From positions 1 to 63,890 of the IMG/VR virus record IMGVR_UViG_3300045131_001062: a stretch of DNA of 63,890 nucleotides; one strand, written 5' to 3'. Every line of letters starts with the position of its first letter. Position 1 is the first letter of the stretch. Below the pieces are notes generated by a model that did no database searches, was not told the DNA's origin, and saw nothing but the letters and a program-made list of their open reading frames with translations. A program made the translations under genes and the position numbers. Source of the stretch: a virus. Shown here in pieces: positions 1-63,890 of this stretch.

Positions 1-125
1 CGCGCACGCGCACGCGCACGCGCACGCGCACGCGCACGCGCACGCGCACGCGCACGCGCACGCGCACGCGCACGCGCACGCGCACGCGCACGCGCACGCG
101 CACGCGCACGCGCACGCGCACGCGC
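1..125. repeat. Left terminal (CGCGCA)n hexamer tract
   Basis: Twenty perfect CGCGCA units plus CGCGC run from the first base without any variant. The other end of the window has 21 units of the same hexamer in the same orientation and phase, so the two ends overlap exactly for 120 bases. Every step is pyrimidine-purine, which is the sequence type that favours Z-DNA. The tract may be a physical terminal repeat, or an unresolved microsatellite where the assembly of a circular molecule was cut. The true copy number cannot be known from this window. Confidence 0.97.
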
Positions 126-514
126 TATATAGAGCGTGCGTGCGCCCGCTCGCCGCGCCTGCGCCGCCGTTGCAAGTCTACGCTACCACGATGGCCCGTA
201 AAGGGCCTGCAATGGCCCTAGATCGCACGGGAGGCGGGCGGGGTGGATGTTTGTATGATTCACTATATCCGATGCGTCCTAGCCCTATCCTGGCCCTTTC
301 TAGGGCCTATGTCCCGTAAAACGTTTCTTTGCCACATAGGACGCATCGCACCCCGTACCCTGCTAGGTTGTATAGGCTAGCCCGTTCTGAGCCCGCCTGC
401 GTGAATGGCATAGTTCATGCTGTATCCGTCAATTCTTGACGCATCGTAGCATAGACTATGCCAATCCATGCTAAAAATGCGTCTTTTTATTTTTCAAAAT
501 GTTCGCTGGAATGC
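126..514. other. Non-coding left-end leader with repeated GACGCATCG motif
   Basis: No convincing gene lies here. The stretch holds a perfect 12-bp inverted repeat (270-281 and 337-348), whose arm contains GACGCATCG. The same 9-mer recurs at 439-447, giving three copies in 180 bp. Between the arms are several GGGCC-containing motifs, including CTAGGGCC-like ones. Positions 466-514 match a stretch upstream of the second early promoter near 48 kb (both contain TCCATGCTAAAA followed by a TGCG). The region may hold operator, packaging or replication sites. Confidence 0.6.
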
Positions 515-542
515 TTGACATGGAGTGTCTGTATCCTATAGA
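515..542 (+). promoter_or_regulatory. Early sigma70-like promoter
   Basis: TTGACA at 515-520 and TATAGA at 537-542 are separated by 16 bp, an almost consensus bacterial promoter. It lies about 50 bp before the first gene of the left operon. Its upstream flank resembles that of the promoter at 48069-48097, suggesting both are served by the host polymerase early in infection. Confidence 0.75.
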
Positions 543-595
543 GTTGGTGACAGTTGACAACAACGGACGCAACGGACGCAACGGAGGGCAATTAA

Positions 596-805
596 ATGCA
601 AACCATCGGACAGGCGATAGACAAAGCAATGCTAGACTTGGCAAGGCGCACGCAAAGCAAGATACAAGCCGCACAAGAGACTATGACAGAAAACTCCGAT
701 CCGCGCATCTATTGCGAGACTATGCTTTCTCTGCTAATGCCATACCACCGCGCCGACCGCAGCACGGCCCGTCTACTCAATAACCTATTCAACACCTTGC
801 GCTAA
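596..805 (+). CDS. Small hypothetical protein, 69 aa
   Basis: This is the first gene of the left operon. The ATG is preceded by GGAGG (583-587) at good spacing, which favours it over a longer frame starting at 499. The product is polar and probably helical (Gln, Arg and Leu rich), without signal peptide, membrane segment or recognisable domain. A short gap separates it from the next gene, and all four genes to 2100 read in the same direction. Function unknown. Confidence 0.7.
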   Translation: MQTIGQAIDKAMLDLARRTQSKIQAAQETMTENSDPRIYCETMLSLLMPYHRADRSTARLLNNLFNTLR

Positions 806-813
806 AGGATACT

Positions 814-1122
814 ATGCCTAATTGCTTCCAACTAATTAGCAAGGCCACCGGGGAGCCTACCGCGTTTGCCGAAATTGACGTTGCGCTGTGCGCGTTGCTT
901 GGCGCACCAGTGGACCCCGTGAATTATGTTTTGGGCTGGTATGACACTATCGGCTTTCGTTGCGCGTTGGGTGATAGCTTCGATACGATGCGCGAAGAGT
1001 TTGCCGACAACCGCGACAACCCACAATACAAGCCGCTTTTCTGGTCGCGTATGCTTCAATGCGTGGACTATCTCGACGCGCACTATACAACTAGTGCGTG
1101 GGCTGAAATTGGGAAACGCTAA
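814..1122 (+). CDS. Hypothetical protein, 102 aa
   Basis: The start is supported by AAAGGA just upstream. The protein is soluble and acidic-neutral with many aromatic residues (for example VLGWYDTIGF near residue 40), suggesting a compact fold. I recognise no family. It sits between two other small early genes and ends one base before the next ATG. Confidence 0.75.
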   Translation: MPNCFQLISKATGEPTAFAEIDVALCALLGAPVDPVNYVLGWYDTIGFRCALGDSFDTMREEFADNRDNPQYKPLFWSRMLQCVDYLDAHYTTSAWAEIGKR

Positions 1123-1123
1123 C

Positions 1124-1240
1124 ATGACCACTAACAAAATAACATGGAGACTGCTAGCGGCTATTGGGCTCGCTACCCTCATTAGTGCAATTGAATTAAT
1201 TAGTTTGAGTCTGTATGTCAGTGTCAAATGGAGTGAATAG
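1124..1240 (+). CDS. Single-span membrane miniprotein, 38 aa
   Basis: A very short frame starts one base after the previous stop and ends two bases before the next gene, so it fills the gap exactly. The product has one hydrophobic stretch (about residues 9-34, LLAAIGLATLISAIELISL) flanked by a basic N-terminus, indicating an inner-membrane miniprotein. Small membrane proteins in early phage operons often modify the host envelope, but no specific role can be assigned. Confidence 0.6.
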   Translation: MTTNKITWRLLAAIGLATLISAIELISLSLYVSVKWSE

Positions 1241-1242
1241 CA

Positions 1243-2100
1243 ATGTACTCATTCAACAACAACCCCCGCCAACCGCAACCCGAAGTCGTTATCGGTATGG
1301 CAATTAGCATCGCAATGAAAGGATATCCTGCCGGTAATGCCATTGTCACGGCAGAGGGTGAGTCCGCGCCTATTGACTATACGGAACTGGCCCGGTACAT
1401 CCCTGCCAAATTCAAAGGCGTGGATGGAAAGAAAGAATGGACGCGAGAAGCCGCAATTACGCAAGTCCGCGCCAAGTATGGCGAGGCAAGCTATCCGGTA
1501 GTGTCGGATGGTCGCCACCGTGCGGCAGGCTCTATGGTAGCGTGCGCGTGCTTTGGCGTAGATACGGAATGGCCTAGCGTGGCCATTAGCGCGAAGGAAG
1601 GGGAAGTACTGGCGCACACGGGCAACCTCTCAAGTGAGATGATGGCGCGGCTGCGGCGTGACGAGCAATTGACGGCGGTGGCGGAGTGCATCCGGTTGCG
1701 GTACTACCGGAAACAAAGTGATGTGCCCGCGACCTCCTACGGCAAGCGTCAAACGTTGTGGGCGCGTGGGTACTTGCTCCGTCAAGTTGGGGCGGGTGAG
1801 GGTGGCGAATTAATCAAGCTCATCCTCGCCACATCCAATGAGGACTGTCGCAAAATTAGCAAGGCGGACCCGGACCACCGTATTGCGATGCTACGCAAGG
1901 CGGCCAAGGGCGCGGGGAACGCGGAAAAGGTGATGAGCGGAAAAGACTTGCGCGAGTTCCGCGCCTTGCTAGACAAGCGGGAAGGAATTAGCATGGACCT
2001 TTTGAACGTGCTTGACGCTATCATCGGGGATGACCGTGCTTCGCTTGAAGAGGCTTTCGGCATGGAGCCAAGCGAGGGTAGCGAGGGCGACGAGGAATAA
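1243..2100 (+). CDS. ParB-like protein 1 (DGRHR motif), 285 aa
   Basis: The N-terminal half carries VVSDGRHRAAG (residues 87-97), the characteristic ParB/sulfiredoxin-fold motif. It is preceded by a region that could be the first strand and helix of that fold. The C-terminal half is basic and helical and ends in an acidic Glu-rich tail. It is the last and largest gene of the early left operon and is followed by a strong terminator. ParB-fold proteins in phages serve as DNA-binding partition, nuclease or regulatory proteins; which applies here is unknown. It is one of three such proteins in the window and is not obviously a recent duplicate of the other two. Confidence 0.65.
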   Translation: MYSFNNNPRQPQPEVVIGMAISIAMKGYPAGNAIVTAEGESAPIDYTELARYIPAKFKGVDGKKEWTREAAITQVRAKYGEASYPVVSDGRHRAAGSMVACACFGVDTEWPSVAISAKEGEVLAHTGNLSSEMMARLRRDEQLTAVAECIRLRYYRKQSDVPATSYGKRQTLWARGYLLRQVGAGEGGELIKLILATSNEDCRKISKADPDHRIAMLRKAAKGAGNAEKVMSGKDLREFRALLDKREGISMDLLNVLDAIIGDDRASLEEAFGMEPSEGSEGDEE

Positions 2101-2117
2101 TTAGGCGCACACGCCTT

Positions 2118-2154
2118 AACCCCCATCCGGCGTGGGCCGGGTGGGGGTTTTTTT
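2118..2154 (+). terminator. Rho-independent terminator of the left early operon
   Basis: A 12-bp GC-rich stem (2120-2131 pairing with 2136-2147, with one G-T pair) has a four-base loop and is followed by seven or more T residues. It starts 18 bp after the ParB-like gene and marks the end of the left operon. Confidence 0.93.
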
Positions 2155-2244
2155 GTGCCGTGAACCCAGAGGGCCGCTGGCCTGGCCTGCCGTACCGACC
2201 CCACACGCATCCCGGATTTTTTAAAACGAAGGCCAGATACCACA

Positions 2245-2296
2245 GACCTAAGAAGTCAATAACATGGAATACCCCACGACCCAAGAAGTCAATAAC
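2245..2296. repeat. Two 19-bp direct repeats, 33 bp apart
   Basis: GACCTAAGAAGTCAATAAC at 2245-2263 recurs at 2278-2296 with one difference (T to C). The 33-bp period is about three helical turns. Related GACCTAAGAAG sequences occur near the right end (63607). A second, shorter pair, CCAGATAATCA at 2410 and 2427, lies just before the promoter element. The whole stretch 2155-2532 contains no convincing gene and looks like a control region for the virion unit. Confidence 0.8.
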
Positions 2297-2440
2297 GCGT
2301 AATAGAGGACAGACTATGCAAGAATTGGGGCGAAAGATCATATATCTAATAAGACAGAATTGGCATCTTAGGTCATGGGTGTGGGATGCAGTAAATCAGA
2401 AGCAGGATTCCAGATAATCAAACCAACCAGATAATCATAA

Positions 2441-2470
2441 TTCACAATTTACAGGGACAGCTTGTATAAG
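2441..2470 (+). promoter_or_regulatory. Conserved 30-bp promoter element, virion unit
   Basis: The sequence begins TTCACAATTTACA and ends CAGCTTGTATAAG. It matches the element at 34102-34131 at 28 of 30 positions and also occurs inverted at 33978-34007. Read as a promoter it has TTCACA, an 18-bp spacer and TATAAG. The whole spacer is conserved, which suggests recognition beyond a normal -35/-10 pair. It precedes the long rightward virion gene unit. Confidence 0.75.
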
Positions 2471-2532
2471 ATCGTAGTGTAGCCAAAATGATTTAATCAT
2501 CGGTAGGATAATACAGAATCGGGACCCAAGTC

Positions 2533-3066
2533 ATGGACGGATTAATCGTAGCAAAAGAGGATTCGCCGACGCGCTGCCAGAGTGTGAGCAGCCGGCGTCA
2601 GTGTATCTATGAATCCGTCGCGGGTGGAACGGTCTGCTTGGCGCATGGCGGCGTACTGATTCAAAAGGCACAGGAACGTCAGGTCGTGCGTCAGTATCAA
2701 TTACGATTGTTCCAATCCCGCCTCAACGAAAAGGCCGATAGTCCGGGCCTAAAGACATTGCGGGACGAAATCGGGATTCTGCGGATCGTGCTTGAGGAAC
2801 TGCTCAACAAGTGCGAATTGCCCGTGGACATCATCATCCACGCCGGACGCATTGAATCACTGGCCCTCAAGATTGAAAAGCTCGTTTCCTCCTGTCACGC
2901 GATTGAAAAATCCAGTGGTAAGCTGCTGGATAAGAGCGCAATCCTCCAATTTGCGTCGGAGGTCGTTGACATCCTTAGCACTCACCTGTCAGACCTCCCG
3001 AACGGTAAGGACCTTCTCGAAACGATTAGTGGCGAAATCATCGCAGCAATTGATAAGAAAGAATAA
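2533..3066 (+). CDS. Cys/His-containing protein, possible small terminase, 177 aa
   Basis: This is the first gene of the virion unit. The N-terminus has a putative zinc-binding pattern (RCQ, RRQC, VCLAHGG within residues 14-41), followed by a helical, coiled-coil-like region and a C-terminal helical segment. Position, size and architecture recall proteins encoded ahead of large terminases in some phages, so a small-terminase or packaging role is possible. The large terminase, however, is more than 4 kb downstream. No decisive motif is seen. Confidence 0.75.
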   Translation: MDGLIVAKEDSPTRCQSVSSRRQCIYESVAGGTVCLAHGGVLIQKAQERQVVRQYQLRLFQSRLNEKADSPGLKTLRDEIGILRIVLEELLNKCELPVDIIIHAGRIESLALKIEKLVSSCHAIEKSSGKLLDKSAILQFASEVVDILSTHLSDLPNGKDLLETISGEIIAAIDKKE

Positions 3067-3093
3067 AGCCGCGTAGCGGCAAAGAGGAAAGCC

Positions 3094-3363
3094 ATGGCCT
3101 TCGAAAAAATCACAGTTAGCACAGTGGTGAAGAGTCTGAGTGCGGCAAAGTACGGGACGCGTCTCGTTACTGGCGCACTGATTACTTGTGAAACGGCCGC
3201 TGTCCGAATCATGACGGACGGTTCCACGCCAGACGCCACGACCGGACTTCTTATGGCGGCGGGTGCCACACTCACAATCGACCGTAAGAGTAGCCTTGTC
3301 GGATTCCGTGCAATCCGAGCCACTGGCTCCGACGGTGTGTTGCAAGTGGCTTATTTTCAATAA
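3094..3363 (+). CDS. Small probable structural protein, 89 aa
   Basis: A good AGGAAA ribosome site precedes the ATG. The protein is Thr/Ala/Val rich with alternating polar and hydrophobic residues and few charges, the look of a small beta-sandwich. It ends in an aromatic YFQ. Such small proteins are common in phage head modules as decoration or fibre-related proteins. No family was recognised. Confidence 0.75.
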   Translation: MAFEKITVSTVVKSLSAAKYGTRLVTGALITCETAAVRIMTDGSTPDATTGLLMAAGATLTIDRKSSLVGFRAIRATGSDGVLQVAYFQ

Positions 3364-3382
3364 TCATCACCAAAAGGGCACA

Positions 3383-4297
3383 ATGAAAAAGATTCTACCA
3401 ATCCTCTTACTACTGGCCGGCACAGTAATGGCCGATTCAATGACGCCCGCAATCCCATCTGCGACGGATGTGGAAATGGGCGTGTCGGCATATACGCAGT
3501 CCATGAATACAGCGTACCAACTGGCTGGTGACACCAACAACTGGAACGCCCTCACAAATTTCTACCCGGAGGCTGTGCTGTCTGGGTCCCATACCAATAT
3601 TCCAACTAGCGAGGCAGTGGAACAAGCGTCCTACCCGCGTCAGATATTCTACGGGATCGCGCAGGTCGAACCGGAGCGGGACCTGCGGTTTGCCGAAACT
3701 CCGTGCATCGTCCCGTTCACCGTAGATTATGATGTGAACTCTGGCTGGGTGGAAGATGCCAACGAAACTAATTACGTCGTCGCCGGTGAGCAGAACGGTC
3801 ATTGGCTGAGAGTCTCGCACAACATCATGGTCAGTAGTGGTGGTGGTGAGACTTTCACGGCATCTCAGTCGTGGATGTACCGCGACTACGGTGACGAAAT
3901 ACATCATCAGTGGTACGGGCTGCGTACAGTACCAGAAGGTGAGTTTGCTCTCCGCAGCGAGGTCGTCTATCAGGCGGCGCAGTCGGATCGCATTCTGGTC
4001 ATGGTTGATATAGTGCCGGCTCTTGGAAATTTGTTGGATGGCGTTAAGCTAACTACTGGCGACTACTCCGACGGCACGTACTTCATGATCGAAGACTTGG
4101 GACCAGACTATCGTAGAACTACTACATCCACTACAACGACCACGACCACAAGCTCGACGACCACGACCACCAGCTCGACGACCACAAGCTCGACGACCAC
4201 AAGCTCGACGACCACAAGCTCGACCACGACCACTACCACTACTTCCTCTTCGACCACTACCACTACGAGTACGACAAGCACGACTACCACGATATAA
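3383..4297 (+). CDS. Secreted protein with Thr/Ser low-complexity tail, 304 aa
   Basis: The start at 3383 has AAAAGGG upstream and gives a textbook signal peptide (MKKILPILLLLAGTVMA, cleavage before DS); a longer upstream frame would hide it. Residues about 18-245 form a mixed alpha-beta, aromatic-rich domain of unknown fold. The last about 60 residues are almost only Thr and Ser. Signal peptides are unusual in phage virion units, so the product is probably exported by the host and acts in the periplasm or at the surface. The mucin-like tail could be a linker, spacer or glycosylation target. Function unknown. Confidence 0.85.
   Translation: MKKILPILLLLAGTVMADSMTPAIPSATDVEMGVSAYTQSMNTAYQLAGDTNNWNALTNFYPEAVLSGSHTNIPTSEAVEQASYPRQIFYGIAQVEPERDLRFAETPCIVPFTVDYDVNSGWVEDANETNYVVAGEQNGHWLRVSHNIMVSSGGGETFTASQSWMYRDYGDEIHHQWYGLRTVPEGEFALRSEVVYQAAQSDRILVMVDIVPALGNLLDGVKLTTGDYSDGTYFMIEDLGPDYRRTTTSTTTTTTTSSTTTTTSSTTTSSTTTSSTTTSSTTTTTTTSSSTTTTTSTTSTTTTI
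4118..4294 (+). repeat. Microsatellite-like Thr/Ser codon repeat
   Basis: The 3' end of the secreted-protein gene is built from ACGACCAC-type codons interrupted by AGCTCG. Around 4170-4225 the unit ACGACCACAAGCTCG (15 bp) repeats nearly perfectly about four times. All units are in frame, so slippage would change tail length without breaking the gene. Confidence 0.85.
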
Positions 4298-4307
4298 GGA
4301 ATCATCT

Positions 4308-4682
4308 ATGCCAACTCCTGCTGTATTCGGTGGTCCCGATGGCAACAAGCTCCTGCCGCCCGAGGGCATGGATGACATCAAAATCGACGCACTCAATGTG
4401 GAGGCAGGCCTTGATGTAAAGCAGGGCATCAAGACGGACACGCTCACGGTTGGTGGCGTTCCAATCCTTCCGCCCACTCCTGATCCGACAATCGCGAAGT
4501 TCGGTGGAGAGTCTGGCAACGAATTGATGGCTCCCGGCGGCAGCCCTGATGGGGATATCAAGATTCGTCGCCTGAACGTGACCGAGGGACTCGACGTACG
4601 GCAGGACATTCTGACGGACGGGATTATCTTGTGTGGCAAGAAGATGGTCGTCGGCGATGATGGCATCGTTCGTGCCCAGTAA
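4308..4682 (+). CDS. Internally duplicated small structural protein, 124 aa
   Basis: The protein consists of two similar halves. FGGPDGNKLLPP followed by DIKIDALNVEAGLDVKQ (about residues 7-40) corresponds to FGGESGNELMAP followed by DIKIRRLNVTEGLDVRQ (about 65-100). Repeats of this kind, rich in Gly and short beta strands, occur in trimeric fibre or head-fibre proteins. It follows the secreted protein at 11 bp and probably belongs to the same structural accessory group. Exact role unknown. Confidence 0.75.
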   Translation: MPTPAVFGGPDGNKLLPPEGMDDIKIDALNVEAGLDVKQGIKTDTLTVGGVPILPPTPDPTIAKFGGESGNELMAPGGSPDGDIKIRRLNVTEGLDVRQDILTDGIILCGKKMVVGDDGIVRAQ

Positions 4683-4695
4683 TCGAGGATTAATC

Positions 4696-5031
4696 ATGAG
4701 TAATGACCCGACCGAACCAGTTCAGCAAGGCGACATAACTCGTGCCGTGGATGTTGAACGTCGTCGGGTCATGGTAGATTTCTCGGAATTGAAAGAACTC
4801 CAACAAATAACGATCAAGCAGAACGCCCGCCAGCTGTGGATTATCCTGATGGCCGTCGTTGTCGCCACTACCTTCATAGCCACACGTGAGTCGGAGTGGA
4901 AGTGGTTCAAGAAGAATACCGTCAAGGTCAATGAGTTCACTAGTTGGTGCACGCGTACCGAGAAGATTAATCGCGTTAGTGGGAACAACTGGGAAGCGGC
5001 CACCTTCGTACAAAGTAAGGACCAAGAATGA
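4696..5031 (+). CDS. Single-span membrane protein, 111 aa
   Basis: A polar N-terminal helix of about 45 residues precedes one transmembrane segment (LWIILMAVVVATTFIA, about residues 47-62) and a charged C-terminal part. The palindrome GATTAATC directly abuts the ATG, with GAGG just before it. The gene overlaps the next one by four bases (ATGA). Lying at the head of the lysis cluster, it could be a second holin or antiholin-like protein, but topology alone is weak evidence. Confidence 0.75.
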   Translation: MSNDPTEPVQQGDITRAVDVERRRVMVDFSELKELQQITIKQNARQLWIILMAVVVATTFIATRESEWKWFKKNTVKVNEFTSWCTRTEKINRVSGNNWEAATFVQSKDQE

Positions 5032-5993
5032 AGAAGATTTTAACAATCGCCCTATTTGCCTTGGCTGTTAACGCACAGGCGTCCTCGTCGTGGATCAAGC
5101 CCGATGCGCCTAAGGTGACCAAGGCTGTACTAGCACAGCAGCCGCGTGACATTGTTGGTCTCGGAATCAGCTACAATTGGCCGCAGAAGAACTACGCTCT
5201 GCTTACAGAAGAGCTTGCTAAGGCTGGGTGTAATGCGACAGATATCGAGTACATGGGCCTTACGGTATCGACGCAGCACGGCTACAGGAAGGGCGGCGCT
5301 GACGCCCTTAAGAATGATTATCTCAAACTTCTGACGGAATGTCGCAAGCGCAACATCACGCTGATTGTCAGCATAGTTAATGACAACATGCACCAGAAGA
5401 AGTGGCTCCAGTCTGGAGTCCACGACCTTGCCCACTGGCCGCAGGAGTGCGAGCGCGCCGCACAGATTGTTATGGAAGCAGGTCCCGCTAACGTGTGGGT
5501 GCAAGTAATCGCTGAAACGCAGACAAGTCAGGGTCGTGCATACCAGTCTCGTTGGCTGCCCAAGTTCAAAGCTGCCGGATTCAAGACCGTCTATAACGAT
5601 GGCTCGCGGCCCGGTGGCAATGATGGAGCGTGGACACGCGCCTACCACTCCTGCAAGCTGTCGGACCTTGGTAATGGTTCTAACATCTTGCTGATTCCTG
5701 ACTGCGGCACAGCGATTGATCAGTACACTGATATGGGAATCCCTTTCGAGGAACTTACCGATGAGATTATTGAAACACTGACGGCGGAAGATCTGTTCAT
5801 GCCTGAATATCCCAGTCCTAACACCACCGCGGGCAACTTCAATACTGGCAAGGTCGTGAATCCGGCAGTGGCCGCTAGTTTCGTTCGGCGTGGCCGCGCA
5901 AAGGGTAATGGCGTGTGCATCTACACGGGCACTGGTATTGAAAGCGTCGAAGCGCAGATTCCTGCAATCAAAGCAATCGGGGCGGCTAAGTAA
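5028..5993 (+). CDS. Secreted TIM-barrel glycosidase-like protein, 321 aa
   Basis: A clear signal peptide (MKKILTIALFALAVNAQA) opens the protein. The mature part reads like a (beta/alpha)8 barrel of the glycoside hydrolase type: GLGISYN near the first strand, a helix LLTECRKRN leading into ITLIVSIVND, and VWVQVIAETQ with a glutamate at a strand end that could be catalytic. It lies in the lysis cluster, so a secreted peptidoglycan- or polysaccharide-degrading enzyme (signal-dependent endolysin or depolymerase) is plausible. The family assignment is inferred from the pattern only. Confidence 0.7.
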   Translation: MKKILTIALFALAVNAQASSSWIKPDAPKVTKAVLAQQPRDIVGLGISYNWPQKNYALLTEELAKAGCNATDIEYMGLTVSTQHGYRKGGADALKNDYLKLLTECRKRNITLIVSIVNDNMHQKKWLQSGVHDLAHWPQECERAAQIVMEAGPANVWVQVIAETQTSQGRAYQSRWLPKFKAAGFKTVYNDGSRPGGNDGAWTRAYHSCKLSDLGNGSNILLIPDCGTAIDQYTDMGIPFEELTDEIIETLTAEDLFMPEYPSPNTTAGNFNTGKVVNPAVAASFVRRGRAKGNGVCIYTGTGIESVEAQIPAIKAIGAAK

Positions 5994-6009
5994 TCTTAAG
6001 TTAATCATC

Positions 6010-6645
6010 ATGCTCAAAGGCCAAACATATTGGGATACGAAGCATCCGTGGAAGCCGCTCATCTACCGTGGGCGTCCGCTTCCCGGTGCCGTTTCCATGC
6101 CCGGACAGGGTGTGGCCCTATATGAGTTGGACGTTCGCCGATTCATCTGGCCGGAAGATACTGTAATCACTAAGACGATTTTGGATAATCCGATACTGCA
6201 CAATGTACGGGCGAATAGTTGTGACAAGATCGCAAAGGCTGCCCTAGCTTTCGTTAGGGGTAAAGTTTCGTACGTTTCGGATAAGACGTTTGGTTCCCCT
6301 GAGTATTGGATGTTTCCTGTCGAGACACTGCGCCTCGGTAAGGGTGATTGCGAGGATGGAGCGATACTGCTTGTCACTCTGATTCGCAATCTCGGCTGCC
6401 CGGCTTGGAGAATACGTGTTGCTGCTGGTGATGTTCAGGGTGGCGGTCATGCGTGGGCGTCCTATTGCCGTGAGGAAGATGAACAGTGGGTTGCTCTTGA
6501 TTGGTGCTACTGGCCCACCGAAAATCCGGGACCGATCAATCAGGACAATCGCTATTTTCGGGGAGAGAAAGTGTGGTTCAGCTTCAATGACGAGTTCGCG
6601 TGGTCGGAATTACCTGACACGCAAATAGAGGGAAGGGTGAAATAA
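6010..6645 (+). CDS. Transglutaminase-like cysteine peptidase, 211 aa
   Basis: The catalytic triad pattern of the transglutaminase-like fold is visible: Cys114 in GKGDCEDGAILL, His147 in GGGHAWASY and Asp164 in WVALDWCYWP. No signal peptide is seen. Such domains cut or cross-link peptides and occur in bacterial cysteine peptidases and some phage lytic enzymes. It sits between the secreted barrel protein and the holin-like gene, overlapping the latter by one base, so a role in lysis or wall modification is likely. A virion maturation protease is an alternative. Confidence 0.75.
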   Translation: MLKGQTYWDTKHPWKPLIYRGRPLPGAVSMPGQGVALYELDVRRFIWPEDTVITKTILDNPILHNVRANSCDKIAKAALAFVRGKVSYVSDKTFGSPEYWMFPVETLRLGKGDCEDGAILLVTLIRNLGCPAWRIRVAAGDVQGGGHAWASYCREEDEQWVALDWCYWPTENPGPINQDNRYFRGEKVWFSFNDEFAWSELPDTQIEGRVK

Positions 6646-6851
6646 TGACTCCTATCAGCCAGAGTATGATTCGTAAGGCACTGACCACGGTCGGTGTCCT
6701 GATCGCCGCGCTGGGTTTGACGAGTAAGTATCCCCAGCTGGCCAATTGGGATGCGTTTGTCGAGAACGCTGTCGTGGTGATTGGTGCAATCATGTGGATC
6801 GCGTCCTTCATCATGAGTTTCCGCAAGGCCAAGAACGAAACCAAGGCGTAA
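6645..6851 (+). CDS. Holin-like protein, 68 aa
   Basis: Two hydrophobic stretches (about residues 13-24 and 42-58) and a short basic C-terminus (SFRKAKNETKA) fit a small class II-type holin. The ATG overlaps the previous stop (TAATG), implying translational coupling with the candidate lytic enzyme. The spanin pair follows directly, which supports a lysis role. Confidence 0.75.
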   Translation: MTPISQSMIRKALTTVGVLIAALGLTSKYPQLANWDAFVENAVVVIGAIMWIASFIMSFRKAKNETKA

Positions 6852-6866
6852 ATGACTGGGGACTAA

Positions 6867-7052
6867 ATGACCAGTTGGGGCACAGTTGTAAAGGAGCTTC
6901 TGGCTTTGCTGCCTATTGTGATTACTTGGCTACGTGAGCGCAGTATCGACAAGAAAGCAGCATTGCTGGAGGCATTGAATACACGCGAGCAAGGATGGAA
7001 GGATGGCGATGCGTCTAGTATTCTTAATTCTGTTCGCCGCAGCGGTTGTTAG
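6867..7052 (+). CDS. Inner-membrane spanin (i-spanin-like), 61 aa
   Basis: An N-terminal membrane anchor (about residues 6-21, TVVKELLALLPIVITW) is followed by a charged helical segment expected in the periplasm. It is short for an i-spanin, but its 3' end is overlapped in another frame by a lipoprotein gene, the classical Rz/Rz1 arrangement. The pair would fuse inner and outer membranes at the end of lysis in a Gram-negative host. Confidence 0.7.
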   Translation: MTSWGTVVKELLALLPIVITWLRERSIDKKAALLEALNTREQGWKDGDASSILNSVRRSGC

Positions 7053-7221
7053 TGGGTGCAGCACCCCGATTGTGGCAATCGAAAAGGAATCGTGTTTGAC
7101 CTGTCCGGAAGGGACAATAATCACGAAACCAGACGGATCAGAGTATACTGTTAAAGAAGGTATGTATCTGCGTAAGGACATTGTAAATCTGGCGCTTGAC
7201 GCCAAGATGAAACGTAAATAG
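7003..7221 (+). CDS. Outer-membrane lipoprotein spanin (o-spanin-like), 72 aa
   Basis: The N-terminus is a lipoprotein signal ending in the lipobox VVSG-C (Cys at residue 19), so the mature protein would be an outer-membrane lipoprotein of about 54 residues. It starts inside the i-spanin gene in a different frame and extends 169 bases beyond it, which is typical of overlapping spanins. AAGGATGGAAGGATGGCG ahead of the start contains ribosome-site-like sequence. Confidence 0.8.
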   Translation: MAMRLVFLILFAAAVVSGCSTPIVAIEKESCLTCPEGTIITKPDGSEYTVKEGMYLRKDIVNLALDAKMKRK

Positions 7222-7236
7222 TTAATTTAGGTAAGA

Positions 7237-8883
7237 ATGAGTGACTTAGCCACATTATTGCGAGAACGCGTTGCTTCCGGATTAAAGCGTAATTCTATTA
7301 CGACTGCCGGCAAGTGGGCGATGGAGTATCGCGTAATGGGGCCGCCATGTCCGGGCAAGTGGAACTATATCCACCATCCTTGGGCCGAAGAGCCGCAAGA
7401 GTGCACCGCGGAGCAGTCCGCTGCACAAAAAGCGGCCCAGATGGCGTTCACTGAAATCGGATTAAACAAGACATTTAAGGCCATTGACATCGACGGCTTC
7501 AATGTCCTGTATGTGCTGCCCTCCCTGCATCCAGACGCACGTGATTTTTCAACATCACGTTTCGATGCGGCACTGGAGCTTTCACCACACCTTGCGAGCT
7601 TGTTCACTGACGTTAAGAACATCGGCCACAAACGCGCTGGCAGTGCAAACCTCTTCATTCGTGGTAGCCGGAGCCGTAGCCAGCTTAAGTCAGTTCCGGC
7701 TAACTTACTAATCTTTGACGAAGTAGACGAAATGGTGGACAAGAACATTACCCTGGCCCTCGAACGTATGTCCGGCCAGTTTGTTCGCCAAGTCTACATG
7801 GTATCCACGCCCACAATCGAAAACTTCGGAATCAATATCTACTTTAAGCAAGGCGATCAGCGACACTACATGTTCAAGTGCCCGCACTGCTCGCGTTGGA
7901 CCGAGTTAGTCTTCCCGGACTGCCTTAAAGTTGAGGGCGAATCGTTTGAAGATCCTCGCGTCAAGAATTCTTATATCTTCTGCAAGGAATGTAAGGTCAA
8001 ACTTGATCATGAGGATAAGAAAAACTTCTTAGCTAAGGGTAATGCTAAGTGGGTTCCTACCAATATTGGCACGGACATCATCAGCTGGTACATTAATCAG
8101 CTGTATTCTGTCATTCTTCCCCCATACAAGATCGCCGAATTGTGGTTCAAGGCACAGCAGGATCCTTCTGATGAGCAGGAATTCTATAACAGCAAGGGTG
8201 GGCTGCCTCATGTTGTGAAGGGCGGTAAAGTAACTGATGCCGAAATTGATCAATGCATCGGTCATTACTCGTCGGGCAAGGGTACTTTAGGCAAATTCAT
8301 CACCATGGGCGTAGACGTTGGTAAGGTTTTGCATGTGGAAATCGATGAGTGGTCATTTAATCCGCTTGCAATGGAAAGCGACCTCAATCTTTTGGCCTCT
8401 TGTCGCGTTCTTGAGTTCTTACGCGTGCCTAACTTCCACGATCTTGATGAGTTGATGATTAATTACCGCGTATGCTTCTGCGTAGTTGACATTGAACCAG
8501 AAACGCGTAGTGCCCTTGAGTTTGCACGTCGTTTTCTTGGCAATGTTCGCATGTGTAAGTACGCTCAGGGCGTCAGCGGCAAGGTGATTAAGGACAATCC
8601 TGAGGAATTGAGCGTGCAAGTTAATCGTACAGCATGGTTGGACCTCTCTTTGGGCCGATATCGCCGTAAAACCATTGCTTTGCCCGCCAGCGTAGACACG
8701 GAATACCGAGAGCACATCAAGGCTCCTTCCCGTATTTACGACAAAGATAAGGATGGCAACGCTGTAGGCCGCCACGAGTCTGGAAAGAGTCCTGATCACT
8801 ATGCACATGCACGAAATTACAGTGAAATCGCACTTGCCTTAGGCATGCGCCTTGGCGGTAATCAAAATATGAGGGGCGTATGA
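7237..8883 (+). CDS. terL: Terminase large subunit (gpA-like), 548 aa
   Basis: The protein is the ATP-driven DNA packaging motor and headful or site-specific nuclease. The order of motifs fits gpA-type terminases: an N-terminal WAMEYR motif (residues 27-32), a Walker A-like KAAQMAFTE (65-73) in which the usual Gly is Ala, Walker B LLIFDEVDEM (157-166), coupling motif STPT (190-193), a Cys4 zinc cluster (CPHC 215-218, CKEC 249-252), and a C-terminal nuclease-like half beginning near MGVDVGK (about 355) with acidic VVDIEPE downstream. It overlaps the portal gene by four bases. Confidence 0.93.
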   Translation: MSDLATLLRERVASGLKRNSITTAGKWAMEYRVMGPPCPGKWNYIHHPWAEEPQECTAEQSAAQKAAQMAFTEIGLNKTFKAIDIDGFNVLYVLPSLHPDARDFSTSRFDAALELSPHLASLFTDVKNIGHKRAGSANLFIRGSRSRSQLKSVPANLLIFDEVDEMVDKNITLALERMSGQFVRQVYMVSTPTIENFGINIYFKQGDQRHYMFKCPHCSRWTELVFPDCLKVEGESFEDPRVKNSYIFCKECKVKLDHEDKKNFLAKGNAKWVPTNIGTDIISWYINQLYSVILPPYKIAELWFKAQQDPSDEQEFYNSKGGLPHVVKGGKVTDAEIDQCIGHYSSGKGTLGKFITMGVDVGKVLHVEIDEWSFNPLAMESDLNLLASCRVLEFLRVPNFHDLDELMINYRVCFCVVDIEPETRSALEFARRFLGNVRMCKYAQGVSGKVIKDNPEELSVQVNRTAWLDLSLGRYRRKTIALPASVDTEYREHIKAPSRIYDKDKDGNAVGRHESGKSPDHYAHARNYSEIALALGMRLGGNQNMRGV

Positions 8884-10562
8884 GCATTGTATCGCTGAAA
8901 CATCCAGAGTATGCTTCCAATTTCGCTGATTGGGAGCGTTACCGCTACATTCTTACTGGCGGCCGTAAATTCATCGAAAAGTATCTTCAAAGATTCTCGG
9001 AACGCGAAGAGAATAAGGATTTCGATGCTCGCAGCAAGATGTCATATAATCCAGCACATGCTGAGGCAGCACTTCTTGAGATTCGGAACTCGATTTACCA
9101 GAGACTGGCCGATGTGGTGCGCACAGGTGGCTCCGACAGCTACCACGATGTGATTCTTGGTAATCAGAGTGGTGTGGACCTCAAGGGTCATAATATCATG
9201 GACTTCTTAGGCGAAGACGTGATTTTGGAATTGCTCGGCATGGGCAAAGTTGGCGTCTATGTGGACATGCCCACTGTGGATGAAGGCGAAACTAAGGCAG
9301 ATTCAGCCGGAAAGCACCCCTACTGCTACATCTACAAGGCCGAGAACATCTTGAGCTGGACCTACTCTAACGGCCAACTGATTACCCTGCTACTCTCCGA
9401 ATATGAGGACGAACTCGATGAAGTATATGGTCTGACCAGCAAACGCGTGCTTGTCTACCGACTACTTAATCTAACGTCCGAAGGTGTGTCGGTCAGATTC
9501 TTTAGCTCAGGCGGAGAAGAGAAAACTGACCAAGCCATGATGCTGAAACTCACCAGAATCCCATTTGTCTTGGCAGAGTTGTCGCACAGTATCCTTAAGA
9601 ATATTGACGGATACCAAGTCGCTCTGCTTAATCTGGCTTCATCTGACCTGAACTATGCGTTGAAAGCTAACTTCACTTTCTACACGGAACAGTTTGATCC
9701 CGGTACTGAATTGGTCTATCTGCGTCAAGCTCTTAGCCAATTAGTGGCCACAGACGGGGATACACCTGAATCTGGCAGTGCAGCCGCAGCGGCTACTGCT
9801 AAGCTGAATGAGATTAAAGTTGGTGCCGCCACTGGCCGCCGTTATGTTAAAGGTCTTGAGCGCCCTGACTTCATTGGCCCTCCTACGGCACCGATTACTG
9901 CCAGCATGGAGAAACAGCGCGAACTCCGTAAAGAAATACGCGAGATAGTTAATCTTAATGTGTCTAACCTTGAGCCGAAGCGTGAAAGTGCCGACGCTAA
10001 GGCATTTAATCAGCGCTCTCTTGAGGCAGGTTTGTCATATATTGGTCTGGAACTGCAATACACAGAGCGCGAGATTGCAGAAATCTGGCACATGTACCTC
10101 GGCGACACAAAGAAAGTCACGATCAGCTATCCTCGCGATTACAGTCTTAAGACTGAAACTGAACGGCACGATGAGTGCAAGACCCTTCGCGAGTCTTGCG
10201 AGGGTATTGAATCAGTAGAACTGCAGAAGGAAGTGGCTAAGACCATTGTTACATTGTGTCTCGGCCACAAGATTCCTAAGGCTCGGCTTGAGCAGATTCA
10301 TGCCCAGATTGATTCATCCGTTCTAGGCATGACCACACGTGAAATAATCGAAATGGCTATGCAGAATCAATTACTTAGCAATGGTACTGGTGCTAAGCTG
10401 CTCGGATTGCCGCCCGCGGAAGCCGAAGCCGCTAAGAAGGACCACGCTGACCGCGTCATGCTTACCATAGCAGCGCAGGCAAAAATCACCAATCCAGCAT
10501 CGCGTGGAGCGCCGGATATGGATCCTAACCCGGATAGCGGAAAGGATGAGAAGAAATCATGA
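8880..10562 (+). CDS. Portal protein, 560 aa
   Basis: Size, position after the large terminase and several motifs indicate the portal: LLGMGKVGVYVDMP, a PYCYIYKAENILSWTY-like strand pair, IPFVLAELSH and a long C-terminal helical crown with Lys/Glu-rich tail. It resembles the portal family related to DUF4055. Twelve copies would form the DNA gate at one capsid vertex. The ATG overlaps the terminase stop (ATGA). Confidence 0.88.
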   Translation: MSIVSLKHPEYASNFADWERYRYILTGGRKFIEKYLQRFSEREENKDFDARSKMSYNPAHAEAALLEIRNSIYQRLADVVRTGGSDSYHDVILGNQSGVDLKGHNIMDFLGEDVILELLGMGKVGVYVDMPTVDEGETKADSAGKHPYCYIYKAENILSWTYSNGQLITLLLSEYEDELDEVYGLTSKRVLVYRLLNLTSEGVSVRFFSSGGEEKTDQAMMLKLTRIPFVLAELSHSILKNIDGYQVALLNLASSDLNYALKANFTFYTEQFDPGTELVYLRQALSQLVATDGDTPESGSAAAAATAKLNEIKVGAATGRRYVKGLERPDFIGPPTAPITASMEKQRELRKEIREIVNLNVSNLEPKRESADAKAFNQRSLEAGLSYIGLELQYTEREIAEIWHMYLGDTKKVTISYPRDYSLKTETERHDECKTLRESCEGIESVELQKEVAKTIVTLCLGHKIPKARLEQIHAQIDSSVLGMTTREIIEMAMQNQLLSNGTGAKLLGLPPAEAEAAKKDHADRVMLTIAAQAKITNPASRGAPDMDPNPDSGKDEKKS

Positions 10563-11008
10563 GCGCCTACATCACATTAGAAGATGCTGAGTTATTTGTA
10601 GCGGCCAATATCATTAGCAGTGCCGCATGGGACGCTGCTACGGACCCGCTCAAGACCAAAGCCCTTCTTGTGGCCACTAAGAAGATTGATATGCTCAATT
10701 TCGTGGGCGAACCCACCGTAGCTGGCCAAAGTCTGCAATTTCCGCGTGGTGGCGATGCCACAGTACCGCAACAGATTAAAGATGCTACTGTGTATCTGGC
10801 TTTGCGTTTGCTGGACGATGTTGACCCTGAGCGTGAATTTGAAAATCAATTCATGAGTGCCTTTCAGTACGAGAACATTAAGTCTACTTACGATCGGTCA
10901 CGTGTGGCTGTTAATGTGACTCACGGCATCCCCAGTTGGGAAGCTTGGATTCGCATCCAGCCATTCTTATATGATGCATCAGCAGTAAAAATGACTAGGT
11001 TAGATTAG
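10559..11008 (+). CDS. Head-tail connector, DnaT-like family, 149 aa
   Basis: The first half resembles the small phage family often labelled DnaT-like ssDNA-binding protein: AYITLEDAELF, AWDAA, KTKALLVATKKID, LQFPRGG. In phages this family sits next to portal or coat genes and usually acts as a head completion or adaptor protein. It overlaps the portal stop and precedes the scaffold. Confidence 0.75.
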   Translation: MSAYITLEDAELFVAANIISSAAWDAATDPLKTKALLVATKKIDMLNFVGEPTVAGQSLQFPRGGDATVPQQIKDATVYLALRLLDDVDPEREFENQFMSAFQYENIKSTYDRSRVAVNVTHGIPSWEAWIRIQPFLYDASAVKMTRLD

Positions 11009-11028
11009 TCACCTAGGGAAAGACAGCT

Positions 11029-11790
11029 ATGAACAACAACGAATATAGTAATCCGTGGATCACAACGTTCGATGAGCCGCCTCCGCCCCCGCCGCCTCCG
11101 CCGCCTCCGGCACTTGAGACTTTTACTCAGGAAAAGGTTAATCAGATTGTGGCCGCTGAGCGCCAGAAGTGGCAGAAGACTCAGAATGACGCTTTGACTG
11201 AACTTGAAGCTTTGCGTACTAAATCAAAGCTCACCGAAAATGAGCGCACTGAGCTTGATGCCCGCATTGAAGCTATGCGTGCAGAATCCATGACCAAGGA
11301 ACAGCTGGCCGCGGATAAGCAGAAGAAGCTTGAGAAGGCTGCTAAGGATTCGGCTGACAAGTTGACAGCTGAGCGCGATGGTTGGAAGGCTCGCTATACT
11401 GATCAGACGATTAATACAGCCATTCTGGCCGGAGCAACTGGTGAGGTTAAGGCGTATAATCCTCAGCAGTTGATTTCGATGCTCAAACCGCAAACACAGC
11501 TTGTTGAGGAATTGAACGATGAAGGTAAGCCTACTGGCAACTTCATCCCCAAGATTCAGATTATAAGTAAAGACGATAAGGGGAAGGAAGTAGCTCTCGT
11601 CCTCCCAGTTGGTGAAGCTATTAAGAAGATGAGCGAGATGGACGAATATGCTAATCTGTTTGTTGGTAAGTCTGTCGGTGGCGTATTTAGGTTGCCCGGT
11701 GGGAATCCTGCCTCCCGCAAGTTGGCTGACCTAGCCCGGACAGATCCCAAGGCGTATCGTGAGGCACGTGCTGCTGGACAAAAGGAATAA
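11029..11790 (+). CDS. Capsid scaffolding protein, 253 aa
   Basis: The gene lies directly before the coat gene. The product starts with an acidic segment and a run of 11 prolines (residues 18-28), followed by about 100 residues of charged coiled coil (Glu, Lys, Gln, Ala rich). A more structured C-terminal part ends in RKLADLARTDPKAYREARA, typical of phage scaffold C-termini that contact the coat. The proline run is unusual for a scaffold. Confidence 0.85.
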   Translation: MNNNEYSNPWITTFDEPPPPPPPPPPPALETFTQEKVNQIVAAERQKWQKTQNDALTELEALRTKSKLTENERTELDARIEAMRAESMTKEQLAADKQKKLEKAAKDSADKLTAERDGWKARYTDQTINTAILAGATGEVKAYNPQQLISMLKPQTQLVEELNDEGKPTGNFIPKIQIISKDDKGKEVALVLPVGEAIKKMSEMDEYANLFVGKSVGGVFRLPGGNPASRKLADLARTDPKAYREARAAGQKE

Positions 11791-11795
11791 CGAAC

Positions 11796-13190
11796 ATGAG
11801 TAAGATTACGACTGCTACGTGGGTGACGACGTTCAATGACAATGACGCGCTTGTGCCTGAGGTTTGGGCGCAGGAAGCGTTGATGATTCTCGAAAACACG
11901 ATGGTCATGGGTAACCTCGTGTACCGTGATTTCGAGGACAAGCTGGCCGAGTACGGCGATGTGGTTAACGCTCACCGCCCCGCTTCGTTCACGATGAAGC
12001 GCAAGACGGATGACGATGAGGTTACGACGCAGGCGGCCAATACGACCAAGGTGCCGGTGCCCTTGGATCAGTGGCTGCACGTCAGCTTCATCATCAAGGA
12101 TGGGGAACTGAGCAAGGGATTCGCTAATCTCTTGGAGTATCACTTGAAGCCGGCGCTGATCGCGCACGCCGAAGGCGTGGATCAGATTCTGTCGGGCCAG
12201 GTGTATCAGTTCTTGGGCAACACGGTTGGTAAGCTTGGCACGGGCATTGGGAAGTCCACGATGATTTCCGCTCGTGAAAAGGCGAACGACCTCAAGATGC
12301 CTATGACTGGCCGCATGCTGGTCCTGTCCAGCGCGTCTGAGGGTGATGTCCTCGAAGTCAGCGACCTCACCGCGGCCAATATCGTTGGCGATAACGGCGC
12401 GGCTGTCAAGCAGGCGATCCTTGGTCAGCGTTATGGGATTAATCTCCTGATGGCGCAGAACACGGCGTCGGTTGCTGCTGGCAGCACGGTGTTCGCTACG
12501 GGCTTGGTTAATCTGTCTGCTGGTTACGCTGCCGGCTCTACGTCCATCGCTTGCGATGGATTCGGTGCTAGCGAGTGCGTGGCCGGTAGCTGGATTACGA
12601 TTGCTGGTGATATGACTCCGCAGTTTGTCACCGCGGTCAACAACGCCACGCCTACGCTGCTCACGATCACTCCGGGCCTCCGCAATGCGGTCCTGAATGA
12701 TGCGGTGATTACTTCGTATGTGCCCGGTCAAGTCGATCAGGGTTCGTCGCCGACGGGTTATGCCGCTGGCTATGCGAAGGAAGTTGCTCACGATGTGTTC
12801 ACCGTGGCTCCTAAGCGGGGTCAGTTGGTGTCCTTCGGTACGTCGGGCACTGCGGCTCGGTACGCTGCGATTGGTACTCCGACCACGACGGCCACCTTGC
12901 TGGATCGTCCGCTGTCGGCGGCTATCGCGAACAACGACCTGATGGGCCTTGGCCCGGCGGGTCAGTACAACATGCTGTTCCACCGGAATGCGCTTGCTCT
13001 GGTGTCGCGGCCTCTGGCCACGCCGATCGAGGGCACGGGCGCTCGTTCCTACGTCGCAGTGTACAACAACATGGCCGTCCGTGTTGTGATTACCTACGAT
13101 GGTAAGGCGCAGGGTCATCGCGTGACGGTTGACAATCTGTTGGGCGTTGCGGTGCTCGACAGCAACCTGGCGATCCCCGTCCTCGGCTAA
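11796..13190 (+). CDS. Major capsid protein (P22 coat-like), 464 aa
   Basis: Position after the scaffold and length of 464 residues fit an HK97-fold coat of the P22 type. ALVPEVWAQEALMILENTMVMGNLVYRDFE is the usual N-terminal segment, and a central beta-rich insertion (about residues 230-330) may correspond to an inserted domain. Codon use is strikingly different from neighbours: G/C-ending, highly uniform codons, as expected for the most abundant protein. The bias opens a 545-codon antisense frame, which is not a gene. Confidence 0.9.
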   Translation: MSKITTATWVTTFNDNDALVPEVWAQEALMILENTMVMGNLVYRDFEDKLAEYGDVVNAHRPASFTMKRKTDDDEVTTQAANTTKVPVPLDQWLHVSFIIKDGELSKGFANLLEYHLKPALIAHAEGVDQILSGQVYQFLGNTVGKLGTGIGKSTMISAREKANDLKMPMTGRMLVLSSASEGDVLEVSDLTAANIVGDNGAAVKQAILGQRYGINLLMAQNTASVAAGSTVFATGLVNLSAGYAAGSTSIACDGFGASECVAGSWITIAGDMTPQFVTAVNNATPTLLTITPGLRNAVLNDAVITSYVPGQVDQGSSPTGYAAGYAKEVAHDVFTVAPKRGQLVSFGTSGTAARYAAIGTPTTTATLLDRPLSAAIANNDLMGLGPAGQYNMLFHRNALALVSRPLATPIEGTGARSYVAVYNNMAVRVVITYDGKAQGHRVTVDNLLGVAVLDSNLAIPVLG

Positions 13191-13202
13191 CAACTAACGG
13201 AG

Positions 13203-13228
13203 GCCCACCACCCTCCGGGGTGGTGGGC
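13203..13228 (+). terminator. Perfect 11-bp hairpin after the coat gene
   Basis: GCCCACCACCC (13203-13213) pairs with GGGTGGTGGGC (13218-13228) around the loop TCCG. There is no following T run, so it may be a partial or Rho-assisted terminator or an mRNA-stabilising 3' structure that sets coat above downstream genes. Confidence 0.75.
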
Positions 13229-13250
13229 TGCTCCTAGAATAATCAATAGA

Positions 13251-13673
13251 ATGAACGCACTAAAAGAAATAGCGAAGATTACTTACCGACTAAAGCGCGA
13301 CTTTGGTATGGCTATTTCTATTCTCCAGTATACCAAAGGCGTCGTTAATGTTGAGAGTGGATTGCAAGAATCAACTACAACGCGTATTGAGGTACGCCGA
13401 GCAATCGTTGGTTCAGTTACCAGTCTGCGTCGTTATGCTGCGGCCATTTCAGGCGGCCAGTTCTCTTTCGCTAATCCACGCGTGGTGGATAGCCGCATCG
13501 TGATTCTTGATAAGGTTGATGTCCCTACGCTGAATGAAGAAGACCATCTTCTAATCGGCACTAAGATTTACGATATCGACAAGCTTGTTGAAGCTGAAAC
13601 AAACAATTCGTTTCTTCTGCTGGTCAAACACGCTACTGGAGTTAACGTTCCAACTGTAGAGGCTTCATCATGA
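13251..13673 (+). CDS. Probable head closure / head-tail adaptor, 140 aa
   Basis: This is the first gene after the coat hairpin. A beta-rich protein with VRRAIVG, HLLIGTKIYDIDKL and VKHATG-like strands is typical in size and location of head closure proteins between the coat and tail-tube genes. No specific family motif identified. It overlaps the next gene by four bases. Confidence 0.65.
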   Translation: MNALKEIAKITYRLKRDFGMAISILQYTKGVVNVESGLQESTTTRIEVRRAIVGSVTSLRRYAAAISGGQFSFANPRVVDSRIVILDKVDVPTLNEEDHLLIGTKIYDIDKLVEAETNNSFLLLVKHATGVNVPTVEASS

Positions 13674-14467
13674 TGATCGACATCAAAGACAGTATAATCA
13701 CTATCCTAGACGGTGCCGGGCATTCTCTTGAGGTAGTTATCGGAGAAGGTAACTTAATCTATTCTGAAAAGCGGGAGATTAAGTATACAAAGAATAAGGG
13801 CCTGCTATACGATGTAAAACTTGGCGATCAGCAGCCAATGGAAGTGTCTTTCGATGCCCTGTGGGAATACCTTTTGGGGACGGGTGTTGCTCCCTCCATC
13901 CGTGAAGCCCTGACACAAACAGGTATTGCTGCAAACTGGACTTCTACAGATTCAGACACCTGTCGGCCGTATTGCGTAGACATTAGGATTGAGCATCACA
14001 TGTCCTGCACGGCGCCAACTGCCGAAGCCGAGATAGTGTACCTTAAATATTTCAGAGTGGAAGAAATGCCTCACGATTTGCGAGTGGGTACAATTAAGTT
14101 TTCAGGTAAGTGCAATACGGTTGCAGCCAGTGCTGGAAGATTCCCGCGGCAATTAACAGTATTGGAGCATGTTAGTCCTACAGATCCAAGTGTTGCTGGA
14201 GTCTATGATTTAATCGACTTTACATCTGTTGGTGGTATTGAGCATGGAGTGTGGCAGAAAGCTTGGATCAGTCCTAGAGTTACTAGAGTTAGTGGTGAGC
14301 ACATCTTGTACATAACACACTTTTTGCCAAATGGGCAACCTGATCCAGAAGCTACTACTAATCTATATGATCTAGATAACACTTTTGGTGTCGCACCCTT
14401 TGGAGATTACGTTGATGCAGTAGATGTAGAAGGTCCTGATGTGAGAATACCAAACCCTTATTTGTGA
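13670..14467 (+). CDS. Tail tube paralog with C-terminal extension, 265 aa
   Basis: Residues 1-160 match the 177-residue tube protein encoded at 14933 throughout. Shared features are IGEGNL-YSEK, KGLL/RGLL-D, EALTQTG, WTSTDSD-CRPY-VDI, EE-PHDLR-GTI and SGKCN/TGKCN. About 100 extra residues at the C-terminus are unique. Codon use is ordinary here but optimised in the shorter copy. The long copy is therefore probably a minor tail component, for example a tube initiator, terminator-associated protein or a tube subunit with an added outer domain. Confidence 0.75.
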   Translation: MMIDIKDSIITILDGAGHSLEVVIGEGNLIYSEKREIKYTKNKGLLYDVKLGDQQPMEVSFDALWEYLLGTGVAPSIREALTQTGIAANWTSTDSDTCRPYCVDIRIEHHMSCTAPTAEAEIVYLKYFRVEEMPHDLRVGTIKFSGKCNTVAASAGRFPRQLTVLEHVSPTDPSVAGVYDLIDFTSVGGIEHGVWQKAWISPRVTRVSGEHILYITHFLPNGQPDPEATTNLYDLDNTFGVAPFGDYVDAVDVEGPDVRIPNPYL

Positions 14468-14471
14468 TAAC

Positions 14472-14936
14472 ATGAATCCCAAATGGAACAGATGGATAGT
14501 GGCATCACTGAACAAGCACTTTAGTGCCATTAGTGATGCTTCGTTTCAGTTGATTATTGAAAATCAGCGACCGCGTGATTTTGATAATCTGACGATGCCG
14601 GTATTCGAGCCACGCATCGACGGTCCTTGGTTCCGCCAACAGACTAAGAATGAGTGGGTAGCATTTGCCCCGGTGGACATTCTGATTCAGTGCCCCATTC
14701 AAGTGGGTAACAAAGTCAACTTATATGATATACACGATCTAGCTGGCAAGATAGTGGCTAGAGCCGCCATAGATGTGGAAGTATTTAGTTATGGAGAGAC
14801 TACGCCAGCGCATATTGGGTGTATGTCCAGAACGAATAATGAGATACGAGTTAGTCACTACGGGAAACAAGGAACTGCGGAACGCGTTCTACACACAACG
14901 GTAGAATTTGCGTACGCTATGGAGTTAAGCGCATGA
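14472..14936 (+). CDS. Tail completion/terminator-like protein, 154 aa
   Basis: Located between the two tube paralogs. The short alpha/beta protein has a central FAPVDILIQCPIQVG strand pair and a C-terminal strand (TTVEFAYAMELS). Size and place fit a tail terminator or head-tail joining protein. No clear family motif is seen; the ribosome site is weak. Confidence 0.6.
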   Translation: MNPKWNRWIVASLNKHFSAISDASFQLIIENQRPRDFDNLTMPVFEPRIDGPWFRQQTKNEWVAFAPVDILIQCPIQVGNKVNLYDIHDLAGKIVARAAIDVEVFSYGETTPAHIGCMSRTNNEIRVSHYGKQGTAERVLHTTVEFAYAMELSA

Positions 14937-15466
14937 AATACGACCAAGCTTGGATTAGTACGTTTGCACAGATCGATCTTAAGAATGTGACGATTAAGAT
15001 CGTTGATGGTGCCACTCCTGCAAATGAGCTGGAGATTAAGATCGGGGAAGGTAATCTTACCTATTCCGAGAAGGTTAATCGCCAGTACATTAAGGACCGG
15101 GGCCTGCTTGACGAAGTCCGCAATGGTGACGAAGAGCCTATGGATGTCCGCTTTGACTTCAAGTGGGATTATATCCAGGGTTCGTCTGTCTCCAGTGACG
15201 CGCCTCCGTCGGTTGAGGAAGCTCTTAAGCAGACTGGTCAGGCTGCTGGCTGGACTTCGACTGATTCGGATGCTTGCCGCCCGTACGCGGTTGACATCGT
15301 GTTGCTCAATGTTCCCAGCCCCAGCGGTTGTGGTGACATGGAGACGATTACGCTGCCGGACTTCCGCTATGAGGAAATCCCGCACGATCTGCGCGCTGGC
15401 ACGATTAGCTGCACTGGTAAGTGCAATGCCACGAAGGCCATTGTGGTGCGCGAAGCCCAATCGTAA
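14933..15466 (+). CDS. Major tail tube protein, 177 aa
   Basis: This is the shorter copy of the two tube paralogs, with G/C-ending codon use similar to the coat gene, suggesting high expression. It contains IGEGNLTYSEK, WTSTDSDACRPY and HDLRAGTISCTGKCN. Position immediately before the tail assembly chaperone genes fits the major tail tube subunit. Its ATG overlaps the upstream stop by four bases. Confidence 0.8.
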   Translation: MKYDQAWISTFAQIDLKNVTIKIVDGATPANELEIKIGEGNLTYSEKVNRQYIKDRGLLDEVRNGDEEPMDVRFDFKWDYIQGSSVSSDAPPSVEEALKQTGQAAGWTSTDSDACRPYAVDIVLLNVPSPSGCGDMETITLPDFRYEEIPHDLRAGTISCTGKCNATKAIVVREAQS

Positions 15467-15528
15467 TGGTTGTTGACTGACCAAATGATTATAAGTTAGA
15501 TGATTAAATATACAATAAGGACACTACC

Positions 15529-16026
15529 ATGAAACTGCATGGGAAACAATTATATGCTGTGCATAAGAAGACGCTGCGCTTCCCGCGAGGGGAGAAACCT
15601 GAACTCGACAAAGATGGGCAACCTACTGGCAGGATGGTTCCCTTCATTGTCGAGATAACGGTGCAAGCGGTGGTGGACGAATCGGCCGTGGACAAGATTC
15701 TGACACGGCCGAATCCTCCCATCCGCGTCAACGCTGGTGGATCTAAGATGCATGTGTTCGACGATCCCAAATACAAGACCGCAGTTGACAACTGGGCGGT
15801 GCAGAAGTCCAACTGGATAGCTTTGCGCGCTCTGGAAGCCACGGAAGGTCTTGAGTGGGAAACTGTTGATCCGTCGAATCCGGACACGTGGGGCAACTTC
15901 CGTGATGAGTTGCAGGCAGCAGGATTTACGCCAGCCGAGCAGAACAAGATTCAGCTGGCAATTAATCAGGTTAATGGCTTAACGCCGGACAACATGGAGA
16001 TTGCGTTACAGAGTTTTTTACCGTAG
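15529..16026 (+). CDS. Tail assembly chaperone, short form, 165 aa
   Basis: The protein lies between tube and tape-measure genes. An N-terminal beta segment is followed by a helical C-terminal half (FRDELQAAGFTPAEQNKIQLAINQVNGL), as in gpG-type chaperones. The last sense codons are TTT TTA CCG before the stop, and the T TTT TTA heptamer allows a -1 shift into a downstream frame (see the extension). The AAGGACACTACC ribosome region and a 62-base leader precede it. Confidence 0.85.
   Translation: MKLHGKQLYAVHKKTLRFPRGEKPELDKDGQPTGRMVPFIVEITVQAVVDESAVDKILTRPNPPIRVNAGGSKMHVFDDPKYKTAVDNWAVQKSNWIALRALEATEGLEWETVDPSNPDTWGNFRDELQAAGFTPAEQNKIQLAINQVNGLTPDNMEIALQSFLP
16014..16020 (+). promoter_or_regulatory. 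-1 programmed frameshift site T TTT TTA
   Basis: The heptamer TTTTTTA is in the correct register (zero-frame codons TTT at 16015 and TTA at 16018). It lies two codons before the zero-frame stop TAG at 16024. The -1 frame is open from here to 16244. This matches the canonical X XXY YYZ signal used for tail chaperone fusion in lambda-type phages. Confidence 0.88.
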
Positions 16027-16244
16027 AGGGAGGATCTACAGTAACAAGGGAGTTTCCTCCGTTTCGAACGATGAAGTACGCAGTGTGGCGCAGTTGTGAG
16101 AGATTTGGAATATTGCCTCCGGATGTGAAGCCGGAGTGGAATGAAAACAACGACGTAGTGATGTGCAATATAATCTCTTACGATCAACTTAGGAATTGGG
16201 AAGAGGATAAGATTAGATGTCAGACTTTGCCACAGTTACCGTGA
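16020..16244 (+). CDS. Tail assembly chaperone extension (-1 frame), fusion of 238 aa
   Basis: After a -1 shift on the heptamer, translation continues for 74 codons to TGA at 16242-16244, giving a fusion that begins at 15529. The extension contains MKYAVWRSCERFGILPPDV and YDQLRNWEEDKIR, the short helical T-domain pattern of gpGT-type fusions (Trp-rich, ending in a helix). It overlaps the next gene by 28 bases. An independent start at 16071 is possible but lacks a good ribosome site. Confidence 0.85.
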   Translation, partial: TVEGGSTVTREFPPFRTMKYAVWRSCERFGILPPDVKPEWNENNDVVMCNIISYDQLRNWEEDKIRCQTLPQLP

Positions 16245-16885
16245 AGGGACACCGTTCGCACTACAACGGTCCTAGGGTAACTGCGCGCACGTATGCCGCC
16301 CTCAGTGCTTCTTGGGATCGTTGTTCCAAGGAAGCACTGAGGGCCATGTTTAATCTCATGAAGGATAAGCACGAGGATACTGGCATGTCCATTGCCTCAC
16401 TCGTGCCTATGGGTAAGTTGCTCCGCGTAGGCGGCTTAATGTCTTATGGCGGCACCGGCGTCCTACCTAAATTCTATGACAGTGATTACTGGCCCACTGG
16501 TGGTTTCACTGGTAGTAAATCATTTTCTAGCGGTGAAAGAATTGGCAGGCAACAATTAGCTAGCGGTGAACATGCAATTACGTATGGTAGCCAGAAACGT
16601 GTAGTGTTAAAGTTCCGTGTTACCATTGGCGTGTTGCAGTGGGCCTTGCATGAAGCTAATATCTCAAGCCCACTTTGGGGAAAAACCCCTAAGTATGGTC
16701 GTAAGAGCCGCGCAAAGAGTGGTGGGTGGCAGCAGCCCTTTGAGTCCATTGACACAGGCAAGGAAGCTTTTCGTAAGCAGTTGACTATTGAGATGCGTAA
16801 ATTACGAAAGCTAATACCTGCTTTTGTGATTGAGGAAATTATGGGTGGAAGTATTTCCGAAGGGAGACCGACCGATGCAAAATGA
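16217..16885 (+). CDS. Minor tail / virion protein, 222 aa
   Basis: Basic, Ser/Gly/Lys-rich protein between the chaperones and the tape measure. Segments such as SHYNGPRVTARTYAALSASWDRCSKEAL suggest a helical N-terminus and a beta-rich middle (KRVVLKFRVTIGVLQWAL). GGWQQPFESIDTGKEAFRKQ precedes a C-terminal helix. Context implies a tail component, possibly a tail completion or tape-measure-associated protein. No family recognised. Confidence 0.7.
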   Translation: MSDFATVTVKGHRSHYNGPRVTARTYAALSASWDRCSKEALRAMFNLMKDKHEDTGMSIASLVPMGKLLRVGGLMSYGGTGVLPKFYDSDYWPTGGFTGSKSFSSGERIGRQQLASGEHAITYGSQKRVVLKFRVTIGVLQWALHEANISSPLWGKTPKYGRKSRAKSGGWQQPFESIDTGKEAFRKQLTIEMRKLRKLIPAFVIEEIMGGSISEGRPTDAK

Positions 16886-19800
16886 TTTAATCATGCTTCC
16901 CTTTGGACAGTTAACTTTCATTACCACCTTTGACGATGATACCGTCGAGTTCAAGGGCAATGCTTCCAGCCTTAATACTGCATTAGATGGCATCAATGCT
17001 AGGTATAAGGCATTAGACAAAGAACTGCAAACTGTAAATGCCTCGATTGCTAAGGCTAATCATGGCATGAGGGAGCAAGAACTTCAGACTAAGGCACTGG
17101 TCCTTAGTATGGAGAAACGATTTTTAGCTGAACAGGCGCTCGCCACTCTTACAGGAAAATCTGTTGGACGACCTCCTATACAGGTAGCTGGGCATATCTA
17201 CGCTGCTGAACAGATTGCTCGTACTGCCAAAGATTCTGCAGAATGGCTTGAGTACCTTAGTGCTAAAGGAACTAATGCCTATTCTAGATTATCTGGGGCC
17301 GCAGTTAGTGCCGCCGCCACAATAGCAGCAGCTCACCGAGATATTGCTAAGAGTTCTTCTGCCGCGACCAGTGGATACATGAGTGGACGCGGCTACGCAT
17401 CAGCTGCGGCCAGTACGATGGCTTCCGGCGAGCGTATTCGGGCACACCGCAGTACCGTTGAAGGTTGGGTGATTCCCGATGGTGGTGCCGAAAAGATAGA
17501 TAAGATTACCGAAAGCACCAAGAAAGCAACGACGGCCAGCAAAGATTTGCACATCAGTTGGAACTCTATTGTCCGGCTGTTCGGTGTGCAAGTAGCCCAC
17601 CGCTTTGCCGCAGACTTGATTTCTGGATTACGTGAAGGTGTTGTGCAGGCCACAGACTTGTCTATCAAGATTGCACAAATCCAAACTCTATCGCAGGATG
17701 CCATTGTCCCTACGCGTGAGTGGGCAGAAGGTCTGCGCAATGTTTCAGGCGCATTTGGATTTGATATACTCGATACGGCTACTGCTTCGTATGAAGCCCT
17801 GTCCAACCAGATGGGTAAGGGCATTGACGTTCTTGGATTCATGGAGGATGCATCCAAACTTGCTATAGCTACCACTGGCAAGCAGATGGATGCCGTTAAT
17901 CTTCTTTCCTCGGTGATGAACTCCTACAATCTGGAGACTACAACTGCCGCACAGATTAGTGCTGCCCTATTCAAAGCGCAGGACTTGGGTCGATTCGTAA
18001 TGGCTGACTATGGTAATACGATTGGTAACGTTACGGCCCTGGCCTCGCAGTTGGGCGTATCCTACCAAGAAGTATTTGCTTCCTTGGCCTTAATGACTAA
18101 GGCTGGTATTAAGCATAATGAAGCGTCTACGCAGTTGCGCGGAATTATGCTGAAAATGATTCAGCCCACAGAAGAGACTGTTAAGCTCTTCAAGGAACTG
18201 GGTTACGCCACGCCAGAAGCTGCCGTGAAGTCTTTGGGCCTGTTTGGCGCGTTGGACAAAATCATCCACGCCACCAACGGGTCCATTTCTGAACTGTACC
18301 AGTACATTAATCGTATCCGTGGTGCGAGCGGTATCGCCGTGTTCGCTGGTGACCTACATGAAGCACACAATACCTTAAAAGAAATAACGGAGTCTACCAA
18401 GGAATTCAGTACAGCCTTCCAACTCGTGTCTGACGCTGCTGGACAGAATCTTGTAGTGGAATTACAGAAACTTAAGCAGTATTTCATCGTTGACATTGGG
18501 CAGGATGCTGTTGAAACCTTAGCCACTACCGCTAAGTACGTAGACTTGGTTGCTGTGGCCGTTGCTACACTAACAGCACTTGTGCCTGTATTAGCTGGTG
18601 CCACAGTTGGATTAATCGTCCAGTTCATTAAGTTCAGTGGCGTTGCTAATGCATTCTTGGCAGCTAATCCATACGCTAGAGCTTTTGCTGCTATCTACCT
18701 TACCGCGCAGGTACTGTCAAAGTACATGAATAAGTACTATACGGACCAGTCTGCGTACTATGATAAGATGTTTGAAGAAGAGCGGCAGGCTATTAAGTTT
18801 TATAGGGAAGAAGCCGAGGCACGGGTGGCTGCATCCACCAGAATAACCAACGCCATTGAAAAGCAACTGAATGCTTCTGCTGCAAAGGCCAGGCAGTCCA
18901 TTCTAGCAGCTGAAAAGCTGTATGCTGGAATGACGCAGAAGATTTCAGATGACTTTACCCTTATGACCGAGGAAGTGGGTCAGGCTTTTGCCGCTCAGAC
19001 CGCTGCCATCAAGAAGGGCATCACTGAAACCGAAAATGCTCTTAAGGCTATTGATGATTTTAAAGTCAGTGGTCCTAAGGATGCTAAAGATTTCGCCTTC
19101 AAGTTTAATCTTGACAATCTCAAGACAGCCCAAGAAAAGATTGACTTCATTGCTAAGCGGATTAAGGAACTGCAAAGCGAATCCGCGTCGGCAGAACCAA
19201 AACGCCGCACGGAAATCTTTGGCGAAGTAGCTAGCCTTATCGAGGAACAGCATAAGTTACAGATGGGTGCCATTGAAGCGCGCAAGGAAGCTGAAAAGGC
19301 TCTTGGTGACGAAGCCATTTCCACAGCCACTAAGCGCCGTGAGTTGGTTCGGGAAATCGAAAAGAAGGAACTCGAACTTGGTAATATCAAGAAGAACGAG
19401 CATGGTAAGACAGAACGCCTAAAGTTGCAGTCTGTCAATGCGGAATTGGAAGACCTTCGATTCACGTTGTCACAGTTCGATGAAGAAGCTGCTCGTAAAG
19501 AATCTCAACTGCAAAAGGACCTGGCGGATATTGGCATCGTTAGGGATGCTCAGATTGACGCCCTGCGGGCAATTGAGCAGGTTCGGAAGGATATCGAAGC
19601 TCAGAATGCTGTGGATGCAGCAGCACTTGATGCCAAACTAATTGCAGATCAGCAGAAAGTGGCTTATGCTAAGCTGCAAGAAAAGGAACTCGACCTTAAA
19701 GAGAAGACCTTTACTACGTTAGACTCTGACTTAAGTAAGGCTATCTCCGAGGGCAAGACAGATGAATTAGTTACTATGCTTGAACAGCGTGAAGAAGCTT

Positions 19801-20747
19801 TACTGGATTATCGTAAGGCTCTTCTGGCAGTCTTCCCCAACATAGACACTTCGGCACTTGACAAAGTAGAATCAGTGGCCGTAGACCGGGTGGCTAATGC
19901 AATGCAGGAGCGCGTCGTGGCTGATAAGGAAGAAGCCAGCAAGAAAACTCTAGCCAAGCTGCAAGAGGACAAAAATAAGGTTGAGAGAGAAATAGCCAGA
20001 CGCGAGGGCGTGGTTGAGCGATCCAAGTTTCTTAATCAGTCGGTAACTAAAGATCGACAGCCCTTAACAAATGAACAGCTATTACTACAGGCCAAAATGG
20101 TTGCGGCCACTACTGACATGTTCATAGATGCTTTCGGGTTGCCAAAAGATTTTGAAGAAGCAAAAGCACGCGTAGCCGAATTGCAGAAGCAGTACGAAGC
20201 AACATTTAAGCCCACCAAGACTGTAGACTTGGCTGCCGAAAAGCAAGCAATTGAAGCACTCAAGGGAGAAAGCTTAAAGCTTAATCAGGAAATAATCAAG
20301 TTGGCCGGCGACGTTGGCGTGAAAGAGGCAGAAATGGTAGCTGCTGTGGCCACCACAACGCAGTCCATAGATGAAATGCTGGAGGAAGTACGTAGACAGT
20401 TTGCCTTGACGGCCCAATTCATCATGGACACAAAGTCCACACTTGAGTCAGGCACCGTAGCTATACCTCCCAAGGCTTTAGGTGGAGCTATTCAATCAGG
20501 CCGCGATACAGTGGCAGCTATGTTGACTCCGGGTGAGTTCGTGGTCAACGCTGAATCCTCCAAGAGATTCTACAGTCAGTTGCTAGCCATCAACAGTAAT
20601 CGTTACGCTGGTGGTGGAAGTGTTAGAAATAATACTTTCGGTGACATTAACGTAACCCTAAACAGCAGCGGTAAAGCCAACATAGACGCTGTCGCAATCG
20701 GCAACGCTCTGAAACGTGAAATTAGGCGGGGGACACTCACATTATGA
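16875..20747 (+). CDS. Tail tape measure protein (TP901-like core), 1290 aa
   Basis: The start at 16875 has AGGGAG upstream and is preferred over an upstream frame at 16830. The core region (about residues 290-530) contains the TP901-type pattern: ETTTAAQISAALFKAQDLG, NTIGNVTALASQLGVSYQEV, GIKHNEASTQLRGIMLKM and IRGASGIAVF. A hydrophobic segment near 565-620 is followed by long coiled coil to about 1170. The C-terminus has ALGGAIQSGRDTVAAMLTPGEFVVN and YAGGGSV, the usual Gly-rich tail-tip end. Length would predict a tail of roughly 190-200 nm by the usual 0.15 nm per residue rule. Confidence 0.93.
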   Translation: MQNDLIMLPFGQLTFITTFDDDTVEFKGNASSLNTALDGINARYKALDKELQTVNASIAKANHGMREQELQTKALVLSMEKRFLAEQALATLTGKSVGRPPIQVAGHIYAAEQIARTAKDSAEWLEYLSAKGTNAYSRLSGAAVSAAATIAAAHRDIAKSSSAATSGYMSGRGYASAAASTMASGERIRAHRSTVEGWVIPDGGAEKIDKITESTKKATTASKDLHISWNSIVRLFGVQVAHRFAADLISGLREGVVQATDLSIKIAQIQTLSQDAIVPTREWAEGLRNVSGAFGFDILDTATASYEALSNQMGKGIDVLGFMEDASKLAIATTGKQMDAVNLLSSVMNSYNLETTTAAQISAALFKAQDLGRFVMADYGNTIGNVTALASQLGVSYQEVFASLALMTKAGIKHNEASTQLRGIMLKMIQPTEETVKLFKELGYATPEAAVKSLGLFGALDKIIHATNGSISELYQYINRIRGASGIAVFAGDLHEAHNTLKEITESTKEFSTAFQLVSDAAGQNLVVELQKLKQYFIVDIGQDAVETLATTAKYVDLVAVAVATLTALVPVLAGATVGLIVQFIKFSGVANAFLAANPYARAFAAIYLTAQVLSKYMNKYYTDQSAYYDKMFEEERQAIKFYREEAEARVAASTRITNAIEKQLNASAAKARQSILAAEKLYAGMTQKISDDFTLMTEEVGQAFAAQTAAIKKGITETENALKAIDDFKVSGPKDAKDFAFKFNLDNLKTAQEKIDFIAKRIKELQSESASAEPKRRTEIFGEVASLIEEQHKLQMGAIEARKEAEKALGDEAISTATKRRELVREIEKKELELGNIKKNEHGKTERLKLQSVNAELEDLRFTLSQFDEEAARKESQLQKDLADIGIVRDAQIDALRAIEQVRKDIEAQNAVDAAALDAKLIADQQKVAYAKLQEKELDLKEKTFTTLDSDLSKAISEGKTDELVTMLEQREEALLDYRKALLAVFPNIDTSALDKVESVAVDRVANAMQERVVADKEEASKKTLAKLQEDKNKVEREIARREGVVERSKFLNQSVTKDRQPLTNEQLLLQAKMVAATTDMFIDAFGLPKDFEEAKARVAELQKQYEATFKPTKTVDLAAEKQAIEALKGESLKLNQEIIKLAGDVGVKEAEMVAAVATTTQSIDEMLEEVRRQFALTAQFIMDTKSTLESGTVAIPPKALGGAIQSGRDTVAAMLTPGEFVVNAESSKRFYSQLLAINSNRYAGGGSVRNNTFGDINVTLNSSGKANIDAVAIGNALKREIRRGTLTL

Positions 20748-21196
20748 TTACCTTCGTATGTGCTGATCCTGCTACATCCCTCGAACTCGCCAATCCCGAG
20801 ATTGGTGACAAGATAGTTGTAGACCACAAGATGATTATACACACCACGAAAGCTGGTGAGTACAAAATCCGCATCCCGCTGGGGCGGACTAGCGTCACTA
20901 CTAGGAAGTTTGATTTTGCGGCACTTACCGCTGCTAAAGTAACAGCACTGAAAGCATTCCTGTATGCTACGGCAGGCAAGGAACTTACTCTCACTGATCA
21001 TTTAGGTGTAGAATCCACTTGTTACATTTTAACGCCGGCTTTCAACATTGTTACACGGCAGGATGGTTGCACGTATGAGGTAGGTTTTGAGTTCCTAGAC
21101 TACGGTGGAATAGCCACGGCAACCTACAACATCCTCACCCAATCTGGTGAATACATCCTAACCGAAAGCGGAGAGGAAATCTTGTATGAGCATTAG
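20744..21196 (+). CDS. Distal tail-like protein, 150 aa
   Basis: Directly after the tape measure and overlapping its stop. Beta-rich, with SLELANPEIGDKIVVDHKM, a tube-like strand region, FEFLDYGG, and a curious C-terminal duplication (NILTQSGEYILTESGEEIL). The N-terminal half resembles the next gene (LANPEIGD versus LPNPTLGD), suggesting tandem paralogs forming the tail-tip ring. Confidence 0.65.
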   Translation: MITFVCADPATSLELANPEIGDKIVVDHKMIIHTTKAGEYKIRIPLGRTSVTTRKFDFAALTAAKVTALKAFLYATAGKELTLTDHLGVESTCYILTPAFNIVTRQDGCTYEVGFEFLDYGGIATATYNILTQSGEYILTESGEEILYEH

Positions 21197-21545
21197 ACTG
21201 GCCGTAGGTCTTAATCATGTTGATTTGCCAAATCCCACTTTGGGGGATGGTGATGAACTCAACATCAAGACAAGGTACTTATTCACTATGTCCAGTGAGG
21301 TTCATAGCTATAAGTATACTCCATCTGCGCGCAAGTGGACGCTTATGTTCAACGCCATTTCTATTGATAATCTGGCCGACTTGGTAGACTTCATCCAGAC
21401 CTACGCCAATGTGACTGTGACCTTCACTGATTGGTTGAATCAGTCTTACTCAGTCAGGATCGCCACTCCAGTTTCAGAGTTCACAACGTTATTAGAGAGT
21501 GACTGTTCAATTCTTGATACGCAACTGGAACTGGTGGCTGCTTAA
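21186..21545 (+). CDS. Tail-tip protein, paralog of upstream gene, 119 aa
   Basis: Overlaps the preceding gene by 11 bases. The pattern HVDLPNPTLGDGDELNIKTR, SARKWTLMFNAIS and a strand TVTFTDWLNQSYSVRIATP fits a small beta-barrel tail protein. Likely a distal tail or baseplate ring subunit together with its neighbour. No catalytic features. Confidence 0.65.
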   Translation: MSIRLAVGLNHVDLPNPTLGDGDELNIKTRYLFTMSSEVHSYKYTPSARKWTLMFNAISIDNLADLVDFIQTYANVTVTFTDWLNQSYSVRIATPVSEFTTLLESDCSILDTQLELVAA

Positions 21546-21554
21546 GGAGTAATT

Positions 21555-21803
21555 ATGGCTAAGAAAATAACAGAATTTCCTAGTGCATCTACATTAGTGG
21601 ATGCAGATTTAATCCCAATGGTAGTGGATACCGGCGGGGCACCAACGACCAAAAAGATTACATTTGCCAATTTAGTGGCAGCCGTGGCTGCGGCTATCTT
21701 AGATGGTAGTACAGGACGTACGGTAACAGTGGCAGCAGTTGATCCAGTAACGGGTGACAGCGTAACATTAGAGTTCGAAGGAGGGATGCTTAAGAATCCA
21801 TGA
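21555..21803 (+). CDS. Small fibre-like protein, 82 aa
   Basis: A strong AAGGAG site precedes the ATG. The sequence ITEFPSASTLVDADLIPMV and TTKKITFANLVAAV is the standard short N-terminal module of many phage tail fibres (the DADLIP...KKITFANL pattern), here as a stand-alone protein. The rest is Thr/Val-rich beta. It overlaps the large fibre gene by four bases and may be an adaptor for it. Confidence 0.75.
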   Translation: MAKKITEFPSASTLVDADLIPMVVDTGGAPTTKKITFANLVAAVAAAILDGSTGRTVTVAAVDPVTGDSVTLEFEGGMLKNP

Positions 21804-24754
21804 AAACACCAATTATACTTTTCTTTTTGTTAGTGGCGGCTGCTACTGCTGACTACGTGCCAGTGTCTTATGATAGTGTAACAGACACTTTCAAACCCGT
21901 TGGCATTGAGAGTGAAATCTATAATGATTCGGATGCAGTTGCCGCAGTAATCGCTGCATATCCCGGACTCGTTATAGATGGGTCTGTCTATATGGAGAAG
22001 TCCGTATATGACACTAACCTTGACGGTGTTGTGGACACTGTTGAGCAGATGCAGGAACTGCTGGATGGATTACTGGATCAGTGCACAGCCCCGTGGTACA
22101 ACTGGGCCTGCCCAGTCGATGCTAATGGGCAAGATCTGCAGAATGTCGGCAATGGCGAGTTTGAATCCATTACATTGGGTGGCGTTACCCTCACTAGCTG
22201 GACTACAACCGAGGACGGCGTAGTGATCCTGCCCGGTAACGTACTACTTCAAGTGGATTATCCAAATGATGGCCGCTCTCGTGAAGGTACCATTCACTTT
22301 GAGTGCTACGATAATCCCGGCATGTATGGCTGGCCACTGTATGAAACTTCGTATGAAGTAACCATTCTTGCGTCCGACCCGTCGTACTTGATCAGCCTGC
22401 AAGCCAACATGCTTGGTTCAACTTGGTGGTATTGTTGGTTTGACTCCAATGAAGATTCTGTGTATAATGACTACAAAGACATTAGTGGGACAACTAAGTT
22501 ACTTGGTGTCGAACCGGGTTGCTTAGCCGAACATAATCCACAGATGTTTTCTAGCGTTACAGACTCTAAGGTGATTCGTTTTAATCTTGTTGATCAGAAG
22601 GGTACGACGCCACGGATTGGCTGGGCATATGCGGATGTTGGTGACTCTCATGATGTTCAGGCACAAATAATTACTACCGATACTGGAACTGGAACGATTC
22701 CGCCATCAGATTTCACAGCTGCGGCTGGTGGCAGTCATGGCGGGAATCCATGGCATCCGGCTAATGGCAGCACAATCTCTGGCGTACATAGCTATGTCGG
22801 TGATTTCTTAGTTGGCACCAATGAAACTGTGTACGTTACTAGCTATATCACAGACCAATCCTATGGTGGTTGGTTAGTTGTGTTTGCCAGTAACATCTTC
22901 ATATATGGTAAGATTGAAGGTAGCTTCAAAGGATACCCCGGAGGAAATGGTGGTGGCGGTGGCGGTGGCGGTATTGACTGGCAGCATGATCAAGTAGGTG
23001 CTGGTGGTGCCCGCGGAACTGGCTGGGGCGTGTGGGGTGGAGTTGGCACAGCCGGACAGAAACAGAATCCTAGCATTGGTGGTTTTAATGGTGGCAGCGG
23101 CGGACTTGGAGCAGTAGGATTTGGTCCTTATGCTGGTGCTGCTACACTGAGTACATATCAAACCTTTGTTAGCGGTGCATGTTCAGTCAATAGTGAAATC
23201 TTCAACTTCACTTGGTACTACGACGGCAATAATGGCGGATACAATACAGCAAATGGAAACACACGCGAAGCAAAGAATCATACGCTGTATGCTGGTTCAG
23301 GTGGTTCTGGCGGTTCTGGTGGCTCGGGTAGTGCCGGTAGTTACACGGACAATGCACCGGAAGCCGTACTTGGTGGTGGGGGTGGCGGTGGCGGCGCTGG
23401 TGGAAGTGGTGGAGCGGCGATATGGTTGTACGCGTCTGGCCGCGCGGAGCAACCTACTCGTCCCTCTTTCGTGTTGAAAGGCGTAGCCGGAAGTGGAATG
23501 ACGATTGCCAAAATCCATGTCAAGAGTGGAAATACTTCTGGAAATGGTTCTGATGGGGTAGACGCTACTCAGGCCGGCACTATTACGTCGGATGGCGGTG
23601 CTGGTGGTGCTGGTGGTTGGACGACAGTTTCTGGTACTGGACTTGGTGGGGCAGAAGGACTATTTTTTGATAATGCCTCCTGCGGTAGAATTGTAGGTTC
23701 TTATCGTGGTGGTAATGGCGGTCAAGGAGCCGGCGGTGGCGTATTAATCAAAGCCCCAATCATAGTTATGGAGGATGCCGAAATAAGTGCGGCTTCTGCC
23801 GGAGTAAGTGGTAGCATCAAGGTGTTTTATAATGAGAGTGGTGATTACACCAAGAGTGCTACTACGTTTGAGTATGGCCAGCTATACGAGTATCCGGAAG
23901 CATTTACACTTCCAAGCAATGGGGACACCACTACGGTCGTGTATGATACACAGATTCGTAACCGCAGATTCTTATGCGAAGCAGATTACCTCAACAGCAC
24001 GGGTCGTGGTGGATTGCCCTTTGCTCGCCCTTACGAACTTATGGAATTAGCCCTGCTACAGATTCCCAGCACTACTCCGACTGTTGAAAAGGAGTTTCTA
24101 GGGGTAGATGTGTTCGGGGATGGTAGCAATGAAAGTAATCCCGGGCCTGCTTCCATTGCTAAGTGGCCGTCTAGCCTAGTGGTGCTCACTTCCAATGTTG
24201 TAGAGTTTGTCTACTCTTCTTGGGATCAGTATAGCACAATGCAACTCGAAATGTACGAGTCCGCTGGGGAGGAAGTTGATCCTACAATCAGTGGCTCGGA
24301 TATTGAAGGTGACTTGGGTGCAAATCTCAAGGAACAAAGTGTGATATTCAAAGTTACAATCACAGAGAATGCAACTGTAACTACGGAATACTATACATCG
24401 GACGCTTCGGGTGATATTCTTAATGACTCTGGCACTGACGTTGGCGATATCAACTACACAACGGCTGTCTTTAGCTTTGACTATGCTGCGCCCAGTGGAG
24501 TCCATACAGTAGAAATGACGCAATACTACGCTGCTTCCGCCGCATCGCCAATGTACTCATTCACTGGCTACATGGAGAACTCACGCTCAAATGGTAACAA
24601 GCAGCATCTGATTACGGAAGAGCGTAATGGAGTAACTCTTATTGACGGCAATGCTTATATGTGGCGTGTACGGGCACTGCCTAATATAGTGTCGCCCACA
24701 ATGGCCGAGGGTGAGTGGTCTGACTATGCCTTATTCATCAAGGAAGCCCAATGA
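21800..24754 (+). CDS. Large glycine-rich tail fibre with signal peptide, 984 aa
   Basis: The N-terminus MKTPIILFFLLVAAATA is a typical signal peptide, unexpected for a tail fibre. Residues about 18-310 are mixed beta; about 375-640 are extremely Gly/Ser rich with runs of six or more glycines (GGNGGGGGGGG, GGSGGSGGSG, GGGGGGGGAGGSGG), probably polyglycine-II or collagen-like stalk; 700-984 is beta-rich (TITENATVTTEYYT). Location after tail-tip genes indicates a host-recognition fibre. The signal peptide raises an alternative: a protein exported from the infected cell. Confidence 0.75.
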   Translation: MKTPIILFFLLVAAATADYVPVSYDSVTDTFKPVGIESEIYNDSDAVAAVIAAYPGLVIDGSVYMEKSVYDTNLDGVVDTVEQMQELLDGLLDQCTAPWYNWACPVDANGQDLQNVGNGEFESITLGGVTLTSWTTTEDGVVILPGNVLLQVDYPNDGRSREGTIHFECYDNPGMYGWPLYETSYEVTILASDPSYLISLQANMLGSTWWYCWFDSNEDSVYNDYKDISGTTKLLGVEPGCLAEHNPQMFSSVTDSKVIRFNLVDQKGTTPRIGWAYADVGDSHDVQAQIITTDTGTGTIPPSDFTAAAGGSHGGNPWHPANGSTISGVHSYVGDFLVGTNETVYVTSYITDQSYGGWLVVFASNIFIYGKIEGSFKGYPGGNGGGGGGGGIDWQHDQVGAGGARGTGWGVWGGVGTAGQKQNPSIGGFNGGSGGLGAVGFGPYAGAATLSTYQTFVSGACSVNSEIFNFTWYYDGNNGGYNTANGNTREAKNHTLYAGSGGSGGSGGSGSAGSYTDNAPEAVLGGGGGGGGAGGSGGAAIWLYASGRAEQPTRPSFVLKGVAGSGMTIAKIHVKSGNTSGNGSDGVDATQAGTITSDGGAGGAGGWTTVSGTGLGGAEGLFFDNASCGRIVGSYRGGNGGQGAGGGVLIKAPIIVMEDAEISAASAGVSGSIKVFYNESGDYTKSATTFEYGQLYEYPEAFTLPSNGDTTTVVYDTQIRNRRFLCEADYLNSTGRGGLPFARPYELMELALLQIPSTTPTVEKEFLGVDVFGDGSNESNPGPASIAKWPSSLVVLTSNVVEFVYSSWDQYSTMQLEMYESAGEEVDPTISGSDIEGDLGANLKEQSVIFKVTITENATVTTEYYTSDASGDILNDSGTDVGDINYTTAVFSFDYAAPSGVHTVEMTQYYAASAASPMYSFTGYMENSRSNGNKQHLITEERNGVTLIDGNAYMWRVRALPNIVSPTMAEGEWSDYALFIKEAQ

Positions 24755-27700
24755 GCAGAACGATTCCAGCAAACACAGCCGTTGAACTGGCTAAGCGTTT
24801 AGGCACAGAACTGACGCCATTTGTTGAGATTGCCTGGCCTTCGGGCACTCAATACTACAGCTACACAACGCGTACCTTGGGTGGGCGTAACTACCAAGGC
24901 AAGTTGCTGGAATTTGAAACCGTGCAGTATCAGGGCAAGCAGACTGCTACTGCACAGGTTTCAAGCGTTTCGATTAAGTTAGACGATACGGATGACTCTT
25001 TGAGGATTCTGCTGAATCAACATAATGCTGAACACATTGTGGCTAAGGTGTACATCAACTACCCCGTATTGTCCTCAACTACGGACAATATCTTGTTGAT
25101 GATTGGTAAAGTAACTTCGGACATTGCGTGGTCAGAAGCTGATCGCGCACTGTCATTCACCATTGACACGTTCATTACTAACAATGAAGTGGGGTATGCC
25201 CCAGCTGCTGGAGACTTTACCGGACTATTAGAAGAAGCTATCGACCAACCCTGGCCCCTGTGTTTCGGCTCTGTCTTGAAGGTGCCGGCACAAAGAATCA
25301 TCGGGGCTATCGAAGGTACACTGGAAACGGCAGTCTATCCCGACACAACGGAGTTCTACGTCAGTGGTGGCGAGAAGTTTCCGCAGGGCGTGTATATTAC
25401 GGTGATGATTAGCGGCGTTACCATGCAAGGTGTGTTCAACGGAACTCACTTTACAGTAACCACCATGTCGATGCCGCAGTCCACGGGGCCATTTGGTATT
25501 GCTGCTCGCCCAGATAACAATGATAATCCCCTGCTGTTCTGGTTATCTAGTTACGTTAATCTTGAGAATAAGTTCTTCTTGGCTAGTATAGACGGGCAGC
25601 AGTATGTCAACTATTGCACAGACCAGAATGGATTAATGTGCACGATGTCCTCGGCTTTCTCTTCTAATGAGTTAGCCACTACGGGTGACACCATAGATGA
25701 AGCGTCTGTGGTTACCCTGAGTAAGTGGGACGTTGATAGTATAATCAATGTAGTTGACTTACCCTCTGGCAATAACTCGTGGGAAATCGCTGATGGTACT
25801 GTGGTTAAGTATTGGGCCGCGGCCGGAAGATTTGATGCTTACGTGGCTAATCTGTTACCGTCCACTGTATCTCAGGTTTTAGGCAAACGCACCTTTCATG
25901 GAATGTCCGTGTACACGGTAATTCCATATTCTTACTATACCATTGTTGATGGGACGGCACTCACCAACAAGAATTGCACGTTGATTAAGTTCGCTAAGCC
26001 ACTAAATGAATACGAGAATGAAGGGTGGTCGGGAGATATCTATGTATCTCTGCGATCGAGTCAGCCAAGCGGAGACGTAGCTCCGAAGTCAAATACTGCA
26101 AACATAATCAAGTGGTTACTTGACACTTACGCTACAGGTCTTACTACTGACTCAGCATCTTTCTCGGCTGTTGCTAGTAAGATAGCTAACTATCCCTCCA
26201 GCTTTGCTGTCTTTGATCAACAGAAGGTTATTCAGCTTTGCGAAGACATTGCGTGGCAGGCTCGCTGTGCTTTGCTGATCGAGAACGATGTCGTGTATCT
26301 GCGATATCTTTCGCAGAACCCAGTTAATCAAACGTACATTGAGGCTGCCAATACGCTTGAAAACAGTCTTGTTCTTGGCTTATCATCATTTGATTCAATC
26401 GTTACCAAGCTCACGGCTACGTGGAAGCATAACTATTCTGGCGATGAAGACTCCCAACATGAGTATGTATATCGCAACAATATAAGCACCTACGGACTCG
26501 TGGAGCAGTCTAGAGACTTCTTCATCTACAATATCGAAGGGTGCGTACAAGCATCAGCTAGGTTCTGGGGCTATAGGTACTCTCACATCTGGCGGACGGC
26601 TACCTTGCAGACACTGATTAGGAACGTGCATCTGCAAGTGTTTGATATAGCCGAACTCAATTACGCTGTTTTAGGTGACAATAGCATTAATGGTGTAATT
26701 GAACTAGCTACCATAAGCCCCAACACACCTAATCTGGACCTATCTATTGAAATAGCTGCCAACGCAGGTACTGTAGTTGAAAATCCATTGTACTGGTGGG
26801 TGCCTGGTATAGACCTGTCTACTATTAAAGATCCCCTTACCGGACTAATCCTTGAGGATGATACTCCCGTAATTGAGGATGATACCACGGCTTCGGGACT
26901 AGGTGATCCAAATAATCCGACAGACCGGGATAAGTATCTAGTCTGGATGTGCACGCCTAGTTACATCTATCAGGGGCAGGTTTCTACTTTTAGGTTAGGT
27001 CTCTACGATGCCGCCGTGCCACATACGCCGCCGATTAATCAATCTGTGTGGGTTGAGATTGAGACTATTGGGTATACTTCTGCTAGCACGGGTCGTGTTG
27101 CAGACATACCAAAACAGTATGTGCAGATTACTGCTGGACTGTCCTCGATCAACATAACTGTGCCTATGACGCATGGTATTCTGGATCACGCCCACTTCTT
27201 TGCGCGGGCAGTGTCACCCGACTTAGATGAGTTAGGACAAATACGGCTTAATCCAAGCAATGAACCGATCTACAGGCGCGTTACGGATATACGACCCTCG
27301 CGCACTGACGATATTCCAGTGCAACTTCCTGAGGATGGGAATCCTCTTGCGGGATTACTGGAGTTTGTAACAACCCCAACTACCATTGAGAGGCGCGAGA
27401 CTTTCAATGTTACCGTTAAGGGTAAGGAAGGATTAAAGGGTATATTTCACATTACTTCTAATACGGATGACAACGACGTATTAGGAGCCGAAGGTATTGA
27501 GCGGGAATTTACGGGAGGGTTGCAGGTTCTGCAGTTCAGCGTCGTGGGTGGCTCAGGATCAGATACCTTCACATTAACGGTAGCTGCTACACCTAAAGAG
27601 TGCGATCCCGATGAAGATGTCTATGTGGAATCCAACACGATTAACATATCTGAACCCGGTTATGAAATCCCATCGGGCGATCCGGATGATTCTAACTATA

Positions 27701-27894
27701 GTGAGGCTTCAGATCCGGCTGTTAATCCAGAACAGCTGATGGACATTATCCAGTTCGACGAGCAGTCGTCTGCCGAAGGAAAGACTTTCGTCTACAAGGT
27801 GCGTAAGATTAGAATCTTGGCAGACGGCAGTCTAAGAATCACTGACTTTGGTCCTGACTGGATACCGTTGTTCACTGCTAGCCCGTGCCCGTAG
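24751..27894 (+). CDS. Tail-tip / baseplate hub protein, 1047 aa
   Basis: No signal peptide. The N-terminal part (FVEIAWPSGTQYYSYTTRTLGGRNYQGKLL, then VSIKLDDTDDSLRILL) resembles phage tail-tip proteins of the DUF2163/hub type. The middle has helical-beta modules (FAVFDQQKVIQLCEDIAWQARCALLIENDVVYLRYL) like baseplate hub domains. The C-terminal part contains Ig-like beta repeats (FVTTPTTIERRETFNVTVKG). It probably forms the central hub to which fibres attach. Function inferred from order and size. Confidence 0.7.
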   Translation: MSRTIPANTAVELAKRLGTELTPFVEIAWPSGTQYYSYTTRTLGGRNYQGKLLEFETVQYQGKQTATAQVSSVSIKLDDTDDSLRILLNQHNAEHIVAKVYINYPVLSSTTDNILLMIGKVTSDIAWSEADRALSFTIDTFITNNEVGYAPAAGDFTGLLEEAIDQPWPLCFGSVLKVPAQRIIGAIEGTLETAVYPDTTEFYVSGGEKFPQGVYITVMISGVTMQGVFNGTHFTVTTMSMPQSTGPFGIAARPDNNDNPLLFWLSSYVNLENKFFLASIDGQQYVNYCTDQNGLMCTMSSAFSSNELATTGDTIDEASVVTLSKWDVDSIINVVDLPSGNNSWEIADGTVVKYWAAAGRFDAYVANLLPSTVSQVLGKRTFHGMSVYTVIPYSYYTIVDGTALTNKNCTLIKFAKPLNEYENEGWSGDIYVSLRSSQPSGDVAPKSNTANIIKWLLDTYATGLTTDSASFSAVASKIANYPSSFAVFDQQKVIQLCEDIAWQARCALLIENDVVYLRYLSQNPVNQTYIEAANTLENSLVLGLSSFDSIVTKLTATWKHNYSGDEDSQHEYVYRNNISTYGLVEQSRDFFIYNIEGCVQASARFWGYRYSHIWRTATLQTLIRNVHLQVFDIAELNYAVLGDNSINGVIELATISPNTPNLDLSIEIAANAGTVVENPLYWWVPGIDLSTIKDPLTGLILEDDTPVIEDDTTASGLGDPNNPTDRDKYLVWMCTPSYIYQGQVSTFRLGLYDAAVPHTPPINQSVWVEIETIGYTSASTGRVADIPKQYVQITAGLSSINITVPMTHGILDHAHFFARAVSPDLDELGQIRLNPSNEPIYRRVTDIRPSRTDDIPVQLPEDGNPLAGLLEFVTTPTTIERRETFNVTVKGKEGLKGIFHITSNTDDNDVLGAEGIEREFTGGLQVLQFSVVGGSGSDTFTLTVAATPKECDPDEDVYVESNTINISEPGYEIPSGDPDDSNYSEASDPAVNPEQLMDIIQFDEQSSAEGKTFVYKVRKIRILADGSLRITDFGPDWIPLFTASPCP

Positions 27895-27902
27895 GTGCCT
27901 AT

Positions 27903-28322
27903 ATGATCGACGTAAAATACAGTTCCGTGCATGGGAAGGTGCTGCATCTACCTAATGGTAATCTAATGCTGGAGTGTTGTTGTGACGAGACTGGACTCTA
28001 CTATAGACAAGCCCGCAATGGGCACTACAGCAGTGATCCAATTGTCACAATAGTTGATTTTTCTAGCGTGGTGCCAGTTGGTAGGAGTGTGCAGAGCATA
28101 CAATACCACTTCTTCTTTAGTGGCGGGGGTGTTGATCCAGATAGGGTAGTATTGGAATATCCGGATGGATTCATTCTACTAGATGAAACTACCGCAGGAA
28201 CACTAGAACAAGATGGCACTGAAACTAGTGGTCAGCAATACATGAAAGTAATCGTGTTTGCCCCCGTACCTACTACTGCGTGGGATTGGATACTGGAAAT
28301 CTACGTCACATTGGTTCCATGA
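27903..28322 (+). CDS. Tail-tip accessory protein, 139 aa
   Basis: The ATG at 27903 is chosen; an in-frame GTG at 27885 would overlap the hub gene. Beta-rich protein with a CCCDETGLYY motif near residue 25 and DRVVLEYPDGFILLDE. It follows the hub at 8 bp and overlaps the next gene, so it probably belongs to the tail tip. No family recognised. Confidence 0.65.
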   Translation: MIDVKYSSVHGKVLHLPNGNLMLECCCDETGLYYRQARNGHYSSDPIVTIVDFSSVVPVGRSVQSIQYHFFFSGGGVDPDRVVLEYPDGFILLDETTAGTLEQDGTETSGQQYMKVIVFAPVPTTAWDWILEIYVTLVP

Positions 28323-28564
28323 AAAAGGTAGGTCCATACTTAACGTTTCTCAGGAGTGAGGGTGCACCTGATACTGTACCCGCTGGGTATGATCCTACAG
28401 CAGACCCCTACGTATTCATAGTTTCTATCCTACCATGTATACATAGGTCTATGATAGAAAAGAAAAGTTCGTGTTGTGGGATTAAAAAGTTAATGCACTG
28501 CGAGCATTTCAAACAACGCACAACAAGATTAGCCTGCTCAACGTGTCGCAGTCGTGTGGAATGA
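28319..28564 (+). CDS. Cys-rich putative zinc-binding protein, 81 aa
   Basis: The C-terminal half holds SSCCGIKKLMHCEHF and LACSTCRSR, a CC-X6-C-X13-C-X2-C arrangement that could bind zinc. The N-terminus is short and aromatic. It overlaps its neighbour upstream by four bases and ends 16 bp before the next ATG. Small proteins of this Cys pattern are common in phage tail-end regions; the role is unknown. Confidence 0.65.
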   Translation: MKKVGPYLTFLRSEGAPDTVPAGYDPTADPYVFIVSILPCIHRSMIEKKSSCCGIKKLMHCEHFKQRTTRLACSTCRSRVE

Positions 28565-28580
28565 CCTAGAAAGGATTAGT

Positions 28581-29426
28581 ATGGACACATATTTAGGCAT
28601 GAGAATCATACATAGCAACGACGGGACGTTGAGCATTCCACGGTCGCACTTTCAGGTCGAGAGGTATCTGGATAACCGCTACCATAGATTTCCCAACCAA
28701 CTCAAATGGCAGGCTCCTGTATTGACACAAGCGGACATTGAAAGATTAAAAGCCGTGTTTTTAGGCAGGTCTGTATACATTATCGGCAAAGGTCCAAGTC
28801 TGGATAATCTACGGGCCGAACATTTCCTTGGGTATCCTGATGATCCAATTATAGCAATCAATGACTCTATCCACAAAGTGGAATCTCTTGATTTACTGAA
28901 TCCTACTTTCTGTATGCAGCAGGACAACTTTCTAAAGGATACATGTAGACCAAAGAAAGCCACGTTAATCATCTCCAATAAGGCCAAACATTACTACGAT
29001 GACTATGCAGACAAGATACCCTTCACCCGCCAAGACCTTGGTGTTATGTATGGTAGTTGCATAACAGCCGTAGCCGCGGTGAAATTACTGGCTATGTGTG
29101 GTGTTGTCCGCGTATACTTAATCGCTTTTGACGGCATAGCCGGCAACCGTGATTACGCTAAGTGCCTAGGCACCGATCCTAAGGTCTGGGGTAGTACCAA
29201 ACGCTTCATAGGACATGGGGTTAGATTACTTAACGCACTCGCGCTTGCCGGCATATACCATGAGATTATAGAAACCACTCCCCGCGGCGGCAGATCGCTT
29301 GGTAGACCTTCGCTGCAAGTAAGCAATCCTCCAGAGCATCATGTCGAGCATGTCGCTCAATCCCCAATTTCGCGCAAATGTATCCCAACTCTAATTTCTG
29401 AAATTGCGCCGGGCTTACTTTCATAG
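28581..29426 (+). CDS. MptE/DUF115-like protein, 281 aa
   Basis: AAAGGA precedes the ATG at 28581. The segment GRSVYIIGKGPSLDNL (about residues 61-76), then PIIAINDSIHKV, VMYGSCITAVAAVKLLAMCGVVRVYLIAFDG, is the pattern of the MptE-like Rossmann-type domain found near sugar-modification genes. Possible roles include transfer to glycans or nucleotide-diphosphate chemistry. The last about 53 codons overlap the convergent exonuclease gene and look like out-of-frame sequence (ProGly/Ser/His rich). The ancestral stop may have been lost. Confidence 0.7.
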   Translation: MDTYLGMRIIHSNDGTLSIPRSHFQVERYLDNRYHRFPNQLKWQAPVLTQADIERLKAVFLGRSVYIIGKGPSLDNLRAEHFLGYPDDPIIAINDSIHKVESLDLLNPTFCMQQDNFLKDTCRPKKATLIISNKAKHYYDDYADKIPFTRQDLGVMYGSCITAVAAVKLLAMCGVVRVYLIAFDGIAGNRDYAKCLGTDPKVWGSTKRFIGHGVRLLNALALAGIYHEIIETTPRGGRSLGRPSLQVSNPPEHHVEHVAQSPISRKCIPTLISEIAPGLLS

Positions 29427-29898
29427 CCGCATTATCGTTCAGGAAAGCGGCCACTACCATAGTATCCCGTGAGAAGCAACTAAAGATATCATTGTAGGTA
29501 TCCACTCCCAGCCACTTGGAAATGAATGCCTTATCGAATTGATAGTTGTGTCCTAGAGGAATAATCCTTTTGCGCGTGCCGTATTCGGTGTGGGGTAATC
29601 CAATACCATCCACCCACTCCAAAAATACTTCACGTGCCTTTTCCTGATCCAATCCTCGCAACATCAGTTCACCGATGTTAAGTTTGCACACCCGTAGTGC
29701 ATCGGGACTTACACGTTCGGGGTAATCCGGTTTCAGTGTGATGTAAAATGGCATTACATCACTACGTCGTTCGAAGTTAGAGTCCAACGGAAGCACTGCG
29801 ATTTGCAGAATCTCATTCCAGTGTGGATCTAATCCCGACGTCTCAGTGTCAATTGCACAAACTAGATCACCATTCCAATGAATCATACTTTTAGCCAT
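29266..29898 (-). CDS. DnaQ-like 3'-5' exonuclease, 210 aa
   Basis: DEDDh exonuclease motifs are present: DTET near residue 17 (motif I), LGHNYQFDKAFI near 113-124 (motif II) and RHDALEDCLLAAKVY near 187-201 (motif III, with the active-site His). A strong GGAGAAG ribosome site precedes the start. It is the last gene of the leftward replication unit and could act in proofreading, primer or mRNA removal. Its 3' end overlaps the convergent rightward gene by 161 bp. Confidence 0.88.
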   Translation of the reverse strand: MAKSMIHWNGDLVCAIDTETSGLDPHWNEILQIAVLPLDSNFERRSDVMPFYITLKPDYPERVSPDALRVCKLNIGELMLRGLDQEKAREVFLEWVDGIGLPHTEYGTRKRIIPLGHNYQFDKAFISKWLGVDTYNDIFSCFSRDTMVVAAFLNDNAAMKVSPAQFQKLELGYICAKLGIERHARHDALEDCLLAAKVYQAICRRGEWFL

Positions 29899-30746
29899 AA
29901 CTTCTCCTTACCATGCGCAGTCTTAGGTGCCCCAGCCAAATGTGATTTAGTACCAGTACCCTCACCGTGAATAGACTGAAATACAGTGAATTCAAACGTG
30001 TCGTGCCAGTCTACTTGATTATACAGTTCATTATCGTAGCCGGATAGAGCAACGGCACCCTTACACCGCTTGATAGCGTTAATCAATTCAACATGCTGTG
30101 ACCGATCGAATCGAGCTTTGTAGCAAGATTGATCCCCTTCGATGTAGGGTGGATCAATATAGAACAGAGTATCCAAGCTATCGTACTGCTCTATACAGGC
30201 CAGGCCATCCATATGTTCTATCTGGACATTACGTAATCTTTCCGCAATGGGTTGGAACTCTGGTATCTTGTTCCATAGTTTGCCACTGAACATGCCTGGT
30301 TTCAATGCGCGTCCGTAATTACGTCCCAGCCCACTAAAAGAATACGTAATCACGTACAGCCATTTGAAGGCACGTTCTACTTCGTCTGGCTCAGTTTGCC
30401 AATCTCGTTTAAAGTCCACCCAATCTTCACGTGAATGAACGGAGGCTTTAATCAAGTCTACTAGATGTTGTCGCTTAGTGTCATCGCGCAGGCAACGATA
30501 GAAGCAGACGATTCCTGAGTCCATGTCATTGATTACTTCCATCTTAGCTGGCGCACGATTAAGTAGGACAATAGCTGTCCCACAAAACGGCTCAACATAG
30601 ATCTTGCGGTGGGGCAGATGTTTTACGATTTCCGCCACACTTCGTGACTTGGAGCCTACATAAGGAAACGGTGCCCGTACCACTTCCTTAGGCTTACGGT
30701 CAAGTGCTTCAAGTCCCTCAAGCAAATCAAATAAGTCATCGGCCAT
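29883..30746 (-). CDS. dam: D12-class adenine-N6 DNA methyltransferase (Dam-like), 287 aa
   Basis: The class I methyltransferase motifs are in D12 order: FPYVGSKSR (residues 27-35, motif X), EPFCGTA (52-58, motif I) and DPPY (198-201, motif IV). The enzyme would methylate adenine, probably in GATC as in other Dam-like phage enzymes, protecting the genome or timing replication. It has a GGAG ribosome site and overlaps the exonuclease by 16 bases. Confidence 0.9.
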   Translation of the reverse strand: MADDLFDLLEGLEALDRKPKEVVRAPFPYVGSKSRSVAEIVKHLPHRKIYVEPFCGTAIVLLNRAPAKMEVINDMDSGIVCFYRCLRDDTKRQHLVDLIKASVHSREDWVDFKRDWQTEPDEVERAFKWLYVITYSFSGLGRNYGRALKPGMFSGKLWNKIPEFQPIAERLRNVQIEHMDGLACIEQYDSLDTLFYIDPPYIEGDQSCYKARFDRSQHVELINAIKRCKGAVALSGYDNELYNQVDWHDTFEFTVFQSIHGEGTGTKSHLAGAPKTAHGKEKLWLKV

Positions 30747-30748
30747 GA

Positions 30749-31030
30749 TTATGCTCCAATATCTAGACAGTCTAGCTTAGTCAGTGGTCGGCGATGTTTC
30801 TTAAAAGCCGAGTCACTGACTACCTGAACGGTCTTCTTGTCCCACAACACCCACTGATCCAGTTTAATCAAGTCTCCAGTTTCAGTCTCCATCAGATTAA
30901 CGAATCTGTTGTCTTGATCGTGTACAGGCCATACTCTTTCTTGTGTTTCTACTGTAATGCTCTCAGCTTGTTTTAGAGTACCATCGAAACGAATTGCCTC
31001 GACTACCCTACCTTTGAATATTACTTTCAT
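30749..31030 (-). CDS. Hypothetical protein, 93 aa
   Basis: The start at 31030 is preceded by GGAAGATACT on the minus strand. Small basic protein, beginning MKVIFKGRVVEAIRFDG, with a beta-rich half and a Lys/Arg-containing C-terminus. It lies between the primase unit and the methyltransferase in a tightly packed operon. No family known. Confidence 0.7.
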   Translation of the reverse strand: MKVIFKGRVVEAIRFDGTLKQAESITVETQERVWPVHDQDNRFVNLMETETGDLIKLDQWVLWDKKTVQVVSDSAFKKHRRPLTKLDCLDIGA

Positions 31031-31215
31031 AGTATCTTCCCGTGTGACCATGCCCCAGCTTGTTGCAGTATCTTTATACCATCGTTTTGCGTCAAATGCA
31101 CACCAATGAATTCGTTATTAGGCAGCTTAATCATACATGGTGTTTCTGAGTCAAAAGCTTCGCGTATCAGCTTCTTCTCATCGGCAGACAATAGATTTAG
31201 AATGTCTTTGATCAT
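31027..31215 (-). CDS. Small hypothetical protein, 62 aa
   Basis: The ribosome site AAGGAGG is excellent. The protein has an N-terminal helix (DILNLLSADEKKLIREAF) and a beta C-terminal half (FIGVHLTQNDGIKIL). It overlaps both neighbours by four bases, consistent with coupled translation. Function unknown. Confidence 0.7.
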   Translation of the reverse strand: MIKDILNLLSADEKKLIREAFDSETPCMIKLPNNEFIGVHLTQNDGIKILQQAGAWSHGKIL

Positions 31216-33893
31216 ATTGTCGCCTCCTTACGGATAAGGTAGGCGTCTCGTAAGACATATTTGCCCTCATACTTATTAGTGTCTGCCTTCCAAGCTATGT
31301 TTCCTATATAGAATTGGGCGTCCGTTGTACTTCTACCTTTTGGGTACGCCGGTGGTAGGTCTCTACTAAATGCCTGCTTGGACCACTTATTGAACTCATT
31401 GGCGTCTAGTGTCTGCTGGAATCGTTCGAACAATTCGCCGAACTTAATCCTACAGCCATCCATGACCTTGCAATGTTCCTCAAGGAATAGTTCAACTGGC
31501 GTCTTATTGAGTTGAGCGGCAACCAACTTATCCTCAGTGGAAATCACTGGAACGTTTAGTCGATCGGCCGACTCAGGAACTTCCAGTTGCAGAACAGAAG
31601 CAATAAAGTCTGATGCTTCTTTCTCCAACATGGCAATTAGTTTCTTCTTCGGAATCAACTCTGCCAAGTCCAACGGATTAACGCGACACATAGTTATGCG
31701 CGTGTCACCCGGAAAGATTGGGCAGGCGGCGTGAGTATTGGCACAGTGAATCCAGTGTGTTGTGTTCTGAATGTGGTAGGGCGTGGCAAACTTAGGATGA
31801 ATCAATACTTCCCTAGATGTTACCCAGTCCTTAATCCGATTATACGCGAGTGCATTCTTGCGTAAATCAGTTTCTTCTACCACACATAGGACTGACCCTT
31901 CCAATTCCGCATTGAATCCACCCTGCGACACAAGTGCGGCGCTGGCTAACATGTAGCCACCATCCACTAGCAAGGACAGTGCCTCATGCAGAATTGATTT
32001 TCCGGTGTTCTGTTCGGGGCTGTATAGGAACAAGTAGGGTAGTGGGTCGTTAGGTGTCTGGAATAGCGAGGCTATCCAAATCTTAAGATAGTCGCCACCT
32101 GTAGCAATCCCATTAGCTTTAGCCCAAGGATTACTCTTAATCGCTTCGTTAAGACCTTCGCCACAGTGATTAAGAATCCTGTCCCATGTGGGGTGGGTTA
32201 GAGATTCTGTATTCACGGATGGCGTGAATCTAAATTGGGCTGCTCGCCGATTCCACTCCCGATCGCCAGGATACTCCGGTTGAAATGGTCGGCATACTAG
32301 CTTCCAACAGTTTGTGACAGACTGTCCAAGCACCATATTGACTTCATTAGTCTTTAATCCTATTGCACCTAAGGCCAACTTAACATGCGCTAATGGCTCC
32401 GCACGCCATGTATTGCTGGCTTTAATCATCCACCCACAGTCTTCGCCACCAGCCGTAACTAGATGACGCAGTAAATCATCGTAGTTGCCAACTTCGGATT
32501 CTACAGGATCAGAAGTCTGAGCATTGAATATCTTAGTCCATTCCTTCTTACTGGCCAACCAACCCGGCATGTCAGTCCCATTGTCAGACTCTTTTCGCTC
32601 GACGCTGACAACTAATCGACCATCCTTATGTTCGGATAGGCGGGCAGGTCGATTAATGAAGTTCTTACTAAAGGATACGTCTGCACCTAGCAGGGATGCA
32701 GCTTTCTGCATTACCTCAGCTTCTCGGAAGTTAAATCCAAACTTAGCATCCTCAATACCGCCACACGCACGGGCGGCAATCCGCAAGTCTGGTTTTTTAT
32801 TCAGGTAAGCACGTGTCCACCCACCACCGTCCTGCTCCCATGATTCATGCTCCTGTACGCCAGGTGTATACCTACGCACACTCCACACACCCCCACGTAT
32901 AGGGAAAGCAAAACAGTTTTGTTCCTGTGGATTAGTTACTGGACTTATCGTATCAAAGAATCCCTTGAGTGATAGGTCCGTGTAGGCACGCTTTAGATGT
33001 GCGGTGTGGGTTACGAGCATGTGATGATCTTGGTCCCACCACCACATCAAGTCATTTTCTTTGAGATAATCAATTACTTTCTTGTGGTCCTCATCTAATT
33101 CTGCTTTGGGACGCTGGCCACAAAGCTGCTCAAAGATGTCTGGATCAATCACGCCAGCAATGAACTGTGGAAGATTCTTGCGGCGCTTACCAGTAATCAC
33201 CTGTACGTGATCACGCCAGTTTTTAGGCACATCATACAGGGCATTACCTTTTTTAATCAGAGTAAGCCCGTCGGTGCCAGCCATCTTCCGATGCCACACC
33301 CACATGTTTCCACCGCAGGTATCCACGGTAGACTGGAAATCCTGTCCAACTAAAGCAGAAAGGTTGCCTAGAATCGCTCTAGCCAAAGCAGCGTGTTCGG
33401 TGTGGTTTGCAGTGGGAATATCATCCAGTTCCACGTACAAATGCAGTCCGCGGCCACTTGTTGATTTTCTAATCGTGATCCAGTCAATTTCAAAGGTCAG
33501 CCGTTTAATCTCTTCCAACTGCTCCACGCTCAGACCCTTCGCATGATTAACCATGGAATCAAAGTCGAAGGCAACCCACTTGCTTACACGATTCTTCCAG
33601 TCCCAACCTGTCATGCCTATGCCGGAGGCATGTGCGGCTAGGTCGAACTTCATGTCCGTATCTGTCCACTCAGGTTCGGTGGCTGCGTTCAGGGGTATAC
33701 GGAATGATTTCCACGTAGTGATTCCATCTGACCAAGCGGCCCACTTACGACCCTTATAATCTCCACTGACACGTTCTCCACCGTCTTGGTCTACGTTGAC
33801 TTGACACTCCATGTTGAGTGAATATAGATTTGCTAAATCAGCGTGTGTCACAGCACGCAGGTACTTAGCTATGGACTCTGATTTTGTTGGCAT
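31212..33893 (-). CDS. AEP primase-SF3-like helicase, 893 aa
   Basis: The N-terminal domain shows archaeo-eukaryotic primase features: VAFDFD (residues 107-112) and IRKSTSGRGLHLYVEL (141-156, the S-G-R-G-x-H motif). The C-terminal domain is a D5/SF3-like ATPase with Walker A SPEQNTGKS (625-633) and Walker B VLCVVEE (668-674), followed by a sensor region WIHCANTHAACP. The enzyme would prime and unwind at the origin. The chosen start (33893) has AAAGGAATAACG upstream. It is transcribed away from the 56-bp inverted promoter region. Confidence 0.9.
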   Translation of the reverse strand: MPTKSESIAKYLRAVTHADLANLYSLNMECQVNVDQDGGERVSGDYKGRKWAAWSDGITTWKSFRIPLNAATEPEWTDTDMKFDLAAHASGIGMTGWDWKNRVSKWVAFDFDSMVNHAKGLSVEQLEEIKRLTFEIDWITIRKSTSGRGLHLYVELDDIPTANHTEHAALARAILGNLSALVGQDFQSTVDTCGGNMWVWHRKMAGTDGLTLIKKGNALYDVPKNWRDHVQVITGKRRKNLPQFIAGVIDPDIFEQLCGQRPKAELDEDHKKVIDYLKENDLMWWWDQDHHMLVTHTAHLKRAYTDLSLKGFFDTISPVTNPQEQNCFAFPIRGGVWSVRRYTPGVQEHESWEQDGGGWTRAYLNKKPDLRIAARACGGIEDAKFGFNFREAEVMQKAASLLGADVSFSKNFINRPARLSEHKDGRLVVSVERKESDNGTDMPGWLASKKEWTKIFNAQTSDPVESEVGNYDDLLRHLVTAGGEDCGWMIKASNTWRAEPLAHVKLALGAIGLKTNEVNMVLGQSVTNCWKLVCRPFQPEYPGDREWNRRAAQFRFTPSVNTESLTHPTWDRILNHCGEGLNEAIKSNPWAKANGIATGGDYLKIWIASLFQTPNDPLPYLFLYSPEQNTGKSILHEALSLLVDGGYMLASAALVSQGGFNAELEGSVLCVVEETDLRKNALAYNRIKDWVTSREVLIHPKFATPYHIQNTTHWIHCANTHAACPIFPGDTRITMCRVNPLDLAELIPKKKLIAMLEKEASDFIASVLQLEVPESADRLNVPVISTEDKLVAAQLNKTPVELFLEEHCKVMDGCRIKFGELFERFQQTLDANEFNKWSKQAFSRDLPPAYPKGRSTTDAQFYIGNIAWKADTNKYEGKYVLRDAYLIRKEATI

Positions 33894-33977
33894 CGTTATT
33901 CCTTTAATCAACTCACCATACACTTACGTAAATCATTTTTGATTGGATTAAAAAATAATCAAATCACAATGTACACT

Positions 33978-34007
33978 CTTATACAAGCTGCCCGTGTAAA
34001 TTGTGAC
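33978..34007 (-). promoter_or_regulatory. Conserved 30-bp promoter element, leftward replication unit
   Basis: On the minus strand the sequence reads GTCACAATTTACA, then GGGCAGCTTGTATAAG, matching the elements at 2441 and 34102. It lies about 85 bp before the primase start and faces left. It is the left half of a larger inverted duplication. Confidence 0.78.
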
Positions 34008-34101
34008 CTAACTAACTAACAGCTTCTCAAACCCTTGTAATAGTTACTTCTTCTCTCTATACCTTATATATACATGGTTTGAGAGAGGGTTAGTTAGTGA
34101 G

Positions 34102-34131
34102 TTCACAATTTACAAGGGCAGCTTGTATAAG
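34102..34131 (+). promoter_or_regulatory. Conserved 30-bp promoter element, rightward replication unit
   Basis: TTCACA, an 18-bp spacer ending CAGCTTG, and TATAAG. It matches 28 of 30 bases at 2441-2470; downstream similarity continues (AAAATGATTT in both). It precedes the ParB-like gene at 34249 by about 118 bp. Confidence 0.78.
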
Positions 34132-34248
34132 TTTGGCTACGATTAGAGCGATGTCGAAAATGATTTGATTAAATGAAAGGCGGTGACAACCAAAGTAATC
34201 AGTTTGGCGGTATAAGTAAAAGCGATGGTTATCTACAAGGAAACGATC

Positions 34249-35223
34249 ATGAGCGAAGTCAAGTCGATTAAGTTGAGCGATATTCGTGAGAACCCGGTTG
34301 CGTTGCGCGCTGTCAATCGTGAGAGCGAAGCGTTTCAGGGGTTGGTGGCCTCGATGCGGTCGGTTGGATTCTTCGGTGCGATTACGGTGCGTCCGCAGAT
34401 CGACCCGGAGACGCAGGTTGCGTACTACGAAATCATTGACGGCCTGCATCGGTACTCGGCTGCCAAGGATCTGGGCATTGAGGAAATCAACGCTGAGATT
34501 CGTCCGCTGGATCAGGATCGCCTGCTGGAAATGCAGATCATGGCGAACTTCCACAAGGTGGACACGAAGCCCATGGATTATGCGCGTCAGCTGCGCCGCA
34601 TCCTGGGTCGCAATCCGATGATGACCGAGACGGATTTGGCGAATCGTCTGGGTTCCAGCGTGCAGTTCATTCAGAACCGTCTGGGTCTGAATAAGATCAA
34701 CAACCCCAAGATTATGGAGTTGGTTGATGCGGGCAAGATTCCTCTGTCGAACGCGTTCACGCTCACCAAGCTCCCCGAGTCGGAGATGGATGCGTGGGTT
34801 GAGCGCGCGATGACGCAGGGATTCCAAGAGTTCGGTCCGGCGGTTACGGCACGGGCTAAGGAACTCAAGGAAGCCAGCCGGGCGGGTAAGGATGCGGGCG
34901 CTCCGCAGTTCGCCCCGTCGTCTTGGCTGCGCAAGCTGAGCGAGATTAAGGAAGCCATTGAGACGCCGGCGTCGGTGTACTCTGGTGACCAGCCTGAGGG
35001 ATTCGCTGCGGCCTTGCAGTGGGTTCTGCATCTGGACGCGAAGTCGATTGAGGTCCAGAAGGCGGCGTTTGATCAGCGCCAAGCCGAGACGGAAGCGAAG
35101 AAGCTCAAGCAGGCCAAGGAGCGCGCTGAGAAGAAGATGGAGAAGGCCAAGCTGGCGCAGGCGGAAGCTGAGGAAGCTGCCGCGGCTCTGGAAGGCGAAG
35201 AGGCCGAAGTCGTCGAAGATTAA
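34249..35223 (+). CDS. ParB-like protein 2, highly expressed type, 324 aa
   Basis: An N-terminal ParB domain is visible: LSDIRENPVALR, EAFQGLVASMRSVGFFGAITVRP and YEIIDGLHRYSAAKDLG (residues 60-76). A helical DNA-binding region follows (ETDLANRLGSSVQFIQNRLGL, a helix-turn-helix pattern near 128-148). The C-terminus is a charged coiled coil ending in an acidic Glu/Ala tail. Codon use is G/C-ending and uniform, like the coat and tube genes, suggesting an abundant protein. Strong AAGGAAA ribosome site. It could organise, partition or protect phage DNA. Confidence 0.85.
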   Translation: MSEVKSIKLSDIRENPVALRAVNRESEAFQGLVASMRSVGFFGAITVRPQIDPETQVAYYEIIDGLHRYSAAKDLGIEEINAEIRPLDQDRLLEMQIMANFHKVDTKPMDYARQLRRILGRNPMMTETDLANRLGSSVQFIQNRLGLNKINNPKIMELVDAGKIPLSNAFTLTKLPESEMDAWVERAMTQGFQEFGPAVTARAKELKEASRAGKDAGAPQFAPSSWLRKLSEIKEAIETPASVYSGDQPEGFAAALQWVLHLDAKSIEVQKAAFDQRQAETEAKKLKQAKERAEKKMEKAKLAQAEAEEAAAALEGEEAEVVED

Positions 35224-35243
35224 GTGATAGGGCTAATTAATTT

Positions 35244-35261
35244 GTCGTAGTATTCTACGAC
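35244..35261 (+). terminator. Short 7-bp hairpin after ParB-like gene 2
   Basis: GTCGTAG (35244-35250) pairs with CTACGAC (35255-35261) across the loop TATT. It has no T tail and may be a regulatory or mRNA-stability hairpin rather than a full terminator. Confidence 0.45.
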
Positions 35262-35269
35262 GAAAGGTT

Positions 35270-35341
35270 ATGGCAGGCCAGCCGCACAGACCCGGTGATC
35301 GGAAGATCGAAATGGGACCTGCCCTCGATAAGAGTAAGTGA
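35270..35341 (+). CDS. Possible 23-aa leader peptide
   Basis: An ATG preceded by CGAAAGG opens a frame of 24 codons to TGA (MAGQPHRPGDRK start). It fills the gap between the hairpin and the next gene. It is short and lacks any homology clue, so it may be a leader peptide or chance. Confidence 0.25.
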   Translation: MAGQPHRPGDRKIEMGPALDKSK

Positions 35342-35365
35342 TAAAATAACAGTAAGGAAAAGATC

Positions 35366-36085
35366 ATGAGTAACGAATCGTTGGTTAATCTGCCGAAGGG
35401 TAACAGCATCCTCGAACGCATTGGCACCGGAGCCTTGGACACTGTGCTGCAAGGATCATTCCTCGCACGCTTGCAGTTGTTCACATCGTTTTCGGCGTCC
35501 TGTAAGGATGGATCGTTCCCGATTAATCACTGGGGTCTGGTCACTGGTGGAAAGACTGAGGATCTGGGCACGCAGGTGGATGTACTGATTCTGTCCATCC
35601 GTCCGCTGGCCATTGATGACCCGAATGGCAGCCCCATCTTCTGCTACAGCCCTGTGAAGCTGGATGATGCTGGTAATCCTATCAAGGACGAGAACGGCAA
35701 GAACGTGCCTGATCCCGTCTTTGCTCGGATTGTTAACAAAGCGGATACTAAGATCGAAGGTGAACTGCCGGGCGCAATGTACGGTGTGGATTTCCTAGTC
35801 TGGATTCCCAGCCGTAAGCAGTTCGCCACGTTGTTCTACGGTACGAAGACGGCCCGCCGCGATGCCGAATTCGCCGTGAGTCGCGTCGGCAAGATGGTGA
35901 CAATGACCTCTAAGAAGGTGGAAACCAAGAAGTTCACATACTTCTCGATTTTTGCCACTGATTGCTCCACTCCGCCTAGCGCGTTGCCGGACGAACCCGT
36001 GATGATCGAGGAACTCAACAAGTTCAATAATCCTCCGAAGCCGGACGTTCCGGAAAAGGTGGATGCTCCTACTCGTGAAGTGTAA
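35366..36085 (+). CDS. Probable DNA-metabolism accessory protein, 239 aa
   Basis: AAGGAAAA precedes the start; codon use is partly optimised. The protein is beta-rich (LGTQVDVLILSIRPLAI, FLVWIPSRKQFATLFYGT) with a Pro/Lys-rich acidic C-terminal tail (NNPPKPDVPEKVDAPTREV). Abundance, location between ParB-like gene 2 and the helicase, and an acidic tail recall ssDNA-binding proteins, but no OB-fold signature can be proved by eye. Confidence 0.7.
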   Translation: MSNESLVNLPKGNSILERIGTGALDTVLQGSFLARLQLFTSFSASCKDGSFPINHWGLVTGGKTEDLGTQVDVLILSIRPLAIDDPNGSPIFCYSPVKLDDAGNPIKDENGKNVPDPVFARIVNKADTKIEGELPGAMYGVDFLVWIPSRKQFATLFYGTKTARRDAEFAVSRVGKMVTMTSKKVETKKFTYFSIFATDCSTPPSALPDEPVMIEELNKFNNPPKPDVPEKVDAPTREV

Positions 36086-36099
36086 TCGGTAGCCGCCGC

Positions 36100-36137
36100 G
36101 CCGCCTACCCCCGCGCGATGTAGTTGGGGTAGGCGGC
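36100..36137 (+). terminator. Perfect 12-bp hairpin downstream of 35366 gene
   Basis: GCCGCCTACCCC (36100-36111) is fully complementary to GGGGTAGGCGGC (36126-36137); the 14-base loop contains CGCGCG. There is no T run. It likely attenuates read-through from the highly expressed genes upstream or protects their mRNA. Confidence 0.7.
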
Positions 36138-36177
36138 AGGCCCTTAGGATTAAAGGTAGATGGTTAAGGGTTGATTA

Positions 36178-36657
36178 ATGGCTACAGATTATAAGTTCAA
36201 GTTACTTGCGATAACCGTCCCAAACTGGGGTGGTTATACTGCTTTGTATCAAGAATTGTTCGGTCAATCACCTACGCGAATCCTCGACCGTAACAATGTA
36301 TCACCACACGACCCAACGGCTTGGACGATCTGCACTCATCCTGAGCATTCGTATCTTTCAGTCTGCTTCGTACTTTCTCGCAAGTTGTGCTTGGACCTGC
36401 TTGTGTATCGGCATGTCAACTTTACTTTCACCAAACTACCCGACTCCGATGATTATCTGGTGCTGCTTTCCTGTACGCATTCTGAATTACTTTTGTTGTT
36501 TAAGCAGGAGTGGGATAAGCCAATACGAATTTTCCTGGGTGGGTTGTTCAACTATCTGGAAACCAATTCATTTAGTTACCTACTTAATCGACTTGAACGT
36601 ATAAAACTGAGTGATGATACCTATATGTATAAGGACGGCTCATGGACACTACGGTAG
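36178..36657 (+). CDS. Hypothetical protein, 159 aa
   Basis: Neutral, aromatic and Leu-rich protein of mixed secondary structure (TICTHPEHSYLSVCFVLSRK, YLVLLSCTHSELLLLF). No transmembrane segment is strong enough to call. It overlaps the helicase gene by 16 bases. No family recognised. Confidence 0.7.
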   Translation: MATDYKFKLLAITVPNWGGYTALYQELFGQSPTRILDRNNVSPHDPTAWTICTHPEHSYLSVCFVLSRKLCLDLLVYRHVNFTFTKLPDSDDYLVLLSCTHSELLLLFKQEWDKPIRIFLGGLFNYLETNSFSYLLNRLERIKLSDDTYMYKDGSWTLR

Positions 36658-38576
36658 ACACGTTCTTCACTGTTGATGGATACAAGCGGCCTGTTCAGTT
36701 AATCTATCGGGCTAATCGCATCTGGATTAACATCAAGTATAACAAGAAGGTGATTGCTTACATCAAGACCATGGAGCAGTCTAAATGGCATGGTTTTGAA
36801 GAGCCGCCTGTTAAGATGTGGTCGATCCTCAACTCACAGCGTAATGCTTTCCAACTGGATTTCATGCAGGGCAAGAATCCGTATGCTCCGTTTGAGGCCC
36901 AGCTCGACTACAATACGCTAGAGTTTAATCGTCCACTATACAGGCATCAGCGCGAGGGTGTGGCGCATGTCCTAAGTCGCCCGGCCTCAATTCTTGCTTG
37001 TGAGATGGGTACGGGTAAGACACTGATGGCCCTGGAATCAGCCGAACGCCATTTGTCACCTACTGATGTCCTGTGGTACATAGGTCCGCGGTCGGGTATC
37101 TATGCCGTTCAGCGCGACTTGGCCAAGTGGCGGGCTAAAGTTTTTCCGGAGCGTTATCTCACGTATGAGAAGCTTTCCAACATAATCAAGCAAGTTGGAA
37201 CAGACATCGAAGTGCCGAAGATGGTAATCTTCGATGAGAGCAGCAAGGTTAAGAATCCAACTGCCAATCGTACGCAAGCCTGTCTTACCTTGGCTAATCT
37301 GGTGCGGGAACATCACCCGGATGATTACAAGCTGGTGCTGATGAGCGGTACGCCTGCGCCTAAGAGTCCCGTGGATTGGTGGTCGCAGTGTGAGATAGCT
37401 TGCCCCGGATTCATCAAGGAAGGTAATCTTCCTAAGTTCAAGCGTCGGCTGTCCATCATTGAAGAGAAGGAATCTGCGGCGGGTGGTATGTATGCTTCGG
37501 TCGTGACTTGGTTGGATGATGAGAACAAGTGCGCTACCTGTGGCCAGCCCAAGGAACATATTAATCACGCGGAGTTAGTAGCGCAACTTGTTGGCGGTAC
37601 TGCTGGCCATCAGTTCGTTAAGTCAGCCAATGAAGTTGCAAAACTGTATCGCCGAATGCAGGGTTTGACGTTGGTTCGGTTCAAGAAGGACTGCCTTGAC
37701 CTCCCCGAGAAGATCTACGAAATCGTTGAGATTAAGCCAACCATCGAAATTCTACGCACTGCCAAGTTAATCAAGCAACAGTGTCCTACTGCGATTCAGG
37801 CGATCACGCTTCTGCGTGAATTGTCTGATGGTTTCCAGTATCAGCCCGAGAAGACTGGCATGGAAACTTGCTCACTCTGCAAGGGCGTTGGTACAATCGT
37901 TGACCTTGTGCCTCCAGATGATTACGATCCCAACCTCGACAACACTGGAGAGATTAAGTACGTCGAAAAGACCATCGACTGCCACAAGTGCGGTGGTGCT
38001 AAAGAGACGGCTGTGTTTCAGCGGGTTGTGGTTGAGAGCGACAGTTCGCCGAAGGATCAGTATCTAATCGACGACCTTGATGAGCATGAGGACGTTGGGC
38101 GTCTTGTGGTGTGGGGTGGATTCACGGGAACCATTGACAAGCTGGTCCGGCTTGCCAAGCAGCAGGGTTGGAATGTTCTTCAAGTAGACGGTCGTGGATT
38201 CCGTGCATCAACATACGACGATAAGGAAATCCCCACCAACATCGCGCTGGATGCTTTCGATGCCTCACACCCGGACTATGAATACCTGAAACAGCAGATC
38301 CCTAAGCTCTGTTTCATCGGAAGCCCGGAAGCCGGCGGTATGGCACTTAATCTTACGGGCAGTCCTACAGAAATCTTCTACTCGAATACGTTCCGTGGTG
38401 AAGCCCGTATGCAGGCTGAGGATCGTTTTCATCGTCCGGGTGCCGATAAGAATCGTGGTTGCACGATTAAAGACTATCTGCATCTGCCGGTGGATAGACT
38501 GATTCTAGAGAATCTCAAGAAGAAACGCCGGATGCAAGAAATAAGTATGGGAGAGTTAAATGAATATATTGATTGA
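36642..38576 (+). CDS. SNF2-like superfamily 2 helicase with zinc clusters, 644 aa
   Basis: Superfamily 2 motifs are in order: LYRHQREGV (Q-like, 99-107), MGTGKT (122-127, Walker A), VIFDESS (195-201, motif II), LMSGTPAPKSP (III), then the C-terminal domain VVWGGFTGTIDKLV, IGSPEAGGMALNLT (V) and EARMQAEDRFHRPG (VI). Between the two lobes lie two Cys-rich insertions: KCATCGQPKEHINH, and a DnaJ-like pair CSLCKGVG and CHKCGGAKE. These should bind zinc. The helicase probably acts in replication or recombination. It overlaps the preceding and following genes. Confidence 0.9.
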   Translation: MDTTVDTFFTVDGYKRPVQLIYRANRIWINIKYNKKVIAYIKTMEQSKWHGFEEPPVKMWSILNSQRNAFQLDFMQGKNPYAPFEAQLDYNTLEFNRPLYRHQREGVAHVLSRPASILACEMGTGKTLMALESAERHLSPTDVLWYIGPRSGIYAVQRDLAKWRAKVFPERYLTYEKLSNIIKQVGTDIEVPKMVIFDESSKVKNPTANRTQACLTLANLVREHHPDDYKLVLMSGTPAPKSPVDWWSQCEIACPGFIKEGNLPKFKRRLSIIEEKESAAGGMYASVVTWLDDENKCATCGQPKEHINHAELVAQLVGGTAGHQFVKSANEVAKLYRRMQGLTLVRFKKDCLDLPEKIYEIVEIKPTIEILRTAKLIKQQCPTAIQAITLLRELSDGFQYQPEKTGMETCSLCKGVGTIVDLVPPDDYDPNLDNTGEIKYVEKTIDCHKCGGAKETAVFQRVVVESDSSPKDQYLIDDLDEHEDVGRLVVWGGFTGTIDKLVRLAKQQGWNVLQVDGRGFRASTYDDKEIPTNIALDAFDASHPDYEYLKQQIPKLCFIGSPEAGGMALNLTGSPTEIFYSNTFRGEARMQAEDRFHRPGADKNRGCTIKDYLHLPVDRLILENLKKKRRMQEISMGELNEYID

Positions 38577-39423
38577 CGATATCCACATTGACGAAGAGTT
38601 CAATAGTCGTGGCGCTATTGCACCTATTGACGTTATTGATTTGCAGCGGGACATTGATGTGAATGGATTACTCCAACCCATCATCGTCTCGGAGTGCAAC
38701 TCCGAACAACAGAGGGCGTGGGGTAAGAAGTACAAACTAATCGCTGGGTTCCGGCGTCTGTTTTGCGTGCGGTCATTGAACCGCAAAGAAATTGAAGCCG
38801 TTGTCAAGCCGCCACTGTCGGACATTGCAGCGGCATCTATGAATCTGCGAGAGAACTTGCTGCGGTCTAATCTCAATATCTTGCAGGAAGCTAAGGCTAT
38901 TGCTCGTCTCCGTAATTTGGGAGTGAGTGAGACGGCTTGTGGTGCCGAAGTCGGTCAATCGCGTGGGTGGGCACAGATTCGTTTCATGCTGTTGTCCCTA
39001 CCTAAGGAAATGTATCCTGATGTGGTGGCCGGAATAATCACGCAGACTAACATTCGTGAACTGTACAGCATCATGCGTAAGGGCGGACCTAAGGCGGCGT
39101 TGGACTTTGCACGGGAAATGAAGTCTGCTAAGCAACGCGGCCTTAAGAATCACGAGATTGAGACTAAAGAAAAGAAGGCCAATGCCAAGCGCCACCGTAA
39201 GCGTCCAGAGATTTTCCTGATGCAAGAGCATGTGCGGGAAAACTTTGGTAATAACTTTGCCACTCGTTGTCTGGCCTGGGCTGCCGGTGAGATTAGTACC
39301 AGCGAGTTGGATGAGGATATCAAGAAGCTGTGCACGGACAAGGGACGGACGTTCGTGGAAATGAAGGAAGATTCTTTTGAGGACGATGAGTTTGTGGAAG
39401 AGGAAACTGAGACACCGGCTTAA
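38560..39423 (+). CDS. ParB-like protein 3, 287 aa
   Basis: Both ParB boxes are present: YKLIAGFRRLFCVRSL (residues 58-73) and MNLRENLLRSNLNILQEAKAI (94-114), so this is the most typical ParB of the three. A helix-turn-helix region follows (RNLGVSETACGAEVGQSRGW), then a basic stretch (KEKKANAKRHRKRPE) and an acidic C-terminus. GGGAGAG precedes the ATG, which overlaps the helicase stop region. Probably a DNA-binding or CTP-dependent clamp protein. Confidence 0.82.
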   Translation: MNILIDDIHIDEEFNSRGAIAPIDVIDLQRDIDVNGLLQPIIVSECNSEQQRAWGKKYKLIAGFRRLFCVRSLNRKEIEAVVKPPLSDIAAASMNLRENLLRSNLNILQEAKAIARLRNLGVSETACGAEVGQSRGWAQIRFMLLSLPKEMYPDVVAGIITQTNIRELYSIMRKGGPKAALDFAREMKSAKQRGLKNHEIETKEKKANAKRHRKRPEIFLMQEHVRENFGNNFATRCLAWAAGEISTSELDEDIKKLCTDKGRTFVEMKEDSFEDDEFVEEETETPA

Positions 39424-39442
39424 ATAATTACTTCCATACTAT

Positions 39443-41779
39443 ATGATATACTTAGACACAGAAACCTGTGGTTTCCACGGACCCATTGTACTATTGCAAT
39501 GGGCGCGGGACAACGATCCCGTTGAATTATTTTGTCCGTGGGAAAATCCTGTCAAGGACACGCTGGCCTTGATTGAGGAAATCTGCTTGGACGAGGGTGG
39601 TGTTTGTGCATTCAACATCGCCTTCGATTGGTTCCACATCTGTCAGATGTACACCACTTTCTCTCTGTTGGCGGATAAGGATTCGCCGCCAGATATTGAG
39701 GAAGTGGCCCTAGCCCAATCTGCGGCGCGGGATGGTTACTGCTGTAAGCCTACCCACGCCCTAGATCTTATGATGCACGCCCGCAAGGGTCCATATCAAT
39801 CTACGATGGAACGGGGTGACATAGTAATCAAACGAGTTCCGTCGGTTATTGCGTACAAGTTGGCCGCTCTACTTGATCAGAACATCAAGTTCAAGGACAT
39901 CAACTTCGCACGCAAGAAGGGAACATCTCGCTGGAAGGTCACAGATATTGTCACAGGATTAGGCGACATCAATGGTGAGTTCAAGGATATTGTTCTTAAG
40001 TTTGCACCATCTACGAGTCTGAAAGCAATCGTTAAGGATGCACTCCATCCCGACCTCGATATTGTGACGTTCGACTCGATTAAGTTGTCGCCAGAATTAC
40101 AACCCGTTGAGTATGGTTACGCCCCATTTGCCACCGCGGGCGTGTTCTCTGGAAAGAAGCGCAAGTATCTACGCACGGGAGCCGGTAACTGGCGAGGAAC
40201 CTGGCCCGATGTGATTGAGTCGCATATATCCTACTGGCGATTTAATCCTCTGGCCCGTAAGTATGCCAAGAACGATGTTGTGTATCTGCGGGAATTGCGC
40301 GAACACTTTGGTAATCCTGAGCCAGATGATGATGAAAGCATACTTGCGTGCATGGTCGGGGCTAATCGCTGGAAAGGATTCAGCATCAACGTACCCGGTA
40401 TCATTAATCTTCGGCGTGAAGCTATTGACAAAGTAACTAAACTGAAAGAGAAGTTCAACTTCAATAGCTCCGAAGTGTGCTACCGTTATCTCACGCAAGT
40501 GATGGGCGATGAGAAACTTGGATTATTGGTCGAGGGCAAGGTATCCACCAAAGCGATTTTGCTAGAAGAGATAGAACGCTGGACACTATCCACGGTATGC
40601 CCCGACTGTGAAGGTCAGGGTTGCATCAACTGTGAGGATGGGATTAAGGAATCCAGCGACCCACATCCTGCTGCGGAGAGAGCTAGAGAGATTCTGGATG
40701 CAAGACATGCCTCCAAAGAGATCCAACTGTATGATAAGCTGTTGCAAGCCGGACGTTTCCACGCTAGCTTCGATGTAATCGGCGCGCTCTCCGGTCGTAT
40801 GGGTGGCGGCGGTGGTGGATTAAATGCACAGGGCGTCAATAAAGAGAAACGAATCCGCCAACAGTTTACCCTAGCAAGCGGGGGTATGGTTTTGTGTGGG
40901 GGTGACTTTGATGCCTTCGAAGTCAATATTGTAGATGCCGTCTATGGTGATCCTAAACTACGCGCTGAGTTAATGTCTGGTAAGAAGATTCACGGAATCT
41001 TGGGTGAGTTCTTCTTCGCCCCAATGACCTACGATGAAGTGCTAGCTACCAACGGTTTGGCCGGCGAAAAGGACAAATACAAGCGCAGCAAGAATGGTGT
41101 CTTTGCATTAATCTATATGGGTAATGAACACACGCTACACACGCGGGTGGGTCTTTCCACAGAAGCCGCGTTAGCTTCATTAAATCGTTTCTTGTCCACC
41201 TACACGGTGTTCGGCAAAGAGCGGCAACGTTACTTTGATATGTTCTGCTCAATGCGTCAACCCAATGGTATTGGGACACAGGTTGAGTGGGCTGATCCCC
41301 AAGATTATATCGAGACGTTGCTCGGTTTCAAGCGATACTTTACCCTTGAGAACTCTGTATGCAAGTTCCTGTTTAATCTTGCGCAGAAACCACCCAAGGA
41401 GTGGAAGGGTATTCAGATAAAGGTTAAGCGACGCGACCGTGATCAAACCGTTTCAGGTGCCGTTCAATCGGCATTGTACGCGGCAGCGTTTGCACTGCAA
41501 GCCAGTAACATGCGGGCCGCGGGCAACCATGTGATTCAAGGCACCGGCGCACAGATTACCAAGAAGCTACAACGCAAGTTGTGGGAAATCCAACCGCCCG
41601 GTATCAATCGTTGGCGCACCATGCTTCTGAACATTCACGATGAGGTAATGGCGCCCTGCTTACCAGAATATCTTGAACAACAGAAACAGTTAGTGGAAGA
41701 GTTTCTGCAAGAATATAAGCAACTAGTCCCATTAATCGCTATGAAGTGGGAACAGCATGTTAAGACGTGGGGACACTAA
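39443..41779 (+). CDS. DNA polymerase I family A with exonuclease domain, 778 aa
   Basis: The N-terminus is a DnaQ-like proofreading domain (YLDTET at residues 3-8; CAFNIAFDWFHI near 53-64). The polymerase part has LSGRMGGGGGGLNAQG, motif A CGGDFDAFEVNIVD (about 485-498), motif B KYKRSKNGVFALIYMG (about 541-556) and motif C NIHDEVM (about 730-736). A small Cys cluster (CPDCEGQGCINC, about 387-398) is inserted before the palm. Motif A differs from the common DYSQIELR. This is the replicative or repair polymerase of the phage. Confidence 0.92.
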   Translation: MIYLDTETCGFHGPIVLLQWARDNDPVELFCPWENPVKDTLALIEEICLDEGGVCAFNIAFDWFHICQMYTTFSLLADKDSPPDIEEVALAQSAARDGYCCKPTHALDLMMHARKGPYQSTMERGDIVIKRVPSVIAYKLAALLDQNIKFKDINFARKKGTSRWKVTDIVTGLGDINGEFKDIVLKFAPSTSLKAIVKDALHPDLDIVTFDSIKLSPELQPVEYGYAPFATAGVFSGKKRKYLRTGAGNWRGTWPDVIESHISYWRFNPLARKYAKNDVVYLRELREHFGNPEPDDDESILACMVGANRWKGFSINVPGIINLRREAIDKVTKLKEKFNFNSSEVCYRYLTQVMGDEKLGLLVEGKVSTKAILLEEIERWTLSTVCPDCEGQGCINCEDGIKESSDPHPAAERAREILDARHASKEIQLYDKLLQAGRFHASFDVIGALSGRMGGGGGGLNAQGVNKEKRIRQQFTLASGGMVLCGGDFDAFEVNIVDAVYGDPKLRAELMSGKKIHGILGEFFFAPMTYDEVLATNGLAGEKDKYKRSKNGVFALIYMGNEHTLHTRVGLSTEAALASLNRFLSTYTVFGKERQRYFDMFCSMRQPNGIGTQVEWADPQDYIETLLGFKRYFTLENSVCKFLFNLAQKPPKEWKGIQIKVKRRDRDQTVSGAVQSALYAAAFALQASNMRAAGNHVIQGTGAQITKKLQRKLWEIQPPGINRWRTMLLNIHDEVMAPCLPEYLEQQKQLVEEFLQEYKQLVPLIAMKWEQHVKTWGH

Positions 41780-42123
41780 TGAACGAATTCCATCACACAG
41801 TACATGAGAAAGTGTTATGTTACCAGTCTATGGAGACAATCGTTAGCTCTGGTAGATTCGAACGACTGGCAAACGTATCTACACCACAGCAGCTAGCCGT
41901 CGTGCGTGAGGCAATACGTACGGGGGATCGGAAAGCGATTATTCGCTGGATGCAGGATCATCCCTCCAAGTCGCATGGTGAAATGTCTTCCCCAGAACTA
42001 AAACGTAAAGCGCAACGGTGCAGAATCCCTAACTACAGTCGGCTGAATAAGATAGAACTAATGGAGGCGTTGGACGATTATGAAGAAAGACGAAAAGCTC
42101 AAGGAAATTCGCTCATTAGCTGA
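41779..42123 (+). CDS. Hypothetical protein with SAP/Rho-N-like motif, 114 aa
   Basis: The ATG overlaps the polymerase stop by one base. The C-terminal part MSSPELKRKAQRCRIPNYSRLNKIEL has the helix-extended loop-helix look of SAP or Rho N-terminal motifs, which bind nucleic acids. The N-terminal half is helical and basic. Role unknown; perhaps a DNA-binding accessory of the polymerase. Confidence 0.65.
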   Translation: MNEFHHTVHEKVLCYQSMETIVSSGRFERLANVSTPQQLAVVREAIRTGDRKAIIRWMQDHPSKSHGEMSSPELKRKAQRCRIPNYSRLNKIELMEALDDYEERRKAQGNSLIS

Positions 42124-42487
42124 GTGTATCAACGAGAACATCACAAGACACACGAAGCACTTCAAGCCACTGAGGCATTTTGAGGCAGTAGATTACGAGG
42201 ATGTGCCTGTACTGGTTGTTAACGAGACCTATCGTTGGATTAAAGACATCGAAGCGTCATTCTTACTGGGCGTTAAGCGTGTGCGCCGGTTGTTGCCGGA
42301 GTCTCAATGGGATTTGTACTACTCGATGTATGAGGATTACTGGGATACTCGTGAAGCTATCATGCTGAAAGATGCGGTCAATAAGTTGATTGAGTCAATC
42401 AAAGCCAAACCTACCTTCTTTAGGCAGGTAGACTTGGTGGTGGCCATCCGAAAACACAAGAAGGCTAAGAATGAAAATAATGGTTGA
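42080..42487 (+). CDS. Hypothetical helical protein, 135 aa
   Basis: Highly charged, probably all-helical protein with a basic C-terminus (IRKHKKAKNENN) and an aromatic middle (SQWDLYYSMYEDYWDTREAIML). It overlaps the upstream gene by 44 bases. No family known. Confidence 0.65.
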   Translation: MKKDEKLKEIRSLAECINENITRHTKHFKPLRHFEAVDYEDVPVLVVNETYRWIKDIEASFLLGVKRVRRLLPESQWDLYYSMYEDYWDTREAIMLKDAVNKLIESIKAKPTFFRQVDLVVAIRKHKKAKNENNG

Positions 42488-42824
42488 CCGGCGTCCGGGA
42501 TGGATGGGCTACGGTATTGAGATACGCATGTTTGCGCGACCAGATCAGTCGGGCGACACAGTAACGATTAATCGTAAGGCTTATCTTAATCCTGTAGTGG
42601 CTACAGGCCTCACTGTTGTAGAAAATCCCGACCCACAACTAACTATTCCGGCGGCTATAACCTTAACTGAACAGGAGGCTCAGAGTTTCATGGACGGCCT
42701 GTGGCAAGCAGGGATCAGACCTGCGGACGGAACGGGAAGCACTGGACAGCTGGCTGCTACACAGAATCACTTGAAAGACCTGCAAACAATAACTGCTAAT
42801 CTACTAGCCAAGGTGCTGAAATGA
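42471..42824 (+). CDS. Hypothetical protein, 117 aa
   Basis: Overlaps the previous frame by 17 bases and the ThyX gene by four. RRPGWMGYGIEIRMFARPDQ near the start suggests a beta sheet, followed by a C-terminal helix (TQNHLKDLQTITANLLAKVLK). Two copies of GATTAATC or its half lie in the gene. Function unknown. Confidence 0.65.
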   Translation: MKIMVDRRPGWMGYGIEIRMFARPDQSGDTVTINRKAYLNPVVATGLTVVENPDPQLTIPAAITLTEQEAQSFMDGLWQAGIRPADGTGSTGQLAATQNHLKDLQTITANLLAKVLK

Positions 42825-43729
42825 ATACTTGTGATGGCGAACACTGTGACGGTCCGTGTGCTGATTTGAATTGTTGGCAAAAAGATGGGCCAGCTATTAA
42901 AGTAGGGCCAGATGGTTTTGTGCGATTCGTGGATATGATGGGCGATGACCATGCAATCGTTCAAGCCGCACGGGTGTCTTATGGCAAAGGCACCAAGACA
43001 CCTTCGGATGATCAGACGTTGATTAATCATCTGATGCGACATGGCCACACAACTCCCTTTGAAATGGTCGAGTTCAAGTTCCATGTGCGCGTTCCGATGG
43101 ATACTTGGAGGCAGTGGATTAGGCACCGTACTGCTAGTGTGAACGAGTATTCTACCCGCTATTCGGAAGCAATTGATTCCATGGCAACCACAGACGTGTG
43201 GCGTAGCCAGAGCAAAACTAACAAGCAAGGTAGTGGGACTGATCCTATCCATTGGCCAGAAGATCCGGCTAGGGAACGTGTATCTGATGATCCCAATATG
43301 CATTTAAGCATCAAGGAATTGGAGTTTCATGACCACGCACGCTGCATATACAAGGAACGTCTGGCTATGGGAGTGGCCCGTGAGCAGGCACGCAAGGACT
43401 TGCCACTATCTACGTATACCGAAGCCTATTGGAAGATTGATTTACACAATCTATTTCATTTCTTGGATAAGCGTCTTCGCTCGGATGCTCAGCAAGAGAT
43501 TCGCGAGTTTGCAGAAGCTATTGCCCAATTGATTAGTTCACGAGTTCCTATGGCTTGGGCTGCGTTCAAGTGTTATAAGATGAATGCCGTGACGTTCAGT
43601 GATCACGAAATGCTAGCCTTACACAATATGCTAGTGGATACAGAATTGACGCCTCTAACGGCCATTTCTAAATTTACTACGAATGATCGTGAACGCAAAG
43701 AGTTCGTGGCTAAGGTGATGCCATGCTAG
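42821..43729 (+). CDS. thyX: Flavin-dependent thymidylate synthase ThyX, 302 aa
   Basis: The ThyX signature RHRTASVNEYSTRY is at residues 101-114, preceded by HTTPFEMVEFKFHVRVP and followed by REQARKDLPLSTYTE near residue 187, both conserved in the family. The enzyme makes dTMP from dUMP using FAD, NADPH and methylene-tetrahydrofolate. It is slightly longer than usual because of a Cys-rich N-terminus (CDGEHCDGPCADLNC), which may bind metal. It overlaps both neighbours. Confidence 0.93.
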   Translation: MNTCDGEHCDGPCADLNCWQKDGPAIKVGPDGFVRFVDMMGDDHAIVQAARVSYGKGTKTPSDDQTLINHLMRHGHTTPFEMVEFKFHVRVPMDTWRQWIRHRTASVNEYSTRYSEAIDSMATTDVWRSQSKTNKQGSGTDPIHWPEDPARERVSDDPNMHLSIKELEFHDHARCIYKERLAMGVAREQARKDLPLSTYTEAYWKIDLHNLFHFLDKRLRSDAQQEIREFAEAIAQLISSRVPMAWAAFKCYKMNAVTFSDHEMLALHNMLVDTELTPLTAISKFTTNDRERKEFVAKVMPC

Positions 43730-44025
43730 ATTTTGATAAAATCGAATTCAAGCAAGAATTCTTGGACGGTGATCGCACGCAGTTCAAAGCTAGAGTAGTT
43801 CGTACTGCTTGTATGATTGCCAGAACATCTGAAACATCAAAAACAGATGCGGAGCAAATACAAGTAATGCTAAAGAAAGCATTGTGGGATGCCTTCTATC
43901 GAGAGTTGCTTGGACCTATTGCAGAATTGAAACGGGATGCTTTGGAGTTTGCCACTACGCAAGAAGACTATGACAGAACGGCCGCAACGTGTGCTAAGAT
44001 AGACGAACTATTGAGGTTCAAATGA
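43723..44025 (+). CDS. Hypothetical helical protein, 100 aa
   Basis: Acidic-basic helical protein (ELLGPIAELKRDALEFATTQEDYDRTAATCAKIDELL). It overlaps ThyX and the next gene by a few bases, so it belongs to the same unit. No motif recognised. Confidence 0.7.
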   Translation: MLDFDKIEFKQEFLDGDRTQFKARVVRTACMIARTSETSKTDAEQIQVMLKKALWDAFYRELLGPIAELKRDALEFATTQEDYDRTAATCAKIDELLRFK

Positions 44026-44840
44026 ACGTCAAACTTGAAAAAGATTACTTGAAGATTTCGCTACAAGACATTCTGGAACAACTAACGCTTGATGATAAGA
44101 GATTGATGGCCGCCTACCTTGCTTGCGAAGACGATGTGATCGAGGATGTTGCTAATCAACTCCTGACCGGCTGGACGGAGAGTGGTTGGCACGGTGGCCG
44201 TTCGGCTGGTCAGGCAGAACCGACTGGTGCTTTGGATATCTGGCGTCGTCGGCTTGCACTACGTTGTGGCGAGGTAGCCGTCAAGGAAATCGAAGACCTT
44301 AAGAACAGTTTGAAGTATGCCGATCAACTTAATCGTGAACTGCATGATCATATTGTCACTTGCCATGAGCGATTGATGCATAACAATATACCGCAGCCGG
44401 TTGGGCAATTTAGGTATGATCCCTCCTACAAGGATAAGGTTGTTCTCAGTAAAGAAGAAGTGGCCAAGGGAACGATTAGAATTGTCTTCGATGGTCCTCC
44501 CGGTCCCGAAGCTGGACGTTTCGTGGAAGTTGAAGATGAATCTGGTAAGTCAGTCAGCGTAGGAGAGTGGTCGCAGGAAGGTGATTATTGGTATCTGACG
44601 ATTAAATCTCCTGCTAACCAAAAGTATGAACAGCGGATCAATCAACTACAAGAAGAGTTAGGACTTAAATTAGCTGCCTGTTCTTGTGCTGCGATTATGG
44701 ACACACCAGAAACCCATGAACAGAATAAGTCAGTTACTAGGGAGAGTCCAGCTTGGACCCCAGCTTTTGAAGCTGTGATGCGTAGAACGGCGGAATGCAT
44801 TGAACTCAGGAGCAAAGTAGGATCCAAGGAGTCACTATGA
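44022..44840 (+). CDS. Hypothetical phage protein, 272 aa
   Basis: A helical N-terminus (KISLQDILEQLTLDDKRLMAAYLA) is followed by a central IRIVFDGPPGPEAGRFVEVED element seen in many unrelated phage early proteins, and a helical C-terminus with Cys residues (AACSCAAIM). Function unknown. The ATGA overlap with the next gene implies coupling. Confidence 0.7.
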   Translation: MNVKLEKDYLKISLQDILEQLTLDDKRLMAAYLACEDDVIEDVANQLLTGWTESGWHGGRSAGQAEPTGALDIWRRRLALRCGEVAVKEIEDLKNSLKYADQLNRELHDHIVTCHERLMHNNIPQPVGQFRYDPSYKDKVVLSKEEVAKGTIRIVFDGPPGPEAGRFVEVEDESGKSVSVGEWSQEGDYWYLTIKSPANQKYEQRINQLQEELGLKLAACSCAAIMDTPETHEQNKSVTRESPAWTPAFEAVMRRTAECIELRSKVGSKESL

Positions 44841-45007
44841 AACTCGACGAGTTCATCGAAGTTAAAATGGAAGAAATCAAGCGGTTCAAATACTTCTGGC
44901 ACCACTCGATGCTACAGGAACCTAAGGATTTCCCGGATCAACTGTCTGAACCTGAGTGGGAAGGAAAGCTAGCCGAATATCTGGAGGACTGTGATGATGA
45001 TAATTGA
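44837..45007 (+). CDS. Small hypothetical protein, 56 aa
   Basis: This short gene begins in an ATGA overlap with the previous stop. It has the small phage pattern ...FKYFWHHSMLQEPKDFPD then LSEPEWEGKLAEYLE, helical with conserved Trp/Phe residues. It ends in DCDDDN and overlaps the next gene. Confidence 0.65.
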   Translation: MKLDEFIEVKMEEIKRFKYFWHHSMLQEPKDFPDQLSEPEWEGKLAEYLEDCDDDN

Positions 45008-45266
45008 ATGTAAGTGCGGTTGGAAGTTTGACCGGGAAGCCCGTAAGGACTGTCCCGGTTGTGGCCGCATATATGCAACGGAAGTTGAGTATCTGCAAAA
45101 TCAGAACCGATTACTGGTCATGCAGTTGAAGAAGTGGCAAGAAGCTTTTCGTAATGGCGGGCGACAGACTTCCTTAGCAGACTGGAACTTTGGATTAAAG
45201 AAGTGCTGCGAGGAAACGACTGAGGCGATTAAGTTGGGGACTATGAAGTACGGAGAGCAAGGATGA
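44994..45266 (+). CDS. Zinc-ribbon protein, 90 aa
   Basis: The N-terminus has CKCGW and CPGCG (about residues 6-22), a rubredoxin-like C-X-C...C-X2-C cluster, followed by a helix rich in Leu/Gln and Glu. GGAGG lies six bases before the ATG; an ATG one codon later is equally possible. Role unknown, possibly DNA or RNA binding. Confidence 0.7.
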   Translation: MMIIECKCGWKFDREARKDCPGCGRIYATEVEYLQNQNRLLVMQLKKWQEAFRNGGRQTSLADWNFGLKKCCEETTEAIKLGTMKYGEQG

Positions 45267-45904
45267 ATGATCAATTCGTAGTTAAGGATTCAGGAAATCG
45301 GCAAGAATTCCCAACAGGTAGCCGAAGGGATACAAATGAAGGAAAGTCTCGTCCCGACCTTGTTAGTCCCTTCTTTCTTGAGCGTCTTGGGGCGCACATG
45401 CAAAAGGGACTGGCAAAGTACGGTGAGCACAACTGGGCAAAAGGCCAGCCTACCGCCCGATACTTGGAATCGGCAATGCGACATCTTGTACAATTACTTA
45501 AGGGCGATCGTGATGAGGACCACGCGGCTGCGGTCGCGTTCAACATCATGGGAATCGTACACAATGAAGAATGTATTCGTCTCGGCCTACTTCCCGCCGA
45601 ATTAGGCGTGTTGACTCATCCTTGGTTGGAACAAACTCGTACAGTTCCGGCACCGATTGATAGCCCATCGACAGGCATCCCGCCAATTACAGAGCCGCAA
45701 GTCATTCTAGACTTTCCGCCTAGGACTGAGCGGGATGACAGAATTGACAAGTTAATGATTAGCGCGGTAGAAGAACGGCTCAACAAATTACAACGAGAAG
45801 GAATTGAGGCGGCCAAACAAGGGATGCATACGTGCCCATATGAAATGAATTCAGTGGAATCAAAACATTGGTGGATTGGGTATCATTCAGTATCCACGTT
45901 TTGA
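45263..45904 (+). CDS. DUF5664 dATP/dGTP pyrophosphohydrolase-like protein, 213 aa
   Basis: The N-terminal 110 residues fit the DUF5664 pattern: SRRDTNEGKSRPDLVSPFFLERLG, GLAKYGEHNW, YLESAMRHLVQLLKGDRDEDHAAAVAFNIMG. It is a MazG-like fold expected to hydrolyse dNTPs. The C-terminal part (EGIEAAKQGMHTCPYEMNS, HWWIGY) resembles ribosome modulation factor-like tails. With ThyX and the polymerase it suggests control of nucleotide pools. Confidence 0.75.
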   Translation: MNDQFVVKDSGNRQEFPTGSRRDTNEGKSRPDLVSPFFLERLGAHMQKGLAKYGEHNWAKGQPTARYLESAMRHLVQLLKGDRDEDHAAAVAFNIMGIVHNEECIRLGLLPAELGVLTHPWLEQTRTVPAPIDSPSTGIPPITEPQVILDFPPRTERDDRIDKLMISAVEERLNKLQREGIEAAKQGMHTCPYEMNSVESKHWWIGYHSVSTF

Positions 45905-45933
45905 GGCGGGGTAATAAGTGACTAAGGAATAAG

Positions 45934-46404
45934 ATGAAACTAATCACACAAGACGGACCGCGGTGCATGATCTACTCGGCAGCCATGCTGCTGAACTGTG
46001 ATCCTGCTGAGATTGTTGAGTTCATTAAGCATGACGGCACTGAGATTACCTTCGAGGGTCAGCAGGGCCAGAAGCAAATGAAGGGTGTTCACATACAAGA
46101 GATTGTGGACTTTGCATGGACTAAGGGATATGCTCTGATGCAGATCGAATTGTTCCCGACCATTGCGCCGGATCGGGAGACACAACCCATTTTGATCTGG
46201 ACCAAACCCACATGTAGCCGCAGGTTCATGGCTTACTTGCGCTTCCATGATGCACTAATCTGGTGCAAGGCTGGATCCAGTTCGCCGGAACACATGGTGG
46301 CGTGGGATGCAGCTGAACAGAAAGTCTATGATTCGCACGGATTCATTAAGCCGTTGAAGGATTACGTGATCGCTGCGGCGTGGTTGGCCATTAAGATTCG
46401 CTAG
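45934..46404 (+). CDS. Papain/C39-fold peptidase-like protein, 156 aa
   Basis: Opening QDGPRCMIYSAAMLL has Cys11 in the place of a C39-type nucleophile; His120 in SSSPEHMVAWD and Asp133 in KVYDSHG could complete a triad. Such small proteins are seen in phages as cytoplasmic peptidase-like folds of unknown substrate. The start has AAGGAATAAG upstream. Confidence 0.65.
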   Translation: MKLITQDGPRCMIYSAAMLLNCDPAEIVEFIKHDGTEITFEGQQGQKQMKGVHIQEIVDFAWTKGYALMQIELFPTIAPDRETQPILIWTKPTCSRRFMAYLRFHDALIWCKAGSSSPEHMVAWDAAEQKVYDSHGFIKPLKDYVIAAAWLAIKIR

Positions 46405-46425
46405 TAAATGTTGATAGGGAACACC

Positions 46426-46872
46426 ATGACAAAGAATGTATACAATTTCGTCAAGAGTTTGAAACTGTCTGGTAAGTGCCTAGATGTAGGCTCGTATGAC
46501 GTGAACGGATCAGTACGAGATTTGTTCACGGACTACACCGGACTGGATATGCGGGCTGGACCCAACGTAGACATCGTATCAAAAAGTGAATACATGCCAT
46601 TTGGGCCAGTTACGTTCGATGTCGTAACTTGTCTCGAAATGTTGGAGCATGATGCAACACCGGAAACAACTATATCTGAGATATCGCGTGTCTTAAAGCC
46701 GGGAGGCACTGTAGTGATTACACTGCCGGGAATCGGATTCCCTAAGCATGAGTATCCGTGTGACTACTGGAGGGTAACTACAGAAGGACTGACGTTGTGG
46801 ATGTGGAGGTTTCGTGAGGTAGTTGTTACGGAAGACAAAACTCATGTGTATGGGACTGGAAGGAAAGCCTAA
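46426..46872 (+). CDS. SAM-dependent methyltransferase (class I), 148 aa
   Basis: CLDVGSYDVNGS (about residues 16-27, motif I), FDVVTCLEMLEHDATP and ISRVLKPGGTVVITLPG are typical of small class I enzymes that methylate small molecules or sugars. The start at 46426 has AGGGA upstream; an ATG at 46408 is possible. Target unknown; glycan or nucleotide methylation would fit the nearby sugar-related genes. Confidence 0.82.
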   Translation: MTKNVYNFVKSLKLSGKCLDVGSYDVNGSVRDLFTDYTGLDMRAGPNVDIVSKSEYMPFGPVTFDVVTCLEMLEHDATPETTISEISRVLKPGGTVVITLPGIGFPKHEYPCDYWRVTTEGLTLWMWRFREVVVTEDKTHVYGTGRKA

Positions 46873-46887
46873 ATAAAGGATACTGCT

Positions 46888-47145
46888 ATGAAACTTACTA
46901 AGATGAATTTGAGGCAGGTTGTGCATTCATTGTTGTTCGACCCATATGATCCGACGAATCGGGTCATCTATGAATCGGATAACCCGGCGGTGTATTTGGC
47001 CCAGGCCATTGCCGAATTGAAGATGATGCAATTGACCATGATTACCACCGACCGACTACGCACAGCCGTTCGACTGCTGGTGATGATTATTCTCATCATG
47101 ACGCCCAAAACTGTAACACCCAAGGAGCCCAATGGTAAGGCGTGA
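46888..47145 (+). CDS. Hypothetical protein, 85 aa
   Basis: Helical protein with AAAGGATACTGCT before the ATG. Two hydrophobic segments, AVYLAQAIAELKMMQLTMI and LLVMIILIM, may be amphipathic or membrane-associated helices. It overlaps the VRR-NUC gene. No family recognised. Confidence 0.65.
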   Translation: MKLTKMNLRQVVHSLLFDPYDPTNRVIYESDNPAVYLAQAIAELKMMQLTMITTDRLRTAVRLLVMIILIMTPKTVTPKEPNGKA

Positions 47146-47464
47146 GTCAAAAATCCAAAAGGCTATTAAGGAATACCTTGTGGAGCGGGCGTGGTTTGTA
47201 AAAGACACGCATGGTAACATGTACCAGTCCGGATTCCCGGACTTGTACTGTTGCCATAAAATGTACGGGCCACGATGGATTGAGTGCAAATTGCCTAACA
47301 TGGTGGGGTCACATTTCACGGCAGCCCAACTAATCACCTTCCCCAAAATGACACTTCATGGTAGTGGGGTGTGGGTGTTGACAGCAGCGACGGATTACGA
47401 GTACAAGAAGTTGTTTGAACAACCAAACTGGCATCAGTATTTGGATGTGTGGAGAATGCGCTAA
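47132..47464 (+). CDS. VRR-NUC domain nuclease, 110 aa
   Basis: The VRR-NUC pattern is visible: SGFPDLYCC with Asp37 and WIECKLP with Glu51 and Lys53 form the PD-(D/E)XK-type active site, preceded by an N-terminal helix (RRESKIQKAIKEYL). Stand-alone VRR-NUC proteins of this size occur in many phages and resolve DNA junctions or process ends. Stop and next start overlap by one base. Confidence 0.85.
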   Translation: MVRRESKIQKAIKEYLVERAWFVKDTHGNMYQSGFPDLYCCHKMYGPRWIECKLPNMVGSHFTAAQLITFPKMTLHGSGVWVLTAATDYEYKKLFEQPNWHQYLDVWRMR

Positions 47465-47958
47465 TGAAACACGTAGGTATATATTTAGACATTGCGAATC
47501 TTTTTTACTCCGCCCGCGCGAAGTATGGTGGAGCGTATAAGTTGGATTACGCAAAGTATATGACGTTTGTGCAGGATTTAGGCAACATCGTTACGGCAAG
47601 GGCGTACGGGTCACAGATGGATCACGAAGCTGATTCATTCATTGGTCGCTTGTCCGAGCTTGGGATCACGCCCATCTACGAAAAGACCAAAGCGATTAAA
47701 CTCCGTGATGGCACGGTCAAGCACAAGTTCTGCTGGAGCGTGGGCATTGCCGTGGAAGTAATCCGCGACATGCCGGGCATAGACCTTGTCGTGTTGGGTA
47801 GTGGCAATGGGGATATGATTCCACTAGTCAAATACCTGATGGAGAATCGCAAACAGGTATTAATCCTCGCGTGCAGTATAAGCAAAGACCTAGCGGCTAT
47901 TGAGGGACTTACGATTTGCGAAATCCCTAAGTCGATGTTTGAAGTGGGCCGTGGTTAA
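47464..47958 (+). CDS. NYN (PIN-like) domain protein, LabA/DUF88 type, 164 aa
   Basis: GIYLDIANLF (Asp9, Asn12) and the later DLVVLGSGNGDMIPLVKYL carry the acidic and Gly residues of the NYN metal-dependent RNase fold. The protein may cut RNA. It is the last gene of the second replication block; a hairpin and the early promoter follow. Confidence 0.8.
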   Translation: MKHVGIYLDIANLFYSARAKYGGAYKLDYAKYMTFVQDLGNIVTARAYGSQMDHEADSFIGRLSELGITPIYEKTKAIKLRDGTVKHKFCWSVGIAVEVIRDMPGIDLVVLGSGNGDMIPLVKYLMENRKQVLILACSISKDLAAIEGLTICEIPKSMFEVGRG

Positions 47959-48007
47959 TCAAATCAATATTTGGTTTTGCCTGATTCAGCAAAATCTGAT
48001 TTGATTA
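47956..48007. terminator. Large AT-rich imperfect hairpin between replication and early units
   Basis: TAATCAAATCA (47956-47966) is inverted as TGATTTGATTA (47997-48007). Inside, GGTTTTGC pairs with GCAAAATC (one wobble), leaving the loop CTGATTCA. The left arm overlaps the last codon of the NYN gene. It could end transcription from the left or bind a regulator before the early promoter. The stretch to 48203 has no gene. Confidence 0.6.
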
Positions 48008-48068
48008 CGTGCAGCAAGAAGTGTGCCAGTCCATGCTAAAATGCGAAAATAAAAGTCTGTAAATTGTG

Positions 48069-48097
48069 CTTGACAGGGCGCGGCTATTCCTTTATAG
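48069..48097 (+). promoter_or_regulatory. Strong early sigma70-like promoter
   Basis: TTGACA (48069-48074), 17 bp, TATAGT (48092-48097). Upstream (48026-48068) it shares with the left-end promoter the sequence TCCATGCTAAAA, a TGCG, an A/T-rich stretch and TGCTTGACA. It drives the large right-hand set of small genes. Confidence 0.85.
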
Positions 48098-48203
48098 TTG
48101 TGGCATGATAGCAGTGGAACAAGTGATGCAGCGAATCATGCAAAATGATTTGATTAGCTGTGTCATTGTTTGTAACACAACAATAAGTAATGGAGTTAAT
48201 CAC

Positions 48204-48404
48204 ATGAGCAAGTGGTGCGGAACTAAGCCGGTCAAGTGCGACGTATGCAACAAGCAGTTGGAACTCCACTTCGTGGATGGTGCGACCGTGTATGGCCCGT
48301 GGGGAATCATGTGTATGACCTGCCACGCGGAGGTGGGTCGTGGGTTGGGCACGGGGTGTGGGCAGAAGTACAGTCTTGCAACGCTTGAAAAGGTGGCGGG
48401 CTAA
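48204..48404 (+). CDS. Zinc-binding small protein, 66 aa
   Basis: The start at 48204 lies downstream of the promoter; longer frames would include the promoter itself. The sequence has CDVCNK and CMTCH, plus more Cys/His, forming a likely zinc ribbon. It is the first gene after the strong promoter, a position often held by early host-takeover proteins. Function unknown. Confidence 0.72.
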   Translation: MSKWCGTKPVKCDVCNKQLELHFVDGATVYGPWGIMCMTCHAEVGRGLGTGCGQKYSLATLEKVAG

Positions 48405-48406
48405 TC

Positions 48407-48625
48407 ATGCCAACAATGCGCGTAATGGATAGCTTTCTACTGAAAGATGTGCACCTGATCACGGCGTGGCGTGATGGGTGCATATATCGAACAAAGTCTG
48501 TGGGAATCTTCCACCGCGACAGTGTGAAGCACTTAAGCCCAGACAAGTACGTGCTTTGCTCGGTATCTACCAAGTTGATGAAGCCGGGATCGCCGCCAAT
48601 TGAATATAAGATGTGGGAGGATTAA
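48407..48625 (+). CDS. Small hypothetical protein, 72 aa
   Basis: Starts two bases after the previous stop. Basic beta-rich sequence (DVHLITAWRDGCIYRTKSVGIF). No recognisable motif or membrane segment. Confidence 0.65.
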   Translation: MPTMRVMDSFLLKDVHLITAWRDGCIYRTKSVGIFHRDSVKHLSPDKYVLCSVSTKLMKPGSPPIEYKMWED

Positions 48626-48629
48626 TTCT

Positions 48630-48971
48630 GTGAACGCTATACGTTACTATCAGCAGGGAATCATTACAGCCGAAGAGTGCAACGAGAAACTGCGCGAGCA
48701 TGGATCGAAGGAGCGCGTGCCCGTTGCATATGAGAATGGGCAGGACATTGCTACAGGAATCCGCCGCAAGAATACGGCGTATGTCACATACGGAAGCATA
48801 AGCTGTGACTTCATCTACTCATACGAAATGTATGATGATCGGGGCATAATCATTACATCTGGTGCCCACCTAAAGACTCGGGACCAGTTGAAGGCGATGG
48901 GTACAGCCTTTGATCGCGCAGCAGGTCAAGCAATTCTCGATCCGGGTTGTGCCATTCTGGTACTGATGTAA
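48630..48971 (+). CDS. Hypothetical protein with GTG start, 113 aa
   Basis: GGGAGG at 48615-48620 lies nine bases before GTG, giving MNAIRYYQQGIITAEECNEKL, a helical N-terminus with DYR-like pattern. Upstream ATG at 48600 would overlap the previous gene and its ribosome site is worse. The protein is soluble (TAYVTYGSISCDFIYSYEMYDDRG). Function unknown. Confidence 0.65.
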   Translation: MNAIRYYQQGIITAEECNEKLREHGSKERVPVAYENGQDIATGIRRKNTAYVTYGSISCDFIYSYEMYDDRGIIITSGAHLKTRDQLKAMGTAFDRAAGQAILDPGCAILVLM

Positions 48972-49075
48972 TGAAACTCAACTGCCACTCGCTTGACAAA
49001 GCATACGTTCGCAAGGTCAACAAGATTAAACCCACCCCGATCAGCAAATACGTTAAGTTCGTGAGGGCTAAGTAA
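48971..49075 (+). CDS. Basic miniprotein, 34 aa
   Basis: The ATG overlaps the previous stop by one base, and its stop is directly followed by the next ATG, so the short frame fits the gap exactly. The product is strongly basic (VRKVNKIK, KYVKFVRAK). Possibly a nucleic-acid-binding or regulatory peptide. Confidence 0.45.
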   Translation: MKLNCHSLDKAYVRKVNKIKPTPISKYVKFVRAK

Positions 49076-49396
49076 ATGAGCGCGCCAGTACGGCTAATCA
49101 ATACGAACGGAAGTGAGCAGTTCCGCTTCGATACCTTCGAGCAGGCGTTAGCGGAAATGGCAAAGTACACCGAAGTCCCTAGTGATTATGCGCCTGGGGA
49201 TGAGGTTGGCGACAGTGAGGATCGCATCTGGATGATCGAGTTCCTGCGTAGCACGCAGCAGGCGGAACTGTATGCCCAGTTCATTACGCGATTCGCGGGT
49301 CTCTCGGATGATCAATTAGCCACGGTCGTGGCGGTCTTGGAAATGCCAGTTGCTAACCTGACCGAACACGAAAGGGACGGACGATATTGTTGGTAG
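49076..49396 (+). CDS. Hypothetical acidic protein, 106 aa
   Basis: Acidic helical protein (FDTFEQALAEMAKYTEVP, WMIEFLRSTQQAELYAQFITRF). The ATG is contiguous with the previous stop. No known family; no secretion signal. Confidence 0.68.
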   Translation: MSAPVRLINTNGSEQFRFDTFEQALAEMAKYTEVPSDYAPGDEVGDSEDRIWMIEFLRSTQQAELYAQFITRFAGLSDDQLATVVAVLEMPVANLTEHERDGRYCW

Positions 49397-49437
49397 TTGT
49401 TGCTTTAATCTGGACGCTAGTGAAGCTATAAGTAAGG

Positions 49438-50049
49438 ATGCTATCCGTGCACTATATCGAAAACATAACGCCTGAGATTCGGCGCATCATGAACGCCACG
49501 TTCCCGCTGTACAAGGGAACTAAGATTAGCGTGCTAGTTTGTGACCGCGAGATAAGCCTCGCGTCTGGTTGGGAGGGTGGTTCGAAGGATTACCATCGTG
49601 TGATTAACTTGGCTACAATGGAAGTGGTCTGCATACCTGAGAACGGGCATCACTGGTGCCAGCCCGGTGCCTATGTCTTGAAGACGATTCCGCAAGGCTT
49701 CGCTGTGGTGCGGCACGAGATCATCTGTGGTAAAGATTGTGGGTTAGTGATTCTCGTACATCCTAGCACAATGTGTCCTATGCTGGAGGCTCCTAAGCCC
49801 GACGGATTATCCGAGGACGAGAAGCTGGTGCTGGCCTATACCCGCGGGTTGAAGAGTTCCTATGGTGGGATTAGTCAGTACCGCTTCCACTGCTTGAACC
49901 GGCGCAAGGGAATGTCACGTAAACGCTACGATGAAGCAAGGGAGACACTGACTAAGAATGGACTGTTGAACGGGGCGGGCGCAATAACCGCCAAGGGTAA
50001 GAATGTGTTGGAAGCTACGAATCCGCGTTGGCACTACGAGGTAATGTAA
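49438..50049 (+). CDS. Hypothetical protein, 203 aa
   Basis: A beta-rich N-terminal half with Cys/His residues (CIPENGHHWCQPGAYVLKTIPQGF, HEIICGKDCGLVILVHP) may bind a metal. The C-terminal third looks like a winged helix-turn-helix: EDEKLVLAYTRGL, then SRKRYDEARETLTKNGLLNGAGAIT. A DNA-binding regulator is possible but unproved. Confidence 0.65.
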   Translation: MLSVHYIENITPEIRRIMNATFPLYKGTKISVLVCDREISLASGWEGGSKDYHRVINLATMEVVCIPENGHHWCQPGAYVLKTIPQGFAVVRHEIICGKDCGLVILVHPSTMCPMLEAPKPDGLSEDEKLVLAYTRGLKSSYGGISQYRFHCLNRRKGMSRKRYDEARETLTKNGLLNGAGAITAKGKNVLEATNPRWHYEVM

Positions 50050-50054
50050 CTACT

Positions 50055-50381
50055 ATGAGAGCTTGGATCACGGATCTGCGAATGTTGAAGTCGATTAACT
50101 TGCTGGACGATGAAGGGGGAATTGAAACGGATGGGTTTGAGAACCGATACACGAAAGAACAATACGTCCTCGACCTCGGTAGCGGAATCATGAGCGTCGA
50201 GGACATAGAGATACACGAACGAGACGTTATTTCCGATAAGAATGGTGAGGTTTGGGAAGTGACCTTCACGCGTGGTTGCTTCTACGCCGTGGAACACGCC
50301 CACAACGAACTGGATAATCAACGCCATAAGCTGCTGTGGACGCTGGGCAACGTGGCAATCATAGGGCATGTTCACTCATGA
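50055..50381 (+). CDS. YopX-like protein, 108 aa
   Basis: The C-terminal half has the YopX pattern: EDIEIHERDVISDKNGEVWEVTFTRGCFYA followed by LGNVAIIGHVH. YopX-family proteins are small phage proteins of unknown role. The start has ACTACT before the ATG and no good ribosome site; overlaps the next gene. Confidence 0.6.
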   Translation: MRAWITDLRMLKSINLLDDEGGIETDGFENRYTKEQYVLDLGSGIMSVEDIEIHERDVISDKNGEVWEVTFTRGCFYAVEHAHNELDNQRHKLLWTLGNVAIIGHVHS

Positions 50382-50608
50382 GCGTAATCGCACTATGGAT
50401 GAAGAGACTCCACTACACTGTGGGCGTGAGTGGCGTGACAATGATTCGCCCCACCAAGACGGACGATGGTACGTTGTGGTATGATGTATACAAGGGAGAG
50501 GATATCTGGGCACGCGTCAATGCCAAGGCGATCGAAGTGATTCGCTATGGCAAGAAAACAGAGCCTGCTGAACCACTACCGGAGTACTCCGATGAACTGC
50601 CGTTCTGA
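50378..50608 (+). CDS. Hypothetical protein, 76 aa
   Basis: Begins in an ATGA overlap. A beta-rich protein, possibly an SH3-like fold (YTVGVSGVTMIRPTKTDDGTLWYDVYKGED), with an acidic Pro-rich C-terminus. Function unknown. Confidence 0.6.
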   Translation: MSVIALWMKRLHYTVGVSGVTMIRPTKTDDGTLWYDVYKGEDIWARVNAKAIEVIRYGKKTEPAEPLPEYSDELPF

Positions 50609-50822
50609 TAATCGAAAGAACATGAGCCGCGAAGTGGAAGTAACATTCACTCTGAAATCTTGCAATGATTGTCGTCACACGTTACTGATGTACTATGGTA
50701 CTCCTGATAAGATTGCTCGTAAACACGTATGTATCCACCCAAAACAGTGTTCTATGCGTAAGTTGCGCCAAGATCGCATGATTCCTGTGCGGTGCCCGTT
50801 GCGGGAAGGAGCGAAGTACTAA
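50592..50822 (+). CDS. Cys-rich zinc-binding protein, 76 aa
   Basis: GGAG at 50581 precedes the ATG by seven bases; an internal ATG at 50622 is possible. CNDCRHT, CIHPKQC and RCPL suggest a zinc fold of the type common in small phage proteins. It overlaps the previous frame by 17 bases. Confidence 0.62.
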   Translation: MNCRSDNRKNMSREVEVTFTLKSCNDCRHTLLMYYGTPDKIARKHVCIHPKQCSMRKLRQDRMIPVRCPLREGAKY

Positions 50823-51034
50823 TGAGAGAAGATTCTGCAGTATTGACTATACCTGAGGCTCTGGAAATGCAGATCAGACATCTACTGGAATGGAAGCCTA
50901 GGCTATCTACGGAATGTCTGCGGGACTTAGGTGTGTGGTTAATCGAACAGAACGCCCGTCCAATGCTGACCGGGCATGAGGTTGCCCGCGGAGATGATAT
51001 AACTGAGTTTGTTTGTAACTGGAGGCCGTCGTGA
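50822..51034 (+). CDS. Hypothetical protein, 70 aa
   Basis: Starts in an overlap with the previous stop. Helical, Leu/Trp-rich (ALEMQIRHLLEWKPRLSTECLRDLGVWL), with no motif known. Ribosome site GGAAGGAGCG upstream. Confidence 0.68.
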   Translation: MREDSAVLTIPEALEMQIRHLLEWKPRLSTECLRDLGVWLIEQNARPMLTGHEVARGDDITEFVCNWRPS

Positions 51035-51183
51035 AACCGGCGCCCCTTATTCTGGAGAGTTGCTTTAATTGTGCCCACTGGGTGCAGCGAAAAGTGGTAG
51101 CATGTGGACGTTCACGAACTAATCGTAAGTTGCGTAAGGATTTGCGGCCACCATCTTGGTGCCCAATGAGGAAGAAATCATGA
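51031..51183 (+). CDS. Zinc-binding miniprotein with GTG start, 50 aa
   Basis: GGAGG lies five bases before GTG. The peptide has CFNCAHW, ACG and WCPM, a spaced four-Cys pattern like those in other small proteins here. It overlaps both neighbours by four bases. Confidence 0.6.
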   Translation: MKPAPLILESCFNCAHWVQRKVVACGRSRTNRKLRKDLRPPSWCPMRKKS

Positions 51184-51395
51184 CTGCTGAACAGGAAAAG
51201 ATTCGACAGGAGCAGTTGCTTGAGCAACACCACATCCGCAAGTTGGGCGGGGGTGGAACCAAGATCACGCCGTCGATTGGTGAACTAATCACACGGCAGC
51301 AGGCACAGGTCAAGAAAGTGTGTGGCAGCACGCTCACCAAGCAAATGATTCGGGATGCCAGCGAGACGCTGAACCGGAGGAAGATGCCGTCATGA
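51180..51395 (+). CDS. Helical hypothetical protein, 71 aa
   Basis: Gln/Glu-rich coiled-coil N-terminus (AEQEKIRQEQLLEQHH), then Gly-rich turn and a basic C-terminus. Overlaps neighbours; no known family. Confidence 0.62.
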   Translation: MTAEQEKIRQEQLLEQHHIRKLGGGGTKITPSIGELITRQQAQVKKVCGSTLTKQMIRDASETLNRRKMPS

Positions 51396-51589
51396 TACAG
51401 CCAAAAGACCTTCAAGGTGGCCCATGGTTAGTTGCGGCCCGGGATTGGTTGTATCGCAACAAGGGAATTTCTACACAACTCCCCAAAGTCTTTACTGTGG
51501 CCAACGGAATGACAGTTGCTGATTGCGAAAATCTGGCCGCCCACGTTGCGGCTAGCGTCTACAACGAAATGATTGGGAAGAAGCTGTGA
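51392..51589 (+). CDS. Hypothetical protein, 65 aa
   Basis: Small alpha-helical protein (GMTVADCENLAAHVAASVYNEMIG) with a Trp-rich N-terminus (GGPWLVAARDWLYR). GGAGG precedes the ATG by 12 bases. No family recognised. Confidence 0.6.
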   Translation: MIQPKDLQGGPWLVAARDWLYRNKGISTQLPKVFTVANGMTVADCENLAAHVAASVYNEMIGKKL

Positions 51590-51813
51590 CACTCTTCGAT
51601 GGAAAGTGGAAATCTCTTGACTTGGAGGCGTTCAATAAGAAAATATTGGCGATAGACCTCGCTGCTGCGGAAAGGTTACTAGCCACCTTTGAAGCGAAGT
51701 ACCCAACGATTAAGGACATGCACATCAGGATGTGGGACGAGAATCAGGACACGGGACGAGTGATTGATGTTGAGTGCGAAGAAGTGAAAGAAAGGAAACT
51801 GTTACCAGAATGA
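51586..51813 (+). CDS. Hypothetical protein with GTG start, 75 aa
   Basis: GTG overlaps the previous stop (GTGA). Charged helical protein (EAFNKKILAIDLAAAERLLATFEAKY), then a beta hairpin. Function unknown. Confidence 0.6.
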   Translation: MTLFDGKWKSLDLEAFNKKILAIDLAAAERLLATFEAKYPTIKDMHIRMWDENQDTGRVIDVECEEVKERKLLPE

Positions 51814-52037
51814 TCATGGCAGCACATCCTCGAACGATGCGGATCACGACGACTTGCAAACAGTGCAAGAAAGACGTTGTGGTCATGGTGGCCAAGGCTG
51901 ATTTCGTTGCGTGGAAGCGCGGCGAGTTGGCTCAACGTGCGTTTCCGTACCTTACCGCAGATGAGCGGGAAGTCCTGATTAGCAAGATCTGTGGACCGTG
52001 TTTCGATTCTATGTATGGGCCTTGCCCGGAGGGTTGA
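51810..52037 (+). CDS. Zinc-binding hypothetical protein, 75 aa
   Basis: CKQCKKD near residue 16 and CGPCF near the end frame a helical middle. The gene overlaps the previous frame by four bases and ends eight bases before the tRNA. Probably zinc-binding, role unknown. Confidence 0.62.
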   Translation: MIMAAHPRTMRITTTCKQCKKDVVVMVAKADFVAWKRGELAQRAFPYLTADEREVLISKICGPCFDSMYGPCPEG

Positions 52038-52041
52038 TCTA

Positions 52042-52314
52042 ATGAGCGCGGATGGAGAAATGGCAGACTCAGGGGACTTAAAATCCCCTGCCTTCGGGCG
52101 TGCGGGTTCAAGTCCCGCTCCGCGCACCAATTCACTGACGGACATACCCCCTGGGATAATCATTCCTGAGGGATGGGAGCAAGTATATGATACAGTGGTG
52201 CCATACGATAAGGTTATCTGTGATCCCACGGATGCCTTCGATTGGCCAAATCTCGAAGACCTAGGATTCCAAGCAGACTATTTTCTGATGGTGATTAGAC
52301 GGATCGACAGTTAA
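52042..52314 (+). CDS. Hypothetical protein whose 5' part overlaps the tRNA, 90 aa
   Basis: The frame starts with ATG at 52042, eight bases after GGAGGG, and passes through all 84 tRNA bases in frame without a stop. Residues 38-90 (PPGIIIPEGWEQVY, YDKV, DAFDWPNLEDLG, FLMVIRRI) resemble a common short phage protein pattern. The N-terminal part is tRNA-encoded. No alternative ATG or GTG exists after the tRNA, so either the product carries the tRNA-encoded leader, or the gene was damaged by tRNA insertion. Confidence 0.5.
   Translation: MSADGEMADSGDLKSPAFGRAGSSPAPRTNSLTDIPPGIIIPEGWEQVYDTVVPYDKVICDPTDAFDWPNLEDLGFQADYFLMVIRRIDS
52046..52129 (+). tRNA. tRNA-Leu(TAA)
   Basis: The acceptor stem GCGCGGA (52046-52052) pairs with TCCGCGC (52119-52125), with CCA encoded (52127-52129). 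The anticodon arm has loop CTTAAAA between AGGGG and CCCCT, giving anticodon TAA. A long variable arm (TGCCTTCGGGCGT) and a T arm GCGGGTTCAAGTCCCGC complete a class II tRNA. It should read UUA and UUG codons. The gene lies wholly inside a protein frame. Confidence 0.96.
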
Positions 52315-52330
52315 TGGAAGGATGGGTAAC

Positions 52331-52471
52331 ATGACAGAAGAAACAATGACACTGCTGGCCAGACTGTCCGAGATTCTTTTGGAGTTGGAGAGCAACGATG
52401 AGATCCCGGATGATTTCAAAGAATCAGTTGAGACGCTGAATGGTGAGACGAATACGTTGCTGGGACACTAG
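52331..52471 (+). CDS. Acidic miniprotein, 46 aa
   Basis: GAAGGATGGGTAAC precedes the ATG. Very acidic, helical (LLARLSEILLELESNDEIPDD). It resembles small phage inhibitors or accessory helices, but no target can be named. Confidence 0.55.
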   Translation: MTEETMTLLARLSEILLELESNDEIPDDFKESVETLNGETNTLLGH

Positions 52472-52494
52472 TAGGGTAACATTAGGGTAACACT

Positions 52495-52656
52495 ATGAAG
52501 AAAGTGATAACACTACTGGAACATGAGTTGCGGAACTGTCAAGCCAACATCCGACAGATGGAGATGCACGGAGAATCCAGTGCTGGTGCCCTTGAGGGAC
52601 TCAAGGTCTACGAGAGCGAGTTAATCTTTGCCCTCGATCTGTTGCCTAAAGATTAA
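52495..52656 (+). CDS. Helical miniprotein, 53 aa
   Basis: GGGTAACACT before the ATG. Charged two-helix pattern (TLLEHELRNCQANIRQME, then GLKVYESELIFALDLL). The last codon overlaps a GATTAATC site. Function unknown. Confidence 0.52.
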   Translation: MKKVITLLEHELRNCQANIRQMEMHGESSAGALEGLKVYESELIFALDLLPKD

Positions 52657-52686
52657 TCAGAAAGACTAACCTTTAAGGATAACTAA

Positions 52687-53058
52687 ATGAGAAACCTCGT
52701 TCTAATCCGGGGCTTGCCGGGGAGTGGGAAGAGTACGCTGGCCAAGCGGCTTTTCCCGAACCACGTGTTGGTGGCCGCGGACGATTACTTCACGGACCCC
52801 GCAACAGGAGCATACAACTATGATCCAAATCAGATAGCCGACGCACATCTGGATTGCCTGCAACGGACCTTCGACCGGCTGGCACAGGGATATGATGTGG
52901 TAGTGACGAATTGCTTTATTCGTCGGCACCACCTGTACCCATATCTGCGCTTGCGGGCACGGTCAACGATTATTCTGATAGCCAATGGGGAGTTTGCCAA
53001 CACACATCGAGTACCGAAAGAGACAGTGGAACGTATGCGTAGGGATTTTGAACTGTAA
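52687..53058 (+). CDS. P-loop kinase-like protein, 123 aa
   Basis: GLPGSGKST (residues 9-17) is a Walker A motif, followed by VLVAADDYF and the helix-rich pattern of small AAA/polynucleotide kinase-like proteins (related to the N4BP2 type). It might phosphorylate nucleotides or nucleic acid ends. AAGGATAACTA precedes the ATG. Confidence 0.78.
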   Translation: MRNLVLIRGLPGSGKSTLAKRLFPNHVLVAADDYFTDPATGAYNYDPNQIADAHLDCLQRTFDRLAQGYDVVVTNCFIRRHHLYPYLRLRARSTIILIANGEFANTHRVPKETVERMRRDFEL

Positions 53059-53069
53059 TAAGTGACAAC

Positions 53070-53285
53070 ATGATTATCTTCGACCAGAAAAGCATTCATC
53101 TGCACGCCAACGACACGGTAACTACGCTGGAGTTCAACCAGAAGGAGCAGGATTTCATCCGTCAGCTGCTTGAGGTAGCGAGGGAGAAGGGGCGGGGTGA
53201 GGGATTCAACGCGGCCATTGCTAAGGCCCAGAAGCGGTTCGATACGATGCGGTATAGTCTCAAGGGACTGAAATTAACTAATTAA
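53070..53285 (+). CDS. Hypothetical protein, 71 aa
   Basis: Helical basic protein (FNQKEQDFIRQLLEVAREKGRGEGFNAAIAKAQ), with a beta strand at the N-terminus. No known family. Confidence 0.62.
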   Translation: MIIFDQKSIHLHANDTVTTLEFNQKEQDFIRQLLEVAREKGRGEGFNAAIAKAQKRFDTMRYSLKGLKLTN

Positions 53286-53288
53286 GGA

Positions 53289-53465
53289 ATGAAATACCAC
53301 GGCACAACGATAGTAAGTTTCCCGCACAAAACAACAGACGATGTAGTGTATCTCGACCACGGCGTGTACGAAGTAAAGAAAATCCTACTGGAGAGTGAAG
53401 AATGCAATCCGAAGAACAAGGTAACGCGAATGTTAATGTTAGCGATTCGACGGCCGCAGCAGTGA
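53289..53465 (+). CDS. Possible small protein, 58 aa
   Basis: The frame runs in the gap between two other genes and overlaps the next one by 64 bases. AAGGA ends directly before ATG, which is too close for an ideal site. The N-terminus (YHGTTIVSFPHKTTDDVVYLDHGVY) looks like a real beta fold; the C-terminal part overlaps the next gene. Confidence 0.42.
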   Translation: MKYHGTTIVSFPHKTTDDVVYLDHGVYEVKKILLESEECNPKNKVTRMLMLAIRRPQQ

Positions 53466-53611
53466 TTTCCGTAATTGTGCCTACCGAGATTCCACCTAGG
53501 AAACGCATCCTTATGCCACGCCAGAGCGAAGATGGCTTGGCCATTAAGGATTCGCGTGGCCGCATCTATGTCCGTCCGTTTGTCGGTGGCCCGTTGCGCC
53601 GCATTAAGTAA
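53402..53611 (+). CDS. Hypothetical protein, 69 aa
   Basis: Ala/Val/Ser-rich N-terminal part followed by a basic, Arg/Pro-rich C-terminus (PPRKRILMPRQ, RIYVRPFVGGPLRRIK). GGAGAGTGAAGA precedes the ATG. Ends in an overlap with the next gene. Confidence 0.62.
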   Translation: MQSEEQGNANVNVSDSTAAAVISVIVPTEIPPRKRILMPRQSEDGLAIKDSRGRIYVRPFVGGPLRRIK

Positions 53612-53961
53612 TGGTGATCAAAATGAAATTTAATCCTAAATGGATAAGTCGCCTTACTGAACAGATGGACAACAATCAGCCAATTTCTGAGGTACTATCC
53701 TATGCGCCAGCCAAGAAATGGCTGATTAGTCAATTGGTAATGCGAAAGAAGGTGTATCACATAACTAAGTGCGGCGCGGGAGTGGATAAAATTGAAACGA
53801 TACCTACCACGGGCGCTCCCAATAAGAAGGAAGATCCGTTACTAGAGGCCGTGCGGGCACTCTATAGTGAAGTCAACTGCCGTATTCAACATGGTGCGGA
53901 CAGTAGTGGCCATCTTGAGTACGTGGAATCAAAACTGAAAGCCATGTTGGGGATCAAATGA
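53611..53961 (+). CDS. Hypothetical protein, 116 aa
   Basis: Starts in a TAATG overlap; an ATG at 53623 is an alternative. Helical with a basic N-terminal half (KFNPKWISRLTEQMD) and C-terminal helix (GHLEYVESKLKAML). No family recognised. Confidence 0.65.
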   Translation: MVIKMKFNPKWISRLTEQMDNNQPISEVLSYAPAKKWLISQLVMRKKVYHITKCGAGVDKIETIPTTGAPNKKEDPLLEAVRALYSEVNCRIQHGADSSGHLEYVESKLKAMLGIK

Positions 53962-54152
53962 GAGAGATATTCATCATTATTGCGGTCTTGCTGGCGTGGT
54001 GGACGTTCATGAGCGTGAACACAAACATCTACCGCACACAGCGGGAGTTGAAGGTGATGAATGCAACGCTGAACAGTGTTGCATTGGCCATTGAGAACAA
54101 CACCGCAGTAATTGCGGAATACTTGGATAATCAACCAGTGGAGAATCAATGA
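53958..54152 (+). CDS. Single-span membrane miniprotein, 64 aa
   Basis: An N-terminal membrane segment (EIFIIIAVLLAWWTFMSV) is followed by an Asn-rich helix. The ATG overlaps the previous stop. It could be an early inner-membrane effector or a holin-related protein. Confidence 0.68.
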   Translation: MREIFIIIAVLLAWWTFMSVNTNIYRTQRELKVMNATLNSVALAIENNTAVIAEYLDNQPVENQ

Positions 54153-54379
54153 AGATTGTGTATAAAACAGTAGACGGTCGGACGTTTGAAGACGACGGGG
54201 CAGCCCGTGCACACGAGGAGAAGTTGTTCCTTGATTGGTTAGCTACTAATCCTCCAGTCAATGCCCGGGACGTAATGGAAAGTCTGGAATCCTATGACGA
54301 GGATGAGCACTACGGAACACAACAGAAGATCTTCACTAACCTGCTGCGCAAGTTTTGGGAGAACGTGATATGCAAATAA
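54149..54379 (+). CDS. Hypothetical protein, 76 aa
   Basis: Opening IVYKTVDGRTFEDDGAARAHEEK is a small recurring phage pattern (a beta hairpin followed by a helix). The rest is acidic and helical. Overlaps both neighbours. Confidence 0.65.
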   Translation: MKIVYKTVDGRTFEDDGAARAHEEKLFLDWLATNPPVNARDVMESLESYDEDEHYGTQQKIFTNLLRKFWENVICK

Positions 54380-54579
54380 CTGTTACAGTCCACGATGATC
54401 ATGGGAATCTGCTGGCCGCGGCGTCGGCAGCCACTGAGTATATGAACATCGCCGTGCTTGAGGAAGCATACGGTGTGCCGCGGGATGGTGCGCTGATGCG
54501 GTTGTCTTTGAGAGGGAACACTGCTGGGGGAACAGATGGCAATAACAGCCCAATTAATCAAGCGGGAGAAAGTAAATGA
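54370..54579 (+). CDS. Hypothetical protein, 69 aa
   Basis: Starts in the previous gene's last codons, with GGGAG at 54358. Begins with a beta strand (ITVTVHDDHGN), continues with Ala-rich helix, and has a Gly/Asn-rich C-terminus. No known family. Confidence 0.58.
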   Translation: MQITVTVHDDHGNLLAAASAATEYMNIAVLEEAYGVPRDGALMRLSLRGNTAGGTDGNNSPINQAGESK

Positions 54580-55043
54580 ACATGGTCGGACTAGGTATGT
54601 GTTGCGGGGTAAGCCCACGATTACAAGATCGCGAACTGGTCTGCCCTAAGTGTGCTAGGATAGCCCACGTTGTGGGTGGTGAAGATTTCTTGCGCCACAT
54701 CTGGAACTGCAGAACCCTGCATAGTAGACTGGTTGGGTTGCCCGACTATGTACCCTGCGTACTGTGGATTGAATTCCAGCGTTGGGGATTCCAGCAATCA
54801 ACAAGCATACAGGGCGTTGCGTGTAGATTGATCAGCGAAACAGAGGTGGACGTATATTGTCCTAGGCGCGGCACGTTGCAGATCAACTGGCCGATAATGA
54901 AACGGTATCCGTACTCACACATAGCAACTGGGCAGCATATGGTGTTGTGGAACGTTAAGATGATGGCACTTAGTTTGATCTGTTGCCGTTCTCGGCACGA
55001 GACCATGCTAAAGAACTGGCTGGTGGCGGGGGAGAAAAAGTAA
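54576..55043 (+). CDS. Zinc-binding hypothetical protein, 155 aa
   Basis: Cys residues in MCCGVS, CPKCARIAH and a later HIWNC may form a zinc site. The remainder is aromatic and basic (RRGTLQINWPIMKRYPYSHI). It may be a nucleic-acid-binding protein. Confidence 0.62.
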   Translation: MNMVGLGMCCGVSPRLQDRELVCPKCARIAHVVGGEDFLRHIWNCRTLHSRLVGLPDYVPCVLWIEFQRWGFQQSTSIQGVACRLISETEVDVYCPRRGTLQINWPIMKRYPYSHIATGQHMVLWNVKMMALSLICCRSRHETMLKNWLVAGEKK

Positions 55044-55373
55044 ATGAACATCACAGTTGTACTATACGACAAGCAACGGAATGGTAAGCTAGTTCCGTTG
55101 GGATTATTCCGCAGTATGAATAAGGCCCGGCAAATTGCTAAGTGGCTGCGCTGGCGCAAGCATAAGACCAAGTGCAAAGAAATTATATTCAACACTGTCG
55201 CGCAGGATACTTTACAAGAAAGGGGATTCTTGTGGGTTCTTGTGTTTGCTGATCAATGTTGGGCTTACCATACTCGCAAACTTGCACGAAGAGTCAGGTA
55301 TATCTGCCGGCACCATTCTCCCAGCAGACTACACAAAGTATACCTAATGACTGGTAAAATGAGGAACGCATGA
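55044..55373 (+). CDS. Basic hypothetical protein, 109 aa
   Basis: Strongly basic (ARQIAKWLRWRKHKTKCKEI, RRVRYICRHHSPSR). No motif known; DNA or RNA binding is possible from charge alone. Overlaps the exonuclease gene by four bases. Confidence 0.62.
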   Translation: MNITVVLYDKQRNGKLVPLGLFRSMNKARQIAKWLRWRKHKTKCKEIIFNTVAQDTLQERGFLWVLVFADQCWAYHTRKLARRVRYICRHHSPSRLHKVYLMTGKMRNA

Positions 55374-55888
55374 ACATAATGATTGATATCGAAACCTTGG
55401 GAACTAGACACGACGCACCGATTCTGCAAATCGCTGCTCAGTCATTCGATGGGAATGATCCTTGCGTGGGTGTTTGTTCCACCTATGTTGATCTTGTGTC
55501 TGCCGTTAAGCATGGGGCACGGATTGAGCCTGAGACTGTGATATGGTGGGCCGGTAAGCCCGAAGCACAGGCCAAGATGTTCACATCGGCCGCTGTCGGA
55601 ATCCGAATGGCTCTGTTGATGTTGAGTGCCTTCGTTGAACGCTACAAGCGCCCGCAGATTTGGGCCAAGAGTCCATCGTTTGACTTGGTGATTCTCCGGT
55701 CAGCGATGGAGAGGTTGTCTATCCCCTGTCCGTGGGGCTTTAGACAGGAGCGCGACGTTCGCACATTGTTGTCTATCTCGCCTGTTGATAAAGACAACGC
55801 ATCTCCACACGATGCCGTTGCGGATTGTGCGGATCAGGTACAGCAGGTGCGCGTGGCATATGAGAAGTTGGGGATTGTACTGGAGTAG
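55370..55888 (+). CDS. 3'-5' exonuclease, ExoVIII/DexA-like DEDD family, 172 aa
   Basis: MIDIETLGT (Asp6, Glu8 region), SFDLVIL near residue 103 (motif II) and SPHDAVADCADQVQQV near residue 145 (motif III, with H-D-A-x-x-D) match the Rv2179c/ExoVIII-type domain. It is the second DEDD exonuclease here and belongs to the early unit, so it could degrade host DNA or RNA. GAGG precedes the ATG. Confidence 0.85.
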   Translation: MNIMIDIETLGTRHDAPILQIAAQSFDGNDPCVGVCSTYVDLVSAVKHGARIEPETVIWWAGKPEAQAKMFTSAAVGIRMALLMLSAFVERYKRPQIWAKSPSFDLVILRSAMERLSIPCPWGFRQERDVRTLLSISPVDKDNASPHDAVADCADQVQQVRVAYEKLGIVLE

Positions 55889-55908
55889 TTAATATTGGAG
55901 TGACCACT

Positions 55909-56241
55909 ATGAGCAATGAAGCACTGGAAAAATCAATTAAGAAGTGGGAAGACATTGTTGCGGGGCATGGTGTGGATGCCGGAACCTTTAACTGTGCCCT
56001 ATGCCAAGCCTATCGTACTCAAGCCGGGTGCGAAGGATGCCCCGTTAAGGAGCGTACACGTATGGATTACTGTAGCTGTACGCCCTATGGCAACTTCGAT
56101 GAATTCACACGGGAGGAGTACGTTCGGCGAGTGCCGATTTCAAATATGCTACAAGACATCAGAACCAAAGCAACGCAGCTGGCACAGGCTGAACTTGATT
56201 TCTTGAAATCCTTGAGAACATCACCTGCTGAGGTACTATGA
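55909..56241 (+). CDS. Cys-rich hypothetical protein, 110 aa
   Basis: The ATG has TTGGAG eight bases before it; an in-frame GTG at 55900 overlaps that site. CALCQAYRTQAGCEGCPV and DYCSC provide a possible two-zinc site. C-terminal coiled-coil helix. A similar small zinc fold occurs in many phages. Confidence 0.68.
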   Translation: MSNEALEKSIKKWEDIVAGHGVDAGTFNCALCQAYRTQAGCEGCPVKERTRMDYCSCTPYGNFDEFTREEYVRRVPISNMLQDIRTKATQLAQAELDFLKSLRTSPAEVL

Positions 56242-56450
56242 AACCCTACGTCGTATGTTTGAGGGATCATGAAGCATGGTGGAGTGAAGAGGATAAGGCA
56301 TTCATTGATAATGTCTTCCGGGCCACACGATATGATCAAAATGAAGCGACATTGCTTGTGGTCAAGATGAAACAATCAGGAGTAGAAGCAGCGACCGATG
56401 TGGCCATCGTGGCCGGAAGGAGGAATTATGTTGTGGAATCTGTTGGATAG
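56238..56450 (+). CDS. Hypothetical protein, 70 aa
   Basis: Soluble helical protein (WWSEEDKAFIDNVFRATRYDQNEATLLVVKMKQ). Overlaps both neighbours. No family known. Confidence 0.6.
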   Translation: MKPYVVCLRDHEAWWSEEDKAFIDNVFRATRYDQNEATLLVVKMKQSGVEAATDVAIVAGRRNYVVESVG

Positions 56451-56625
56451 TCTGCTGTTTCTAATCCTTGTGCTGGTGTACATACCAGTTAATCTGGTGT
56501 ATAACTTGGGTTGGGCGTTGTGGTGTTGGGTAACTGAGACATGGGAGATTGTGGTTTGGTTGAAGGATGCGAACGTAGACATATTCAATGGTGATGAGCG
56601 TAACGGTGGGATATACGAGGATTAA
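56428..56625 (+). CDS. Membrane protein, 65 aa
   Basis: An excellent AAGGAGG site precedes the ATG at 56428. One or two hydrophobic helices (DSLLFLILVLVYIPVNLVYN, then WALWCWV) and an acidic C-terminus follow. Small early membrane proteins may protect against superinfection or alter transport, but nothing specific can be seen. Confidence 0.68.
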   Translation: MLWNLLDSLLFLILVLVYIPVNLVYNLGWALWCWVTETWEIVVWLKDANVDIFNGDERNGGIYED

Positions 56626-56637
56626 GGAGAAATGATT

Positions 56638-57306
56638 ATGAGTAAGCAAAAAGATCCGCGAACGATGACGCAAACAATCTTTCCGCCTATCAATGGTTGG
56701 AAGGAACACACGCTGTATCTGGTGGACGTTAGCATGAACGCTGGGAATCCAATGCACAAAGCGTTGTTCTATTCCGGCTTCTTACAAGATGGGTGGCCGT
56801 GTGGGTACAATGGTATAACTTCCATGATTCCCAGCAATGATGAAGGGCCACGTGAGATCCATAGCGTGTACTACATGAAGGTGATCAAGGAATTGTACAC
56901 CCATGATGCAACGCAGTGTCAGGGTCTGCCACCTAAGGCCACTGAGCTTCGGAAAGATCCATTGGCTGATCTTATTGATCAACGTATTCAAGCCCACATG
57001 ATTCCTTGGCTCAAGGGTGAGATCCGGCGGCAGTTTGATGCCATGCAGACAGGTGCCGCTATGGCCCGGACCTATCCTGCAGTGGATCAAAGCATCAACC
57101 AGTTCTTAAAGGTCACCTACCGTGGCCTTGATTACAAGATCGTAGACGCTAGGCAGCCACGCTACGGTGAATACTTCATTGTGGTTGGGACTTCTGCATT
57201 GTACAGGTGCGCTAACACTAATGGTACGGTAGTGTTTGCAACTAGCGGACCTGCCTTCAATACTACCATTAGCACTATGCTGATCGTCGAACCAATCAAA
57301 GGATGA
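56638..57306 (+). CDS. Hypothetical protein, 222 aa
   Basis: The start at 56638 is eight bases after AAGGAG; ATG at 56632 is nearer. N-terminal mixed fold (HTLYLVDVSMNAGNPMHKALFYSGFL, tyrosine rich), middle helical, C-terminal beta (GEYFIVVGTSALYRCA). No known family. Confidence 0.68.
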   Translation: MSKQKDPRTMTQTIFPPINGWKEHTLYLVDVSMNAGNPMHKALFYSGFLQDGWPCGYNGITSMIPSNDEGPREIHSVYYMKVIKELYTHDATQCQGLPPKATELRKDPLADLIDQRIQAHMIPWLKGEIRRQFDAMQTGAAMARTYPAVDQSINQFLKVTYRGLDYKIVDARQPRYGEYFIVVGTSALYRCANTNGTVVFATSGPAFNTTISTMLIVEPIKG

Positions 57307-57307
57307 T

Positions 57308-57682
57308 ATGCTTCCTACCACATTCAACAAAGCTAATCTTACCTTTGCGAAGAATCAACCACAGTATATACCACTGCCAGCGCATATCGAGAAGGCACTG
57401 GGAACACGACCAGTCACTACCTGTTGGAAAGTATCCTTCTGGGAACGGATCAGGATTCTGCTAACGGGTAGGGTGTGGGTAGAGGTGCTTACGTTCGGTG
57501 ATCCTTTGCAGCCGTTGAAGCTGGGAGTCACTGAGCCGGTCCTGCTGCCCAACAATGGGGAGCATGTGTCCTTCAAGGTCGGTACCCTTGAATGGTACGA
57601 GGGCCACTATTTGAATGGTAAATTTGTTGTCCTTGGTGGCAATTCGTATGATAAAGTAATCAGCTGGAGGTACCCGCGGTGA
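57308..57682 (+). CDS. Phage protein of unknown function, 124 aa
   Basis: The pattern CWKVSFWERIRILLTGRVWVEVLTFGDPLQPLKL is a recurrent phage early-protein motif without known role. The beta-rich N-terminus (QYIPLPAH) precedes it. A GGATGATATG ribosome region lies upstream. Confidence 0.68.
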   Translation: MLPTTFNKANLTFAKNQPQYIPLPAHIEKALGTRPVTTCWKVSFWERIRILLTGRVWVEVLTFGDPLQPLKLGVTEPVLLPNNGEHVSFKVGTLEWYEGHYLNGKFVVLGGNSYDKVISWRYPR

Positions 57683-57879
57683 GCTACAGACGTTTCCCGG
57701 CAGAGACGCGAAAGCGTCAGCTAAAGAGCGTGAAACCCTGTTGCAAGGATCACTTGGTTGAGTGGTCGTGTGGTTGTTCTTGGGGTTGTGATGTGTGTTG
57801 GGCATCGTTTGAATGTTCGGAGTGTTATGCGAAGTATGATTTTACGGTGGGGAAAGAAGTGAAAGCTGGAGTAGCATGA
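57679..57879 (+). CDS. Cys-rich zinc-binding protein with GTG start, 66 aa
   Basis: GGAGG at 57666-57670 precedes the GTG. CCKDHL, CGCSWGCDVCW and CSEC give eight Cys residues in 50, surely metal-binding. Overlaps both neighbours. Confidence 0.65.
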   Translation: MSYRRFPAETRKRQLKSVKPCCKDHLVEWSCGCSWGCDVCWASFECSECYAKYDFTVGKEVKAGVA

Positions 57880-58514
57880 AACTAACAGTCATTACACCAC
57901 ACCGCAGTCCTGAGAGGAAACCGTTTCTGGATTTCCTCAAGGACATGATGGCCCGACAAACACGCCAACCTGATCAATGGTTGATCGTAGACTACCCCGC
58001 TACAGATGACAACTGTGATCTAACGGCTAGGATTAAATTCGGTATGCAGCAGGCTATTGGGGATTACGTACTAATCATGGAGGATGATGATTGGTATAGT
58101 CCGCAGTACATCGAGACAATGGCTATTGCCTGTGGGCATGGGCGGGATATCGTTGGGGTACGTCCCAGTATGATGTATAATCTCAACTGTCGTCGGTATG
58201 TTGAGTACAAGCATCCCGGACGCAGTAGCCTATTCATGACGGCTATACGCCGGGAGTCCGTACTAACTAGGAGGGTTTGGCCTAACGACAGCGATCCTTT
58301 CTTGGACTTACACCTATGGAGAACATTGCAAAACGGGTATGTATTTGTACACGGCGACCCGTACTTAGCCGTGGGGATCAAGCATGGTCGTGGTAAGTGC
58401 GGCTCATCTCACGCAGAAAAGAGATTCACTAGAAACGACGCACAGTTGAGTTGGTTGATTTCGCAAATCGGTCGGGTGGACGTAGATCGGTATATGGGGA
58501 TCATTAGTAATTGA
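57876..58514 (+). CDS. Glycosyltransferase family 2-like (GT-A), 212 aa
   Basis: KLTVITPHRSPERKPFLDFLKDMMARQT and WLIVDYPATDD open a GT-A fold; YVLIMEDDDWYSP holds the acidic D-x-D type motif for metal and nucleotide-sugar. The C-terminal part has WRTLQNGYVFVHGDPYLAVG. It could add sugars to host surface, virion or DNA. Substrate unknown. Confidence 0.82.
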   Translation: MKLTVITPHRSPERKPFLDFLKDMMARQTRQPDQWLIVDYPATDDNCDLTARIKFGMQQAIGDYVLIMEDDDWYSPQYIETMAIACGHGRDIVGVRPSMMYNLNCRRYVEYKHPGRSSLFMTAIRRESVLTRRVWPNDSDPFLDLHLWRTLQNGYVFVHGDPYLAVGIKHGRGKCGSSHAEKRFTRNDAQLSWLISQIGRVDVDRYMGIISN

Positions 58515-58519
58515 ATACC

Positions 58520-59260
58520 ATGCAAAAGACTATAGAATCACTGATGCCCACCGCACGGAAGGCAGCCCTGCATTATGCACACTCACCTATGTTCAATGAG
58601 TTGCTAATGCTGGCATATGAAACCCTCGTCATTGTGATTAATGAGAAGGGAACTGATGGACATGAGAACCTTGAGGCGTACGTATTCCTCAAGATACGGG
58701 GCGAACTGAAAAACTACGTGTTTGGCAACGCTGTCGTAAGATGTCCGAACACACGGAAGATCGTTGCCGGAGACCCAACTAAGGAATCATTGGTGCCTAT
58801 GACCGTGGTCCCTAAGACGTGGCACAAACCCATCATTATATCGTTGGATGGGTGGGGTGCTAAGGGTGGGGCGGGTGGGACGTTGGAGATTGGTTGGACA
58901 CCACCTAAACAATATGATGAGTTCAGTATCATTGATGATCTACACCTAGAACCGTTGGATCGGGTGATAGTGATTAAAAGGTTGGAAGGATTCACACAGG
59001 AAGAGATAGCTCAGGAGTTGGAGGTTGATCATAGTACCATAACCAAACGTCTGAACAATATCAAGGAACTGTTGCGGAAGATTGGTATAGTTCCTGCTAC
59101 TGAGAAGCGTAGCGTGGGAAAGAAAGTATGCTCTATCTGTGAGCAGGAGAAGTCACTGGATGATTTCTTCGTTAGGACGCGCCACCCATTGAAGCACTTT
59201 GGGTTGTGCAAAGTATGTTTTAATCGTAAGAAGGAGCCGAATGATGCACCAAAGACTTGA
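58520..59260 (+). CDS. Sigma-70-like factor with C-terminal zinc finger, 246 aa
   Basis: The N-terminal helical half (ESLMPTARKAALHYAHSP, LLMLAYETLVIVIN, ENLEAYVFLKIRGELKNYV) resembles sigma region 2. RVIVIKRLEGFTQEEIAQELEVDHSTITKRLNNIKELLRK (around residues 153-192) is a region 4 helix-turn-helix. An extra C-terminal module CSICEQEKSLDDFFVRT...HFGLCKVC is a zinc finger of the HNH/McrA-neighbour type. TTG at 58511 is another possible start. It probably directs RNA polymerase to phage promoters such as the 30-bp elements; that link is inference. Confidence 0.8.
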   Translation: MQKTIESLMPTARKAALHYAHSPMFNELLMLAYETLVIVINEKGTDGHENLEAYVFLKIRGELKNYVFGNAVVRCPNTRKIVAGDPTKESLVPMTVVPKTWHKPIIISLDGWGAKGGAGGTLEIGWTPPKQYDEFSIIDDLHLEPLDRVIVIKRLEGFTQEEIAQELEVDHSTITKRLNNIKELLRKIGIVPATEKRSVGKKVCSICEQEKSLDDFFVRTRHPLKHFGLCKVCFNRKKEPNDAPKT

Positions 59261-59576
59261 AATAGCTCTACTTATTGGGGACACATGTCCTGAAACTGCT
59301 GATTTCTTACAGGAACTACTGGACAGGAAGGAATACGGTGTAAGTGAGGACTCTATTCTGGAAGACATACCTGACTACGATAACAGCCTGGATGCCGCTA
59401 ATACTATTGAGACGTGGATTCAACGTGTATTGGGTCCAGATAGGTGGCTCGCGTATGTGGACATTCTGAGAAGGCTGTCCACTCATTGGGGTGGTGCCGG
59501 TGCTGAGATTTGTGCACCGGCTGAGATTAGATGCAAGGCATTTTGTGAGTTGGTGTCTATTGAGTGGCGGGATTAA
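59244..59576 (+). CDS. Phage ABA-sandwich domain-like protein, 110 aa
   Basis: AAGGAG precedes this ATG by seven bases. IPDYDNSLDAANTIETWIQ, LAYVDILRRLSTHWGGAGAEICAPAEIRCKAF matches the gene at 60114 (VPDYLNNLNATHELELWIQ, LRYLSILRRTAKGWGGAGAEVSAT). The pattern is that of the phage ABA-sandwich family, of unknown role. Paralogs separated by two small genes suggest duplication. Confidence 0.75.
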   Translation: MHQRLEIALLIGDTCPETADFLQELLDRKEYGVSEDSILEDIPDYDNSLDAANTIETWIQRVLGPDRWLAYVDILRRLSTHWGGAGAEICAPAEIRCKAFCELVSIEWRD

Positions 59577-59578
59577 CT

Positions 59579-59746
59579 ATGAAAACGTGCCCGATAACCC
59601 TTGAATGCGTGCAGGATATGCCCGCATGGTTGCTCCGCGCGAACGTGCGGTGGATTCGTGCGCATCGAAAGCATCCGATGCAGTCGGTGAGAGCGATTCG
59701 TATTTGGAATAAGGAATTGCGACGGAGAGGATTGAAGCCAGAATGA
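59579..59746 (+). CDS. Basic small protein, 55 aa
   Basis: Arg/Trp-rich helix (AWLLRANVRWIRAHRKHPMQSVRAIRIWNKELRRRG). No recognisable family; DNA or RNA binding possible by charge. Overlaps next gene by four bases. Confidence 0.6.
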   Translation: MKTCPITLECVQDMPAWLLRANVRWIRAHRKHPMQSVRAIRIWNKELRRRGLKPE

Positions 59747-60117
59747 ATGAGAAACTAATTGAGCGACTAGTCAGCAACCTTCGTGATCGGTGTCAAGATC
59801 CAGTGCATGATTCTAATTGTATGTTGGTGGATAATGGCTTGTGTGACTGTCGTGTGGCACGGGACAGGCTATTGCTTAATGAGATTGAATTGGAACCATT
59901 CATTGAGGGTGCCCGTTTGGGTGTACCACATCCACAGGAAGCAACAGTTAATCGTTTTCTAAAGAAGGGCTATGTGATTACACATAGGGAGCCAGCGAGT
60001 TGTGGGGTGGTTATGCGCCACACGGATCAGTCTAGGAGAACTATTCTAGTAGTGCCCGACGGGCGGGCAATGCAATATAGCGTGGAAGTTGATGGGTGGG
60101 TGGAGGTAAAGGAATGA
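59743..60117 (+). CDS. Hypothetical protein with Cys/His cluster, 124 aa
   Basis: CQDPVHDSNC and CDCRVARD near residues 17-42 could bind zinc. The rest is mixed. Overlaps both neighbours, ending in an ATGA. No known function. Confidence 0.62.
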   Translation: MNEKLIERLVSNLRDRCQDPVHDSNCMLVDNGLCDCRVARDRLLLNEIELEPFIEGARLGVPHPQEATVNRFLKKGYVITHREPASCGVVMRHTDQSRRTILVVPDGRAMQYSVEVDGWVEVKE

Positions 60118-60503
60118 ACCCGTGCCTAGATACTAACAGAAGAATCGAAATAGCTAAGTTGCGTGGTTGGACTCCCGACGAGGATCAGTGGGGCAATAAG
60201 GGTGAGTGGGACACACGAGATTGGTTTGCCCGTAAGCCAATGGAGGGCGGGTCTTGGTTAGTAGACGTTAAGGTTCCTGATTACTTGAATAACCTGAATG
60301 CTACTCACGAACTGGAACTATGGATTCAGAAAGAAAAGGGCGCAGAAGTATGGCTACGTTACCTTAGCATACTACGTCGAACGGCTAAGGGGTGGGGTGG
60401 AGCTGGGGCAGAAGTATCAGCAACGGCCAAGGAAAAGGTTGTTGCTATGTTAATCATGTTTGGGCGGGAGTCAGAACAGGCTATGATAGGAGTAAAGGAA
60501 TGA
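60114..60503 (+). CDS. Phage ABA-sandwich domain-like protein 2, 129 aa
   Basis: Longer paralog of the gene at 59244. N-terminal segment IEIAKLRGWTPDEDQWGNKGEW is typical of the complete family; PDYLNNLNATHE and GWGGAGAEVSAT follow. GGAGG upstream. Function of the family is unknown. Confidence 0.75.
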   Translation: MNPCLDTNRRIEIAKLRGWTPDEDQWGNKGEWDTRDWFARKPMEGGSWLVDVKVPDYLNNLNATHELELWIQKEKGAEVWLRYLSILRRTAKGWGGAGAEVSATAKEKVVAMLIMFGRESEQAMIGVKE

Positions 60504-61576
60504 AGCATGAATTCTTGATGAAAGCCTTTTCACTTGATGATAAGGTCAGTCCCGCGGGTTGGTTCATGTCCGAGAAATTGAATTTCTCTCGGGCGTTTTG
60601 GGACGGTGGGATTACTACGGGTATGCGTAAGTGTGATGTGCCTTGGGCTAATCTCACTAAGGATGGGCGGTACGTTCATGAACAGATAGCCACTGGCCTT
60701 TGGACACAGAATGCCAATGTAATCCATGCCCCACACTGGTGGTTAGAGACTATGCCCCGTGTGTTTTTGGATGGGGAACTTGGCAGCATGGTTAAAGGGA
60801 AAGATAGAAATAATGTAGACGAACTAATCGTTGGGCGTGGGGTAGCCGAACGCCAACGCGTCTCGTCTATTGTCAAGCGGCTTGGGGGTAATGAGCGAGA
60901 CTGGGATGGGATTACATTGTTTGTATTTGATCTACCTCCATTGGAAGTGATTCTTGGGAATCGTACGATCAACAACATACATTACAAGAAGAACCTGTCG
61001 GGGTGTGTGGAGTGGGCGTATCGGGATGACATGTTAATCCGTCGTCCTATGTCACCCTTTAGGAACGTGAAGCCGCTGCTGGAGCCGGTGTTGCGTGGTA
61101 TTGGGACTGGGTGCCCGAATGTGATGTTAATCGAACAAGAAGAGTTACCTTTAAATCATGCCAAGGCAATGGCCCGGATTTCTGAGAAGATGTTTTCTGT
61201 GTTAGCCGTGCGGGGTGAGGGCCTGATGCTGCGACATCCCGACAAACCGTATGAGACCTGTCGTAGTAAGTGGATTAGAAAGTACAAACAGACACAAGAC
61301 ATGGAGGGTCGCGTCGTCGGACACACCGCTGGCAAGGGCAAATATACTGGCATGTTGGGTGCATTGATCCTTGAAATCGAGGGATCAGCGCGGGGTGAGA
61401 GTACGGTTGGACATGGGAGGGTGTTCAAGCGAGTGTTTGAACTGTCTGGCATGACCGATGCCGAGCGGCGTAATCCTCCACCCATCGGATGCACGGTTAC
61501 GTTCAGCTATTCTGATCTATCCCGCGATGGGATTCCTCAGGAAGCCCGTTTCATCTGTGTGCGGGAGGAAGAATGA
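60500..61576 (+). CDS. ATP-dependent DNA ligase-like protein, 358 aa
   Basis: The arrangement WFMSEKLNFSRAFWDGG (residues 21-37), PRVFLDGELGSMV, GEGLMLRHPDKPYE and SKWIRKYKQTQDMEGRVVGHTAGKGKYTGMLGAL fits small ATP-dependent ligases. The OB domain ends in GCTVTFSYSDLSRDG. Motif I, normally K-x-D-G, reads KLNF: Lys26 is kept but Asp and Gly are replaced. It would seal nicks if the nucleotidyl transfer still works. AAAGGA precedes the ATG. Confidence 0.85.
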   Translation: MKHEFLMKAFSLDDKVSPAGWFMSEKLNFSRAFWDGGITTGMRKCDVPWANLTKDGRYVHEQIATGLWTQNANVIHAPHWWLETMPRVFLDGELGSMVKGKDRNNVDELIVGRGVAERQRVSSIVKRLGGNERDWDGITLFVFDLPPLEVILGNRTINNIHYKKNLSGCVEWAYRDDMLIRRPMSPFRNVKPLLEPVLRGIGTGCPNVMLIEQEELPLNHAKAMARISEKMFSVLAVRGEGLMLRHPDKPYETCRSKWIRKYKQTQDMEGRVVGHTAGKGKYTGMLGALILEIEGSARGESTVGHGRVFKRVFELSGMTDAERRNPPPIGCTVTFSYSDLSRDGIPQEARFICVREEE

Positions 61577-61665
61577 TGGAGGGAGAGGACTACGGTGCGG
61601 GGTGGTTCTCACTAATCGTAGTTCTGTTTTTGTTGACAATTGTGTTTCATTATTTCGTGAGGTAA
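61576..61665 (+). CDS. Membrane miniprotein, 29 aa
   Basis: GGAGG lies seven bases before the ATG; an ATG one codon earlier is possible. The peptide is acidic at the N-terminus and then one membrane helix (WFSLIVVLFLLTIVFHYFV). It fills the gap between ligase and nuclease genes and ends one base before the next ATG. Confidence 0.5.
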   Translation: MEGEDYGAGWFSLIVVLFLLTIVFHYFVR

Positions 61666-61666
61666 T

Positions 61667-62662
61667 ATGAGAAAACCAGAATACCTGAGTCCGTCGGCAA
61701 TTAAGACCTATCTCGCCAGCCCGGAAGAGTATTTCCTTAAATACTTGACCGACATCCGGCCTGCCAAGATTCCGCAGTCCCTACCCATGGCGGTTGGGTC
61801 TGCGTTTGATGCAGAGATTAAAGCGTTCCTTACGCAACGACTGTTTGGGACGGCAGTCGACCTATTTGAGGAACAGGTGGAGCCACAGAACCGTGATGCT
61901 GTTCGACCGATTGGGAAGCAGATCTTTGAGAACTACCGACGTATGGGAGCGTTATCGAACCTGCTTCGATTACTCCAAACGGCTAAATACGCACCGAGGT
62001 TTGAGTTGGAGCTTCGGGGTAACGTGGTCGTTGGTAATGGTGATGATAAGATTACTGTCCCACTTCTCTGCAAGCCTGACCTTTATTTTGTTCAGGAATT
62101 TCCCACTTTGTCTGGGACTGGGATAGGTGTTCGACATGTCATCGTTGACTTCAAGGTTAATGGCTACTATAGCAAGGCCTCACCTAAGCCTGGCTACATT
62201 AATCTGTTGGAGATGGTCCCTGTAGAGGCTAGTGCGGGAGCCGATGGTAAGTGGACGACTAAGAGCAAGTCCCACAAGGACGCAATACTGATTACTAACG
62301 GTGGGATTGATGTCAATGCCACACCTATGGACCTGTACTGCGAAGAGTGGGCACTCCAGAACAGCGTTGCGGGGTGGATTCTGGGCACAGACTTCCTTGC
62401 TGGTATTGAACAGCTTGCGTTCGATGCAAGCAAGCCCGATCATGCGTCGTGGGGTCGGATTCCCCGAATCGCCACCTATCGGGGAGAAGTGAGCAAAACA
62501 TATCAGGGGAACTTATTGAAAGTGATTCGGGACATGTGGGTTGGTATTAACACGGGCACCCTGCTGCCCTCGGACAAAATGGAGGAACTGAATAAGGTAG
62601 TTGCGAATACGACAGGACCTAACGCAGAGTATTACAGGACGATCATGGCTCGGGGTTACTAG
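61667..62662 (+). CDS. PD-(D/E)XK nuclease, RecB/Cas4-like, 331 aa
   Basis: LSPSAIKTYLASPEEYFLKYL (residues 6-26) and MAVGSAFDAEIKAFL (about 41-55) are the N-terminal motifs of the PDDEXK_1 superfamily. CKPDLYF (Asp near 137) and HVIVDFKVNGYY (DFK) provide the catalytic core. The enzyme is an exonuclease for recombination or host DNA breakdown. Unlike Cas4 no iron-sulfur Cys cluster is visible. Confidence 0.85.
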   Translation: MRKPEYLSPSAIKTYLASPEEYFLKYLTDIRPAKIPQSLPMAVGSAFDAEIKAFLTQRLFGTAVDLFEEQVEPQNRDAVRPIGKQIFENYRRMGALSNLLRLLQTAKYAPRFELELRGNVVVGNGDDKITVPLLCKPDLYFVQEFPTLSGTGIGVRHVIVDFKVNGYYSKASPKPGYINLLEMVPVEASAGADGKWTTKSKSHKDAILITNGGIDVNATPMDLYCEEWALQNSVAGWILGTDFLAGIEQLAFDASKPDHASWGRIPRIATYRGEVSKTYQGNLLKVIRDMWVGINTGTLLPSDKMEELNKVVANTTGPNAEYYRTIMARGY

Positions 62663-62701
62663 GAAAGTAATCAACAGGAAGCAATACAAGAAGGAATGAA
62701 G

Positions 62702-63058
62702 ATGAAACGGTTATTGGAAGTATATCTCTCACGCGTAGACGGCAACAACGCTACGATTAATGCGGAGACTGATCGGCTGATTGCCGGCCGAGTCGAGTGC
62801 AACATGGGCGGGGTATGGCTTACCTACTTCGGAAATGGCATGTTAATCCACCCGGATGGCCGAAAAGTGGATGTTAATTTTGCCATGCTGGATGGAGTCA
62901 GAATTAAGGCCATTTCTGATGCTCCAAAAGCCGTTGAGGCACCCAAAGGCAGCCTTGCGACGGGTGAAGTAGTGAAGGATGCCACGAAAGTTGAGTTGAT
63001 TACAAATCAGGTGAAAAATACTGGAACCGACAAGCCACAGGATTCCAAGAAAGTATAG
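62702..63058 (+). CDS. Hypothetical protein, 118 aa
   Basis: The start at 62702 has AAGGA six bases before; ATG at 62696 is too close. A beta-rich N-terminal part (NMGGVWLTYFGNGMLIHPDGRKVDVNFAMLDGVRIKAI) is followed by a Lys/Asp/Thr-rich disordered tail. It is the last gene of the early unit. No family recognised. Confidence 0.7.
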   Translation: MKRLLEVYLSRVDGNNATINAETDRLIAGRVECNMGGVWLTYFGNGMLIHPDGRKVDVNFAMLDGVRIKAISDAPKAVEAPKGSLATGEVVKDATKVELITNQVKNTGTDKPQDSKKV

Positions 63059-63075
63059 GTAAACAGAAATCCTCA

Positions 63076-63149
63076 CCAACAGACCTTTAAAGTAGTATAT
63101 ACTAAAATATATTTTTTATATTTTACTATATATAGATAGGGCCTGTTGG
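63076..63149. repeat. AT-only long hairpin with GC-richer clamp (origin or terminator candidate)
   Basis: CCAACAG (63076-63082) and CTGTTGG (63143-63149) form an outer clamp. Within, TATATACTAAAATATA (63096-63111) pairs with 63117-63132 at 15 of 16 bases around a TTTTT loop. This is the most AT-rich stretch of the window and lies right after the last gene. It could terminate early transcription or act as an unwinding element of an origin. Confidence 0.72.
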
Positions 63150-63165
63150 AATTGAAGTAGTTAGT

Positions 63166-63224
63166 GGTGGGTGAATCTGGAATCATTGAGATTTACAAGC
63201 TCAAAGTGACTGGATTCACCCACC
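63166..63224. repeat. 12-bp inverted repeat with nested 5-bp stem (cruciform)
   Basis: GGTGGGTGAATC (63166-63177) is inverted as GATTCACCCACC (63213-63224). Between them TTGAG (63186-63190) pairs with CTCAA (63200-63204), leaving equal eight-base internal strands. Followed by CATTCTTAATTTT, which might act as a weak terminator tail. Confidence 0.7.
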
Positions 63225-63408
63225 CATTCTTAATTTTGACTATGTAAAACAGTCAAAAGCCCAAACTAACACAGCATAAGTGATGATTTAGTATGGCAAA
63301 AGTGATGTTGACAACAGCTCTGTATGGTATAGCAAATCAGTCTTTAGTCATTTACTACTAGGTATTCTTTGCATTCTCCGTCTGGAATAGCCTAGCTACA
63401 CAGCCAAC

Positions 63409-63510
63409 TTAGGTCTGGGGTGTATTCTCTCAAATGTGTCTTAGGTGAGTACATTCAGCCTCAATTTAGGTCTTGGGTGTATTTCTCTCAAATGTGTCTT
63501 GGGTGGGTAG
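63409..63510. repeat. Imperfect direct repeat of about 44 bp
   Basis: Both copies (63409-63451 and 63466-63510) contain TTAGGTCT, GGGTGTAT, TCTCTCAAATGTGTCTT and GGTG-GTA with only a few differences. The shared TTAGGT core occurs further right several times. They look like iterated protein-binding sites. The whole stretch 63225-63763 holds no gene. Confidence 0.75.
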
Positions 63511-63637
63511 AAATTAAAATCACCTCCCACGCACAATCCCCCATTGATTTAATGGCCTGCTGCGTTTATTTCATCAAATACCCACGACCTAAGACCTAAA
63601 ACGTAAGACCTAAGAAGCCGCTAATAAAATCTAAGAA

Positions 63638-63735
63638 GTCGGTTTTAGGTAAATGCGCGCGATTAGATGAATCCATGGATGCAAGATCCTGGGTCGTAGG
63701 TCGGGGGTCGGTTTTAGGTAAATGCGCGTGATTAG
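63638..63735. repeat. 29-bp direct repeats next to the terminal tract
   Basis: The copies 63638-63666 and 63707-63735 begin GTCGGTTTTAGGTAAATG and differ only by C versus T in the GCGCG-GATTAG end. Between and around them are more TTAGGT or ACCTAA motifs, including CCTAAGACCTAA near 63590 and GACCTAAGAAG at 63607, which matches the repeats at 2245-2296. Possible iterons of an origin or packaging site. Confidence 0.8.
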
Positions 63736-63763
63736 TTTTAGGCGGGGTCTTAGGTGATTTTAT

Positions 63764-63890
63764 ACGCGCACGCGCACGCGCACGCGCACGCGCACGCGCA
63801 CGCGCACGCGCACGCGCACGCGCACGCGCACGCGCACGCGCACGCGCACGCGCACGCGCACGCGCACGCGCACGCGCACGCGCACGCGCA
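63764..63890. repeat. Right terminal (CGCGCA)n hexamer tract
   Basis: Twenty-one perfect CGCGCA units run to the last base, in the same orientation as those at the start. The exact shared overlap with the left end is 120 bases. The tract directly abuts the TTAGGT repeat region (GATTTTATA then ACGCGCA). Confidence 0.97.

Follow-up and report, generated by a model that had tools for sequence, protein, structure and literature searches.

What does a 56-bp inverted repeat do between the divergent primase and ParB-like genes of a phage? The question is raised by the genome of an uncultivated phage, IMGVR_UViG_3300045131_001062, which was analysed over the whole virus record of 63,890 bases (the window). 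An initial annotation had proposed that the two arms of the repeat, together with a third, distant copy, form a phage-specific promoter class heading the non-early transcription units, and that the centre may also be the replication origin.

A near-DNA search of phage records with the window returned no matches, and a search of phage records with the primase protein gave weak C-terminal matches only; among the annotated phage records that were searched, the lineage has no close relative. The primase was found in five genome contigs (L275-L279), labelled as three planctomycete MAGs, one Bacteroidetes and one Patescibacteria, labels which are a mere hint at the host because binning errors are possible. 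Both ends of the record consist of one CGCGCA hexamer repeat (1-125 and about 63760-63890), as if a circular or terminally repetitive genome had been broken in a simple repeat.

Three copies of one element at unit heads

The features of the junction and of the virion-unit head are as follows.

31212-33923, minus strand: primase/helicase (DUF5906, PHROG DNA primase)
33978-34033: left arm of the 56-bp inverted repeat
33978-34007, minus strand: left-arm element (GTCACA, 18 bp, TATAAG), predicted promoter into the primase/methylase/exonuclease unit
34034-34075: AT-rich centre containing CTATACCTTATATATAC, which is also present in the relative G001 in inverted orientation
34076-34131: right arm of the 56-bp inverted repeat
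34102-34131, plus strand: right-arm element (-35-like TTCACA, 18-bp spacer, -10-like TATAAG), predicted promoter into the ParB/replication unit
34225-35223, plus strand: ParB-like protein (ParB_N and HTH_ParB)
2441-2470, plus strand: third copy (TTCACA, 18 bp, TATAAG), predicted promoter into the virion unit, in the same place in G001
2533-3066, plus strand: virion-unit head gene

The arms are complementary at 49/56 positions (88%), with 42 nt between them, and share a 30-bp element whose third copy is identical to the right-arm element at 28/30 positions and ends 62 bp before the first virion gene. A genome scan confirmed these copies as first described: with up to three mismatches allowed, the element has exactly three matches in the window, and shuffled sequence gives 0.00. 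The copies stand before the primase unit, running leftward from 33923 to 29266, the ParB unit, running rightward from 34225, and the virion unit from 2533 on. The initial annotation had named equally good matches scattered inside genes as an observation that would count against its proposal; there were none, since the scan gives only the three unit-head copies. This is the phiEco32-like pattern of a low-copy conserved element confined to the heads of non-early units, with three copies, none of them in genes, and the same places used in G001. A second ParB-like gene (38560-39423) lies in the same unit as the first.

An intrinsic terminator or RNA hairpin was rejected as an explanation of the repeat. 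Each arm carries its -10-like box at its outer end, and transcription from either predicted start would therefore leave the stem, which lies upstream, untranscribed. Inspection by eye for MerR-like spacer dyads and for CII-like direct repeats around -35 found none that were consistent.

The same places are used in a close relative

The genome G001 (IMGVR_UViG_3300035670_000233) shares 77% protein identity with the window in ParB, 81% in the terminase and 75% in the primase. It has arms of 42 nt (93%) between primase and ParB, and a third copy at 57177-57206 on the minus strand, ahead of the virion head gene. Its version of the element reads TCACAwTTTACC and then GCGTGTATRGT; the upstream block TCACAATTTAC is common to both genomes, and the G001 spacer differs and is one base longer. 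The pattern TCACAATTTAC-N-GTATA had 38 matches in viral contigs; the motif is phage-specific, and these matches may be due to chance.

Conservation of the whole spacer, from which recognition more specific than that by host sigma70 had been proposed, is present in the window and is not general. The third copies of G001 and of a further relative, G014, are conserved in the upstream and extended -10 blocks but not in the middle of the spacer. The proposed specificity is weakened because the G001 virion copy keeps the two outer blocks and not the spacer middle, an observation that also points to conversion as one contributor to the arms' likeness. The full-spacer identity in the window may come partly from concerted evolution of the arms.

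The central TATATAAGGTATAG block (34057-34071 in the window, 24776-24790 in G001) lies in opposite orientation relative to the flanking genes in the two genomes, and an inversion of the centre between the arms is possible.

The layout is kept across the lineage and the sequence changes

A primase profile run against viral contigs found 246 relatives, of which the best 80 were kept, giving 62 distinct primase/ParB junctions. Inverted arms lie between primase and ParB in most of these 62, with an arm sequence that varies by phage, and a ParB-like ORF adjoins in nearly all. In most of the genomes tabulated, the best arm pair ends outward in a -10-like block. These blocks are TATAAT-like with a spacing of 17-19 bp in many relatives, and by our reading the -35-like boxes of other phages match TTGACA at 4-5 of 6 positions.

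As 360-bp segments around virion-head matches missed most cases, whole contigs were scanned with the junction instead. A copy of the arm upstream of the virion head gene, pointing into the virion unit, was found in the window, G001, G025, G035, G052 and G058; G014 has one where it would be expected, about 4.5 kb ahead of the terminase, like the window. Reversed-query controls gave no matches in 21 of 22 genomes and two in G065. The virion heads of G046, G049 and G050 were mapped and had no arm copy in the whole-contig scans; absence in other genomes is uninformative because several contigs are fragments.

Within the window, the arms are alike at 49/56 positions, and 38/70 columns are shared with G001. 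The arms of L045 agree at 57/64 and those of L047 at 46/55, compared with 44/74 and 30/64 between these two. By these alignments, arms are more alike within a phage than between close relatives, the pattern of concerted evolution, and the likeness could be kept either by conversion between the arms or by a shared reader. The layout of the putative promoter class is the rule in much of the lineage. The proposal that such a class heads three non-early units is therefore well supported by the three-place layout of G001, by the sharing between arms and virion unit in seven phages and by the turnover of the sequence.

Early promoters and a sigma-70-family protein

Three further features bear on which protein could read the element.

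515-542, plus strand: canonical early-type promoter sequence, TTGACA-16-TATAGA
48070-48098, plus strand: canonical main early promoter, TTGACA-17-TATAGT, flanked by TGATTTGATTA sites at 47956 (minus), 47997 (plus) and 48146 (plus)
58511-59260, plus strand: sigma-70-family protein of 249 aa in the early unit, candidate reader of the element, with a region-2-like N-terminus, a region-4 HTH at about 139-190 and a Cys-rich C-terminal tail

G001 has TTGACA-17-TATATT at the place that matches the early promoter of the window. In the window, CACAATTTAC occurs reversed at 48059-48068 (minus strand), adjoining the -35 of the canonical early promoter.

The region-4 HTH of the protein matches Pfam Sigma70_r4_2 at 26.6 bits (cut-off 25.7). 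For Sigma70_r2, the window protein alone has no match in Pfam, and it can be aligned at its N-terminus to region 2 of relatives whose own matches to this family lie around the Pfam cut-off (L245 just above, L241 and L239 just below). A profile of the aligned family matches solved sigma factors (1l0o at 5e-21; 8x6g, sigma-B, at 2e-14 over positions 7-202 of 209), and the match spans regions 2 and 4. An AlphaFold model is confident only in two separate domains (mean pLDDT 71.5, pTM 0.35); the PDB structures closest to it are ECF sigma factors, with weak matches (E about 5e-3).

Homologues of this protein are present in about 32 relatives (13/39 by sequence and 20/25 records by profile, with G018 in both); G058, whose contig may be incomplete, has a clear promoter triplet and no sigma match. 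Identity between the window and its relatives is 46% for sigma vs 75% for primase in G001, 14% vs 61% in G025 and 19% vs 62% in G022. The putative sigma factor diverges much faster than the primase, matching the turnover of the predicted promoters. Its recognition helix, DHST[IV]xKRL, is nearly identical in the window and G001, which share the TCACAATTTAC block at -35. A K-S-[HK]-x-W-I helix and TT[AG]GT[TG]-type blocks are shared by G025, G022 and G045, a correlation that was dropped as evidence; it is not independent because their primase identities of 70-76% show close kinship. Reading of the element by this protein is likely, and we infer that the three copies are probably phage-specific promoters for non-early units.

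Additional motifs around the elements

Two more motif classes accompany the arms. The inner GTHAGTHA motifs are found in 31/62 junctions vs 12.4 expected and point outward on both sides, and the TGATTTGATT motif is found in 31/62 vs 0.4 expected, mostly in the outer flanks. In the window, the sites are as follows.

34008-34020, minus strand: inner motif GTTAGTTAGTTAG (GTHAGTHA class)
34089-34101, plus strand: inner motif GTTAGTTAGTGAG (GTHAGTHA class)
33956-33966, minus strand: TGATTTGATTA site immediately downstream of the left promoter
34161-34171, plus strand: TGATTTGATTA site immediately downstream of the right promoter
2489-2499, plus strand: TGATTTAATCA, a palindromic variant, immediately downstream of the virion promoter
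47956-47966 (minus), 47997-48007 (plus), 48146-48156 (plus) and 16883-16893: further TGATTTGATTA/TGATTTAATCA sites

Each of the three elements thus has TGATTTGATTA or TGATTTAATCA immediately on its downstream side, and such sites also surround the main early promoter; the presence of the TGATTTGATT motif class at these four places is a new observation beyond the initial annotation. The further sites flank the main early promoter and lie at the start of an ORF reading MQNDLIM..., and a similar MQNDLI reading is found just before 48146. In G022, G045 and G052, inner motifs of the junction type also precede the sigma gene. Related junctions contain perfect palindromes, GTAAGTCACGTAATTACGTGACTTAC among them, and G022 and G045 have similar palindromes upstream of their sigma genes; GTNAGTNA palindromes are candidate ParB-binding sites.

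One or two further regulators probably bind the inner GTHAGTHA motifs and the outer TGATTTGATT motifs, and the ParB-like proteins encoded at 34225-35223 and 38560-39423 are candidates for operator-binding regulators.

Discussion

We favour, at somewhat better than even confidence, the reading that the 56-bp inverted repeat forms a palindromic hub of divergent promoters, and that the three copies of its element are switched on by an early phage sigma-70-family factor. The outer side of each arm would be a promoter with a phage-specific block around -35, an 18-19 bp spacer and a -10-like block; the two arms would drive outward into two replication units, and the third copy would drive the virion unit. 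Host-type TTGACA/TATAAT-like promoters would drive the early genes, one of them coding for the sigma-70-family factor, which would most likely redirect host RNA polymerase to the three copies, turning on replication and virion genes together. The layout is kept but the sequence differs by phage, probably because each phage has its own fast-changing sigma factor.

The strongest competitor, to which we give a real but clearly smaller chance, is that host sigma-70 uses the three copies as ordinary promoters with a poor -35 and that a phage DNA-binding protein activates them by reading the conserved block near -35. TTCACA-18-TATAAG is two mismatches from a sigma-70 promoter, and the -10 blocks, spacings and -35-like boxes of the relatives would suit this explanation as well. 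The reversed CACAATTTAC beside the early promoter is what would be expected of a protein-binding site rather than of a -35 box, although the reversed copy in G001 is imperfect (8/10). Against an activator, the sigma gene is lineage-wide, and no activator candidate that is equally conserved was identified.

It is unlikely that the junction is primarily a replication origin, with the arms and motifs as initiator sites and the promoters secondary. Its position beside the primase gene, the AT-rich TATATA centre and the iteron-like GTHAGTHA motifs would fit an origin, as would the repeats of TTATCCACT, a DnaA-box-like sequence, that are conspicuous in G017. The element recurs ahead of the virion unit, however, 31 kb away. 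DnaA-like boxes are found in some relatives only and were rejected as a general feature of the junction (4/62 vs 1.6 expected). A GC-skew switch at 34.05 kb, by which the proposed origin could have been recognised, was not found: the skew has positive values at 1-28 kb and at 34-63 kb and turns negative at the leftward genes alone, and it gives the origin no support because it follows the coding strand. With its AT-rich centre and its inner motifs, the junction may still hold an origin. The junction of G017 (L041 1130-1970) carries many TATCCACT repeats that look like DnaA boxes, and an outer inverted repeat of some 40 bp that is perfect.

Rather less probable again is that the palindromes are ParB-type (parS/KorB-like) sites and that the hub serves mainly in partition or global repression. 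The ParB-like ORF beside nearly all junctions and the perfect palindromes there and upstream of two sigma genes point in this direction, and there is a precedent in KorB of plasmid RK2, a ParB-family protein that represses at palindromic operators of promoters (PMC11790492). The hub resembles it in having a ParB-family protein with palindromes at promoters; binding by the phage ParB is a prediction. The 30-bp element of the window, on the other hand, is non-palindromic, oriented and ends in a -10-like block, and a role for ParB can coexist with promoters. A recent inverted duplication or recombination target with no regulatory role would suit the greater likeness of arms within than between phages and the inverted centre, but is very improbable given a layout kept over the lineage and a third copy at the virion unit.

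The divergent promoter hub that we favour has partial parallels in known phages. In SPO1 (gp28) and T4 (gp55), early genes are expressed with the host sigma factor and later classes with a phage sigma factor; these systems differ from the window in their many promoter copies and other -10/-35 geometry, and to our knowledge have no inverted pair at a primase/ParB junction. In the T7 group, RNA polymerase specificity and promoter sequence diverge together, a joint change like that proposed here, but in a single-subunit polymerase with no sigma factor. The closest published precedent is that of phiEco32 and phage 7-11, where, in the passages of the publication considered here, a phage sigma factor reads a small number of well-conserved phage promoters that precede the middle and structural units (PMC4331800). 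Like the window, as described there, they have a phage sigma gene, few conserved promoters and sigma-70 promoters for early genes. The promoters of these two phages are alike, whereas those of the present lineage differ from phage to phage, and these passages show no palindromic divergent hub (PMC4331800).

More speculatively, and with considerable doubt, the lineage, possibly of planctomycete phages, may share a fixed primase/ParB hub, in which private promoters are rewritten together with a fast-changing sigma factor and kept alike by concerted evolution. ParB-regulator and origin sites would also lie there, so that transcription, replication and partition could be switched at one point.

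Promoter and regulator predictions are now available for a phage lineage without a close annotated relative in the records searched. Some 30 sigma sequences, many of them from genomes that also yielded promoter copies, provide a large natural series of sigma/promoter pairs. As the layout is constant and the sequence varies, joint change of sigma region-4 specificity and promoter can be tested in this lineage.
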